47,735 bases of DNA from Candidatus Methylomirabilota bacterium (GTDB lineage Bacteria > Methylomirabilota > Methylomirabilia > Rokubacteriales > CSP1-6): positions 1 to 47,735 of the forward strand of contig DASYUQ010000003.1 in NCBI GenBank assembly GCA_036001065.1, given 5' to 3'. The position numbers and the translations under genes were made by a program. Below are positions 1 through 47,735 of this stretch, piece after piece; the first letter of the stretch is position 1; each line of letters begins with the position of its first letter. The notes below the pieces were generated by a model. That model saw only the letters and a program-made list of their open reading frames with translations. It was not told the origin of the DNA and did not search any database.

Positions 1-2
1 TC

Positions 3-116
3 TTCGCCGAGGACCTCGCCCACTCGCGCAAGCTCGAGTACCGGCGCTGGAGCCGGCGCGGCATCATCGACCGCTTTCTCGAGCTGCTGACCGCCCCGCT
101 CCGCGATCAGCTCTAG
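3..116 (+). CDS. Cardiolipin synthase / phospholipase D-like protein, C-terminal end (partial)
   Basis: Only the last 37 codons lie in the window and the start is off the left edge. The tail is rich in charged and aromatic residues, with a K-L-E-Y-R-R-W stretch followed by an amphipathic helix ending D-Q-L. This resembles the C-terminal extension after the second HKD motif of bacterial cardiolipin synthases, which join phosphatidylglycerol units at the membrane. The HKD motif itself is not in view, so the assignment rests on a short tail and is tentative. The TAG stop at 114-116 shares its TA with the target-site duplication of the mobile element that follows, so the insertion left the reading frame whole. 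Confidence 0.45.
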   Translation, partial: FAEDLAHSRKLEYRRWSRRGIIDRFLELLTAPLRDQL

Positions 117-199
117 TGCCGTTCCAACTTGTTGATACTAAATCTGTCCACGAACGACGTACACGGTGCCTTCCTAGGCGCGAATAGTTGGAACGGCAC
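116..199. mobile_element. 84-bp MITE-like element, tandem copy 1
   Basis: The element runs from GTGCCGTTCCAAC to its exact reverse complement GTTGGAACGGCAC and is flanked by TA at 114-115 and 200-201. It has no coding capacity. Terminal inverted repeats, TA duplication inside CTAG and small size are what is expected of a non-autonomous IS630/Tc1-mariner-like MITE; the family link is inference because no transposase is in the window. It abuts the TAG stop of the preceding gene. It differs from copy 2 at one base (T145 versus C231). Confidence 0.75.
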
Positions 200-201
200 T
201 A

Positions 202-285
202 GTGCCGTTCCAACTTGTTGATACTAAATCCGTCCACGAACGACGTACACGGTGCCTTCCTAGGCGCGAATAGTTGGAACGGCAC
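202..285. mobile_element. 84-bp MITE-like element, tandem copy 2
   Basis: This is a second copy with the same ends as copy 1 and a single internal base difference. It is flanked by TA at 200-201 (shared with copy 1) and at 286-287, giving an 86-bp period. The head-to-tail arrangement sharing one TA could come from insertion of one element beside another or from unequal exchange. The internal sequence contains CCTAGG but no open reading frame. Confidence 0.75.
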
Positions 286-298
286 TAGCCGAGCCGGG

Positions 299-420
299 TC
301 TGCCGGCTAATGGCGCGAGCTCGCTGCGGCCACTACTCGTCGTTTCGAGCGCCGGCGGAGCCGGCGCAATCCCCTTCCTGGGGGGCCTCGGAGGGGCCGT
401 CGAGGCCCCCTCCGACTGAA
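299..420. repeat. Two-hairpin intergenic repeat, copy R1
   Basis: A 65-base block at about 301-368 contains the hairpin GCGCCGGC-GGA-GCCGGCGC. A GC-rich linker with TTCCTGGGGGG follows, then a second hairpin of G and C runs at about 388-412. The block recurs in reverse orientation at 12755-12823 and in a shorter form at 21016-21094. It ends at the stop codon of the minus-strand gene at 421, so the second hairpin would form right after that stop in the mRNA and may protect or terminate the transcript. There is no T tract typical of an intrinsic terminator. Confidence 0.7.
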
Positions 421-678
421 TTAGAGGCGGTCGCGTGAAGGGATGGCCAGGCGGTACAGCGCCAGCACGACGACGGCGCCCACCACCGCCATGATGAAGC
501 CGGCGGCTTCGCCCTCACGATACAGGCCCATCACCCGGCCGAGCCAGCCGCCGAGCAGAGCCCCGACGACCCCGAGGACGATGGTCAGGATGATCCCTCC
601 CGGGTCCCGGCCCGGCATGATCAACTTCGCCACGATGCCAACGACGAGGCCAAAGACGATCCACAGCAGAATGTCCAT
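421..678 (-). CDS. GlsB/YeaQ/YmgE-family small membrane protein
   Basis: An 85-residue integral membrane protein with three hydrophobic helices (about residues 3-20, 27-48 and 58-78). Conserved family landmarks are visible: the G-x-x-A-K-x-I-M-P-G-R-D-P-G loop after helix 1 and the glycine-rich L-G-G-W-L-G segment in helix 2. The family (transglycosylase-associated protein, PF04226) is common as a stress-induced inner-membrane protein, but its molecular role is not established. The length matches the family. The upstream AAAGGAGTC on the minus strand is a good ribosome site for the ATG at 678. Its 3' end is immediately followed by repeat R1. Confidence 0.88.
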   Translation of the reverse strand: MDILLWIVFGLVVGIVAKLIMPGRDPGGIILTIVLGVVGALLGGWLGRVMGLYREGEAAGFIMAVVGAVVVLALYRLAIPSRDRL

Positions 679-758
679 CGTGGACTCCTTTCAGGGCACA
701 AGCATCCCCACACGATGGACGCCGCTGCACAGAAAATGCCAGGCAGGGGGTGCAAAAT

Positions 759-947
759 TTACTCGTCGCGCCGCTGCCACGCGGTGACGACGCGGGTGAC
801 CCCGAAGGCGGTGAGACCGACCAGCGGCACCGTGAGGACCCCGGGAAGAAGCGCTTCCTCGAAGGGCAGCGTCATCGCCGCCCGAAACGCCGCGACGCCC
901 AGGACGTTACACACGACGAAGAACGCGATCCACGCCGAGATCCGCAT
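759..947 (-). CDS. Small two-helix membrane protein of unknown function
   Basis: A 62-residue ORF predicting two transmembrane helices (about residues 4-22 and 33-52) and a short basic C-terminal tail (W-Q-R-R-D-E). I do not recognise a family. The hydrophobic pattern, the reading frame free of rare stretches and its place in the same orientation upstream of the GlsB-like gene make it plausible as a real gene rather than a shadow. The 80-base gap between the two has no strong hairpin, so they could share a transcript. No function is proposed. Confidence 0.55.
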   Translation of the reverse strand: MRISAWIAFFVVCNVLGVAAFRAAMTLPFEEALLPGVLTVPLVGLTAFGVTRVVTAWQRRDE

Positions 948-1067
948 CTGTCGCCGACCTCCGGAACCAGGATGGCAACACGCAGCCGGGGCATCCTACG
1001 CCATTCGCGCGGGGCTGAGAAGCCGAAAAACGCCGCGTCCGCGGTTGGCACGCACTTCGCTACGCGC

Positions 1068-1274
1068 ATGGGCATGAGCCTCTGCGCCTCGTGTGGTCTG
1101 CAGCTGACGGGAGACGCCGCGCTCTGCCCGCACCACCACTGCGTCTACGGCGACGACTGGGCGGTGGCCAATCGCATCATGTGCGATTTCTTCCACCGGG
1201 GAAAGGTGCCGCCGCGTCTGGTGCCGAGCGAGCGCGACGACGACCTCTGGGCGCACGGCGCCGAAGCCGCCTGA
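1068..1274 (+). CDS. Small zinc-ribbon-like protein, hypothetical
   Basis: A 68-residue protein with a C-A-S-C pair at residues 6-9 and a second pair in C-P-H-H-H-C at 21-26, which looks like a metal-binding knuckle. The rest is hydrophilic, ending H-G-A-E-A-A. The frame stays open far upstream, but the sequence before residue 1 looks like non-coding translation. I therefore take the ATG at 1068; the ATG at 1074 is equally possible and neither has a clear ribosome site. It converges on the radical SAM gene with only 12 bases between stops. Function unknown. Confidence 0.55.
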   Translation: MGMSLCASCGLQLTGDAALCPHHHCVYGDDWAVANRIMCDFFHRGKVPPRLVPSERDDDLWAHGAEAA

Positions 1275-1286
1275 GTCCTGCCGCCC

Positions 1287-2879
1287 TCACCCCGCCACCG
1301 CCGCGCGCGTCGTGGGCGCCACCGGCGCGTAGAAGGAGGACTCCCGCAGGCCCCGCGCACACTGCCGGGTGAACTCGATGAGGTGATGGCTCACGACGGC
1401 GGTGTGGATCACCTCCTCGATCCTCCCCGCGCGCAGCGCCGGCCACGCCATGCGCCAGAAGGTGCGGCGGTAGTCGCTGCGAATCCCGATCCGCCAGATC
1501 ACCCGCCCCAGCACCCCCAGACCCATGAGCACGTTCCCCCAGCTGGCGCGCCGGGGGTTCCGGGGAAAGGCCAGGCGCCGAGAGAACGTATGGGCGACGT
1601 TGTAGGCGAACCGCCCGTAGATGGCCTCCGGCTCGTAGGCCGCCGTGATGCAGCGCAACCACATGTCGAGCACCGCCTCGTAGTGGAGCCTGAAGACGAT
1701 GTTCGATTCACGGTCGCTCTCGGGCAAGATCCGACCCTCGGCCTCCAGCCGGCGCCACAGCGGCGTCTTGGGCAGCGCGTAGAGGATGTTGATGGTCAGC
1801 ATCGGGATCTGCGAGGCGCGGACGAACTCGATGATGTGATCGGCCGTCTGCGGCGTGTCGGTGTCCAGGCCGATGATGATGCCGGAGACGACCTCCATGC
1901 CGTAGTCGTTGATCCGCCGCACCGCGTCCAGGATGGGCATGCGGAGATTCTGATCCTTGGACATGAACCGGAGCGCCTGGGGCTCCGGCGTCTCGATGCC
2001 GCAGAAGATGGTGACGAAGCCGGCCTCGCGCATCAGCGCCAGCACCTTCTCGTTCTTGGCGATGTTCAGCGTCGCCTCGCAGGCGAAGCGCAGCGGATAG
2101 CGGTTGCGCATCTGCCAGTCGACGAGCGGGGGCAGCAGCTCGAGGGCGGCCTTCTGGTTGCCGATGAAGTTGTCGTCCACGAAGTAGACGGACGTGGCGC
2201 CGCCGGACGCGATCTGGTCCAGCTCGGCCAGGACTTGGGCGGGCGTCTTGAGCCGGGGGTTGCGCCCGTAGAGCGCGGGAATGTCGCAGAACTCGCACGT
2301 GTACGGACAGCCGCTCGAGAACTGGATGTTGGCGATGAAGTATTGCCGGAGCTGGATCATGTGGTACGCCGGCGTCGGGAAGTCCACCAGCGGCAGCCGC
2401 TGGGACGTCTCGAAACGGAGCGGGGTCCGGGGCCGTTCCTGGTGGGTGTCGACCCATTCGATCACCCGGTCGGTGGCGTCACCCAACTCGCCGATGTGGA
2501 GGATGTCGGCGTCCGGGTAGTACTCGGGGCACCCGGAGACCGAGGGGCCGCCGAGCACGACCGGCTTGCCGGCGGCATGCGCCCGCTGGATGACGTCGGC
2601 GATGAAGGGGCGCTGGACGTGCATGCCGGAGACGAACACGGCGTCGGCCCAGCGGAAGTCGCGCTCGCGCGCGGGGGCGGCGTTCTCATCGACGAAGCGC
2701 ACCTCCCAGGACGCGGGCAGGTAGTTGGCGATCACTAGGAGCCCCTGGGGCGGCATGAAGGCGCGCACGCGCGCGCCGAAGAGCGGATACGAGTACTGGA
2801 AGGTCCCGAACGATGGCGCGTACCGCGGGGACACGCAGAGAATCCGCCGGCGAGTCGCGGGAGCGTGGCGGGTGCGCAT
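1287..2879 (-). CDS. hpnP: B12-binding radical SAM protein, HpnP-like (hopanoid C-2 methylase candidate)
   Basis: A 530-residue protein. It has an N-terminal cobalamin-binding Rossmann region (about 13-150, including M-P-P-Q-G-L-L and G-G-P-S-V-S). A radical SAM core follows with the cluster motif C191-P-Y-T-C195-E-F-C198. The C-terminal region of about 150 residues resembles DUF4070. Several stretches (P-R-Y-A-P-S-F-G-T-F, the H-V-Q-R-P segment, G-R-N-P-R-L-K-T-P, the V-V-S-G-I-I-I-G-L-D-T-D segment and A-L-P-K-T-P-L-W) match what I remember of HpnP, which methylates hopanoids at C-2 using methylcobalamin and SAM. Start: the frame is open to 2960, but residues before the ATG at 2879 look non-coding. 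No other hopanoid gene (shc, hpnH) is in the window, so substrate is inferred from family alone. Confidence 0.7.
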   Translation of the reverse strand: MRTRHAPATRRRILCVSPRYAPSFGTFQYSYPLFGARVRAFMPPQGLLVIANYLPASWEVRFVDENAAPARERDFRWADAVFVSGMHVQRPFIADVIQRAHAAGKPVVLGGPSVSGCPEYYPDADILHIGELGDATDRVIEWVDTHQERPRTPLRFETSQRLPLVDFPTPAYHMIQLRQYFIANIQFSSGCPYTCEFCDIPALYGRNPRLKTPAQVLAELDQIASGGATSVYFVDDNFIGNQKAALELLPPLVDWQMRNRYPLRFACEATLNIAKNEKVLALMREAGFVTIFCGIETPEPQALRFMSKDQNLRMPILDAVRRINDYGMEVVSGIIIGLDTDTPQTADHIIEFVRASQIPMLTINILYALPKTPLWRRLEAEGRILPESDRESNIVFRLHYEAVLDMWLRCITAAYEPEAIYGRFAYNVAHTFSRRLAFPRNPRRASWGNVLMGLGVLGRVIWRIGIRSDYRRTFWRMAWPALRAGRIEEVIHTAVVSHHLIEFTRQCARGLRESSFYAPVAPTTRAAVAG

Positions 2880-2999
2880 GACGATCCGGCCACAGCATAG
2901 CGCATTCGGACGCCGCCGCGCGCTGACTCTGAGGGGCCGCATGGGCAAACTCCTTCCCATCGGCTAGAATCCCCCGCATACCCGAGGAGGACCCCGCGC

Positions 3000-3767
3000 A
3001 TGGAGCTTCGCGCCGTCAATGCCGTAGTGACCGGAGGCGCCTCCGGGCTCGGCCGCGCCACCGCCGCTCGACTCGTCGCCGCCGGGGGCCGGGTGGCGCT
3101 GCTCGACCTGCCGACCTCGCCGGGCGCGGACGTGGCGAAAGCGCTGGGCCCGGACGCCCTCTTCACGCCGGCGAACGTCACCAGCGGCGTCGAGGTCGGC
3201 GCCGCGCTCGACGTTCTCCGTGACCGGTTCGGCAGCCTCAACGTCCTCGTGAACTGCGCCGGCATCGGCACGGCCATGAAGACGCTCGGCAAGTCCGGAC
3301 CCGCCCGGCTCGACGACTTCGCGCGGGTGATCCAGGTCAATCTGATTGGGACGTTCAACTGCATCCGCCTGGCGGCGGCGATCATGGCGAAGAACGCGCC
3401 CACCCCGGAGGGCGAGCGCGGCATCGTCATCAACACCGCCTCCGTGGCCGCCTTCGACGGCCAGGTCGGCCAGGCCGCCTACTCGGCCTCGAAGGGCGGA
3501 ATCGTGGGCCTGACCCTGCCGGTGGCGCGCGACCTCGCCGAGCTGGGCATCCGCGTGGTGACGATCGCGCCCGGCATCTTCGACACGCCCCTGCTGGCAA
3601 CGCTGCCGGAGCCGGTCCGTGCCTCGCTGGCCCGGCAGGTGCCGTTCCCGCAGCGGCTGGGCCAGCCCGACGAGTACGCGGCGCTGGCGCTTCACGTCAT
3701 CGAGAACGTGATGCTGAACGGCGAGACGATCCGCCTCGACGGCGCGCTCCGGATGCAACCGCGCTGA
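3000..3767 (+). CDS. SDR-family dehydrogenase, type-2 3-hydroxyacyl-CoA dehydrogenase-like
   Basis: A 255-residue short-chain dehydrogenase with the nucleotide motif T-G-G-A-S-G-L-G near the N-terminus, the N-C-A-G motif near residue 90, and the catalytic Y-S-A-S-K. Segments such as [15 protein letters not shown] and [11 protein letters not shown] are characteristic of the HSD10 subgroup, which oxidises 3-hydroxyacyl-CoA and 3-hydroxy-2-methylbutyryl-CoA with NAD+. The site GAGGAGG just upstream supports the ATG at 3000. It is divergent from the radical SAM gene. Its last codons form part of the long inverted repeat that follows. Confidence 0.85.
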
Positions 3768-3990
3768 GATGTTCTCATCGGGCGGCAGGGCATGAGCGGG
3801 TCCTGTCGGGGTCGCGCCCCCGCTCCGGCATCGCCGTCGGCGGCTTGCGTGGCGGGCGGAGCGAATCGGCGCGCTCTCCGCGGCGTGAATTCCTCCACGT
3901 CTGGCGCGAGGCGCCACGAGCTGCTGGCGGAGCGGAGGCACTCCCCCGCCACCCGCTGCTGCCCTGCCGCCGGATGAAAAGATCTCGCAC
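3757..3990. repeat. Long imperfect inverted repeat (fold-back element)
   Basis: The left arm near 3771-3792 (TTCTCATCGGGCGGCAGGGC) is repeated in reverse complement near 3958-3980 (TTTTCATCCGGCGGCAGGGC). Similarity between the arms continues inwards for several tens of bases (shared blocks AGCGGGT and CCGCTCCG) and outwards, more weakly, into the ends of both flanking genes. The whole 200-base gap can fold on itself. The right arm carries the ATG of the next gene. It could be a decayed fold-back mobile element or a structured leader; no TA flank is visible. Confidence 0.55.
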
Positions 3991-4654
3991 GGTCTTCGAG
4001 GCGCGCTCGTCTCTGTTGGGGCGCATCCGGGTCATCGACCACGGCGCCGAGCGCCGCCTGATGGTCAGCGGGGAAACCCTGTCCGTGTACCCGCTGAACG
4101 GCGACTGGTCGCGCGTCCGCCGCGAGTACTGGTGGCACGCCGTCGCCGCGGTCGACCTGCCGCCCGCACCCGCGGTGCTGCTGGTGGGGCTGGGCGGCGG
4201 CACCCAGGTCCACGTGCTCGAGCAGCTGAGGCGCCCACGGCAGCTGACCATCATCGAGCGCGATCCGACGATCCTGCGCATCGCGCAGCGATGGTTCGGC
4301 CTCCAGGCGCGCGGCGGGATTGAGTTCCTCTGCGGCGACGCCGACGTGATCGCCCCCTGGCTCGCCCGGGCCCGGCGCCGCTTCGACTTCATCATGGAGG
4401 ATGTCGGCTATGCGGACGACGTCGCGCGCTCCCTGCCGCTGGCGCGCGTCCTCGCCCGGCTCGTCTCCCCGCGCGGCGTCCTGGTGATCAACCGCCATCG
4501 CAGGGGTGACGCCCAGCGGCTGGCCGACACGCTGCGGGCGCTCTTCGCCGCGGTGTGGCTGCGTCGGGTGCGACGCGAGGCCGAGAACGTGCTGGTGTGC
4601 TGCGCCCGGCCGCGGCGATCCGACCCGTCCGGCCCCCCCGAGCGGTCCGGCCGG

Positions 4655-4669
<15 letters not shown>
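3974..4669 (+). CDS. Spermidine synthase-like methyltransferase-fold protein
   Basis: A 231-residue protein with the SAM/dcSAM-binding motif G-L-G-G-G-T-Q, an acidic residue ending beta-2 (I-I-E-R-D) and a later F-I-M-E-D-V-G strand, as in PF01564 spermidine synthases and their fused relatives. It is shorter than true SpeE (about 280), and the partner speD is not nearby. It may therefore be a spermidine-synthase-fold methyltransferase rather than an aminopropyltransferase. The ATG at 3974 lies within the right arm of the inverted repeat 3757-3990 with only a weak ribosome site, so expression may depend on that structure. The 3' end overlaps convergent ettA by 15 bases. Confidence 0.65.
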
Positions 4670-6334
<1,665 letters not shown>

Positions 6335-6348
6335 CTACGCCGCTCCCG

Positions 6349-6843
6349 TCATAGGCTCGCCTCGGACGGCGGGGCCCCAGCCCCGCGACGTCCTGCGGCT
6401 CGCACTCCCGTCAAGCGCCGGTGCTCTGGCATCATGCAGCGATCCTGCACCACCCGGATCCCGGCGCGGGCCAGCCGCTCGGCGGCCTCGTCGTTGCGGA
6501 GGCCGAGCTGGAACCACACCGCCGCCGGCCGCCAGGGCAGCGCCAGAATCTCCGCGGCGTGGCCCGGCAGGTACTGGGGCCGCCGGAAGATCTCGATGAC
6601 GTCCGCCAGCTCGTCCAGATCCCCGAGCGTCGCCACGACGGGCACGTCGAAGAGGCGCCGACCGGTGATCGTCGGATTGACGGGCCGGATGCGGTACCCC
6701 TGCCGCGCGAGATAGGCCGGCACGTAATAGGCGGGCTCGCCGGCGCCCGCGTTGGCGCCCACCACGGCGATGGTCTTGGCCGCGCGCAGGATGGATCGCA
6801 GGTCGTCGTCGCCGGTGATCAGCTTCTCTCTCCAGCCGCCCAT
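6349..6843 (-). CDS. CoA-binding protein (YccU-like)
   Basis: A 164-residue protein with a Rossmann CoA-binding fold: strand and turn A-V-V-G-A-N-A-G near residue 30, P-V-N-P-T-I-T-G-R at about 60, and D-V-I-E-I-F-R-R-P. It ends with the conserved V-V-Q-D-R-C-M-M-P-E-H near residue 145, which is typical of stand-alone PF13380 proteins. The family resembles the N-terminal part of succinyl-CoA synthetase alpha; the physiological role is unclear. The ATG at 6843 is chosen over the longer frame because the family begins a few residues before the first strand. It follows rnd by 13 bases and is probably its operon partner. Confidence 0.85.
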   Translation of the reverse strand: MGGWREKLITGDDDLRSILRAAKTIAVVGANAGAGEPAYYVPAYLARQGYRIRPVNPTITGRRLFDVPVVATLGDLDELADVIEIFRRPQYLPGHAAEILALPWRPAAVWFQLGLRNDEAAERLARAGIRVVQDRCMMPEHRRLTGVRAAGRRGAGAPPSEASL

Positions 6844-6856
6844 GGACAGGACGTTC

Positions 6857-7999
6857 TCACGCCCTCGCGACCGCCGCAAGGATCTGATCGCCGAGCACCT
6901 CCACGCGCCAGCGCCGCAGCCCGTCGACCCGCGCCAGCTCCGCGCGGTCGCGCGGCGCCGCCTCGGCGATGGGACGGATCAGACGGTTGGGCAGCAGCAC
7001 GCCGGGGTCGAGCCCGAAGCGCGGAGCGGCCTCCGCGCGCCACCCGCGGAGGGCCTCGATCCGCCGGCGGACGCCGCCGGGCACCGACGGCGGACGAGGC
7101 GGGCGTGTCAGGACGGGCAACGCGTCGTCGGGCAGGGCCCGGGCGCGCGCGGTGGCGTCCAGGATCGCCTCGCCCCAGCGGGCGATCACGCGCGGCGTAC
7201 AGCCGGGGAGGCCGCCGAGCGCGGCGACGTCGCCGGGGGCGGCCTGGGCGATGGCCACCAGCGTGGCGTCGGAAAGAATCTTGAACGGCGGCCGATCGGC
7301 GGCCAGGGCGAGCCGCTCCCGGGTCTCGTGGAGATTCTTCAAAATGGCGAGACCGCGCGGCGTCAGGTCGCGGGCACCCTTGAGCCAGGCGTAAGCCTCG
7401 GGGTCCGGCCTGCGCTCCGCCGGCGACTCCGCCGCCAGCGCGGCGCACTCTTCCTCCACCCAGGCGCGCCGTCCCAGTCGCTCCAGCTCCTGCACCAGGC
7501 GATCCTTGAGGGCGAGCAGGTGCTGGACGTCGGCGACCGCGTAGCGCTCCTGGGCCTCCGTGAGCGGCCGCAGCGACCAGTCGTCCTTTTGGCGCGAGGG
7601 TGGCAGCTCCACGCCCAGATACTCGCGCAGAAGCACGTCGAGGCCGAGGGCGCGGCCGCCCAGGAAGCGCGCCGCCAGCGAGGTGTCGAAGATCGCGCCG
7701 AAGACGAACCGGAAGCGGCGCTTGAGGTGGGCGAGGTCGTTGTCGCCCGCGTGCAGGACGACCAGGGGCGACGGCCCCGCGAAGAGCGGCGCCAGCGCGG
7801 ACAGATCGGCGATCGCCAGCGGGTCGACCAGCCAGGCCTCCCCCGTGCGATCGCCGATCTGGATCAGGGCCAGACGCTCGGGGTAGTGGTGCAGGCTGTC
7901 GCCCTCGGTGTCGACAGCGATTTCGGACGACTCGCGCAGGCGTCGCGCGAGGCGCTCGAGGTCGGACCCCGTCCGGATCCAGAGTGGCGCGGCGGTCAG
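6857..7999 (-). CDS. rnd: Ribonuclease D, probable CTG start
   Basis: A 380-residue protein with a DEDDy 3'-5' exonuclease domain. Exo I is V-D-T-E-G-D-S (D and E near residues 31-33), Exo II is H-A-G-D-N-D, and Exo III is Y-A-V-A-D-V-Q with the catalytic Tyr and Asp. Two HRDC-like helical domains follow. RNase D trims the 3' ends of tRNA and other stable RNAs. In this frame there is no ATG, GTG or TTG between the upstream SDR and Exo I. The only sensible start is CTG at 7999-7997, which overlaps the TGA stop of that SDR (CTGA), consistent with translational coupling. The length agrees with the family (about 370-390). Confidence 0.85.
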   Translation of the reverse strand: MTAAPLWIRTGSDLERLARRLRESSEIAVDTEGDSLHHYPERLALIQIGDRTGEAWLVDPLAIADLSALAPLFAGPSPLVVLHAGDNDLAHLKRRFRFVFGAIFDTSLAARFLGGRALGLDVLLREYLGVELPPSRQKDDWSLRPLTEAQERYAVADVQHLLALKDRLVQELERLGRRAWVEEECAALAAESPAERRPDPEAYAWLKGARDLTPRGLAILKNLHETRERLALAADRPPFKILSDATLVAIAQAAPGDVAALGGLPGCTPRVIARWGEAILDATARARALPDDALPVLTRPPRPPSVPGGVRRRIEALRGWRAEAAPRFGLDPGVLLPNRLIRPIAEAAPRDRAELARVDGLRRWRVEVLGDQILAAVARA

Positions 8000-8805
8000 G
8001 TCTCTTGGGAAAGGACGGCCTGCTCGAGCCGCTGGAAGCGGCGCCGGAGCGGCTCCAGGCCTTCCTCGTGGGTGATGACGTAGAGCCGGTTCTCGCGGAC
8101 GGCGGCGATCGCCATCGCGGCCACGGTCTCGGGCGCCAGCGTGCGCCCCATCAGGTCGACCGGCTCGGCGGCGCCCGGCGCCTCGTTGCGGAGGGCCGGC
8201 GGCCGGTTCCGCTCGCTGGCGCTGATCTGCGTCGCCACGCCCATGGGGCAGAGGACGGAGACGCCGATGCCGTAGGACCGGAGGTCCTTGGCCAGCGTCT
8301 CGGAGAGACCCACGACGGCATACTTGGAGGCGTTGTAGACGCCGAGGCCCTGGCTGGCGACCAGCCCCGCCATCGACGCGGTGTTGAGGATGTGGCCTCC
8401 CTCGCCCTGGGCGATCATACGAGGCAGGAACGCCTCGAGGCCGTGGATGACGCCCCAGAGGTTGACGGCGAGGACCCACTGCCAGTCACGGTGGGTCGCG
8501 GCCTCGAGACCGCCCCAGACGGCCACGCCCGCATTGTTGCAGAGGATGTGAACGCGCCCGAAGGCGCCCACGGCACGGTCGGCGAGCGCCTGCACCTGCG
8601 CGCGATCGCTGACGTCGGCGCGAACGGCGAGTGCTTGGCCGCCGCGCGAGCGGATCGCCTCCACGGTGGCGGCCATCCCACGCTCGTCGAGATCCGCGAC
8701 GACGACCCTGACGCCCTCCCCCGCGAGGCCCGCAGCGAGCGCGCGGCCGATGCCGCTGGCGCCGCCGGTGACGACGCCGACCTTGCCCCTGAGCGGTTCG
8801 ACCAG
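7996..8805 (-). CDS. SDR-family oxidoreductase, probable CTG start
   Basis: A 269-residue short-chain dehydrogenase: [10 protein letters not shown] (NAD(P) binding), N-N-A-G in the middle, the catalytic Ser in L-N-T-A-S-M and Y-N-A-S-K. An internal ATG at 8676 would delete the first nucleotide-binding strand, so the true start lies upstream. The only candidate start codon in frame there is CTG at 8805-8803, preceded at a good distance by GAGGAGGG. Substrate cannot be told from the sequence. It lies downstream of the receiver protein and is coupled to rnd. Confidence 0.82.
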   Translation of the reverse strand: MVEPLRGKVGVVTGGASGIGRALAAGLAGEGVRVVVADLDERGMAATVEAIRSRGGQALAVRADVSDRAQVQALADRAVGAFGRVHILCNNAGVAVWGGLEAATHRDWQWVLAVNLWGVIHGLEAFLPRMIAQGEGGHILNTASMAGLVASQGLGVYNASKYAVVGLSETLAKDLRSYGIGVSVLCPMGVATQISASERNRPPALRNEAPGAAEPVDLMGRTLAPETVAAMAIAAVRENRLYVITHEEGLEPLRRRFQRLEQAVLSQET

Positions 8806-8841
8806 GATCCCTCCTCGCTCGTCCCGTCGTCCGAGCGCGGC

Positions 8842-9234
8842 TCAGTTCGCGCGGCGGGACGTGCCCTCCAGCAGGGGTCGGAGCACCGTCTCCAGGCGAT
8901 CCATGTCCGCCGGCTTGCGCAGAAAGGCGATGAAGCCCGCCGCCTCGGCCCTGAGTAAGGTATCCGGGCTCATGTCGCCGGTCAACGCGACGATGGGCAC
9001 GGCGGCGCCGGACGGCAGCTCGCGCAGTCGCTCGGCGAAATCGAACCCTCCCATGCCCCGCAGACGCAGGTCGAGCAGCACCACGCTGGGCCGGGTCCGC
9101 CGGGCCAGCTCGAGCCCGGTCTCGCCCGATTCCGTCATCACTACGCGCGCCTCGGGAAAGAGCGTGGTGAGGTACTCGCCGAGGGCGTGGCGGGTATCGG
9201 CGTCATCCTCGACGATGAGGATCGAGCGCATCAC
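8842..9234 (-). CDS. Single-domain response regulator (receiver only)
   Basis: A 130-residue CheY-like receiver domain: acidic pair E-D-D at 9-11, phosphoacceptor D55 in L-L-D-L, Thr of A-L-T-G, and Lys of L-R-K-P near residue 108. There is no output domain, so it must act by protein contact or relay phosphate to another protein. No histidine kinase is next to it. It is divergent from ridA with a 107-base gap that probably holds both promoters. The SDR gene begins 36 bases downstream on the same strand. Confidence 0.9.
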   Translation of the reverse strand: MMRSILIVEDDADTRHALGEYLTTLFPEARVVMTESGETGLELARRTRPSVVLLDLRLRGMGGFDFAERLRELPSGAAVPIVALTGDMSPDTLLRAEAAGFIAFLRKPADMDRLETVLRPLLEGTSRRAN

Positions 9235-9341
9235 CTCTGAGTGTACTCCGCCACGCCAGCCCGCTGATGCGCTGCGTCAGCGACGGGGGCCGCGTGCCGA
9301 GGGCGGCATGGTAGGATGCGCCCGCCAGTCCGAGGGAGGTC

Positions 9342-9848
9342 ATGTCGAAAGAGCTCGCGGTCGTCCACCACGCCGACCGGCGAACCGACGTGGTGATGCC
9401 CTACGCGCCGGGAATCATCGTCCGCCGCGGCCATCTCGTCTTCCTCTCCGGCGTCACCGCCGCGCCCGTCTATCACAGCCATCCGCACCGCGACGAGGAG
9501 TTCGATCTGCCGTCCACCATGAAGGAGCAGGCGAGCCTGACGATGGAAAATCTCAAGAAAACCCTGGAGGCGGCGGGGTGCACGCTGGCCGACCTCGTCG
9601 CCGCCACGCGTTACCTCACCGACGTCGCCGAGCAGGACGATCTCAACCGCGTGTGGGCGCAGTACCTGCGCGGCCACCTGCCGACCACGACGACCGTGGA
9701 AGTTTCGCGCCTGGCGACGCACGCGCGCTGCAAGCTCGAGATCAGCGCCATCGCCGTCACCGGCGGGCCCGGCCGGGCCCGTCGAGGGACGCGCGCGGCG
9801 GCGCGGGCCGAGGCGGCCCGGCCGCCGCGTCGAGGGCCCCGACGCTGA
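9342..9848 (+). CDS. RidA/YjgF-family protein with basic C-terminal tail
   Basis: A 168-residue protein. Residues about 20-140 form the RidA fold with conserved L-V-F-L-S-G-V-T, Q-A-S-L-T-M-E-N-L-K-K-T-L, a-t-r-Y-L-T-D-V and the A-R-C-K-L-E-I-S-A-I-A-V strand whose Arg and Glu line the imine-hydrolysing site. RidA enzymes remove reactive enamines and imines. The last 30 residues are an unusual Arg/Ala-rich extension, either recent read-in of GC-rich DNA or a nucleic-acid-binding tail. GAGGGAGG precedes the ATG. The stop overlaps the next start (TGATG). Confidence 0.87.
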   Translation: MSKELAVVHHADRRTDVVMPYAPGIIVRRGHLVFLSGVTAAPVYHSHPHRDEEFDLPSTMKEQASLTMENLKKTLEAAGCTLADLVAATRYLTDVAEQDDLNRVWAQYLRGHLPTTTTVEVSRLATHARCKLEISAIAVTGGPGRARRGTRAAARAEAARPPRRGPRR

Positions 9849-10753
9849 TGGCGACGCTGGGATTCGTGGGGCTGGGCGCCATGGGCAGCCGACTGGCCCG
9901 GCGCCTGATGGCCGCCGGCCACCAGGTGGTCGGCTACAACCGCACGCCCGAGAAGGCGCGTGATCTGGTGGCGGCCGGCCTGCGCCTGGAGAAGTCGCCA
10001 CGCGCCGTCACCGAGGCATCGGAGGCCGTCTTCAGCATGGTGACCGACAACGCCGCGCTGCGCGCGGTCGCCCTCGGCAGCGAGGGCATCGTGGCCGGGC
10101 TCAAGCCCGGCGGTGTCTTCGTCGAGATGAGCACCGTGAGCCCGGCCGTCGTGCGCGAGATCGGCGAGGCGGTGGCCGCCCGCGGGGCGGCGATGCTCGA
10201 CGCGCCGGTGTCCGGCAGCACCATCACCGTCGAGCAGGGGCAGGCCTCGATCCAGGTCGGCGGCGACGCCCGCGCCCTCGAGCGGGTGCGCCCGTACCTC
10301 GCCGCCATGGGCCCGGGCGGGATCACCCTGGTCGGGCCCCTCGGCCTCGCCAAGACCATGAAGATCGCGACCAACCTGGGCCTGGCCGTGCAGATGCTGG
10401 CCTTCAGCGAAGCGGTTCTGCTCGCTGAGAAGTCCGGCATCGCCCGCGAGACGGCGGTGGAGGCGCTGATGAAATCGGTGGTCGCCTCGCCGATGGTCAA
10501 GTACCGCGGGCCGTTCGTGCTGGGCCAGATGCCGACCGACGCCTGGTTCAACGTCGCCATGATCCAGAAGGATCTGCAGCTGGCGCTCGACCAGGGCCGG
10601 GCGGTGGGCGTGCCGCTGCCGACGACCGCGCTGACGCAGGAGTGGCTGACGATGGCCCGAGGGCTCGGCCTGGGCGGCTATGATTTCGCGATCGTCTTCG
10701 ACGTACTGGCCAGTCTCAGCGGTGCCAGCCCGAGCCGGAAGCCGAATCGGTAA
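9848..10753 (+). CDS. Beta-hydroxyacid dehydrogenase (3-hydroxyisobutyrate dehydrogenase-like)
   Basis: A 301-residue NAD(P)-dependent oxidoreductase. The N-terminal G-F-V-G-L-G-A-M-G-S-R motif binds the cofactor. D-A-P-V-S-G-S is the substrate-site signature of the family. K near residue 175 in the L-A-K-T-M-K-I-A-T-N-L segment is the expected catalytic lysine, and K-D-L near the C-terminus is also typical. Possible substrates are 3-hydroxyisobutyrate, tartronate semialdehyde, glyoxylate or succinic semialdehyde; I cannot choose. It is translationally coupled to ridA, which suggests the RidA protein deals with an imine by-product of the same pathway. Confidence 0.87.
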   Translation: MATLGFVGLGAMGSRLARRLMAAGHQVVGYNRTPEKARDLVAAGLRLEKSPRAVTEASEAVFSMVTDNAALRAVALGSEGIVAGLKPGGVFVEMSTVSPAVVREIGEAVAARGAAMLDAPVSGSTITVEQGQASIQVGGDARALERVRPYLAAMGPGGITLVGPLGLAKTMKIATNLGLAVQMLAFSEAVLLAEKSGIARETAVEALMKSVVASPMVKYRGPFVLGQMPTDAWFNVAMIQKDLQLALDQGRAVGVPLPTTALTQEWLTMARGLGLGGYDFAIVFDVLASLSGASPSRKPNR

Positions 10754-10770
10754 GCCGGCTGCATTCTCGC

Positions 10771-10995
10771 GGTAAGGAGGCCGACCATGAGGGCACCGGC
10801 GCCGCCACCTGGGCGCGCGCCGCCGACCCCGTGGGCGGGCTGCGGGCCGACGCAGCCTTCGACGTGGAGGGCTTCAAGCACGTCCTGGCGATCCGCGCGG
10901 AAACCGAGGGGCAGTGGGGCGGCCAGCCGCCGGCTCCCGAGAAGTACGTCGATCTCTCGTACGATCAACGCGCCCTCAGAACGCTGGGGCGCTGA
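10771..10995 (+). pseudogene. Remnant of an ABC-transporter substrate-binding protein gene
   Basis: A frame open from about 10756 to TGA 10993-10995 encodes protein-like sequence, with F-D-V-E-G-F-K-H-V-L-A-I-R-A and P-P-A-P-E-K-Y-V-D-L-S-Y-D. This resembles the C-terminal 55-65 residues of SsuA/TauA-type periplasmic binding proteins. The rest of the protein is missing. A strong ribosome site (AAGGAGG) and an ATG at 10787 sit in a different frame that gives nonsense sequence, so start and body no longer match. A short intact peptide from the GTG at 10831 cannot be excluded. The family call is from memory of such tails. Confidence 0.4.
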
Positions 10996-11013
10996 GAGCG
11001 GATCACCCGAACC

Positions 11014-12645
11014 CTAGCGCTGGTACTTCGCCGGCGCCCGGCGCGGCGGGAAGATCACCGGCCGCGACATCCGCCCCACCGGGACCTCGACGAGGACCGG
11101 CCGGTCGAGGGCGACCGCCTGCCGGACGAGATCGCCGACTTCCGCGGGCGTGTTCGTGCGCATGCCCACCGCGCCGAAGGCCTCGGCGAACTTCATGAAG
11201 TCGGGATTCGTGAGATCGGAGGCATAGCTGCCGCCCCACGCCTCGTCGAGATCCCGGGCGACGTTGCCGTAGGCGCTGTCGTTGAACACCACGACCACGA
11301 TGGCGATGCGGTAATGCACGGCGGTGGCCAGCTCCTGGGCGTTGTAGAGGAACCCTCCGTCGCCGCAGATCGCGATCAGGGGCCGGGCGGGGCAGGCCAC
11401 CTTGGCGCCCAGGGCCGTCGGGAACGCGAAGCCGAGGTTGCCCGAGTACGATGACGTCAGGTAGGTCCGCGGCCGGTAGACGGGCCAGAAGGGGCGCGAG
11501 TAGTAACCGATCTGCGTCATGTCGGCGACGACGATCGCGTCCTGGGGCGTCCCCGCCCGGAGCGATCTGAGAATCGAGGCCTGCGGCTCCTGGGTCGCCA
11601 GCGCCGCTACCTTCACCCGCAGAGCCTCGCGCTCCGCCTTGCGCGACGGGCGCGGGGGCCCCGAGGCCCGTAGACGCTCGAGCAGCACCTCGAGCGTCGC
11701 GCGCGCGTCGCCGACCAAGCCGAAGGTCTTGGAGTGGTTGCGCCCGATCTCCTCGGGGTCGATGTCGATCTGGATCACCGGCTGCTCGGGACGGGGCGCG
11801 GCCAACGCCAGGCGGGTGCCGACGGCCAGGATCACGTCGGCCGACTCGAAGTGCTGCCGGAGGGGATTCTGCGGCCACAGGCCGGCGCCGAGGGACAGAT
11901 CGCTGTCGTCGCTCACCGCCCCCTTGCCCTCCGGCGTCTGGAGGACGCCGGCCTGGAGGTACTCCGCCACCGCCGCCAGGACCTCGTGCGCGCCCGCGGC
12001 GTGCACGCCCCCGCCCGCGTAGATCACGGGACGGGCCGCCTCCAGCAGCCTCGTGGCCGCCCGCTCCACATCGGCGCGGGCGGCGGCGGGCCTGGCGGCG
12101 ATGCTCGGGGCCACGAGCTCGACCTCGTCCTCGGTCTCCAGCGTCTCCGGGGACATCTCGATCTCCACCGGCCGCGGGCGTCCGGTCCGGAGCTGCTCGA
12201 TCGCTTCGTGGACGGAAGCTGGAACGTGGGCGACCTCCAGCACGCGGCGGCGCCACTTGGTGACAGGCGCGATACAGTCGAGCTGGTCCTGGACCTCGTG
12301 CAGCACGCCGACGTTCCGGCCCAGGGACGCCTTCGGGATCTGCCCGGCGATCATCAGCACCGGTGACGACGCGGCATAGGCGGTGCTGAGGCCGGCGCTG
12401 GCGTTGAGGAGGCCGGGCCCGGGAACCACCAGCCCCACGCCGAGGGAGCCGCTCGCGCGCGCGTAGCCGTCGGCCATGTAGCTGGTGGCCTGCTCGTGGC
12501 GGGTGGTGATGAGCCGGATCCCCGGCTCGTCCCGAAGCGCGGCAAGGGCGCCGTAGAGCTGGACACCGGGAACGCCGAACACGACGCGCACCCCTTCCCG
12601 ATAGAGCTGCTTGGCGAGCGCCTCTCCCCCGGTCATCCGCGCCAT
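11014..12645 (-). CDS. Thiamine pyrophosphate-dependent enzyme, acetolactate synthase-like
   Basis: A 543-residue protein with the three-domain TPP enzyme layout. The N-terminal PYR domain has the catalytic Glu in R-H-E-Q-A-T near residue 51. The central domain has D-I-D-P-E-E-I-G. The C-terminal PP domain has G-D-G-G-F-L-Y-N followed about 20 residues on by V-F-N-D-S-A-Y-G-N (the Mg/TPP G-D-G-x(25)-N motif). It is closer to the stand-alone IlvB-like group than to biosynthetic IlvB, and no ilvN small subunit is adjacent. Possible activities are a decarboxylase, a carboligase or an oxalyl-CoA-type lyase. The ATG at 12645 follows GGGGAGAG. Confidence 0.85.
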   Translation of the reverse strand: MARMTGGEALAKQLYREGVRVVFGVPGVQLYGALAALRDEPGIRLITTRHEQATSYMADGYARASGSLGVGLVVPGPGLLNASAGLSTAYAASSPVLMIAGQIPKASLGRNVGVLHEVQDQLDCIAPVTKWRRRVLEVAHVPASVHEAIEQLRTGRPRPVEIEMSPETLETEDEVELVAPSIAARPAAARADVERAATRLLEAARPVIYAGGGVHAAGAHEVLAAVAEYLQAGVLQTPEGKGAVSDDSDLSLGAGLWPQNPLRQHFESADVILAVGTRLALAAPRPEQPVIQIDIDPEEIGRNHSKTFGLVGDARATLEVLLERLRASGPPRPSRKAEREALRVKVAALATQEPQASILRSLRAGTPQDAIVVADMTQIGYYSRPFWPVYRPRTYLTSSYSGNLGFAFPTALGAKVACPARPLIAICGDGGFLYNAQELATAVHYRIAIVVVVFNDSAYGNVARDLDEAWGGSYASDLTNPDFMKFAEAFGAVGMRTNTPAEVGDLVRQAVALDRPVLVEVPVGRMSRPVIFPPRRAPAKYQR

Positions 12646-12681
12646 CGTCGCTCTCCCCGGTTTCCCCGTGTTGTGTCAGCT

Positions 12682-12823
12682 CAGTGGGAGGGGGCCTCGA
12701 CGGCCCCCTCCGAGATTCATAGTCAGAGGAGGCCTCACGGCCCCCTCCGAACCATGTTGCGCCGGCGAAGCCGGCGCTCGAAACGGCGAGCAGTGGTCGC
12801 AGTGAGCTCGCGCCATTCGCCGA
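12682..12823. repeat. Two-hairpin intergenic repeat, copy R2 (reverse orientation)
   Basis: In reverse complement this matches R1 over about 65 bases, including G-A-A-T-G-G-C-G-C-G-A-G-C-T-C and the GCGCCGGC-TTCG-CCGGCGC hairpin. Beyond that block it carries two versions of the GGAGGGGGCC...GGCCCCCTCC hairpin instead of one. It fills the gap between the end of the retropepsin-like gene (12831) and the start of the TPP enzyme gene (12645), so the TPP enzyme promoter probably lies between it and 12645 or within it. Confidence 0.7.
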
Positions 12824-12830
12824 CAGCCTG

Positions 12831-13442
12831 TTACCGCGGCGTGAGGATGGCCCGGCCGGCGGCCGTGTCCACCGTCAGCGTGAAGTAGTCGAGCACGTCG
12901 CGGCCGAGCAGGCCGTCCACCCCGGCGACCCCGACGTTGTGGACGATGATCGCCAGCGGCCCTACGCGGGCGCCGACCACGTCGAGCCGCGGGATCGTCA
13001 CCTCGCGCGCCGCCGCGCGCCCCGTGGCGCCGACGATCTCCACGACGCGGCCGCTCTCGGCGTCGACGCCGGCGCGCGCGACGGCGGCGGGCGACAGCAC
13101 CGTGCGGTCGGCGCCCGTGTCGAGCACGAGCGTCAGCGGCGTGCCGTTGAGATGGACGGCCGCCGTGATCGCGCCGCCCGGCATGAACGAAAGCACCGTG
13201 GACCCCACGGCCGGACGCGGCGCCTCCGGACGCGACTGGGGGCTGCCGATGTCACGCGCGGTGGCGCGATGGTCGGGCGGGATGGTCGCGGGATCGTTCG
13301 TGTAGCGCGTGATCCCCTCGCCGTCCGTCCACCGATAGAGCTGCGCCCCCGCGCCGCCCGGCGCCGCCAGCGCCGCCACCACGAGCACCAGTATGGCCGT
13401 GGTGCGAGCGGCAGCTTGGCCGTAACGTCCTTCGACCTTCAT
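12831..13442 (-). CDS. Secreted retropepsin-like aspartic protease with DUF4124 domain
   Basis: A 203-residue protein. A hydrophobic export signal spans about 14-32 (cleavage likely after G-A-G-A). A DUF4124-like segment follows (L-Y-R-W-T-D-G-E-G-I-T-R-Y-T-N-D). The single-domain aspartyl protease fold occupies 80-203, with active site L-V-L-D-T-G-A-D-R-T and the downstream G-L-L-G-R-D-V-L-D flap partner. Such proteases work as dimers outside the cytoplasm, and their substrates are unknown. Its ATG overlaps the stop of the AhpD-like selenoprotein (ATGA), so it belongs to that operon. Confidence 0.85.
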   Translation of the reverse strand: MKVEGRYGQAAARTTAILVLVVAALAAPGGAGAQLYRWTDGEGITRYTNDPATIPPDHRATARDIGSPQSRPEAPRPAVGSTVLSFMPGGAITAAVHLNGTPLTLVLDTGADRTVLSPAAVARAGVDAESGRVVEIVGATGRAAAREVTIPRLDVVGARVGPLAIIVHNVGVAGVDGLLGRDVLDYFTLTVDTAAGRAILTPR

Positions 13443-13969
13443 CCGAGATCGGGCTCGACCCGGAGGCCGTCGTTGAACCGGTTGGTGAAATTGGCGGCGC
13501 AGATCACCAGCGTCAGCTCGACGATCTGGTCCTCGCTGAAGTGCTGGCGCAGCTCCTGCAGCGTGCCGTCCCGGACGGCGGCCGCCCCACGAGTCAGCCG
13601 GTCGGCGTAGAGGATGACCGCCTTCTCCCGGTCGTCGAACAACGGGCTGCGCTCGTAGAACGTCAACGCCCGGATCTGCTCCTCCGTCACGCCCACCCGC
13701 TTCGACGAAGCGGTGTGCGCCCGGGTTCAGTACTCGCAGCCGTTGACCATCGAGACCTTCAGGTAGGCGAACTCCTTCAGCTTGGGCTCGACCGTCCCCT
13801 GGGTGACGACGGCCCCGTAGAAGGGCAGGAAGTTCTTCAGCACGTCCGGCCGGTGGGCCATCACGCCGAAGATGTTCGGCACGCGGCCGAAGCGCTTGGT
13901 CAAGTCCTCGTAGATCGGCTTGACGTCTCCACTGGCCTTGTCTTTCGGAACGGGATTCACCACGGCCAT
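13439..13969 (-). CDS. AhpD-like (carboxymuconolactone decarboxylase family) selenoprotein, CxxU, in-frame TGA
   Basis: Reading the TGA at 13729-13727 as selenocysteine gives a 176-residue protein that covers the whole AhpD/CMD fold. The active motif reads N-G-C78-E-Y-U81-T-R-A-H-T. In ordinary homologues position 81 is Cys (C-x-x-C followed by x-x-x-H). Coding-quality sequence continues in the same frame on both sides of the TGA, and a hairpin (13697-13713) begins 13 bases after it. The family reduces peroxides or disulfides. AAGGAGG precedes the ATG at 13969. It follows the UGSC gene by 25 bases and overlaps the retropepsin gene. The selenium machinery (selA, selB, selC, selD) is outside the window. 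Confidence 0.88.
13695..13726 (-). promoter_or_regulatory. Candidate bacterial SECIS hairpin for the AhpD-like selenoprotein
   Basis: Just downstream of the in-frame TGA (13729-13727) the minus strand can form CCGCTTC-GTC-GAAGCGG (13713-13697), extended by two pairs past a bulged G. Bacterial SECIS elements lie inside the coding sequence directly after the UGA and present a G in a small apical loop to SelB. Position and loop fit; pairing has not been computed. Confidence 0.6.
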
Positions 13970-13994
13970 ATGACCCTCCTTGTCGGGCGCTTCG

Positions 13995-15665
13995 TCACTC
14001 GTCCACCGGCATCGTGACCGGCTCGCCGGCGCCGTAGAAGTAGGCTCCCCGCCCGGCGGCGGCGCCGACCACCGCGATGTCGTAGCAGGCGGGGTCCTCG
14101 ACGACCGGCAGCGGCAAGTCCGGATGATCGTGCAGCCACCCGAGCTCCGGATGCGCCACCGCCATCGCCTTGGGCTCCTTGTTGAGCATGAGCGTCGCGA
14201 ATGGCAGGCGCGCCGCGCGGTGCAGCGCCTCCTGGATCTGGCCCCGCCCCCAGCCGGCCTTGGCGAAGATCTGGGCGTGCTCGGGACAGATGAACAGCGT
14301 GTTGTGCTCCTTCTCCTCCGTCTTGTAGCGGGGGTCGGCGCGGCGGCCGATGAGCCAGAGGCCCGTCCCCACCTGGGCCACGTTGGTGGCGGCGGTGGCG
14401 AAGACCTGGACGAGCCGCTCGGGGGTCGTCGACTGGAAGTCGTGCAGCTCGCACATGCCGTAGACGAAGTGCACCGTGACCGCGCTGGCCTCCTTGGCGA
14501 AGCCCCGGGTGACGTGGTAGGGCTCCCAGGGGCTCTCCTTCTCGTTCTCGGCGCAGCAGAGACTGTACTTGAGCGGGGAGCCGATGGTGTCCATGTCGCT
14601 GACGCCGACGTACGTGTGGCCGACGTTCATCATCGTGAGCCGCACGGCGCGGCCGAGTACCGTGTTGCTGGCCGAGGGCGCCCCCGGTCCCAGTGCGCAC
14701 ATCCCCGAGTTGAGCCCGGCGTAACGCCCCTGGGGACCGTTGACGAGGACGAGCGGGGCGTGAGGCCCCGTCGACATCGCCTTGTTGCGGATGTACATCT
14801 TGGGCTCGGCCAGACACCGCACGGCGGCGATGAGGAGCGGCAGGTGCTCGGGGCCGGCGCCGGCCATCACGGCGTTGATGGCGAGCTTCTCGACGGTGGC
14901 GATGCCGAAGCCGGGCTCGAGCGTGGCGATCTGCTCACCGGGGGCGCGCTTTGTCCCCTTCAGCATCGCGGCGACAGCGCGCTCGGTCGGCGCCACCAGC
15001 GGAAAGCCATCCGACCACCCGCGCGTGCGGAAGTCGCGGTTCATCGCCTCCCACGCGGCCAGGGCGTCCTCGCCGTCGTACGCGAGGCGCTCGTCGAGCG
15101 CCGGGCGATCGACGGCCCCGGACTCGGGCACCGGCCGGGTGAGCCCCGCGATCACCTGCTCGAAGGCCGCCTCCACCATCTGGTGCACGGCCTCGGGCTT
15201 CTGGTTGGTGAACGGCCGCGGCACCACGGCCAGCGGCAGACCGGGCAGGCCGAGGCTGGCAGCGGTGCGCTCGGCGTCGTGCACGAATGTCTGCGCGGTG
15301 AAGATGACGGTGGGAATGCCCCGCCGCTCCAGCTCGACCATGTCGTGGGCCCCCCACGACGTGCAGGACCCTCAGTCGTTGGTGGTGCCGACGACGGCGT
15401 GCACCTCCGAGGCGATGCGGTCGGCGTCCTCGGCCGTGCAGTGGCGCATGAGCCAGCCGACGGAGCCGGTGTAGCGCTTGAACTTGACGCCGGGGAACTT
15501 CTCGCGGAGGAGCTGCTCGGTCCGGTCGAGGGCGAAGTCGCCGCCCGCCTTGATGTTCCAGTAGAGGCCGAGCGTCACGCCGCTCCAGTCCCGCAGGCGC
15601 GGCGCCGGCTTGACCGAGAATTCGACTGTCTTGGCCACGGGATTGAGGATCTCGAGCCGTGCCAT
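13995..15665 (-). CDS. UGSC-family selenoprotein fused to a large domain of unknown function, in-frame TGA
   Basis: Reading TGA 15374-15372 as selenocysteine gives a 556-residue protein. Residues 1-215 hold the motif T-T-N-D-U98-G-S-C101-T-S-W-G-A-H-D, the hallmark of the UGSC selenoprotein family, with U and C spaced as a redox pair. Residues 215-556 form a second domain with R-G-W-S-D-G-F-P-L-V-A-P-T and several scattered Cys; I do not recognise its function. Ten codons of clean coding sequence link the TGA to the long downstream ORF, and a perfect 8-bp hairpin starts 11 bases after the TGA. GGAGGG precedes the ATG at 15665. It lies 9 bases after the CoA transferase gene, so the two are co-transcribed. 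A selenium-dependent reductase or lyase role is only a guess. Confidence 0.85.
15342..15371 (-). promoter_or_regulatory. Candidate bacterial SECIS hairpin for the UGSC selenoprotein
   Basis: The minus strand 15360-15342 reads GTCGTGGG-GGG-CCCACGAC, a perfect 8-bp stem with a G-only apical loop, beginning 11 bases after the in-frame TGA. This is the clearest of the three candidate SECIS structures in the window by stem length and by its G-containing loop. Confidence 0.7.
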
Positions 15666-15674
15666 GAGTCCCTC

Positions 15675-16874
15675 CTACAGGATGACCTTCTTGGCGCGCA
15701 GGGCGGCGATCTCGGCCGCCGAGTAGCCGTACTCGGCGAGCACGGCGTCGGTATGCTCGCCGCGCAGCGGGGCCGGCGCGCGAACCCCCGGCTGCATCCG
15801 CGAGAACTTGACGGGCGTGCCCACGACCGGGATCTCGCCGAGCTTCGGATGCACGATCCGTTCGATGATCCCCCGGGCGGCCGTCTGGGGGTCGGTCATC
15901 ACCTGGTCCACCGTATTGACGGGAGTGGCGGGCACGCCGGCCTCCTCGAGGATCTTCAGCAGCGGCTCCCGCTCGTGACCGGCGATGGCCTCCTCCAGCG
16001 CCGCCTCCAGCTCCTGGCGGTGCCTGACGCGCTCGATGTTCGTGGCGAAGCGCGCGTCCGCCGCCAGATCGGGCCGCCCGAGCGCGGGCGCCAACCGTTG
16101 CCAGAACCGGTCGTTGGCGCCGGCGATGAAGATCCACTGCCCGTCCTGGCAACGGAAGTTGCGGTAGGGGGAGAGCGACGGGTGCGAGGAGCCGAGCGCC
16201 TGGGGAATGGCCCCGGTGAGGAGATAGCCCTCCGCGTGGTAGTTGAGCAGGCTCACCGCCGTCTCCAGCAGCGAGCCGTCCACGCGCTGGCCGAGCCCGC
16301 TCTTGGCCCGGGCCAGCAGGGCGTTCACGATGCCGAAAGCGCACAGGATGCCGGTGGTGAGGTCGAGGAAGGACACACCGCAGCGCACGGGCGGCCCGTC
16401 GGGCTCGCCGGTGATCGACATGATGCCGCTGAACGCCTGCATCAGCGCCTCGTAGCCGGCGCCGTCGGCGCGGGGGCCGGTGCGCCCGAAGGCCGAGATG
16501 GAGCAGTAGATCAGCCGGGGGTTGGCCGCGGCCAGCGTGTCGTAGCCCAGGCCGAACGACTCCATGGTGCCCGTACGGAAGTTCTCGATGAGGACGTCCG
16601 CCCGCGCGACGAGCCGCCCGAAGACGTCCACGCCCTCCCGAGCCTTGAGATCGAGCGCGATGTCGCGCTTGTTGCGGTTGATGACGAGGTAGGCCGCCGA
16701 CTCGCCGTCCTTGTGCGGTGGCCAGGTGCGCGACTCGTCGCCGGCGCCGGTGTCCTCGATCTTGATGACGTCGGCGCCCAGGTCGGCCAGCAGCATGGCG
16801 CAGAAGGGGCCGGCCAGGACGCGGGAGAGATCGAGCACGCGAACGCCGTCGAGCGCGAGGGCCGGGCGTGTCAT
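15675..16874 (-). CDS. CaiB/BaiF-family (type III) CoA transferase
   Basis: A 399-residue protein with family landmarks: L-D-L-S-R-V-L-A-G-P near residue 15-23, L-A-D-L-G-A-D-V-I-K-I-E at 29-40, N-R-N-K-R at 66-70, I-E-N-F-R-T-G at 96-102, and T-G-x-L-C-A-F near 190. These enzymes move CoA between organic acids through a mixed anhydride on an Asp. In the usual G-Y-D position this protein has G-Y-E (E142), which may alter chemistry or simply be tolerated. The ATG at 16874 is only 19 bases from divergent metH. It is the first gene of the operon that includes both the UGSC and AhpD selenoproteins, which suggests the acid or thioester it handles feeds that redox chemistry. Confidence 0.85.
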   Translation of the reverse strand: MTRPALALDGVRVLDLSRVLAGPFCAMLLADLGADVIKIEDTGAGDESRTWPPHKDGESAAYLVINRNKRDIALDLKAREGVDVFGRLVARADVLIENFRTGTMESFGLGYDTLAAANPRLIYCSISAFGRTGPRADGAGYEALMQAFSGIMSITGEPDGPPVRCGVSFLDLTTGILCAFGIVNALLARAKSGLGQRVDGSLLETAVSLLNYHAEGYLLTGAIPQALGSSHPSLSPYRNFRCQDGQWIFIAGANDRFWQRLAPALGRPDLAADARFATNIERVRHRQELEAALEEAIAGHEREPLLKILEEAGVPATPVNTVDQVMTDPQTAARGIIERIVHPKLGEIPVVGTPVKFSRMQPGVRAPAPLRGEHTDAVLAEYGYSAAEIAALRAKKVIL

Positions 16875-16893
16875 GTGCGTTACTATAACCTCC

Positions 16894-19800
16894 ATGAACC
16901 GCCTCCGCGAGGCGCTGACCCGGCGCATTCTGGTCCTGGATGGGGCGATGGGCACCATGCTCCAGGCCCGGAGCCTGACCGCGGCGGACTTCGGGGGCGC
17001 GCAGTACGAGGGCTGCAACGAGCACCTGAACCTCACCCGCCCCGACGTCATCCGGGCGATTCACGCCGCCTATCTGGACGCCGGCGCCGAGATCGTCTCC
17101 ACGAACACCTTCGGCTGCGCGCCCTACGTGCTGGGCGAGTACGGCCTGGCCGAGCGCGCCGGGGAGATCGCGCGCGCCGGCGCCCGGCTGGCGCGGGAGG
17201 CGGCCGGCGACCGCTTCGTGGTGGGCGCCCTGGGGCCGTCCACGCGCTCCATCTCGGTCACGCGCAACGTCACCTTCGACGAGGTGTACCAGGCCTACGC
17301 CCTGCAGGCCCGGGCCCTGATCGACGGCGGCGTGGACGCGCTGCTGCTCGAGACCCAGCAGGACACGCTCAACGTCAAGGCGGCGGCGGTCGGTATCCGC
17401 CGGGCCCTGCGGGAGACGGGTGCGGAGCTGCCCCTGATGGTCAGCGCCACCATCGAGCCCATGGGCACGATGCTGGCCGGCCAGGGTGTGGAGGCTCTCT
17501 ACATCGCCCTCCAGCACCTGGGCCTGGTCTCGATCGGCTTGAACTGTGCGACGGGTCCGGAGTTCATGACCGATCATCTGCGCACCCTCGCCCAGATCGC
17601 CACCTGCTTCGTCTCGGTCTACCCGAACGCCGGGCTGCCCGACGAGCGCGGGCAGTACGGCGAGACGCCCGAGAGCCTGGCCTTCAAGATGCGACGCTTC
17701 GTCGACGAGGGCTGGGTGAACATCGTCGGGGGCTGCTGCGGCACCAGGCCCGACCACATCCGGGTCCTGGCCGCCCTGGTACGCGGCCGCCCGCCGCGCG
17801 TCCCCGCCGCCGCCGAGCCGCTGGCGGTGAGCGGCATCGAAGTGCTCTATCCCACGGACGACAACCGCCCCATCTTCGTCGGCGAGCGGACGAACGTCAT
17901 CGGCTCCCGGCGCTTCAAGGAGCTGGTGGTGGCCGAGCAGTTCGAGGAGGCGGCCGAGATCGGCCGCGCCCAGGTGCGGGGCGGAGCCCAGGTGCTCGAC
18001 ATCTGTCTGGCCAATCCCGACCGCGACGAGGCCGCCGACATCGACCGCTTCATGGCCCACATCGCCCGCAAGGTGAAGGTGCCGCTGATGATCGACTCCA
18101 CCGATCCGGCGGTGATCGAGCTGGCCCTCCGCTACTGCCAGGGCAAGGCCATCGTCAACTCGATCAACCTGGAGGACGGCGAGGAGCGGTTCGAGAAGGT
18201 CTGCCCCCTGCTCAAGACGTACGGCGCCGCGGCGATCGTGGGCTGCATCGACGAGGACAAGCAGCAGGGCATGGCGGTGACGCGGGCCCGCAAGCTCGCC
18301 ATCGCCGAGCGCTCCCGCGCCCTGCTCACCGGGAGGCACGGGATCCCAGCCGGCGACCTGATCTTCGATCCCCTGGTCTTCCCGGTGGGCACCGGCGATC
18401 AGAACTACGTCGGGTCGGCCGTCGAGACGATCGAAGGCGTCCGCCTGATCAAGCAGCGCTTCCCGGAGGGCAAGACGATCCTGGGCATCTCCAACGTCTC
18501 GTTCGGGCTGCCCCCGGCGGGCCGCGAGGTGCTCAACGCGGTGTTCCTCTACCACTGTACGAAGGCGGGCCTCGACTACGCCATTGTCAACACCGAGCGG
18601 CTCGAGCGCTACCCGTCGATCCCCGAGGAGGAGCGCCGGCTGGCCGAGGACCTCATCTTCGGGCGGGGCCAGGACCCGGTGGCTGCGTTCGCCGCGCACT
18701 TCCGGGGCAAGACGAAGGTCGCGCCCGTCAAGAGCTCGCTGTCTCTCGACGAGAGGCTGGCGCGCTACATCGTGGAGGGCAGTCGCGACGGGCTCATCGA
18801 GGACCTCGACGAGAAGCTCACGGCGGCCTCGCCGCTCGAGATCATCAACGGGCCGCTGATGCGCGGCATGGACGAGGTCGGTCGCCTCTTCAACGACAAC
18901 CAGCTCATCGTGGCCGAGGTGCTCCAGTCGGCGGAGGCGATGAAGGTGGCGGTCGCCCACCTCGAGCCCTTCATGGAGAAGACCGAGTCGGCCACGCGGG
19001 GAACGTTCATCCTCGCCACCGTCAAGGGCGACGTGCACGACATCGGCAAGAACCTGGTGGAGATCATCCTCGGGAACAACGGCTACCGCGTGATCAACCT
19101 GGGCATCAAGGTGCCGCCCGAGGTGCTCATCGCCGCCTGCCACGAGCACAAGCCCGACGCCATCGGCCTCAGTGGACTCCTGGTCAAATCGGCCCAACAG
19201 ATGGTCGTTACGGCCCAGGATTTTCGAGCGGCCGGCATCGACATCCCATTATTCGTCGGCGGCGCCGCGCTCACCAAGAAGTTCACGGCGACGCGGATCG
19301 CCCCCGAGCACGCCGGCGTGACGATCTACGCCAAGGACGCGATGGAGGGGCTGGAGCTCGCCAATCGCCTGTTCACCGCGACGACGCGCGACGCCCTCCT
19401 CGAGCGTGTGCGCGCCGAGCAGGCGGCGCTGGCGGCCGGCGATGGCGGCCAGACGCGCGCCACGCCGGCCCCGGCGCCGGGGCCGGCGCGCTCGGGCCTC
19501 GCGCGCGTTCCGGTTCCCCCGCCGCCGGATCTGGAGCCGCACGTCCTGCGCGACGTGCCGCTCACCCACATCTATCCCTATCTGAACCTCCAGATGCTCT
19601 ACGGCAAGCACCTGGGCCTGCGCGGGCTGGTGACGCGCCTGCTCGCCGAGGGCGACGCCAAGGCCCGCGAGCTGCACGAGGTCGTCGAGCAGCTCAAGGG
19701 CGAGGCCGTGAGCAACGGGCTGCTGGGGGCCCAGGGGATCTATCGATGGTTCCGGGCCCGGGCCACCGGCGAGACCGTCGTGCTCTTCGATGCCGCCGGC

Positions 19801-20295
19801 GCCGAGCTGGCGCGCTTCACCTTCCCCCGGCAACCGGCTGGCGAGCGGCTGTGCCTGGCCGACTACGTCCGCGACGACACCGACGACTGCGTGGCGCTCT
19901 TCGCCGTCACCTGCGGGGCCGGCGTCCGGGAGCGGGCGCAGGCGCTCAAGGAACGCGGAGAATATCTGCAGTCCCACGCGCTGCAGGCGCTGGCCATCGA
20001 GTGCGCCGAGGCCTTCGCCGAGATGCTGCATTCGCGGCTGCGCACGCTGTGGGGCTTCCCCGATCCGCCCGATCTGCCGATCAGCGAGAAGCTCAAAGCG
20101 CGCTACCGCGGCATCCGGGTGTCGTTCGGTTATCCAGCCTGCCCCAACCTCGCCGATCAGGCGACCCTCTGGCGCCTCCTCCGACCCGAGCAGATCGGCG
20201 TCATGCTGACGGACGGCTTCATGATGGATCCCGAGGCCTCCGTCTCCGCGCTGGTCATCCACCACCCCGCGGCGAAGTACTTCAAGGCCGACTGA
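16894..20295 (+). CDS. metH: Methionine synthase, cobalamin-dependent
   Basis: A complete 1133-residue MetH. The homocysteine-binding barrel (1-310) has zinc ligands C218, C281 and C282 (G-L-N-C and G-G-C-C-G-T). The pterin-binding barrel (about 335-590) follows, with N-V-I-G-S. The cobalamin module (about 610-850) has the axial-ligand motif D-V-H-D-I-G-K-N near 713-720. A reactivation domain (about 890-1133) carries Y-P-Y-L-N and R-x-S-F-G-Y-P-A-C-P. It transfers the methyl group of 5-methyl-THF to homocysteine in the cytoplasm. No cobalamin riboswitch fits in the 19-base gap before it; any promoter must lie within the divergent CoA transferase gene. Confidence 0.97.
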
Positions 20296-20326
20296 CGAGG
20301 CGCGTCACGAGGCACGGGCGTCGGCC

Positions 20327-20533
20327 TCACGCCGGGCGGATGCGGTCCTCCGGCACCTCGACGCGCTTGACGCCCTTGAAGCTAAAGAGCAGCTCGACGC
20401 GGTAGATGGAGGGATCGGTGGAGACGTGCTCGAGGATCGTCCCCAGCGCCTCCTGCACGTTTTGGCTGAAGAGGACGCCCTGAATTTTCAGGTTGGCGAG
20501 GTTGACCTTGACCCGCTGGTTCGGCGCGAACAT
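20327..20533 (-). CDS. Conserved-looking small hypothetical protein
   Basis: A 68-residue protein starting M-F-A-P-N-Q-R-V-K-V-N-L. It is rich in beta-prone segments (V-K-V-N-L, G-V-L-F, Y-R-V-E-L-L-F-S-F) and ends V-P-E-D-R-I-R-P-A. I do not recognise a family. The pattern suggests a small beta-barrel, but this is inference. The frame is open to 20947, yet sequence upstream of 20533 reads as non-coding, so the ATG at 20533 is preferred. It is convergent with metH (31-base gap) and 38 bases after the zinc-ribbon gene on the same strand. Confidence 0.6.
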   Translation of the reverse strand: MFAPNQRVKVNLANLKIQGVLFSQNVQEALGTILEHVSTDPSIYRVELLFSFKGVKRVEVPEDRIRPA

Positions 20534-20571
20534 CGTCCCTCGCGGACGATTATACGCGCGGGACGATGACG

Positions 20572-20850
20572 CTAGAACGAGGCCTGGGCGACCACCGGCA
20601 TCGTGTCGAGCACCGATAGCGGGATGGTGACGTGGGTCAGACAGACGTAACAGTAGAAGTCGGCCTCGAGGAGGGCGCGCACGCCCTGCAACGAGAGCGG
20701 GCGCCCACAGCGGGCGTGGCAGACGGTGTCGTCCGGTCGGCGGAAGACGGAGACAATCCTCGGCGCGGGTTCCCGGTCCACGTTGTTCCCGTTCATCCCT
20801 CGACGCCGGGCGTGACGCTTCGCGCGCTCGCTCGTGGTGCAGTTCATCAT
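20572..20850 (-). CDS. Small double-cysteine-knuckle protein, hypothetical
   Basis: A 92-residue protein with two cysteine pairs, V-C-H-A-R-C near residue 45 and F-Y-C-Y-V-C near residue 71, spaced like a zinc ribbon, and a basic N-terminus. The start at 20850 (ATGATG) is supported by GGAGGG five bases upstream; a shorter start at 20796 also has a modest site. It may bind zinc and nucleic acid or protein. No function can be named. Repeat R3 and a short TGACA-N5-TGTCA palindrome lie upstream. Confidence 0.6.
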   Translation of the reverse strand: MMNCTTSERAKRHARRRGMNGNNVDREPAPRIVSVFRRPDDTVCHARCGRPLSLQGVRALLEADFYCYVCLTHVTIPLSVLDTMPVVAQASF

Positions 20851-21015
20851 GACACCCTCCGCTCCCTGAAGTAGCAAGAAGAGGTCCAGCGGCGATGTGC
20901 TGAAGTTCCAGCCACTTGGCGCCCCGCAGGCTGGTCGCCTTTGACAAATTGTGTCAGCCAGGCGCGTAGGTCTGGGAGAGCCGGCCCGGTCCCTCGTGGC
21001 GCGTCGGAGCCGCCA

Positions 21016-21094
21016 CCGCTCGAGCGCGGGCTTTGCCCGCGCAGCCGTTCCTGGGGGGAGGCATCGGAAGGGGGGCGAAGCCCCCCTCCGAGGA
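21016..21094. repeat. Two-hairpin intergenic repeat, copy R3 (diverged)
   Basis: It contains GCGCGGGC-TTT-GCCCGCGC, the linker TTCCTGGGGGG also found in R1, and then a hairpin of G and C runs with a TTCG-type loop on the minus strand. The architecture is the same as R1 and R2, but the 5' block is lost. It ends two bases before the stop codon of the cytochrome gene, so all three copies lie at the 3' end of a minus-strand gene. Confidence 0.6.
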
Positions 21095-21095
21095 T

Positions 21096-22010
21096 CTAGT
21101 GGTGGCAGGTGATGCAGTCGAGCGGGGCCTGCGTGCCCCGGGCGGCGTTCTGCTCGCGGTGGCATTGCACGCACCAGCCCATCGTCAGCGGCGGGGGCGC
21201 GGGCTTGAGACCGACGAGATTCATCAGGTCGTTGGCGAGCGTGCGACCGGTCTCGGCGCCGACCACGCGCATCCGCTCGATCGGGCCGTGACATGTCTGG
21301 CAGGCGAGCCCGGCGCGCACGTGCGCCTTGTGCGGGAAATACGTGAACTCGGGGACCTTGAAGACGCGCACCCAGGGGATCGGCTCCCCGCGACGCCAGT
21401 AATCGTGGATCTTGGCGATCTCGGGGTTGTCCTGCGCGCCGATGATCTTGTGGCAGCCCATGCAGCGCTCGACGGAGGGCAGTCCCGCGTAATCCGAGCG
21501 CCGCGCGTCGGCGTGGCAGTACTGGCAGGCGATCTGGAACGAGCCGGCGTGGATGAGGTGGCTGAAGAAGATGGGCTGCGCCGGCGCGTTGGGCGCGCTG
21601 ACCGGCGGCCGGGCCATCTCCGGCCGAAACGGCGGCCGAGCGAGCCCGCGGAGGTAGGCGATGACCTGGCGCGCTTGGGCCTCGCTCAGATGGCCTCGAA
21701 ACGGCGGCATGCCCGGCGACAGTCCCTCGGCCGGTCCGCCGTCGAGGATGACGTTCAGGTGGAACTCGTCCGGCAGCGTATTCATCAGGCGGCCGTCGGT
21801 GAGATCAGCGGGCTTGGTGGCGAACCCCGCCGCCGAGACGCCGTCGCCGCGCCCGCTCTGGCCGTGGCACACGGCACAGTACTGAACGTAGAGCGCCTGC
21901 CCCGCCTTGACGTCACGCTCGGCGGGCGGCGCCGCGGACACGCGGGACAGGACGACCCAGGAAAGGACGAGCGGGACAAGAGCGAGCGCACTCGCGCACC
22001 AGCGAACCAC
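21096..22010 (-). CDS. Hexahaem cytochrome c: monohaem domain fused to ActA-like pentahaem domain
   Basis: A 304-residue exported protein with a signal peptide (about 1-26). Haem motifs are C45-A-V-C-H49, C162-Q-Y-C-H166, C183-M-G-C-H187, C237-Q-T-C-H241, C280-V-Q-C-H284 and C299-I-T-C-H303. The first lies in a class I cytochrome c domain (30-125, with distal Met in G-M-P-P-F). The other five, with F-S-H-L-I-H-A-G and the F-P-H-K-A-H segment, match the pentahaem ActA subunit of alternative complex III and related cytochrome c7 proteins. The other ACIII subunits (ActB to ActF) are absent here, so it may serve another quinol or metal electron pathway. Repeat R3 follows its stop. Confidence 0.88.
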   Translation of the reverse strand: MVRWCASALALVPLVLSWVVLSRVSAAPPAERDVKAGQALYVQYCAVCHGQSGRGDGVSAAGFATKPADLTDGRLMNTLPDEFHLNVILDGGPAEGLSPGMPPFRGHLSEAQARQVIAYLRGLARPPFRPEMARPPVSAPNAPAQPIFFSHLIHAGSFQIACQYCHADARRSDYAGLPSVERCMGCHKIIGAQDNPEIAKIHDYWRRGEPIPWVRVFKVPEFTYFPHKAHVRAGLACQTCHGPIERMRVVGAETGRTLANDLMNLVGLKPAPPPLTMGWCVQCHREQNAARGTQAPLDCITCHH

Positions 22011-22032
22011 GACGGCACCCTCCGGACTGCGG

Positions 22033-22914
22033 CTACTCGTTGATCATCAGTTCCCGGCGCCTGAGGTAGAAGTGCCGCACGGAGCTGTACAGATCGACCG
22101 TCGTCTCTTCGACGCCCTGGAAGAGCTCGTAGTTGAGCGCGCGCTCGTTGAGGATGTCCCCCGCCTTCATTCCCAGTCCCTCCCAGAAGAACGGTACGAA
22201 GTACGAGAGGGGATCGAGGAAGGTATCCACGCCCCGGCCGACCCCGTCGCGCACGGTCATCGGCGGCAGAAACGGCAGCACGAGGAAGGGGCCGGCCCCG
22301 GCGCCCCACAGGCCCAACGTCTGCCCGAAGTCCTCCTTGCTGGGCCGGATGCCCCAGTAGTCCTTGGCGGGGTCGAAGAGACCGCCGATACCGGCCGTGC
22401 TGTTGATGAGGAAACGCGCGACCTCGCGGCCGGCGCCGCCGAACTTGCCCTGGAGCAGGCTGTTGACGAAGCGGGGCACCCAGCGGATGTTGTCGAACCC
22501 GTTGGCGATGATGATCTGGAACGGCTCGGGCATGATCTTCCGGTACACGTTCGCGGCCGGCTTGAGGACGTAGCGATCCACCCGGAGATTGAACTCGAAC
22601 ATCTTGTCGTTGAACGGCTCCCAGGGATCGTAGGCTTCGGTTTCAGCGTCCTCCTGGGTGTCGGGCTTCGCGGGCGTGGTGGCCTGGGCGACCGTCGAGG
22701 GCGCGGGCTCCTCCCCGCTCTTCCCCGCGAAGTTCGAGGGCTCGTCGGCGGCGGCCGCCGGCAAGGACTCGGAAGGCGCCGGCGTGGTGGCGGCGCGCGC
22801 CTCGACCCGGAGCGCCTTCGAGAGACTGCCGCAACCGCCCAGCAGGAGGCCGACGGCGGCGAGGAGAGCCACGGCCCCGCATCCGCGACCGATGCCGCTC
22901 AACAGAGGACGCAC
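22033..22914 (-). CDS. mlaA: MlaA/VacJ-family outer-membrane lipoprotein
   Basis: A 293-residue lipoprotein: signal with lipobox L-L-G-G-C, a Pro/Ala/Glu-rich linker, then the MlaA domain from D-P-W-E-P-F-N-D-K-M-F through R-F-L-I-N-S-T-A-G-I-G-G-L-F-D-P and L-D-P-L-S-Y. MlaA removes phospholipid from the outer leaflet of the outer membrane and passes it to MlaC, which implies a diderm cell. The GTG at 22914 is preferred because GGGAGGG sits at the right distance and the signal then begins M-R-P-L-L; an in-frame ATG at 22941 is the alternative. Other mla genes are not in the window. The cytochrome gene follows 22 bases downstream. Confidence 0.9.
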   Translation of the reverse strand: MRPLLSGIGRGCGAVALLAAVGLLLGGCGSLSKALRVEARAATTPAPSESLPAAAADEPSNFAGKSGEEPAPSTVAQATTPAKPDTQEDAETEAYDPWEPFNDKMFEFNLRVDRYVLKPAANVYRKIMPEPFQIIIANGFDNIRWVPRFVNSLLQGKFGGAGREVARFLINSTAGIGGLFDPAKDYWGIRPSKEDFGQTLGLWGAGAGPFLVLPFLPPMTVRDGVGRGVDTFLDPLSYFVPFFWEGLGMKAGDILNERALNYELFQGVEETTVDLYSSVRHFYLRRRELMINE

Positions 22915-23071
22915 AACGGGCCCTCCCGATGACCACCGCATCGACTCCGGCGTGGCGACAGGATATAGCGGAGCCGGAGGCGTGTCGACCGAAATCCCGC
23001 CGCGCGATCGAGCGCGGCCCACGAGCGACGTTGTGCGCGCGCCGCGAATGACGTATGGTGGTGGCAACCGT

Positions 23072-23311
23072 ATGGCTCGAGGCAAGGCGCGAGAGTTCCA
23101 TTGCGAGGTCGTCTCGGAGAAGGTCCTCATCCGCCTCCGCCGGTGGGGAGGCTTCGGGCGAGCCCCCGGGTACTTCGTGCAGTGCAACCAGACCGACTGC
23201 CAGTACGTCGACGAGAACAAGCCGCCCTGCCCGCTCCACATCGGCATGTTCGCCGACGAGATCCGCGAGGCCGAGCGCGAGCGCGCCGCCCGCCGCGAGG
23301 ACGGCGTCTAG
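23072..23311 (+). CDS. Small cysteine-containing hypothetical protein
   Basis: A 79-residue protein with an ordered pattern: basic N-terminus, F-H-C-E-V-V, R-R-W-G-G-F-G-R-A-P-G-Y-F-V-Q-C, D-C-Q-Y-V-D and P-P-C-P-L-H-I-G-M-F, then a charged C-terminal helix. Four cysteines plus a histidine could bind a metal. The start at 23072 is chosen because upstream codons read as non-coding; an in-frame ATG at 23048 is possible. It is divergent from mlaA and its stop is three bases from the stop of the convergent M16 gene. Function unknown. Confidence 0.6.
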   Translation: MARGKAREFHCEVVSEKVLIRLRRWGGFGRAPGYFVQCNQTDCQYVDENKPPCPLHIGMFADEIREAERERAARREDGV

Positions 23312-23314
23312 GGC

Positions 23315-24625
23315 TCAGCGGCCCGGGGGCGGGCGAAGGACGACGATGGTGAGCGCGCCGAGGTAGGTCCGAGCGACCCGCAGGAGATCCTCGGCGGTCA
23401 CGGCCTGGACGACGCGGCGGTAGCGCTCGGGGAAATCCTGGCCGACCCCCTCCACCTCGTAGAACGCCATGTACCACGCCAGTCGTGCGCTGGTGCGGCG
23501 GTCCATCCCATAGTTGCCGAGCAGATAGCCCTTGGCGCGGCGCAGCTCGCCGGCGCTCACCGGCTGCGCGCGGACGCGCTCGATCTCGGCCCGCAGCGCC
23601 GCCTCGGCGCGGTCCGCGTTCTGGGGGGCCGTGCCCAGGTAAAGGACCAGCGCGCCAGGCTCGCGGACGGGATCGTAGAAGGCGCTGGCGGTGTAGGCGA
23701 GCGCCTGCTTGTCGCGCAGCTCGGTGAAGAGCCGTCCGGCCATCCCGCCGCCCAGCACGGTAGCCAGCACCTTCACCGCCGCGTGATCGCGATGCCCCAG
23801 CGAGGGCGCCAGACTGCCGGCGAGGATCTGGGCCTGCTGCGCCGCCTGCTCAACGACGACCCGGCGGGCGGCGGCCACCGGCGAAGGATGGGACGGCTCG
23901 TCGACGGCGCCGCCGCGCGGCCGCCCGCCGAAGAGCCGCCGCGCCTCGGCCAGCACCTCGTCCGCCCCCACCTGGCCGCTGACCGCGAGGACCATCCGCT
24001 CCGGGCGATAGAAGGCCCGGTAGAAGGCGACGAGGGCGGCGTGGTCGATGCGCGCCAGCGACGCCGGCGTGCCCAGCGCGGGCAGGCCGTAGGGGTGGGC
24101 GCCGTACAGGGTGGAGTAGAAGACGTTGAACGCGTGCGCCGAGGGGCTGTCGCGCTGGCGCTGGATGCGCGACAGGAGCCAGTCGCGCTCGATCCGCACC
24201 TCGTCGGACGCGAGCTTCGGCTCCAGCGCCAGCTCCGCTACCAGCATCAGCAGCTCCCGCCAGAAGCGCGCCAGCCCGGTGGCGCTGATCCCCGAGTAGT
24301 CGACGTCGCCCGCTGCGCTGATCTTGCCCCCCAGCGCGGCGATCGCCTCCGCCAGCTCGGCGCCGCTCCGCTTGGCCGTGCCCTTGACCATGACGGCGTG
24401 GACGAAGTTCGAGATCCCGGCGGTGTCGGCGGACTCCCAACGGACGCCCATCCTCACGAGGAGAGACACGGCCACCACGGGGGCCAGCGGGTTCTCGCGG
24501 ACGAGCACCGTCAACCCGTTGTCGAGCCGCTCGCGCAGCGGCGCCTCGGCCGCCGGGGCCGCGCCGGGCCAGGCCAGCGCGCAGAGGACCAGGGCCAGGA
24601 CGGCGCCGCCGCCACGCGCGCTCAC
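23315..24625 (-). CDS. M16-family peptidase homologue lacking the zinc motif (inactive partner)
   Basis: A 436-residue exported protein (signal about 7-27, A-P-A-A) with the two-lobed M16 fold. The usual H-x-x-E-H is replaced by N73-F-V-H76-A77, so it cannot bind zinc in the normal way. In the second half G-G-G-M-A-G-R-L-F-T-E-L-R-D-K is conserved. Non-catalytic M16 subunits pair with an active one, as in bacterial M16B heterodimers and mitochondrial processing peptidase. The GTG at 24625 overlaps the TGA of the active partner gene (GTGA), which favours co-production of both chains. Confidence 0.88.
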   Translation of the reverse strand: MSARGGGAVLALVLCALAWPGAAPAAEAPLRERLDNGLTVLVRENPLAPVVAVSLLVRMGVRWESADTAGISNFVHAVMVKGTAKRSGAELAEAIAALGGKISAAGDVDYSGISATGLARFWRELLMLVAELALEPKLASDEVRIERDWLLSRIQRQRDSPSAHAFNVFYSTLYGAHPYGLPALGTPASLARIDHAALVAFYRAFYRPERMVLAVSGQVGADEVLAEARRLFGGRPRGGAVDEPSHPSPVAAARRVVVEQAAQQAQILAGSLAPSLGHRDHAAVKVLATVLGGGMAGRLFTELRDKQALAYTASAFYDPVREPGALVLYLGTAPQNADRAEAALRAEIERVRAQPVSAGELRRAKGYLLGNYGMDRRTSARLAWYMAFYEVEGVGQDFPERYRRVVQAVTAEDLLRVARTYLGALTIVVLRPPPGR

Positions 24626-25947
24626 CGCGCGCCTGCCCTCGGCACGAACCGGACCCGCGCATAGTTGTCGGCGCCGAAGTACTTGCGGGCCACCGCCTGG
24701 ATCTCGGCGGCCGTCACCTGCCGGAGCCGCGAGAGATACGCCAGCTCGTTGTCCAGCGTCCACGTCGTCTCGGCCTGGCCGTACGTCTTGGCCACGCCCT
24801 CGGCGGTCTCGATGTCGAAGGCGTAAATGGACTCGGCGGTGACGATCGCGCGCTGGCGCTCCGCCTCGGTGACGCCTTCGGCGCGGACTCTCCGCAGCGT
24901 CTCGAGAACGGACGCCTCGGCCCGGTCCAGGTTGGCCGGGTCGAGGCGCGCGATGACCGTGACCAGACCCGCCTTCTCCCAGGCGCCGTACCCCGCCTCG
25001 ATGGCGAAGACGAGCCGCTCCCGCTCGCGCAGCGCCTGGCTGAGCCGCGAGCTGGGCCCCTCGCCCAGGATGTAGGTGAGGAGATCCACCGCGTAGACGT
25101 CGGGCTCGTTGGTCGGCGCCACGCGCCAGGCGAGCCCGAGATACGCCTGCTGCTCGGCCCGCGGCACGTCGAGCCGGCGGCGGGTCTCGAGCACGGGCGG
25201 GGGGGGGCTGGCGGGCCGGGGCGAACCGCCGGCGGTCAAGCGGCCGAAGGTGGCCTGGGCGACCCCGCGCATCTCGTCGGGCCGGACGGCGCCCACGACG
25301 ACGAGCGTCATGTTGGCGGGCGCGTAGTACTTCTTGTAGTAGGCGCGGAGGCGCGCGCGCGTGAGTCCGCCGATCAGCTCCGGGGTGCCCAGGATCGGGC
25401 GGCCGTAGGGGTGCGGCGTGTAGGCCAGCTCGTAGAGACGTCGAAGCATGTAGCGGTCGGGATTGTCCTCGGTGAGCCGCATCTCCTCGAACACCACCTT
25501 GCGCTCGGCGTCGAGCTCCTCCTGCTCGAAGCTCGCGTTCACGGCGATGTCCACGAGCAGTTCGACGCCCTCGGCCAAGTGCTGGGCCGGCAGCACGACG
25601 TCGTAATGCGTGTAGTCGTAGGTGGTGAACGCGTTGCTCTGGCCGCCCAGCCCCTCGATGAAGGCGTCGATCGACCCCGGCGGGCGCGTGGGCGTGCCCT
25701 TGAAGAGCATGTGCTCCAGGTAATGCGAGAGGCCCAGCTCGTCGCCCGACTCGTCGCGCCCGCCCACCCGCACCCAGAGCTGGAGCGCCACCACGTCGCT
25801 GGCCCGATGCTCCTGCGTGATGAGCACCACCCCGTTCGGCAGCACCTCCCGGCTCGGGCCGGGGGCGCCCGCCGACGGCGCGCCGGCACTCAGCGCGCAG
25901 CCGCCCAGGCCGACGACCGCCGCCGCGACCAGCAGGCTGCGCCGCAC
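24622..25947 (-). CDS. M16-family zinc metallopeptidase, lipoprotein (active subunit)
   Basis: A 441-residue lipoprotein with lipobox V-G-L-G-G-C17. The catalytic inverted zinc motif is H75-Y-L-E78-H79 in G-L-S-H-Y-L-E-H-M-L-F-K-G-T, and the distal Glu ligand lies in V-F-E-E-M-R about 75 residues on. It cleaves peptides in the periplasm, probably with the inactive partner encoded next. Start: GTG at 25947 gives a clean signal peptide; CTG at 25953, overlapping the phnA stop, is the alternative. A nine-C run on this strand (25207-25199) encodes a Pro repeat and is a possible slippage site. Confidence 0.88.
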   Translation of the reverse strand: MRRSLLVAAAVVGLGGCALSAGAPSAGAPGPSREVLPNGVVLITQEHRASDVVALQLWVRVGGRDESGDELGLSHYLEHMLFKGTPTRPPGSIDAFIEGLGGQSNAFTTYDYTHYDVVLPAQHLAEGVELLVDIAVNASFEQEELDAERKVVFEEMRLTEDNPDRYMLRRLYELAYTPHPYGRPILGTPELIGGLTRARLRAYYKKYYAPANMTLVVVGAVRPDEMRGVAQATFGRLTAGGSPRPASPPPPVLETRRRLDVPRAEQQAYLGLAWRVAPTNEPDVYAVDLLTYILGEGPSSRLSQALRERERLVFAIEAGYGAWEKAGLVTVIARLDPANLDRAEASVLETLRRVRAEGVTEAERQRAIVTAESIYAFDIETAEGVAKTYGQAETTWTLDNELAYLSRLRQVTAAEIQAVARKYFGADNYARVRFVPRAGAR

Positions 25948-25949
25948 GC

Positions 25950-27185
25950 TCAGTCGACCCCGTTCAGGACGTACTCGAAGATGTCGAAGTTCCTGAGATC
26001 GCCCGTGCCGCGCGCGTACTCGCGCGACAACGGGCGGCTGATGACGAACGGCACCGTCTGCTCGCTGACGCCGCCGTGAGAGCGGAGCGGCTCGGTGAGC
26101 AGCGAGAGGTCGTGCTCCCGGGGGGACTTGCCCAGCACCACGTGGCGATCGGCGATGACGACGATGTCGCCCACGCGATCGGGCGGCAGCTCGAAGCGTG
26201 CGCACGCGGCGGCGTTGTCATGGACCTCCGCGATGCCCGCGGTGGCCCGGAGGCGCTCCATCACCGCGGGGAGGCCGGGCGGGTCCTGGAGGTAGATCGT
26301 GGCGAAGGAGCCCAGCGCGCCGTGGTGCACCACGTACGGATCGGTGATGGGCAGGATCACGCGGGCGCGCCCCGGCCCGACCAGCGCCTCCAGCAGCGGG
26401 CCCAGGTAGACGACGTTCGGCGTGCCGTCGGCGCGCGTCTTGGCGTTCATGCCGTGGTCCGCCGTGATGCCGAGCACCGCGCCCGCGCGGTCGAAGGCGT
26501 CGAAGTACCGGTCGAGCATCGCGTAGAAGCGCGTGGCCACCGCATCGCCGGGCGGGTGTTTGTGCTGGATGTAATCGGTGAGCGAGAGGTACATGACGTC
26601 CGGCCGCTCGCGCTGGAGCAGCGCCAGTCCCGCCGCCAGCACATACTCGGAGAGCTCGGCGCTGTAGACGTCGGGAACGGGCAGGGGGACGAGATCGGTC
26701 ACGCGCTCGATGCCGTGCTCGTCCTTCGTGACCTCCTCCGCTTTCTCGGACGAGAAGCAGATGCCGGCCATCCCGTGCCCGAGCAGCTTCCGCAGCTTGT
26801 CCTTGGCGGTGATGACGACGGCGCGGGCTCCCGCGCGCGTGAGCGCGGCCAGGAGCGTGTCGCAGCGCAGGAACCGGGGGTCGTTCATCATCACTTCCCG
26901 GCCGGCCGCCGCGTCGTAGAAGTAGTTGCCCGAGATGCCGTGCAGGGCGGGCGGCGCGCCGGTGACGATGGAGAGGTTGTTGGGGTTGGTGAAGCTCGGC
27001 ATCACGCTCCGCGCCGGCCGGTAGACGCCGTGCCGGCGGAACCGCTCCAGGGCCGGCGCGACCCCGGCCGCGATGGCGCGGTCCAGGTACTCCGGCTCGC
27101 CGCCGTCGATGCAGACGACCACCACCGGCCGCGCGGGCCAGCGATAGGTGCGGCCGTTGAGCTCGAGGGACGGAGCGGGGCTCAT
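25950..27185 (-). CDS. phnA: Phosphonoacetate hydrolase
   Basis: A 411-residue alkaline-phosphatase-superfamily enzyme. Zinc and active-site elements are visible: V-C-I-D-G-G-E (Asp near 27), the nucleophile T66 in P-S-F-T-N-P-N-N, L-T-D-Y-I-Q-H-K-H, T-A-D-H-G-M-N-A-K-T and S-H-G-G-V-S-E-Q. Together with L-N-G-R-T-Y-R-W-P at the N-terminus and I-T-D-P-Y-V-V-H-H-G-A-L-G-S-F these match PhnA, which splits phosphonoacetate into acetate and phosphate. The usual companions phnW and phnY are absent, so a related phosphoester or phosphonate substrate is possible. GGGAGC precedes the ATG. It is in a same-strand run after msrQ (49-base gap). Confidence 0.82.
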   Translation of the reverse strand: MSPAPSLELNGRTYRWPARPVVVVCIDGGEPEYLDRAIAAGVAPALERFRRHGVYRPARSVMPSFTNPNNLSIVTGAPPALHGISGNYFYDAAAGREVMMNDPRFLRCDTLLAALTRAGARAVVITAKDKLRKLLGHGMAGICFSSEKAEEVTKDEHGIERVTDLVPLPVPDVYSAELSEYVLAAGLALLQRERPDVMYLSLTDYIQHKHPPGDAVATRFYAMLDRYFDAFDRAGAVLGITADHGMNAKTRADGTPNVVYLGPLLEALVGPGRARVILPITDPYVVHHGALGSFATIYLQDPPGLPAVMERLRATAGIAEVHDNAAACARFELPPDRVGDIVVIADRHVVLGKSPREHDLSLLTEPLRSHGGVSEQTVPFVISRPLSREYARGTGDLRNFDIFEYVLNGVD

Positions 27186-27234
27186 GCTCCCAGGGATATT
27201 ACGGCCCCTGACCGGCGAGGGTGGGGATTTTTCG

Positions 27235-27888
27235 CTAGGGGCGCGACCCCGCCGAGGAGGTCGCCCCCAGCGCCTGCCGGCGCTGCCGCCGCCGGCGCGC
27301 CAGCCGCCGAAGCGCGTCCACCGCCCGCACGCCCAGCAGCAGCGCCAGCACCGCGACGTAGACGTACTGATCGGTGCGCCCGACCTTGGCCAGCCAGAGA
27401 AAGTGCAGCGCGGCGCAGATGCCGGTCACGTACACGAGCCGGTGCAAGCGCTTCCAGTTGGCGGCCCCCAGGCGTCGCACCATCCCCGCGGTCGACGTCG
27501 CCGCCAGCGGCACCAGCAGCGTCAGCGCCAGCATGCCCATGGTGACGTACGGGCGCTTGACGATGTCGGCGGCCATCTGCCCCCAGTTGAAGAAGTGGTC
27601 GACCAGGATCCAGACGCTGAAGTGCAGCGCGGCATAGAAGAACGCGAAGAGCCCCAGCAGGCGACGCAGGAGCGCGGGCCAGCCCCAGCCGGCGACGAGG
27701 CGGAGCGGCGTCATCGCCAGCGAGGCCAGGAGGATCCGGAACGTCCAGTCGCCGAGGTGGTTGGTGATGAAGCTGATGGGGTTGGCGGTCAGGTCGTCGG
27801 TGACGACCCAGAAGATGAGCGCCGCCAGGGGCGCCAGGCAGGCCGCCCAGACGGCCGCCTTCAAGACGACGCGCCCGCGGCTGCTCAC
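27235..27888 (-). CDS. msrQ: MsrQ-like haem b membrane subunit (YedZ/ferric reductase-like)
   Basis: A 217-residue membrane protein with about six transmembrane helices and conserved features of the family: N-P-I-S-F-I-T-N-H-L-G-D-W near the first helix, T-P-L-R-L, A-L-H-F-S-V-W, and a histidine near the end (W-K-R-L-H-R-L-V-Y-V-T-G-I-C-A-A-L-H-F-L-W-L-A-K). MsrQ passes electrons from quinol to periplasmic MsrP. The GTG at 27888 is chosen because AGGA stands just before it. It lies nine bases inside the edge of the 399-bp mobile element that now parts it from msrP; the frame stays open through much of the element, but that sequence is not MsrQ-like. Confidence 0.9.
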   Translation of the reverse strand: MSSRGRVVLKAAVWAACLAPLAALIFWVVTDDLTANPISFITNHLGDWTFRILLASLAMTPLRLVAGWGWPALLRRLLGLFAFFYAALHFSVWILVDHFFNWGQMAADIVKRPYVTMGMLALTLLVPLAATSTAGMVRRLGAANWKRLHRLVYVTGICAALHFLWLAKVGRTDQYVYVAVLALLLGVRAVDALRRLARRRRQRRQALGATSSAGSRP

Positions 27889-27896
27889 TCGTCCTA

Positions 27897-28295
27897 GTGC
27901 GCCTCCAACCAGGTCCGGCCATGTCCCAACGGGTGCCCGCAGGTGCCGGTCCCAGTAACGAGCCAGACGAGGCCCCGCAGGAGGAGCTGAGCAGCGGTCG
28001 CCGCTGCGAAGCGACGCTTCAGTGGCTCGGAGGGAGGCGCCGGCCGGAGGCGTACGCGGTTGTACGTCGAGGACCGGCGGGGGAGTGCGAGCCGCAGGAC
28101 GGCGGCGGGCCGCTGGGCGAGCCGCCGGGCGGCCAGGGGCTGGGGCCCCTGCGCCCGAGGCGAGCGAACCCGGAGAATCCCGCCCGTCCGAGGCGAGCCT
28201 GCGACCAGTCGTGCGAAGCCGCAGCGTGCTCGGCACGCGAGGCGAGCCTGCGTGAGTCCGAGAACGAAGTATGGCGAAGTTAATTGGACCGGCAC
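27897..28295. mobile_element. 399-bp MITE-like element between msrP and msrQ
   Basis: The left end GTGCGCCTCCAACC and the right end, in reverse complement GTGCCGGTCCAATTA, are imperfect inverted repeats that resemble the ends of the 84-bp elements at 116-285. TA flanks both ends (27895-27896 and 28296-28297) inside CTAG. No gene is visible in it, and no transposase. Removing the element and one TA would put the msrP TAG stop five bases before the msrQ GTG, a normal tight operon junction. That supports insertion into an intact msrPQ operon. Confidence 0.75.
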
Positions 28296-29254
28296 TAGTA
28301 GGACTTCTTCAGATCCATCCCCGCGTAGAGGTGGGCGACCTGGTCGGCGTAGCCGTTGAACATCAGCGTCGCCCGCCGGCGGAACTCGCCGATGCGCCGC
28401 TCGGTCGCCTGGCTCCAGCGGGGGTGACTGACGTCGGGGTTGACGTTCGAGTAGAAGCCGTACTCCTGGGATGCCGCCTTGTTCCACGCCGTCGGAGGCT
28501 GGTCGCTCACCAGGCGGATGCGCACGATCGACTTGGCACTCTTGAACCCGTACTTCCACGGCACCACCACGCGGATCGGCGCGCCGTTGGGGTTCGGCAG
28601 CACGCGGCCGTACATGCCCACGGTCACCAGCGTCAGCGGATGGAGGGCCTCGTCGAGCCGGAGCCCCTCCACGTACGGCCAGTCGAGCCCGGAGAAGTTG
28701 AAGAGACCCTTCCGCTGAGCCGGAAACTGCTCGGGATCGTGGAGCGTCGTGAACTCGACGTACTTGGCCTGGCCGGTGGGCTCCACTCGCTTGAGCAGCG
28801 AGGCCAGCGGGAAGCCGATCCAGGGGATGACCATCGACCACGCCTCCACGCAGCGGAGCGCGTACACGCGCTCCTCGAGGGGGAAGAGCCGAAGCAGCTC
28901 GTCGATGTCGAAGGTCTTGGGCTGGCGCACCAGGCCGTCCACCCGCACCGTCCAGGGTCGCGTCCGGAGGCGGTGGGCCTCGCGCGCGGGATCGTCTTTG
29001 TTCACCCCGAACTCGTAGAAGTTGTTGTAGGTGGTCGCCGCCTCCCACTTGGTCGGCGCCTCCTTGAGGCTGAGCGCGTCGTTCCGCGTCGCTGCCAGGG
29101 CGGGGCCGGGCGGGGGCGGCTGGACGGCCTCGGCCTCGCCACCGGGGGTGAGCGCGACGGCGGCGCAGCCGGCGATGAAGGCGCGCCGACCGAGGTAGAG
29201 CTTCGCGTCGGTGATCTCGGAGGCTTTGAAGCGCTCCGGGCGTCGGATCAGCAT
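28295..29254 (-). CDS. msrP: Protein-methionine-sulfoxide reductase catalytic subunit MsrP
   Basis: A 319-residue molybdopterin enzyme exported by Tat (L-G-R-R-A-F-I-A-G, arginines 23-24). The Mo ligand is C135 in [13 protein letters not shown]. Other landmarks are Y-N-N-F-Y-E-F-G near 76-83 and P-W-K-Y-G-F-K-S, and it has full family length. MsrP repairs oxidised methionines in periplasmic proteins with electrons from MsrQ. GGAGGAGG precedes the ATG at 29254. Only 27 bases separate it from the response regulator gene upstream, implying shared transcription. Its TAG stop overlaps the CTAG into which the mobile element inserted. Confidence 0.95.
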
Positions 29255-29281
29255 GGCACCTCCTCCACCGCGTCCACTATC

Positions 29282-29962
29282 TCACGAGGCCACGAACTTG
29301 TAACCCTGGCCGTGGACGGTCAGGATCCACTGGGGCCGATCGGGATCGGCCTCGAACTTCCGTCGGAGACGCAGGACGTGGGTATCGACGGTGCGCGTGG
29401 TGGGAAAGCGCTCGTACCCCCACACGTCGTCGAGCAACCGCTCGCGCGTCACTACCTCGCCCCGGTGGGCGAGCAGGTACGCGAGCAGATCGAACTCCTT
29501 GCGCGTCAGCGCGACCTCCCGGCCGGCCCTGAAGACCTGACGGCCCCGGAGGCGCACGCGCACGTCGCCGAAGGCGTACTCGTCCGCTTTGTGACGGGGT
29601 CCGGGCCGGCGCAGCACCGCGCGCACCCGGGCCAGGAGCTCCCGCAGCGAGAACGGCTTGGCGATGTAGTCGTCGGCGCCCAGCTCGAGGCCCCGCACGC
29701 GGTCGGCTTCCTCGCCGCGGGCGGTCAGCATGATGACCGGCACGTCGATGCCCTTCGCGCGCAGCGCCCGGCACACCTCCCAGCCGCTCATCTTCGGCAT
29801 CATAAGATCGAGGATGACCAGGTCCGGCGCCTCCCGCGCCGCCACCGCCAGCGCGTCCTCGCCGTTGGTGGCGGTGAACGTCTGATACCCCTCGAACCCG
29901 AGGTTGTCTTCGAGGCCCCGCACCATCTCCGGCTCGTCGTCCACGATGAGAATCCGCGGCAT
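29282..29962 (-). CDS. OmpR/PhoB-family response regulator
   Basis: A 226-residue protein: receiver domain with acidic pair D8-D9, phosphoacceptor D52 (I-L-D-L-M-M-P), T80 and K102 (A-K-P-F-S), then a winged-helix output domain from about 130 with L-T-R-K-E-F-D-L-L and R-T-V-D-T-H-V-L-R-L-R-R-K-F. GAGGAG precedes the ATG. It pairs with the kinase at 30436-31938. Regulators of this class bind direct repeats with 11-bp spacing; two such sites lie upstream of the operon (32517-32536 and 32627-32645). Adjacency to msrPQ recalls HprSR of E. coli, which controls msrPQ under hypochlorous acid stress. Confidence 0.93.
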   Translation of the reverse strand: MPRILIVDDEPEMVRGLEDNLGFEGYQTFTATNGEDALAVAAREAPDLVILDLMMPKMSGWEVCRALRAKGIDVPVIMLTARGEEADRVRGLELGADDYIAKPFSLRELLARVRAVLRRPGPRHKADEYAFGDVRVRLRGRQVFRAGREVALTRKEFDLLAYLLAHRGEVVTRERLLDDVWGYERFPTTRTVDTHVLRLRRKFEADPDRPQWILTVHGQGYKFVAS

Positions 29963-30303
29963 CACGCGCTCCTCTTCGCGTCGAGCTGGGGCCGGCGGGG
30001 GACTGAGACACGGGTCTCGCCAGGGGCGGCCCTCCCCTGCACCTGGGGCCTGTCCAGTACGAACGCCAGCGGGTGATGGACCAGGCGTTCCCAGCGGGAC
30101 CCCAGCCACCGGCGGTGCGCGATTCTCAACCCGCGCTGCTCGAAGAGCGTCTGCCACTCTTCCGGGCGGCGGAAGCACACGGCCGGAGGCATCCGGCCTT
30201 GGTGCCGCCAGCCGTTGATGCGCCCGTCCAGCAGATCGAGCCAGAAGCGCTCGATCGAGACGCACGGGCTCATCTGCGGCACGACGCGAGGGAGCCCTGC
30301 CAT
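29962..30303 (-). CDS. Short protein resembling the C-terminal end of a SAM methyltransferase
   Basis: A 113-residue ORF between the kinase and the regulator genes. The segment G-W-R-H-Q-G-R-M-P-P and R-R-P-E-E-W-Q-T-L-F with W-E-R-L-V-H-H-P-L-A-F-V-L-D resembles the last third of class I methyltransferases; the SAM-binding part is missing. The last 25 residues are Arg/Pro-rich and look added. Protein-like sequence extends about 15 codons before the ATG at 30303, up to a stop codon, so it may be a truncated gene rather than a functional small protein. Its stop overlaps the regulator start (TGA/ATG sharing one base). Confidence 0.45.
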   Translation of the reverse strand: MAGLPRVVPQMSPCVSIERFWLDLLDGRINGWRHQGRMPPAVCFRRPEEWQTLFEQRGLRIAHRRWLGSRWERLVHHPLAFVLDRPQVQGRAAPGETRVSVPRRPQLDAKRSA

Positions 30304-30435
30304 ATGGTGTAGCGTAACGCTCTGGTCCCCTCGAATGTCACAATGGCGTCAAAACGCTGCGCGCGCCCACCATCTCGCATGCGGAGACCGGGACGCCCGC
30401 GGCGGGGCGCGCGGCGAGCCCTCGAGGCGGGGCGG

Positions 30436-31938
30436 TCACGCCGGCAACCACACGGTGAATCGACTGCCCTGGCCCGGACGGCTCTCCACGGTAACGCGGC
30501 CGCCGTGGGCCTCGGCGACGTGGCGGACGAGGGCCAGGCCCACGCCGCTGCCGCGCCGGCCCTGGGTCTCGCTCCGGCCGACGCGATAGAACTTGTCGAA
30601 GATCCGCGCGTGCTCCTCGCGCGGGATGCCCACGCCCGCGTCGGCGACGATGATGGCCAGCTGGCCGTCCACCAGGCGGGCGTCGATGGCCAGCGACTTC
30701 CGCTCGGCCGAGTACTTGATCGCGTTGTCGATCAGGTTGGCCAGCGCCTGCCCGACGGCGTCGGCATCGAGGGCGATCTCGGGTAGATCGGGCGCGACCC
30801 GGACGTCGACCTTGAAACCCTGCTGGGCCAGCGGATAGCTGAACGCCTCCAGCGTGTCCCGGACGAGCGGCTCCACCGCGGTGGGCACCCGGTCGTAGGT
30901 GCGCCGGCCGCCCTCGATGCGCGAGAAGTCGAGCACGTTGTCGATCAGGCGCGACAGGCGCTCGCTCTCCCGCGTGATCACCCGGTAGTACTCGTGCCGG
31001 GCGGCTTCGTCCGGCAGGCGCCCCATCTCCAGGGTCTCGCCGAACATGCGGATCACCGACAGTGGCGTCTTGAGGTCGTGGGAGACGTTGGCGACGAAGT
31101 CGGACTTGAGCCGTGCCATCTCCGTCTCCCGCCGGACGAGCCGGTACGTGGCCCCGATGCCGGCGACGATGACCAGGAGCAGCACGCCGAAGGCGGCCGT
31201 GAAGATCATGACCTGGCGGCGGACCGATTGGCGGGGCGACGCGCCGCGCGGCTGGTAGAGGGCCAGGCTCCAGTTGGGAAACCCCTCCCGGAACGGCACC
31301 GTGACGAGCAGGTCGGCCTGCTCGACGGGCCCCTGGCTGAAGACAGGCCGGCCTTCCACGTCGAGCACCGCGCAGATGATCGACGTCTCCAGCGGCTTGA
31401 TAGTGGTCTCGAACACGTGGCGCTGGAGGTTCTGCAGGCGCGGCGTGAGGGCGGCCAGCCGCGGGGCGCCACCGCGGGGCGTGACGATGGCGGCGAGCAC
31501 CGGGCGCTCACCGACCACGAGCTCGCGACGGCCGCCGCGGTCCCAGAGGCTCGGGGAGATCTCCACGAGCCCCGAGGCGACGGCGCGGGCCTCGGCGGTG
31601 CGGGCGCGGGGATAGACCAGGCGACCGCCGCGATCGAACAGGTACACGCCCTCGACCAGCGGCGTCCGGGCGCGGAACCGGTCGAGCGCGGCGGCGCTGT
31701 CGCCCGCCTCCCTCAGCGCCTCCCGCAGCCCGGCCAGGATCTCGTCCTCCAGCTGGCGGATCACCATCTGAATCTTGTCCACCGTCATGACCGCCATGTC
31801 CCGCGCCTGTTCCCGGAAGAGCAGCTCGGCGGAGGTCTGCCACTGGCGGAGCGAGACGTACCCGAGCACGGCGACGGTCACCGCCGGCACGATGATCGCG
31901 GCCAGCGCGAAGGCGGCCAGGCGCGGCGGCGCGCCCAC
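30436..31938 (-). CDS. Membrane sensor histidine kinase
   Basis: A 500-residue kinase. Transmembrane helices are at about 8-29 and 244-266, enclosing a periplasmic sensor of about 215 residues. A short juxtamembrane linker follows. The H-box is V-S-H287-D-L-K-T-P, the N-box N-L-I-D-N-A-I-K-Y-S, then G1 (V-A-D-A-G-V-G-I), the F box (I-F-D-K-F-Y-R-V) and G2 (G-S-G-V-G-L-A-L). The sensor contains C189 and several Arg but no family I can name. The GTG at 31938 lies 8 bases after the seleno-TlpA stop, so the redox lipoprotein and kinase are produced together and may act in one sensing pathway. Confidence 0.92.
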   Translation of the reverse strand: MGAPPRLAAFALAAIIVPAVTVAVLGYVSLRQWQTSAELLFREQARDMAVMTVDKIQMVIRQLEDEILAGLREALREAGDSAAALDRFRARTPLVEGVYLFDRGGRLVYPRARTAEARAVASGLVEISPSLWDRGGRRELVVGERPVLAAIVTPRGGAPRLAALTPRLQNLQRHVFETTIKPLETSIICAVLDVEGRPVFSQGPVEQADLLVTVPFREGFPNWSLALYQPRGASPRQSVRRQVMIFTAAFGVLLLVIVAGIGATYRLVRRETEMARLKSDFVANVSHDLKTPLSVIRMFGETLEMGRLPDEAARHEYYRVITRESERLSRLIDNVLDFSRIEGGRRTYDRVPTAVEPLVRDTLEAFSYPLAQQGFKVDVRVAPDLPEIALDADAVGQALANLIDNAIKYSAERKSLAIDARLVDGQLAIIVADAGVGIPREEHARIFDKFYRVGRSETQGRRGSGVGLALVRHVAEAHGGRVTVESRPGQGSRFTVWLPA

Positions 31939-31945
31939 GCGCGCG

Positions 31946-32485
31946 TCAGCCGCGCTCGGCGAGGAGGCGGCGGATCATCGCCTCCGTCTCGTCGTAGGCG
32001 CCTTCCCCGATGTGCCGGTACCGCACGATGCCCTGGCGATCGACGAGGAGCGTGGTCGGCCAGGCCCACACACCGAAGCGCTTCCAGATCGCGAGATCGT
32101 TGTCCTGCACGACGGGATAGAGGATCGCGAGCTTCTTCGTCGCGGCGGCGACGCGGTCATGCGCTCGCTCCCAGAAGAACTCGGGCGAGTGGACGCCGAC
32201 GATGGTCAGCCCCGCCTTGCCGTACGTGTCGTGCCAGGCCCGCAACTGCGGGATCACGTTCTGGCAGTTGATTCAGCCGTAGGTCCAGAACTCGACGAGC
32301 ACGACGCGCCCCCGGAGGGTGGCGGTCGTGAGCGGCGCGCTGTTGATCCAGGGGCTACCCGCGATCTCCGGCGCCGGCGCGCCCAGTTTGAGGGCTTGCG
32401 CGTCCGCGCCTGGCGCACCGCACCCCACGAGGCCGATCACCACCGCGGCGACGGCCGCGATCCGCCGGATCGTGGAGCTCCTCAT
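31946..32485 (-). CDS. TlpA-like thioredoxin-fold lipoprotein, selenoprotein with UxxC, in-frame TGA
   Basis: Reading TGA 32275-32273 as selenocysteine gives a 179-residue protein: lipobox I-G-L-V-G-C22, AhpC/TlpA-type thioredoxin fold, active site F-W-T-Y-G-U71-I-N-C74-Q-N, then F-G-V-W-A-W-P-T-T-L-L-V-D with the cis-Pro. In DipZ/TlpA relatives the motif is T-Y-x-C-I-N-C, so the TGA replaces the attacking Cys. Coding sequence of the same family continues in frame on both sides, and a hairpin follows. Export and lipidation place the selenol on the periplasmic side. It heads the operon with the histidine kinase; a start at 32485 gives the lipoprotein signal. Confidence 0.88.
32232..32266 (-). 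promoter_or_regulatory. Candidate bacterial SECIS hairpin for the TlpA-like selenoprotein
   Basis: On the minus strand, starting six bases after the TGA, an outer stem TGCCAG/CTGGCA (32266-32261 with 32237-32232) encloses an inner stem-loop CCCGC-AGTT-GCGGG (32252-32239). The two-part structure and the apical loop about 25 bases from the TGA fit bacterial SECIS geometry. Folding energy was not computed. Confidence 0.55.
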
Positions 32486-32516
32486 GGCCCTCAACGTGCC
32501 TTCCCGCGCACCGGAG

Positions 32517-32536
32517 TTTGTCACGGGCGTGTCAAA
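32517..32536 (-). promoter_or_regulatory. Direct-repeat operator (Pho-box-like), facing the seleno-TlpA operon
   Basis: The minus strand reads TTTGACA-CGCCC-GTGACAA, with two TGACA cores 11 bp apart, about 32 bases before the ATG at 32485. On the plus strand the cores are TGTCA, as in PhoB boxes (CTGTCAT direct repeats with 11-bp spacing). An OmpR/PhoB-family regulator is encoded in the same operon, so autoregulation is plausible. Confidence 0.5.
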
Positions 32537-32626
32537 TAGTCGAGGTGGTTGGGGCGATGCCGTTGACTTGCTCCAGCCTCCTGGCGTATGGCTGAAACCC
32601 CAGCGCCAGCCATCCGGCTGCGCTGA

Positions 32627-32645
32627 TTTGACAGGTCTGTGACAA
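32627..32645 (+). promoter_or_regulatory. Direct-repeat operator (Pho-box-like), facing the glycosyltransferase/radical SAM operon
   Basis: The plus strand reads TTTGACA-GGTCT-GTGACAA: the same two half-sites, spacing and relative orientation as the site at 32517-32536 but pointing the other way. It ends 55 bases before the ATG at 32701. The rest of the 215-base gap shows TTGACT at about 32563 but no convincing -10 box. The shared motif suggests one regulator serves both divergent operons. Confidence 0.5.
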
Positions 32646-32700
32646 CTGCGTCCCGGCCCTCGACGCACACTCACCGGCACCCGCGAGGGGAACGGCGGCC

Positions 32701-33405
32701 ATGACAGCGCGACGACCAGACGACCCGCGAATCAGCGTGGTCATTCCCGCCTTGAACGAGGAGGCGGCCATCGGCGGCGTCGTCCGCGAGGTGCCCCGCG
32801 ACCTCGTGCACGAGGTCATCGTGGTGGACAACGGTAGCACCGACCGCACCGCGGAGCTCGCGGCGGCGGCAGGAGCGCGCGTTATCCGCGAGGTGACGAG
32901 AGGATACGGCGCCGCGTGCCTGGCCGGCGCGCTGGCCGCCCGGGACGCCGACATCCTCGTTTTCCTCGACGGCGACCGGAACGAGGACCCGAAGGAACTG
33001 TCGCGGGTGCTCGGCCCCCTGCTCGCCGGCGAGGCCGACCTGGTGATGGGCTCGCGCGTCCGGGGCGGTGCCGGGCCGGGCGCGCTCACGCCCCAGCAAC
33101 GCTTCGGCAACCGCCTGGTCACCGCGCTGCTGCGGCTGCTCTATGGCCTGAGGCTCACCGACATCGGCCCCTTCCGCGCCATCCCCGCGCGCGTGCTCCG
33201 CGATCTCCGGATGGAGCACAAGACCTACGGCTGGCCGGTGGAGATGGTGGTGAAAGCGGCGCGGCGCGGCTACCGGATCGCCGAAGTCCCCGTGACCTGC
33301 CGCGCGCGTCTGGGGCGCTCGAAGGTCGCGGGAACGCTCAGGGGCAGCCTGCTGGCCGGCTATCATCTGCTCTTCACCACCGTGCGATACGCCTGGAGGC
33401 GCTGA
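32701..33405 (+). CDS. Family 2 glycosyltransferase (dolichyl-phosphate mannosyltransferase-like)
   Basis: A 234-residue GT-A enzyme without membrane helices: S-V-V-I-P-A-L-N-E-E near residue 12-21, V-D-N-G-S-T-D-R-T, F-L-D-G-D near 89-93 (the metal-binding D-x-D) and G-S-R-V-R-G-G. Such enzymes typically move a sugar from a nucleotide donor to a polyprenyl phosphate. Here the product could supply the GT-C enzyme encoded at 35965-37305. It is the first gene of a nine-gene plus-strand operon; the next gene starts six bases after its stop. Confidence 0.87.
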   Translation: MTARRPDDPRISVVIPALNEEAAIGGVVREVPRDLVHEVIVVDNGSTDRTAELAAAAGARVIREVTRGYGAACLAGALAARDADILVFLDGDRNEDPKELSRVLGPLLAGEADLVMGSRVRGGAGPGALTPQQRFGNRLVTALLRLLYGLRLTDIGPFRAIPARVLRDLRMEHKTYGWPVEMVVKAARRGYRIAEVPVTCRARLGRSKVAGTLRGSLLAGYHLLFTTVRYAWRR

Positions 33406-33410
33406 CAGCT

Positions 33411-34403
33411 ATGGCGTTCTCGGTCGGCATCGGGCTCACCAACGAGTGCAATCTCAAGTGCCCGCACTGCTACCGTCCGGACATGGTCGTGGGGCGGCTC
33501 ACGCTGCGGGACGTGCAGCGGGTCTGCGAGAGTATTCCGACGCGCTCGATGAATCTGGGCGTGGGCGAGAACGGCCTGCACTCCGAGTACGAGGCCATCC
33601 TCGACTACCTTTGGGACCGGGCCATCAAGACCAGCATCACCTCCAACGGCCTCAGCATCCAGGCGCTCGGCGACGACGCGGTGAAGCGCTTCCACAGCGT
33701 GGAGTTCTCGCTCGACTTTCCCACCGAGCCCGAACACGACAGCTTCCGGGGAAGCGGCAACTGGCGGACGGTCACGGGCGCGCTCGACCGGTGCGTGGGC
33801 CTCGGGGTGCCGGTCACGGTTACCTCGGTGATGATGAGCATCAACTACGACCGGTTGGCCGACCTGGCGAGGCTCGCCGCGACGTTTGGCGCGAACCTGC
33901 GCGTGAACGTCTATCAGCCGTCCAAGACCGACCGCTTCACGCTGACGTACGAGCAGTTCTGGACGGGCCTGAGGGTGCTCGCCAATACCACGCGCCTCGT
34001 CGCCACCACCGAGCCGGTCCTCGCCGCCGTGCTGGAGCTGCCGGAGTTCGCCGGACCGGGCTGCGGCCGCTCGACGGTACGAGTCGCGCCCGACGGTCGG
34101 GTGCTACCCTGCACTTACTGGCCGACCAGTCGCCTCACCCTCGCCGACCTCGGGCGCCTCGGTGAGGCGATCATCGACGCACCGGAGTTCGTCGACGCCC
34201 GCCGGCGGCCGGCGGCCTGCGAGGGCTGCGCGTGCCGCGGCGGCTGCGCAGGACGGCGCGCCCTGGTCGGGCGCCTCGACGGGCCCGACCCCTACTGCCC
34301 GTTCGCGCGGGGCGAGCGGATCACGCTGGACTGGGAGCAGGCCAAGAGCCAGGATCTCCCCAAGATGGCCAGTGCCTGCACCACGGTCGTCTCGGCGCGC
34401 TGA
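33411..34403 (+). CDS. Radical SAM/SPASM-like protein 1
   Basis: A 330-residue enzyme with the cluster motif C13-N-L-K-C17-P-H-C20 on the first strand and G-V-G-E-N-G for SAM binding. The C-terminal part is cysteine-rich: G-C-G-R-S-T-V-R-V-A-P-D-G-R-V-L-P-C, C-E-G-C-A-C-R-G-G-C and P-Y-C-P-F. This looks like a SPASM or twitch domain holding auxiliary iron-sulfur clusters, often found in peptide-modifying and alcohol-oxidising radical SAM enzymes. No precursor peptide is evident. It sits between a glycosyltransferase and a second, different radical SAM gene. Substrate unknown. Confidence 0.88.
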   Translation: MAFSVGIGLTNECNLKCPHCYRPDMVVGRLTLRDVQRVCESIPTRSMNLGVGENGLHSEYEAILDYLWDRAIKTSITSNGLSIQALGDDAVKRFHSVEFSLDFPTEPEHDSFRGSGNWRTVTGALDRCVGLGVPVTVTSVMMSINYDRLADLARLAATFGANLRVNVYQPSKTDRFTLTYEQFWTGLRVLANTTRLVATTEPVLAAVLELPEFAGPGCGRSTVRVAPDGRVLPCTYWPTSRLTLADLGRLGEAIIDAPEFVDARRRPAACEGCACRGGCAGRRALVGRLDGPDPYCPFARGERITLDWEQAKSQDLPKMASACTTVVSAR

Positions 34404-34414
34404 CCCGAATCGGC

Positions 34415-35422
34415 ATGAGCACTGCCACCCGCCCCGCCGTCGTCGCCACGCTGCCACGCTCGCTCTATCTCGAGACGACCAACCGGTGCGATTCGGAATG
34501 CCAGACCTGCATCCGCACCTTCTTGACACTCGAGCCACCCGCTGACCTGACGCTGGAGAAGGTCAAGGCCATCGTCGAGCAGTTCCCCGCCCTCGACCGC
34601 GTCGTGCTCCACGGGATCGGCGAGCCGCTGCTCAACCGGGAGATCTTCGACATCGTCGCGTACCTGAAGACCCGCGTGCCGATGGTGCTCTTCAACTCGG
34701 ACGCCGTGAGCCTCACGCTGAAACGGGCCCGCCGGCTGATCGAGAGCGGTCTCGACGAGTACCGGGTGTCAATGGATGCGGCGACGCGAGAGACTTACAT
34801 GAAGCTCCGCGGCGTTGACCAGTTCGCTCGCGTGGTGGCCAATGTGCGCTGGCTGATCGCACTTCAGCGCGAGATGGAGCGCCCAACACCGCGCGTCTCC
34901 CTCTGGCTCACCGCCTCGCGCGTCAACCTGGACGAGCTCCCTGCGTTCGTGGGGCTGGCCGGCGACCTCGGCGTCGGCGAGGTCTACGTGCAGCGGCTCG
35001 TCTTCAACGGTCTCGGGCTCGCCACTGAAGAGAACGCTCTCCACGGGAGGCTGCGCGAGCGAGAGAAACACGTGCTCGACGAGGCGGCGAGGCTCGCCCA
35101 GAGCTTGGGCGTCGCGCTCCGCGCCTCGGGGCTGACGACGCCACTGGAAAGCCTGAAGGGCGACGCCACGGGCGCGCGATACTGGGCCGGCTGCCAGCGG
35201 CCGTGGACCCTCAGTTACGTCACGGCCAACGGCAACGTGCTGCCCTGCTGCATCTCCCCGTGGGTCGCCCGCGACTACGGCGGCCTCATCCTCGGCAACG
35301 CCTTCCGCCAGCCCTTCGCGGAGATCTGGAACGGCGAGCGCTATCGGCAGTTCCGAATGGACTTCGAAAGCGCCGCGCCTCCCGACCCGTGCCGTGGTTG
35401 CGGGCTGCGCTGGAGCCTCTGA
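34415..35422 (+). CDS. Radical SAM/SPASM-like protein 2
   Basis: A 335-residue enzyme with C25-D-S-E-C29-Q-T-C32, the SAM-binding G-I-G-E-P-L-L-N and a C-terminal SPASM-like region: W-A-G-C-Q-R-P-W, G-N-V-L-P-C-C-I-S and P-C-R-G-C-G. It is only distantly similar to its neighbour, so the pair is not a recent duplication; two different steps or a two-enzyme modification are likely. The start at 34415 follows the previous stop by 11 bases. The substrate might be a peptide, a lipid-linked sugar or a small molecule; nothing in the sequence decides. Confidence 0.88.
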   Translation: MSTATRPAVVATLPRSLYLETTNRCDSECQTCIRTFLTLEPPADLTLEKVKAIVEQFPALDRVVLHGIGEPLLNREIFDIVAYLKTRVPMVLFNSDAVSLTLKRARRLIESGLDEYRVSMDAATRETYMKLRGVDQFARVVANVRWLIALQREMERPTPRVSLWLTASRVNLDELPAFVGLAGDLGVGEVYVQRLVFNGLGLATEENALHGRLREREKHVLDEAARLAQSLGVALRASGLTTPLESLKGDATGARYWAGCQRPWTLSYVTANGNVLPCCISPWVARDYGGLILGNAFRQPFAEIWNGERYRQFRMDFESAAPPDPCRGCGLRWSL

Positions 35423-35426
35423 CGCC

Positions 35427-35945
35427 ATGGCGCCCAACGCTTTCGGTGTCGCGACGCTCGTGCCCGGCTGGCCGCTCGCGCTTTTCCGGATCGCCTACGG
35501 CCTGCTCTATCTCGACATGGCCCTCCAGAAGGCCCCCTGGATCGACTACGGCTGGCTCAAGGGCTTCATCGAGCAGGAGATCGCCCATCCCGCCTTCGGC
35601 TGGTACGCGGCGTTTCTCAAGAACGTCGTGGTGCCGAACTTCCCTCTCTTCGGCCTGCAGACGTTCGTCGTCGAGCTGACGCTCGGCCTGGCGCTGCTCT
35701 TCGGGATTCTGACGCGCCTGGCGGGCATCGCCGGTTTCCTCTGGCAGGTGAACATCGCGCTCGGCGCCTTCAACGTCCCCGGCGAGTGGTACTGGATCTG
35801 GCCGCTCCTGACGCTGCCCCTGTTCTGCTTCGCCTTCACCGGCGCCGGGCGCATCCTCGGCGTCGACCGCGTCCTCGAGCCGGCGCTGCGCCGCCGAGCG
35901 GCGGCCGGGCGCACGTGGGCGCGGGTGATGCAGTACGCCGTGTGA
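35427..35945 (+). CDS. DoxX-like integral membrane protein
   Basis: A 172-residue protein with four predicted transmembrane helices. It shows the family pattern L-F-R-I-A-Y-G-L-L-Y-L-D-M-A near the N-terminus, an extended loop with Trp and Tyr, and E-L-T-L-G-L-A-L-L-F-G in helix 2. DoxX-type proteins are small membrane subunits often associated with quinone- or thiol-linked electron transfer. The ATG at 35427 begins four bases after the radical SAM stop, so the membrane protein is probably linked to the radical SAM step or to electron delivery. Confidence 0.75.
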   Translation: MAPNAFGVATLVPGWPLALFRIAYGLLYLDMALQKAPWIDYGWLKGFIEQEIAHPAFGWYAAFLKNVVVPNFPLFGLQTFVVELTLGLALLFGILTRLAGIAGFLWQVNIALGAFNVPGEWYWIWPLLTLPLFCFAFTGAGRILGVDRVLEPALRRRAAAGRTWARVMQYAV

Positions 35946-35964
35946 CGCTCGGAGTAGCCGCGAC

Positions 35965-37305
35965 GTGAGCAGGCAAACGGAAGCGCGCATCCTCGTCGGC
36001 GGCCTCGGAGCCGCGAGCCTGCTCGGCTACGGGCTAGGCCTGCCGCTGCTCGTCTCGGGCAGCCCGCGCACTCACGTCGCCTACATGGGCCTCTTCGGTG
36101 GCCTGTTCCTCCTCTACGTGCTCGTCATCTTAGTGGTCCTGCGCCGGCGCCCGGACGATCACCTCCTCCTCGGCCTGGTGCTAGTTTTCGCTCTCCTCTT
36201 CCGCGTGAGCCTCCTCGCGAGCCCGGTGGTGCTCTCCTCCGATCTCTATCGCTATCTCTGGGACGGCCGGGTGCAGTGGGCGGGGATCAGCCCATACCGC
36301 TACCCGCCAACTGCCGCCGAGCTCGCGCCGCTCCGTGACGAGACGATCTATCCCAACATCAACCGGCCGGCGAAGCCGACCGTCTACCCGCCGGGCGCCC
36401 AGGTCGCCTTTGCGCTGGTGGCGCTCGTCGCACCCGACAGCCTCCTGGCATGGCGAGCGTTCCTGCTTGCGAGTGAGGCCGTGACGGTGGGGCTCTTGCT
36501 CGCGCTGCTTCGCCGGGCGGGGGTGACCCGGGCGGCGGCGATCGTCTACGCCTGGTCGCCGCTCGTGGTCTTCGAAGGCGTTCAGGCGGGCCATGTCGAC
36601 CTCGCCGTGATCCCGCTGGTGCTGGCGGCGCTCGCCTGGCGCCAGAGCGGGGCCTCCGTGCGTGCGGGCGTCGCCCTCGGGGCCGCCGTGCTGATGAAGC
36701 TCTATCCCCTCGTCCTTCTTCCCGCCTGGTGGCGGCCGCGCGACAGGCGATTTCCCGCGGCTGTCGCCGCCACGGTCGCGCTCGGGTACCTCCCCCACGC
36801 TGCCACCGCGGGGCTCGGCGCCTTCGGATTCCTCCCCGAGTACCTGGGCAGCGCCGAGGACCACAACATTGGCCTCCGCGCACTCCTGACCTACCCGCTC
36901 GGCCTCACCGGCGAGCTGGCGCGGGCCGCCGCGATGGCCCTCCTCTTCGCGCTGATGGCGGGGGTCGTCGCCTGGATCGGCCGGGCCCACGGCGGCGACG
37001 CCGCGGGGATGACGCGCGCGGGCGCCCTCGCTGTCGCCACCTACCTCCTCCTGGTGCCGACCAGCATGCATCCTTGGTACGCGCTCTGGATCGTGCCGTT
37101 CCTCTGCTTCCGGCCCTGGCCGGCGTGGCTCTACTTCAGCGGCGCCGTGACGCTCTCGTACATGAGCTACGTCGTAGAGCCGGCGCCAATCCCCTGGTGG
37201 GCGTGGCTCGCCGAGTACGGCCCACTCTACGCGCTCCTCCTCTACGCCGGCTGGCGTGCGCTCGCGCACCGGGTCCCGGCAGCGCTCGCGCCGAGGACGA
37301 CGTGA
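35965..37305 (+). CDS. GT-C fold polyprenyl-phosphate-dependent glycosyltransferase (GT87/DUF2029-like)
   Basis: A 446-residue membrane protein with about eleven transmembrane helices. After the second or third helix comes the catalytic-loop pattern S-S-D-L-Y-R-Y-L-W-D-G-R-V-Q-W, then P-Y-R-Y-P-P and T-V-Y-P-P-G-A-Q, typical of mannosyltransferases that use a polyprenyl-phosphate sugar on the outer face of the membrane. It starts with GTG. Its stop overlaps the GTG of the next gene (GTGA). The GT2 at 32701 could make its donor. Confidence 0.85.
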   Translation: MSRQTEARILVGGLGAASLLGYGLGLPLLVSGSPRTHVAYMGLFGGLFLLYVLVILVVLRRRPDDHLLLGLVLVFALLFRVSLLASPVVLSSDLYRYLWDGRVQWAGISPYRYPPTAAELAPLRDETIYPNINRPAKPTVYPPGAQVAFALVALVAPDSLLAWRAFLLASEAVTVGLLLALLRRAGVTRAAAIVYAWSPLVVFEGVQAGHVDLAVIPLVLAALAWRQSGASVRAGVALGAAVLMKLYPLVLLPAWWRPRDRRFPAAVAATVALGYLPHAATAGLGAFGFLPEYLGSAEDHNIGLRALLTYPLGLTGELARAAAMALLFALMAGVVAWIGRAHGGDAAGMTRAGALAVATYLLLVPTSMHPWYALWIVPFLCFRPWPAWLYFSGAVTLSYMSYVVEPAPIPWWAWLAEYGPLYALLLYAGWRALAHRVPAALAPRTT

Positions 37306-38780
37306 GCGTCGTCGTCGGAGTCCTCTACTTCGTCTCGGTCGTCGCGCTCTTTCTCTACGGCCTGAACGCCTATCCCCTGCTCGCGATCCACTGGTGGAAC
37401 CGCCGGCACATCAGGGAGGCGGTCACTCCTGAGCCGCCGGCCGAGTGGCCGTCCGTAACCGTGCAGCTTCCCCTCTACAACGAGCGCTACGTCGCGAGCC
37501 GCCTGCTCGAGGCTGTCGGCGCGCTCGACTACCCGAGCGACCGCCTCGAGATCCAGGTGCTTGACGACTCCACCGACGACACCGGCGCGATCATGGCAAA
37601 GACCGCGAGCCAGCTCCGCGCGCGCGGGCTGACGCTCGTCCACCTCCACCGTCGCGAGCGCACCGGGTTCAAGGCCGGTGCCCTCGCGGCTGGGCTCCAG
37701 GAGGCGCGCGGAGAGTTCGTGGCGATCTTCGACGCCGACTCGGTACCGGAGCCCGACTTTCTCCGAAAAACCATCCCGCACTTCACCGACGCGCGGGTGG
37801 CGGTGGTTCAGACGCGCTGGGGTCACCTGAACCGCGAGTTCTCCGTGTTGACGGTGGCCCAGGCCCTTGGCATCGATGGCCACTTCGCGGTCGAGCAGTC
37901 AGCCCGCTTCTGGGGCAACCTGCTCCTGAACTTCAACGGGACGGCCGGCGTTTGGCGCAAGGCCGCCATCGAGGACGCCGGGGGCTGGACGCACGATACG
38001 CTGACCGAGGACCTCGACCTGAGCTATCGCGCGCAGCTTCGCGGGTGGCGCATCGTCTACCGCCCCGACCTCGTCTGCCCGGCGGAGCTGCCGGTCCTGA
38101 TCACAGGGTTCAAGTCGCAGCAGTGCCGCTGGGCCAAAGGGTCAATCCAGACCGCCCTCAAGCTCCTGCCGGCGGTCGCCCGCGCGCCACTTTCGCCCTG
38201 GACCAAGTACCAGGCCTTCATCCACCTGACCTATTACATGATCCACCCCGCCATGCTGACCGTGGTCCTCCTATCGGTCCCCCTGCTCGGCGCGAAGGAG
38301 GTCGCACCGGAGGGAAGCATCCTGCTCGGCGTGAGCCTGATTTTCACGCTGGGCGTCCTCGGGCCCGGATTCCTGCTCGTCTACGCCCAGCAGGTCCTCG
38401 ATCCAGGCTGGCTGCGCCGCCTGTGGCGGCTGCCCGCCATCATGATCATGGGCGTCGGGGTGTCGTGGAGCACGAGCCTGGCCGTGCTCGACGCACTGTG
38501 GAGGAGGGATCTCGAGTTCGTGCGCACTCCGAAGTTCGGCATCGGTCCAGCCGGAGGGCACTGGCGCGGCAAGGCCTACGCGGACCGGCGCCTCTCGGGG
38601 GGCTTCATCGAGGTCGCGCTCGGGCTCTACTGTGCCTGGAGCACCTGGCTCTTCTGCGCCTACCAGAGCTATGCCGCCGTCCCTTTCCTCGCTCTCTACA
38701 CGACGGGCTTCCTCACCGTGGGCACGTTGACCCTCATCCACGCCGCGCCTCGCGGCGGTAACCAACGCGAGAGGGTGTGA
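37302..38780 (+). CDS. Processive-type family 2 glycosyltransferase (cellulose synthase-like)
   Basis: A 492-residue membrane enzyme: an N-terminal helix, then a cytosolic GT-A domain with V-Q-L-P-L-Y-N-E, D-D-S-T-D-D-T, F-D-A-D-S, T-E-D-L-D-L and Q-Q-C-R-W (the D, DxD, D and QxxRW set). Four to five C-terminal helices follow. Relatives make beta-glucans, glucomannan or glycolipids. It starts with GTG overlapping the previous stop. With the GT-C gene before it, the pair could build or extend a surface glycan or glycolipid. Confidence 0.88.
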   Translation: MSVVVGVLYFVSVVALFLYGLNAYPLLAIHWWNRRHIREAVTPEPPAEWPSVTVQLPLYNERYVASRLLEAVGALDYPSDRLEIQVLDDSTDDTGAIMAKTASQLRARGLTLVHLHRRERTGFKAGALAAGLQEARGEFVAIFDADSVPEPDFLRKTIPHFTDARVAVVQTRWGHLNREFSVLTVAQALGIDGHFAVEQSARFWGNLLLNFNGTAGVWRKAAIEDAGGWTHDTLTEDLDLSYRAQLRGWRIVYRPDLVCPAELPVLITGFKSQQCRWAKGSIQTALKLLPAVARAPLSPWTKYQAFIHLTYYMIHPAMLTVVLLSVPLLGAKEVAPEGSILLGVSLIFTLGVLGPGFLLVYAQQVLDPGWLRRLWRLPAIMIMGVGVSWSTSLAVLDALWRRDLEFVRTPKFGIGPAGGHWRGKAYADRRLSGGFIEVALGLYCAWSTWLFCAYQSYAAVPFLALYTTGFLTVGTLTLIHAAPRGGNQRERV

Positions 38781-38790
38781 GCGCTCGAGC

Positions 38791-39456
38791 GTGATGATCC
38801 GCTCTATCGCGCTGGTGCTGATCGCGGTGGTCTCGGCCGGGCAGGCCCCGGCGGGGGCGCCCGCGGGCAGCTTCGGGGCGCTCGTCGCGGAGGGCGAGCA
38901 ATGGTGGAAGAACTCGCCCGATCCTGGGGCTCCCGTCGCGTGCGCCACGTGTCACCACGATCCCGACGAGACGCGTGGGTGGGCCGCGAGCTTTCCCAAG
39001 TACAGGCCGCTGCCGCCTCCCGAGGGCCGCGTGATGACGCTGCTTCAGGCGAACACCGAGGCGGTGCAGCGTCATTATGGGCTCCCCGACCCGGAGCGGG
39101 CGGCCCTCGCGATCACCGCGTATCTGACGTCGCGCGGCACCGGTGTGCCGGTCTCACCGGGGATCGTCGCCGGCCAGCCGGTCTTCGAGGGCCGGCTTCG
39201 CGCGCTCGCCGAGAGCGTCGGGCGTGGCGAGCGGCTCTACGGGCGCCGGTGCCGCAGCTGCCACGACCCCGGCACCGTCGCTCCCGCCACGCTCCTGTTC
39301 CCGCGCGCGGTGAACGGCCGGGTCGAGTCGCTCGAGCGCTTCCTCGGACGGCACCGGCCGGACCTCCCGCCTCTCGGGCAGGACGGCCAGCCCACCGCCG
39401 ACGTCATCGCCTTTTTGATGTCGAAGCTCGCCGGCCGGCCGGGCGGCTCACCGTAG
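38791..39456 (+). CDS. Exported dihaem cytochrome c
   Basis: A 221-residue protein with an N-terminal signal (about 3-20) and two haem sites, C51-A-T-C-H55 and C154-R-S-C-H158. The first domain resembles small SHP-like cytochromes (H-D-P-D-E-T and R-G-W-A-A-S-F near the haem) and the second a class I cytochrome. Start GTG at 38791 or ATG at 38794. A redox carrier within a glycosyltransferase/radical SAM operon is unusual and suggests that a periplasmic oxidation is part of the pathway. Confidence 0.8.
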   Translation: MMIRSIALVLIAVVSAGQAPAGAPAGSFGALVAEGEQWWKNSPDPGAPVACATCHHDPDETRGWAASFPKYRPLPPPEGRVMTLLQANTEAVQRHYGLPDPERAALAITAYLTSRGTGVPVSPGIVAGQPVFEGRLRALAESVGRGERLYGRRCRSCHDPGTVAPATLLFPRAVNGRVESLERFLGRHRPDLPPLGQDGQPTADVIAFLMSKLAGRPGGSP

Positions 39457-39469
39457 CGAAGGAGGCAGC

Positions 39470-40162
39470 ATGGTCCACGCTCTCCTCACCGTCTCTCTCG
39501 CACTCTGGCTCATGGCGCTCGCGCTCCCGCCTGGCGCGGACGCGGTGACAGCGATTACGGGCGTTGTGCGGGCCCAGAACGGTCAGCCGCTCCCCGGCCT
39601 CGCGCTGCTCGAGAAAGGGGAGATCCACAATAACCGCTGGGACCGCGGGGCGCCGGTCGATGCCAGCGGCCGCTTCCGGATCGAGCTTGCCGAAGGCGGC
39701 CAGTACGGGCTGCACGTCTACTCGAGCGGGTACATCTACAAGCCGAATGCGGTGAAGGTCGAGACCGGCAAGACGTTGGAGGTCGAGGTCGTGCTCGTGC
39801 CCGAGCCCACACGGGCCAACGACCCCGTCATCAAGAGGGTCGAGTTCGTCCCGAGCGAGACGCGGAAGGGCAAGGCCACGATCATCAAGATGGAGGTCGC
39901 CGACCCGAACGGCGACCTCGGTCCCCAGGTGCTGGCGTTCAACGCGGCGACGGGACGCACGTTCGCCATGGCCCCTCCCCGCTGGGTGTGGAGCCTCAAG
40001 TCGAACTACCCGGACGGCGTGTACCAGCTCGAAGTCGACACGTCGAAGGCACCCACCGATCCCCGCGACTGGCACTTCGTCGTCGCCGATCACCAGTGCA
40101 ACACGACGGACATCCTCAGTTACCCGCACGAGCCGAAACCGCCGCGGGTGATCCACCAGTGA
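39470..40162 (+). CDS. Secreted protein with carboxypeptidase-regulatory-like beta domain
   Basis: A 230-residue protein with a signal peptide (about 1-25, cleaving near A-D-A). The Ig-like module (28-110) reads T-G-V-V-R-A-Q-N-G-Q-P-L-P-G and S-G-R-F-R-I-E-L, as in PF13620-type domains. A second beta-rich region (about 118-210) contains V-A-D-P-N-G-D-L-G and a single Cys. GGAGG lies eight bases before the ATG. Such domains bind other proteins or glycans outside the cell; a structural role for the product of this operon is possible. Its stop overlaps the next start (TGATG). Confidence 0.7.
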   Translation: MVHALLTVSLALWLMALALPPGADAVTAITGVVRAQNGQPLPGLALLEKGEIHNNRWDRGAPVDASGRFRIELAEGGQYGLHVYSSGYIYKPNAVKVETGKTLEVEVVLVPEPTRANDPVIKRVEFVPSETRKGKATIIKMEVADPNGDLGPQVLAFNAATGRTFAMAPPRWVWSLKSNYPDGVYQLEVDTSKAPTDPRDWHFVVADHQCNTTDILSYPHEPKPPRVIHQ

Positions 40163-40848
40163 TGCCGGTCGCCGTCGCCATCATGGCCAAGGCGCCCCGC
40201 CTGGGCGAGGTGAAGACGCGGCTCTGCCCGCCGTTGAGCCCCGCCGAGGCCGCCGCGCTCTACCGCTGCTTCCTCCTCGACAAGATCGAGCAGGTGCGGG
40301 CCCTCAAGGAGGCGCATCCCGCCGTGGCGTACACGCCGCCCGAGGGCCGGGCCATCTTCGAGGAGCTGGCCCCGGGCTTCACGCTCGTGCTCCAGCGCGG
40401 CGCCGACCTGGGCACGCGGCTGGCCAACACGCTGGCGCAGCTCCTCGACAACGGCCACCCAGCCGCCGTCGCGGTCGACAGCGACACGCCGACGCTCCCG
40501 AGCGCGTTCCTGCAGCAGGCGGTCGACCTGATCATGCGGCCAGGCCCCGACGTGGTGCTGGGGCCGAGCGATGACGGCGGCTACTACTTGATCGGGGTGC
40601 GCGCCGTCCGTCGGGAGCTCTTCGACGGTATCCCGTGGAGCACGCCGAGCGTGCTGGCGGAGACCCTGCACCGCGCAGCAGCGGCCGGGCTCACGACGGC
40701 GTGCTTGCCGGCCTGGTTCGACGTAGACACGCCCGACGATCTCAAGCGTCTCCGGGCATCGCTGGCCGAGCTCCGCGAAGCGACGCCCGCGCACACCGCC
40801 GGGTTTCTGGCGAAGCGTGCCGGCCCGGGCGGGGCGCCGACGGGCTAG
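40162..40848 (+). CDS. DUF2064 / TIGR04282-type nucleotidyl- or glycosyltransferase
   Basis: A 228-residue GT-A-fold protein of the CofC/DUF2064 group: A-I-M-A-K-A-P-R-L-G-E-V-K-T-R-L near the N-terminus, D-S-D-T-P-T-L-P near residue 112 (metal site) and G-P-S-D-D-G-G-Y-Y-L-I-G. Databases label this family arsenosugar biosynthesis glycosyltransferase, but many members are in operons without arsenic genes. Here it closes the glycosyltransferase/radical SAM operon, so a role in activating the sugar or alcohol used there fits better. The TAG stop (40846-40848) lies in the CTAG target of the following mobile element. Confidence 0.82.
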   Translation: MPVAVAIMAKAPRLGEVKTRLCPPLSPAEAAALYRCFLLDKIEQVRALKEAHPAVAYTPPEGRAIFEELAPGFTLVLQRGADLGTRLANTLAQLLDNGHPAAVAVDSDTPTLPSAFLQQAVDLIMRPGPDVVLGPSDDGGYYLIGVRAVRRELFDGIPWSTPSVLAETLHRAAAAGLTTACLPAWFDVDTPDDLKRLRASLAELREATPAHTAGFLAKRAGPGGAPTG

Positions 40849-41102
40849 TGCTCCGTCTGGGAAGTCATGTTAACGATCACCGCGCTCACGCCGCTGCCAG
40901 CGGGGCCGACGGGCACGTGCGGCAGGGATCGCGGGACCACGCGGCACGCGACCGCTGCCCCATTGCGGCTGGGCTCCACCTGGGCACGCGGGGTCCGTGG
41001 CCAGCGGGCGGGGACGGGTCCCGCGGACCCCTGCCGCACGTGCCCGTCGGCCTCGGCACCGCGTGCTGGCGGCCTCTTTACATGACTTCCCAGACGGAAC
41101 AC
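40848..41102. mobile_element. 255-bp fold-back MITE-like element between convergent genes
   Basis: The ends GTGCTCCGTCTGGGAAGTCA and, in reverse complement, GTGTTCCGTCTGGGAAGTCA differ at one base over 22 bp. The inner arms also match (for example GGCCGACGGGCACGTGCGGC in both), so nearly the whole element folds into one long hairpin. TA flanks both sides (40846-40847 and 41103-41104) in CTAG. There is no gene in it. The target CTAG served as the TAG stop of both convergent genes, and TA duplication left both stops in place. Confidence 0.8.
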
Positions 41103-41797
41103 TAGACGATCTCGTCCTGAGGCGTGCTCTCGCCGAAACGGCTCATGGCGTACTTCGGAAGCCCGCGGTAGACGTCGTCGAGGCGCCGGTTGATCTCGCG
41201 GTTGGCCAGCGCGAAGAGGCTCCGGCCTTCGCGGTCGCCCTCGACGAGGAACGGGCCGAGTCGCTCGACCTCCAGCACCCACAGCGCCTGGGCGATCCCC
41301 AGCTCCTCGAGCCAGTGGACTTCCCTGACCCCCGTGATGCACTTGCCGTAGGCGGCCCCCAACCCGTAGCCGACGGTGGTGAGATAGACCGCGCCATGGG
41401 GAACGAACCACTCGCGGTAGGCCAGCTCCGTGAGCCCCGCCTTGCCCACGATGACCTTGGCCCCGGAGCATTCGAACCAGCGCGCCATCGACCGGCCGAA
41501 GCGGAAGGAGGCCGTCGCCGTGACCGCCTCCACGACGTAGGCACCGTCGGGGCGCACCGTCGCCGCCGGCGAGCAGTGGAAGTTGACGTTGGTCAGGCGC
41601 GTGACGCTCGCCGGCAGCCCCTGCCCCTGCTCCACGACCTTCCGATAGACGCCCTCGCGTGCGGTGTAGACGAAGCCGTCGAGGTAAACCACGTCGCCGA
41701 GCTTGAGCCGGGCGAGGTCGGCGTCGCCCACCGGCGTGGTCAGACGCACCTGGTCCATCGCCACGTCGTCCAGCCGCTCGATCGCCGGGGCCGTCAC
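41102..41797 (-). CDS. Class I hydro-lyase (fumarase / L-tartrate dehydratase type), beta subunit
   Basis: A 231-residue protein matching the C-terminal domain of iron-sulfur fumarases: G-D-V-V-Y-L-D-G-F-V-Y-T-A-R near residue 35, a central N-F-H-C-S-P-A, the S-M-A-R-W-F segment, and the K-C-I-T-G-V-R-E-V-H-W-L-E-E-L-G stretch. With the alpha chain it forms a [4Fe-4S] enzyme that adds or removes water from fumarate/malate or tartrate. It starts with GTG overlapping the alpha stop (GTGA). The subunit is longer than TtdB (about 200), so I leave the choice between fumarase and tartrate dehydratase open. Confidence 0.88.
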   Translation of the reverse strand: MTAPAIERLDDVAMDQVRLTTPVGDADLARLKLGDVVYLDGFVYTAREGVYRKVVEQGQGLPASVTRLTNVNFHCSPAATVRPDGAYVVEAVTATASFRFGRSMARWFECSGAKVIVGKAGLTELAYREWFVPHGAVYLTTVGYGLGAAYGKCITGVREVHWLEELGIAQALWVLEVERLGPFLVEGDREGRSLFALANREINRRLDDVYRGLPKYAMSRFGESTPQDEIV

Positions 41798-42741
41798 TCG
41801 ATGCCCTGGCGACGGTAGTAGTCGGTGAACCACTGAGGGTCGGTGCGGAACTCGACCAGACCGTCGGGACGAATGCGCGCGGTGGCACGCCGCGACGACA
41901 GACAGAAGCTGTGCATGGCGATCGGCATCCCGCCGGTGTGCGAGTACGCCACCTCGATGTGGGTGGCCACGACCAGCGAGCTGCCGGCGAAGCCCATGGC
42001 CCCGATGCCGATGTAGTTGCCCAGCCGCGTCAGCTCCTCCTCGAGCTTGGCGATCGCGGGATCGGGGTTGCGGCTGCCGACCACCCGCAGGCAGGCCGCC
42101 TCCTTGCCGAGCCGGACGCAGGTGTCCTTGGAGCCGCCGATGCCGACGCCGACGATCGCCGGCTGGCAGGCGAGCCCCCGGCGACCGAACTCCACCAGCG
42201 TGTCGATGAAGAAGCGCTTGATGCCGCCGATCCCGTCGCTGGGGAAGAGCATGCGGTAGTCGGAGCCGAAGAGGCCGCCCTTGTGGACGGTGGTGAGGTC
42301 GATGAACTCCCCGCCGGGCTCGAACGCGTACGTGACCTCGGGCGCGTGCATCCCCACGTTGTTGTTGTGATCCACCCGGGTCAGCGGATGCACGCGGTTC
42401 GGGCGGAGCGGGATGGTGGCGGTGGCCTCGGCCGTCGCTTTGCGGAGCGCGCGCTCGAGGGCCACGAACCCACCCTCGATCGCCGCCTCGTTACCGACGC
42501 GGACGTAGTAGCGCGGCAGGCCCGTGTCGGCGCACATCGGCCGCCGCTCGGCGGTGGCCAGCTCCCAGTTCGCCAGCATCTCGGTGAGCACGAAGCGCGC
42601 GAGCTTGTTCTGCTCGGCGTCGCGCGCCCGGCGGACGCCCTCGCGGTAGTCCGGCGGGATGTCGATGGCCGCCCGGGCCGTGAGCTCGCGGGCAGTGTCC
42701 TCGATCAGCTTGACCGGGATGGGTCGCGCCATGGATGCCAC
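41794..42741 (-). CDS. Class I hydro-lyase (fumarase / L-tartrate dehydratase type), alpha subunit
   Basis: A 315-residue protein with three cysteines placed as the cluster ligands of the family: C70 (R-P-M-C-A-D-T-G), C192 (L-A-C-Q-P-A-I-V-G-V-G-I-G-G-S) and C280 (M-H-S-F-C-L-S-S-R-R). It also has H-P-L-T-R-V-D and T-V-H-K-G-G-L-F-G-S. It binds the catalytic [4Fe-4S] cluster; an open iron site makes such enzymes sensitive to oxidants. The beta chain is coupled downstream. An upstream 22-bp hairpin separates it from the amidase gene. ATG 42741; an internal ATG at 42732 is possible. Confidence 0.9.
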   Translation of the reverse strand: MASMARPIPVKLIEDTARELTARAAIDIPPDYREGVRRARDAEQNKLARFVLTEMLANWELATAERRPMCADTGLPRYYVRVGNEAAIEGGFVALERALRKATAEATATIPLRPNRVHPLTRVDHNNNVGMHAPEVTYAFEPGGEFIDLTTVHKGGLFGSDYRMLFPSDGIGGIKRFFIDTLVEFGRRGLACQPAIVGVGIGGSKDTCVRLGKEAACLRVVGSRNPDPAIAKLEEELTRLGNYIGIGAMGFAGSSLVVATHIEVAYSHTGGMPIAMHSFCLSSRRATARIRPDGLVEFRTDPQWFTDYYRRQGIE

Positions 42742-42783
42742 CCTAGCCCCCCGGACATCTCGCCGTCAACCCACCCACCCGGT

Positions 42784-42858
42784 GTGAGGTGGGGGCGGGG
42801 TAGGGCTCCTCGCTTCGAAAAGCAACTCGCTCGGAACCCTACCCCGCCCCCACCTCAC
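42784..42858. repeat. Perfect 22-bp inverted repeat with 31-base loop
   Basis: The left arm (42784-42805) begins GTGAGGTGGGGGCGGGG. The right arm (42837-42858) is its exact reverse complement and includes the TGA stop of the amidase gene. The loop contains a smaller GCTT-CGAA-AAGC stem. It lies between amidase and hydro-lyase genes of the same strand and could stop or stabilise transcripts; there is no T tract. The perfect arms suggest recent origin or conversion, possibly another short mobile repeat. Confidence 0.75.
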
Positions 42859-44285
42859 GCAGCGAGCGGTGGGCGGCGGGAGGCCCAGGGGCGCGCCGCT
42901 TCCAGCTGGGCGGCCAGCCGGAAGAGCGTGGCTTCATCGCCGAAGCGTCCCACCCAGTGCGTGCCGATCGGCAGGCCGTCCGCATTCCAGAAGAGCGGGA
43001 CGGACATCGCCGGCTGTCCCGTCGCGTTGCAGATGGGCGTGAAGGGCACGAACATCCCGGCTCGCGCGAGCGCGGAGATCGGGTTGTCGGGCTCGGCGTC
43101 GAAGCTGCCCAGCGCCGGCGGCGGCTCGGCCACGGTCGGCGTGAGCCACACGTCGTGCGCCGCGAAGAAGCGGGCCACGTCGCGGGCGACGCGCTGGAGC
43201 GTGGCGATGGCGCCCAGGTACGTCGCCGCGGTCTGGACACGTCCCAGCCCGTAGAGCGCCCACGTGAACGGCTCGACATCGTCGGCGCTGGGCGCACGGC
43301 CCACCGCCCCGGCTAGCGAATCGACCATCCACGCGCAACCGGCCGACCAGAGGGTGATGAACGACTGGGTCAAGAGATCGCCGTCCACGGACGGCGCCGC
43401 TTCCATCACCTCGTGGCCGAGCGAGGCGGCCAGCCGGGCGGCGTCGTGGACGGCGGCGGCGCAGTCCGGGTGCACCGGCGCCCTGGTCGCCGCCGTCGTC
43501 GTGAACGCGATGCGGAGCCGGCCGGGATCGGCACCCACCTCCCGGGCGAAGGGGCGCGCCGGCGGCGGTGCCCAGTAGGGATCGCCGACATCGGGGCCGG
43601 CGGTGGCATCGAGCAGCGCGGCGCTGTCGCGCACCGAGCGCGTCAGCGCGTGCTCCACGACCAGCCCGCTCATGACGTCGCCGATGCTCGGCCCCAGGGG
43701 ATTGCGGCCCCGCGTGGGCTTGAGCCCGAAGAGCCCGCAGCAGGAGGCGGGGATCCTGATGGAGCCGCCGCCATCGTTGCCATGGGCGAAGGGGACCAGG
43801 CCGGCAGCCACCGCCGCCGCCGCGCCACCGCTGGAGCCGCCCGGCGTGCGACCGAGATCCCAGGGATTGCGGCAGGGGCCGAAGAGCTGCGGCTCGGTCG
43901 TCGGCAGCAGACCGAGCTCCGGCGTGTTGGTCTTGCCGACGATGATCAGCCCGGCCCGCTTGAACCGGAGGACCAGCTCGCTGTCGTAGGGCGGCACGAA
44001 GTCGCGCAGCAACCGCGAGCCCCACGTCATCCGCGCGCCGGCGCAGGCCGCCACCAGATCCTTGAGCAGGAAGGGCACGCCGGCGAACGGCCCGCTCGCT
44101 TCCCCCTGCGCCGCCCGGCGGGCGGCGTCGTACATGGGCGTCACGACCGCGTTGAGCGTCGGATTGAGGCGCTCGATCCGCTCGATCGCCGCGTCCACCA
44201 GCTCGATCGGCTTCACCTGCCCGGCCCGCACCGACTCCGCCAGCGCCGTCGCGTCGAGGAATGTCAGCTCGTCCAGCATCGCCAT
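42855..44285 (-). CDS. Amidase-signature-family hydrolase
   Basis: A 476-residue enzyme with the Ser-cisSer-Lys triad visible: K75 (F-L-L-K-D-L), S151 (T-P-G-G-S-S-G-G) and S175 (D-G-G-G-S-I-R-I-P). It is closer in layout to cyclic-imide and aminohexanoate-type amidases than to GatA; no gatB or gatC is nearby. It hydrolyses an amide or ester; the substrate is unknown. The ATG at 44285 (M-A-M-L-D-E) follows GGGGAGATGAGG and overlaps the MFS gene by 22 bases, so it is the last gene of the arsenic-headed operon. Confidence 0.88.
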
Positions 44286-45520
44286 CGCCTCATCTCCCCT
44301 TGGGCGCCTCCCGTCGGCACCCGTGGCAGTCCGTACGCGCAGATCGTGGCGCCGAGGCCGCCGAGGCCCAGCGTGACGAACCCCCAGCCCCATGCGGTCG
44401 GCGTCAGGCCCGGCGGGTTCGTGGCGTCGAGGACGGCGCCGAACGCCAGCGGCGCGATCGCTCCCGCCCCGAACCCCAGCAGCGACCGAAGGGCCAGGGC
44501 CGAGCCAAGGTACGGCGCGCGCACCGCCTCCGTCAACGCCGTCGAGAGCACCGGGGAGTCGCCCAGGGCCGTGAAGCCGTAGAGCGCCCCGACGGCGATG
44601 ATGAGCCCGGCCGGCCAGCCGATCAGCCAGCCGAAGACGAACGAGCACGCGGCGCTGGTCGCCGCGACTACGAGCAGCACGATGCGGCGGCCCAGGCGAT
44701 CGGACAGGCGGCCCATCGACGACGACGCGATGAGCCCCATCACGTGGAAGCTCGCCGAGACGTAGGCGCCGAGGGCGACCGCCTGGACGCCGGCCACCCC
44801 GGCCACGGCCAGGGCGGCGGCGACGAAGGCCGGCGTCCACGCCCACATCCCCAGCAGCTCCCAGGAGTGGAAGGTATAGCCGAGCATCAGTCGCATGGCC
44901 GGTCCGTTGCCGAGCACTTCCGTCCCGAAGCGGACGCCCCGGGCGCGCTCGTGCACGACGTTCGACGTCGTGCGGAGCGCCAGCCAGGCCAGCAGCACGG
45001 CCACCAGCGGACCGCACGCGGTGAGCAGGAAGGCCAGCGGGTAGCCCCCCGTCCGCAACGCCGCCCCCGACACCAGCAGCGACAGCGCGTAGCCGAGCGA
45101 GGAGCTGGCCAGCAGCCAGCCGACGGCCGCCCCCCGCCGGTTCGGCGGATAGCGATCGGCGAAGAGCATGATCGCGGTGGTGTAGGTGCCGCCCTGGGAG
45201 ATCGCGACCAGTGTGTAGAGCGCGAGGCCCGTCAGGTACGAGCGGGCGAGGAGCGCGAAGGCCAGCGCCGCGCCGGCGGAGAGCCAGCCCGACCAGAGGA
45301 AGACGCGCCGGGCCCCCACCCGGTCGGCCAGCGAGGAGAAGCACATGAGCGAGACGGCATAGCCGAGCTGGAACCCGGTGGAGATGGAGCCGGCCTCGGT
45401 CGCCGACATCCCCCACGCGCCCCGGAGCACCGGCAGCGTCGCCGCGTACGTCTGGAACACCAGCATGTTGAAGGTGCGCGACGCGCACAGCGTGAGGAGC
45501 CACGCGTCCAGGCGGCTCAC
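44264..45520 (-). CDS. MFS transporter
   Basis: A 418-residue protein with 12 predicted transmembrane helices and the MFS loop motifs D-R-V-G-A-R-R-V-F between helices 2 and 3 and [10 protein letters not shown] between helices 8 and 9. The GTG at 45520 overlaps the TGA of the preceding gene (GTGA); in-frame codons upstream of it read as non-coding. Direction and substrate cannot be read from sequence. Its place behind arsR-arsM-arsI makes export of an arsenical or a related compound a possibility, but the amidase next to it would also fit uptake of an amide. Confidence 0.87.
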
Positions 45521-45801
45521 GAATGCCGGAAGGCCAGCCCGATGAACTCCGGGAAGCGATCCTCCAGCTCGGCCACGACCGCGTCGGCGACCTGCGGCGC
45601 CGGTCCCGGCCGCTGCTGCGCCTCGCTGCGGCTCCATTGCTCGATGTAGGCATCGGCCTCGTGCAGCCCGAGCTGCATCGCCGCCGAGTCGATCAGCATC
45701 TGGAAGCGCTCGGAGAGCTCGCGGGTGACGGTCTCCCTCTCGTCGCGGACCTCGACGCTCGCGGGAATCCCCCGCCAGGCGATGATCTGGTACGTGGCCA
45801 T
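45517..45801 (-). CDS. PF13769-like small protein (so-called virulence factor family)
   Basis: A 94-residue cytosolic protein: [16 protein letters not shown] at the N-terminus, then [16 protein letters not shown] and a D-A-Y-I-E-Q-W segment. These match my memory of PF13769, whose virulence name has little support in free-living bacteria. The function is unknown. It is 15 bases after the MoaD-like gene and coupled to the MFS gene, which suggests a shared pathway with a ubiquitin-like sulfur carrier. Confidence 0.65.
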
Positions 45802-45816
45802 GGGCGCGGCGGGTGC

Positions 45817-46134
45817 TCAGCCGCCCATGTACTGCCCGAGGAGCGTGATGCGGTCGCCCCGCCCCACGCGCGAGTCGAGCCCGTGGCTGACCCCCAGCAC
45901 GGCGTCGTTCACCAGCACCTCGATGTGCTCGCCGATCTCGTTGCCGTGCCAGAGCGCCGCCTGCAGCTCGGGGAAGCGCCCCGAGAGGCCGGCCAGCACC
46001 GAGCGCACGGTGGCGCCGCCGGTGAGGGGCTCCTCGAAGATCTGCCGGCCCGTCCCCTCGCCCCCGGTGAACTTGGTCACCCAGCTGACGACCTCGACGG
46101 GAATGGTCGCCGTGGCCGTGTCGACGCGGCTCAC
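45817..46134 (-). CDS. MoaD/ThiS-like ubiquitin-fold protein
   Basis: A 105-residue protein with a beta-grasp pattern and the C-terminal Gly-Gly (L-G-Q-Y-M-G-G) needed for adenylation and thiocarboxylate formation. Segments G-A-T-V-R-S-V-L-A-G-L, V-L-V-N-D and R-V-G-R-G-D-R-I-T-L-L match MoaD. The GTG at 46134 overlaps the arsI stop (GTGA); it is preferred over an ATG at 46185 inside arsI. No MoaE, MoeB or ThiF is in the window. Its presence in an arsenic operon is unexpected; sulfur donation (for example toward thioarsenicals) is pure speculation. Confidence 0.82.
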   Translation of the reverse strand: MSRVDTATATIPVEVVSWVTKFTGGEGTGRQIFEEPLTGGATVRSVLAGLSGRFPELQAALWHGNEIGEHIEVLVNDAVLGVSHGLDSRVGRGDRITLLGQYMGG

Positions 46135-46595
46135 GTCGTCGACGGCGCGCAGCAGGCGCTCGGCTTCAGGAGGTCGAGGCCGCACCCCGACGGGGTGACG
46201 GCGGGCGACTCGTCCTCCAGATCGTGATTGAGCACGTAAACCTCCCAGTCCACGCCGTCGGGGTCCTGCACCCAGAACTTGTCCTGGTTGGCGTGGCAGC
46301 AGTCGACGCCGAACTCCTCGCGCACGGGCAGCCCCGCCGCCTGCACCCGCTGGAGCTGGCGGACGACCTCCTCGCGCGTGTCGACCTGGAGGCCGATGTG
46401 GTCCACCGAGCCCCGCCCGGGGCCGGGCTGACCGTCGGCGAGGACGAGGTTGAGCGGGCCGAACTCGGGCAGGAACTTCACGTAGCCGGGCTTCACCTTC
46501 ACCGGGGTCACGCCCAGGAACCGCTCGTAGAACCGCCGGCTCTTCTCGAGATCGGACACCGTCATGTGGATGTGCACGCGCGGCACGGTGGTCAT
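46131..46595 (-). CDS. arsI: ArsI-like C-As lyase (vicinal oxygen chelate family)
   Basis: A 154-residue protein with the glyoxalase/VOC fold: V-H-I-H-M-T-V-S-D-L-E-K-S at the start (metal His 8 or 10), V-D-H-I-G-L-Q-V-D (H66) and W-E-V-Y-V (E118). The vicinal pair C99-C100 in F-G-V-D-C-C-H-A-N-Q-D-K-F-W-V matches the arsenic-binding pair of ArsI, the iron-dependent dioxygenase that cleaves methyl-As(III) and aromatic arsenicals. The ATG overlaps the arsM stop (ATGA). Coupling to arsM means the cell both methylates and demethylates arsenic. The C-terminal tail has a second Cys pair. Confidence 0.88.
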   Translation of the reverse strand: MTTVPRVHIHMTVSDLEKSRRFYERFLGVTPVKVKPGYVKFLPEFGPLNLVLADGQPGPGRGSVDHIGLQVDTREEVVRQLQRVQAAGLPVREEFGVDCCHANQDKFWVQDPDGVDWEVYVLNHDLEDESPAVTPSGCGLDLLKPSACCAPSTT

Positions 46596-47410
46596 GGCTG
46601 TCCCCTCTCCTTCGGCTTGCGCGCTCGGACGAACGCGCTCATGAATGTACCATCCAGGGCGGGCGCCAGCGCGTCCACATCGAAGCCGGCGCCGGCCAGA
46701 ATCTCCCGGGCGTCCTCCACGCGGTAGACGCGGGTGGGCTCGACCTCGATCTCCACGAATCCAGCCTTCGCCAGCTTGGCCCGGTACGCCGCCTCGTCGA
46801 GGGCACCGGCCACGCACCCGATCCAGAGCTCCACGCTGCGACGGATCTCGGGCGCCACCGGCCCCCGCACCACGATGTCGGACACGGCGAAGCGCCCGCC
46901 CCGCCGGAGCACGCGGAAGGCTTCGGCCAGCACGCGATCCTTGTCGGGTGAGAGGTTGATCACACAGTTGGAGATCACGACGTCGACGCTGGCGTCGGGC
47001 AGCGGGATCTGCTCCATCTCGCCCTTGAGGAACGCCGCGTTGGTCACGCCGGCGCGGGCGGCGTTGGCCCAGGCCAGCGCCAGCATCTCGTCCGTCATGT
47101 CGAGCCCGTAGGCCTGGCCGGCCGGGCCCACCCGGCGGGCCGAGAGCAGGACGTCGATGCCGCCGCCGGAACCGAGGTCGAGCACCACCTCGCCCGGGTG
47201 GAGCGCGGCCAGCGCGGTGGGGTTGCCGCAGCCCAGCGAGGCGGCCACCGCCTCGGCCGGCAGGCCCGCCGTTTCGCCGGCCGCGTAGAGGTCCCGGGTG
47301 ACGGGATCGCAGCCCCCGTCGCCGCCGCCGCACGACACGGCGCCGCCGGTCACCCGCAGCGCGGCCTGACGGTACTTCTCCTTCACGACCGCCTTGATCT
47401 CGTCGCGCAC
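46592..47410 (-). CDS. arsM: Arsenite S-adenosylmethionine methyltransferase ArsM
   Basis: A 272-residue methyltransferase with SAM motif [11 protein letters not shown] and the three conserved arsenic-binding cysteines C61 (S-L-G-C-G-N-P), C149 (S-N-C-V-I-N-L-S) and C199 (W-I-G-C-V-A-G-A). Two more cysteines are at 27 and 34. It methylates As(III) to mono-, di- and trimethyl forms. The GTG at 47410 follows GGGGAGGAAAG and lies 16 bases after arsR. Glycine-rich C-G-G-G-D-G-G-C near the N-terminus is common in this group. Confidence 0.95.
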
Positions 47411-47426
47411 GGTTCTTTCCTCCCCG

Positions 47427-47726
47427 TCAGCAGCACGCGGTGAGCAGCCGGACCAGGTCCGACACCGTCTCCGGCCGCACCGAGTAGTAGATGAAGCGCT
47501 CCTCCTTGCGGCTGTGGAGCAGGCCGGCCCGGCGCAGGAGGTCGAGGTGATGGGAGAGCGTGGGCCCGGGGATCTCCAGCTCGGCCTGGATCTCACCGGC
47601 CGGTACCTCCCGCCCCGCCCGGACCAGGAAGAAGAAGATCTGCAGGCGCGTGAGGTGGGCCAGGGCCTTGAAGGCCTCCACATGCTCCTCGCGGGCCTGC
47701 AGTCGGGCCAGCGGCAGCGTTTTCAT
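47427..47726 (-). CDS. arsR: ArsR-family winged-helix repressor
   Basis: A 99-residue regulator with winged helix: A-L-A-H-L-T-R-L-Q-I-F-F-F-L, recognition helix P-G-P-T-L-S-H-H-L-D-L-L-R-R-A-G-L-L, and wing E-E-R-F-I-Y-Y-S-V. The classic alpha-3 metal motif (C-V-C) is absent. Instead a vicinal Cys pair ends the protein (L-T-A-C98-C99), a possible As(III) site at the C-terminus. It is the first gene of the operon running to 42855; only nine bases of its upstream region are in the window, so its operator cannot be judged. Confidence 0.92.
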   Translation of the reverse strand: MKTLPLARLQAREEHVEAFKALAHLTRLQIFFFLVRAGREVPAGEIQAELEIPGPTLSHHLDLLRRAGLLHSRKEERFIYYSVRPETVSDLVRLLTACC

Positions 47727-47735
47727 ACTTCGAAG

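Follow-up and report, generated by a model that had tools for sequence, protein, structure and literature searches.

A UGSC selenoprotein fused to an unclassified C-terminal domain in Candidatus Methylomirabilota and its likely remote relation to GrdB/PrdB proteins

Gene organization of the locus

The window analyzed here is a stretch of 47,735 nucleotides from a Candidatus Methylomirabilota bacterium of soil/groundwater (contig DASYUQ010000003.1). On its minus strand lies a frame of 556 codons that is open except for a single TGA at codon 98, and the motif around this codon reads D-U-G-S-C-T-S-W. The product consists of a UGSC domain followed by a large C-terminal domain, here called CT (Table 1). 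The fusion gene itself ends in TGA; thus, TGA still serves as a stop codon in this host.

A class III CoA-transferase gene is located directly upstream on the same strand, both in the window and in 11 Rokubacteria orthologues, and is absent or different in others. The two genes are likely to be on the same transcript. The AhpD-type selenoprotein gene downstream, to which the CxxU-type motif and the PF02627 match belong, adjoins the fusion in only one or two close relatives (locus L006 is the named one) and is a local association outside the conserved UGSC/CT pair. The sequence-only reading had stressed a position behind a CoA-transferase and before a second selenoprotein; the first half is conserved in the clade, but the second is local and shared with orthologue L006 only. 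Farther downstream, an aspartyl-protease-like gene (12834 to 13442, minus strand; PF13650, DUF4124) overlaps the stop codon of the AhpD-type gene with its start (ATGA), which suggests coupled translation of these two genes.

TABLE 1 Fusion gene, its elements, and its nearest neighbors in the window
Feature	Position	Strand	Remarks
UGSC/CT fusion selenoprotein gene	13995..15665	-	556 aa, Sec at residue 98; stop TGA 13995-13997
UGSC domain, residues 5-176	15138..15653	-	PF24696, E 3e-34; AlphaFold2 model; Foldseek flavodoxin-like, E 5e-4
In-frame TGA, Sec98	15372..15374	-	TGA in 24/24 homologues
Cys101, redox partner of Sec98 in UxxC	15363..15365	-	Invariant
Putative bacterial SECIS hairpin	15342..15360	-	8 bp, 3-nt loop in the window; 7-bp stem kept in orthologues
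C-terminal domain (CT), residues 186-556, unclassified	13998..15110	-	No Pfam/PDB relative; AlphaFold2 pTM 0.87, without PDB fold match
Class III (CaiB/BaiF) CoA-transferase gene	15675..16874	-	PF02515, E 4e-138; 9 bp upstream of the fusion gene
AhpD/CMD-type selenoprotein gene	13439..13969	-	CEYU, codon 81, TGA 13727-13729; PF02627, E 4e-19; TIGR01926, 82.5 bits

Selenocysteine at codon 98

A genome scan returned 24 homologous loci, 43 to 94% identical and nearly all full length, labeled as Rokubacteria/Methylomirabilota, Chloroflexi (including SAR202), Tectomicrobia, Nitrospinota, and Betaproteobacteria. All 24 carry TGA at codon 98, one of them within U-G-G-C. Across Methylomirabilota, where UGSC was found in 72 of 95 genomes, exactly one TGA is read through in every UGSC match listed. 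Cysteine takes the place of selenocysteine (CGSC) in loci L073, L075, L076, L079, L131 to L133, L135, L137, and L138; such Cys-type homologues come from haloarchaea, Arthrobacter, Roseovarius, and Variovorax, and CGSC is the form carried by the actinobacterial, some proteobacterial, and the haloarchaeal versions. A conserved in-frame TGA with Cys at the same position elsewhere is the pattern of a bacterial selenoprotein. These results confirm the continuous 556-codon gene, split by a TGA in U-G-S-C, that had been proposed from the letters, and the search for Cys homologues suggested with it was successful. A selenium-dependent pathway had also been suggested; a strict dependence does not agree with the CGSC versions in haloarchaea, actinobacteria, and some proteobacteria. 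That TGA98 is instead a true stop, a frameshift, or a sequencing error, leaving a broken gene or two genes, is highly improbable and already refuted for the clade: selA, selB, and tRNA-Sec are not detectable in the window's own assembly, but the same codon is TGA in 24 independent assemblies, both sides of it are approximately 94% identical to the nearest relative (G001), which has selA and selB, the frame from TGA to the stop (about 458 codons) is unbroken in about two dozen orthologues, and the selD gene of the own genome itself has an in-frame TGA.

The Sec machinery was searched for in the same metagenome-assembled genome, as had been advised. This look-up gave a divided result: selD was present, but no selA, no convincing selB, and no tRNA-Sec were detected, whereas nearly all fusion-bearing relatives have the machinery. 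The selB-like matches in the own genome resembled other GTPases (IF-2, LepA, EF-G, and EF-Tu), and the tRNA-Sec-like matches were ordinary tRNAs. Among 23 fusion-bearing relatives, selA and selB were each found in 20, normally as neighboring genes; tRNA-Sec adjoins selA in the loci of three relatives, and both selA and selB are carried by G001, the closest relative, whose fusion is 94% identical. Because the two genes are normally neighbors in such relatives, a single absent locus would explain all that is missing, and the absence of selA and selB is very probably an assembly gap. The assembly (G000) is rated 100% complete and holds several selenoprotein genes, yet lacks detectable selA, selB, and tRNA-Sec, likely through one missing locus.

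The hairpin GTCGTGGG[GGG]CCCACGAC, with a perfect 8-bp stem and a 3-nt loop, starts 11 nt after the TGA. Pairing of the 7-bp stem reaches 98.8% across 25 orthologues; two pairs are compensated, both in one divergent sequence. Paralogues have stems of other sequence at an unchanged distance, often closed by a GTG or GTN loop, and Cys-type haloarchaeal genes also retain a stem. Synonymous recoding produced an equally good stem in approximately 10% of cases for the window gene and in 3 to 38% across single genes; the combined P value was about 3e-4, taken over paralogues that are non-independent. A full-window Rfam scan at gathering scores gave no match. A perfect hairpin is present at the right distance as first described, but its weight as evidence is reduced by the share of recodings that do as well; we regard it as supporting evidence, weak by itself and not decisive.

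Family and predicted fold of the UGSC domain

The UGSC domain of the window scored 119 bits against Pfam PF24696 (cut-off, 25), which bears out its identification as a UGSC selenoprotein, and 103 bits against the NCBIfam equivalog NF041046 (cut-off, 125). It thus shares motif and domain with the family, and because the second score falls under its cut-off, it is assigned, as judged by these profiles, to a divergent branch.

In the AlphaFold2 model, strands and helices alternate through residues 31 to 176. Sec98 stands at the start of helix 99-114, directly after strand 90-96, the third strand of the flavodoxin-like domain, and the best Foldseek matches of the UGSC domain in the PDB are flavodoxin-like. 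The fold is therefore predicted to be flavodoxin-like and not thioredoxin-like; no thioredoxin fold was found in this predicted (unsolved) structure. This model disagrees with the thioredoxin-like fold suggested for UGSC proteins earlier (PMC2398784) and with a 2026 review, which places them among the selenoproteins of Trx-like fold (PMC13188914). The flavodoxin-like prediction is an addition of the present analysis.

CT is a near-obligate partner of UGSC

The proposed fusion to a large, unclassified second domain proved to be real. Pfam gave nothing meaningful for 18 CT members (best E value, 0.085), and CT had no NCBIfam match, no sequence relative in the PDB, and no useful PHROGs match. The model of CT alone is confident (pLDDT, 84; pTM, 0.87); its best matches among PDB folds (E value, 0.04; TM score, 0.19) and viral models (E value, 0.4) were meaningless, and viral contigs contained no CT relatives. 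CT is thus a confidently predicted fold without a PDB counterpart. The invariant positions of the CT alignment are N-G, R, N, E, W, and G. The W-S-D-G motif noted in the first reading is partly conserved (D-G in at least 90%), but the many Cys residues noted beside it are not, as none is invariant.

UGSC and CT occur together in 70 Methylomirabilota genomes and are both absent from 23; a single genome has UGSC alone, and none has CT alone (Fisher P = 5e-21, ignoring kinship). CT is a near-obligate partner of UGSC, fused to it in the window and encoded by a separate neighboring gene elsewhere, often with Cys replacing Sec in the UGSC protein. UGSC is present in 1 to 12 copies per genome that has it. 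The own genome contains another fusion gene (L002), and at L001 and L003 it has UGSC and CT as separate genes next to each other. Adjacent separate genes were also found in Natrinema, Halorientalis, Halalkalicoccus, Haloterrigena, Arthrobacter, Roseovarius, and Variovorax, and plasmids carry the pair either fused or as neighbors, with UGSC or CT first. The pair, fused or neighboring, is widespread in bacteria and salt-loving archaea.

Several variants of the pair were observed. The own genome also encodes a divergent fusion paralogue with the active site H-U-S-T-C (L005; G000, contig C36). Within 17 kb, a Chloroflexi contig (L029; JACPQD010000103.1, 1 to 17608) encodes five CT domains and four UGSC selenoproteins, whose active sites vary among UGSC, UGGC, and UGTC. 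In the fusions of Sporomusa termitida plasmid pSPTER (L077, 8656 to 10380) and Vibrio europaeus plasmid pVEu (L078, 8653 to 10338), M-G-T-S replaces U-G-S-C, so that, by their sequences, both appear to have lost the redox pair; each lies near aconitase X and DUF126 genes. On Paracoccus ferrooxidans plasmid pFER4 (L080, 8992 to 10649), a UGSC selenoprotein is annotated as two hypothetical open reading frames split at the TGA; a CT gene follows it, and trxB, selA, and selB are approximately 4 to 9 kb away.

Gene neighbors in plasmid loci

Of the 15 plasmid loci, 7 have a TrxB-family gene no more than 3 kb away (L076, L079, L133, L135, L137, L138, and L139), and the order in the Arthrobacter plasmid cluster is trxB-trxA-CT-UGSC. 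The genome of the window has a TrxB; no adjoining trxB was found at the Methylomirabilota UGSC/CT copies examined. CoA-transferases, tripartite tricarboxylate/TRAP binding proteins, and several lyases recur in the plasmid loci; CoA-transferases and tricarboxylate-binding proteins are common genes, and the recurrence is given uncorrected for a background rate. The neighbors also include genes for the isocitrate lyase/phosphoenolpyruvate (PEP) mutase family, CoA ester lyase, aconitase X, and HMG-CoA lyase. Neighbor clustering over the genome-scan loci recovered mainly local synteny and frame-shadow open reading frames.

Relation to GrdB/PrdB proteins

Using hhalign, we compared the UGSC-domain profile with the Sec-bearing segment of GrdB/PrdB-type proteins, represented by small alignments of proteins from Rokubacteria and relatives. 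The match had a probability of 91.6% (E value, 8e-7), compared with 8.9% and 0.2% for two control profiles. The alignment places Sec on Sec and Cys on Cys, with U-x-x-C and E-x-x-G-I-P in register. These profiles indicate that the UGSC domain is likely a remote member of the GrdB/PrdB superfamily, related to its Sec-bearing end. The domain had no match over the cut-off of PF07355, a model that ends just before Sec, and the window protein matched TIGR01917 weakly (E value, 0.0012), so that by these models it does not belong to the GrdB family proper. The kinship, which would be remote, is an addition of the present analysis. Seven other loci of the same organism group (L118, L120, L123, and L127 to L130) encode short PrdB-like selenoproteins (U-P-x-C), whose match to the GRDB model is confined to its end.

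The mechanism proposed for D-proline reductase starts with the selenol of PrdB, which attacks substrate carried by the pyruvoyl group of PrdA; in a second step, a Cys residue forms a mixed selenide-sulfide, and the pair is re-reduced (PMC3091704). Glycine reductase receives electrons via thioredoxin reductase and thioredoxin (PMC3091704). The thioredoxin route is thus known for GrdB, whereas for UGSC/CT the likeness is proposed from gene neighbors. Both systems have the remotely homologous Sec segment and a partner protein. They differ in the partner: CT was rejected as a GrdE/PrdA-like pyruvoyl partner (hhalign against PF09338 proteins, probability 0.2%) and has no invariant Cys for a pyruvoyl group. 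A Cys-derived pyruvoyl group is therefore not expected in CT, and substrate activation must differ.

The UGSC proteins are a known selenoprotein family, among the most abundant ones in ocean metagenomes (PMC2398784), and the fusion as a type is not new. A UGSC/Unknown_1 fusion to a conserved unknown domain was reported in 2008 by Zhang and Gladyshev (PMC2398784); it has the same U-G-S-C domain, and its Unknown_1 part may correspond to CT. With this report in print and UGSC so common in Methylomirabilota, the emphasis first placed on the fusion was overstated. No described function for UGSC proteins was found in the literature searched, and it is plausible that the UGSC/CT reaction itself is undescribed so far.

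Proposed function

Our tentative reading, to which we give nearly an even chance, is that UGSC/CT is a two-component (seleno)thiol reductase that thioredoxin recycles and whose substrate is a small organic acid or an acyl-CoA, with both components on one chain in the window. The UGSC domain would supply Sec98 and Cys101, and CT, in the place of the pyruvoyl protein in a PrdB/GrdB-like scheme, would bind and activate the substrate, a small carboxylic acid or the corresponding CoA thioester. An electrophilic center of this substrate would then come under attack by the Sec selenolate, as proposed for PrdB of D-proline reductase, and Cys101 would resolve the intermediate to a selenenylsulfide. Electrons passing from NADPH through thioredoxin reductase and thioredoxin may restore the selenol. 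In the clade of the window, the CoA-transferase encoded next to the fusion would provide or consume the acyl-CoA, and in lineages without Sec, Cys at the same position would do the job. Four features make this scheme the best guess: the UxxC pair, a partner that is nearly obligate, the trxB/trxA neighbors, and the remote homology. The chemistry, the electron donor in Rokubacteria, and the acid or CoA substrate are what we infer. Against the reductase reading stand the Methylomirabilota copies without an adjoining trxB, the dissimilarity of CT to GrdE/PrdA, the remoteness of the GrdB/PrdB homology and the small alignments behind it, the commonness of CoA-transferase and tricarboxylate-binding-protein genes, and the fusions without a redox pair.

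The trxB/trxA neighbors of the plasmid loci and the UxxC motif would also suit a general thiol-disulfide or peroxide-detoxifying selenoprotein, with CT as an accessory and the AhpD-type selenoprotein encoded just downstream as the partner peroxidase; the grouping of UGSC with Trx-like-fold selenoproteins in the 2026 review agrees with this (PMC13188914). However, the model has the alternating strands and helices of a flavodoxin-like fold, not a thioredoxin fold, and the AhpD-type gene lies beside one orthologue only. The large conserved CT and the catabolic CoA-transferase and transporter neighbors point to a metabolic substrate, and we consider a detoxifying role unlikely.

Slightly less likely again is a non-redox function on organic acids, as a Cys/Sec-dependent isomerase, racemase, or lyase: Sec and Cys of the UGSC domain would serve as the nucleophile or in acid/base catalysis, with no net redox change, and CT would complete the active site. 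The flavodoxin-like fold and the neighboring genes for aconitase X and for the lyase families named above are consistent with such an enzyme, but the recurrent trxB-family genes and the GrdB/PrdB relation favor redox chemistry, Sec seldom serves non-redox roles, and the resemblance to Asp/Glu racemases is a putative one.

If the reductase reading holds, UGSC/CT could possibly represent, although this broader claim is more doubtful, an unrecognized class of (seleno)reductases that are recycled by thioredoxin and act on organic acids or acyl-CoAs, distant kin of the GrdB/PrdB Sec subunit with a substrate-activating partner of a fold outside the PDB, and expanded in Rokubacteria of soil and groundwater to up to 12 UGSC copies in one genome. 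The interest of the window gene lies in its leads on relation, partner, and reductant. Together, the CT partner, the GrdB/PrdB relation, and the trxB/trxA neighbors provide a first testable biochemical hypothesis for UGSC proteins, and the Cys versions of culturable Arthrobacter, Roseovarius, and Variovorax and of haloarchaea would allow testing without selenocysteine engineering.
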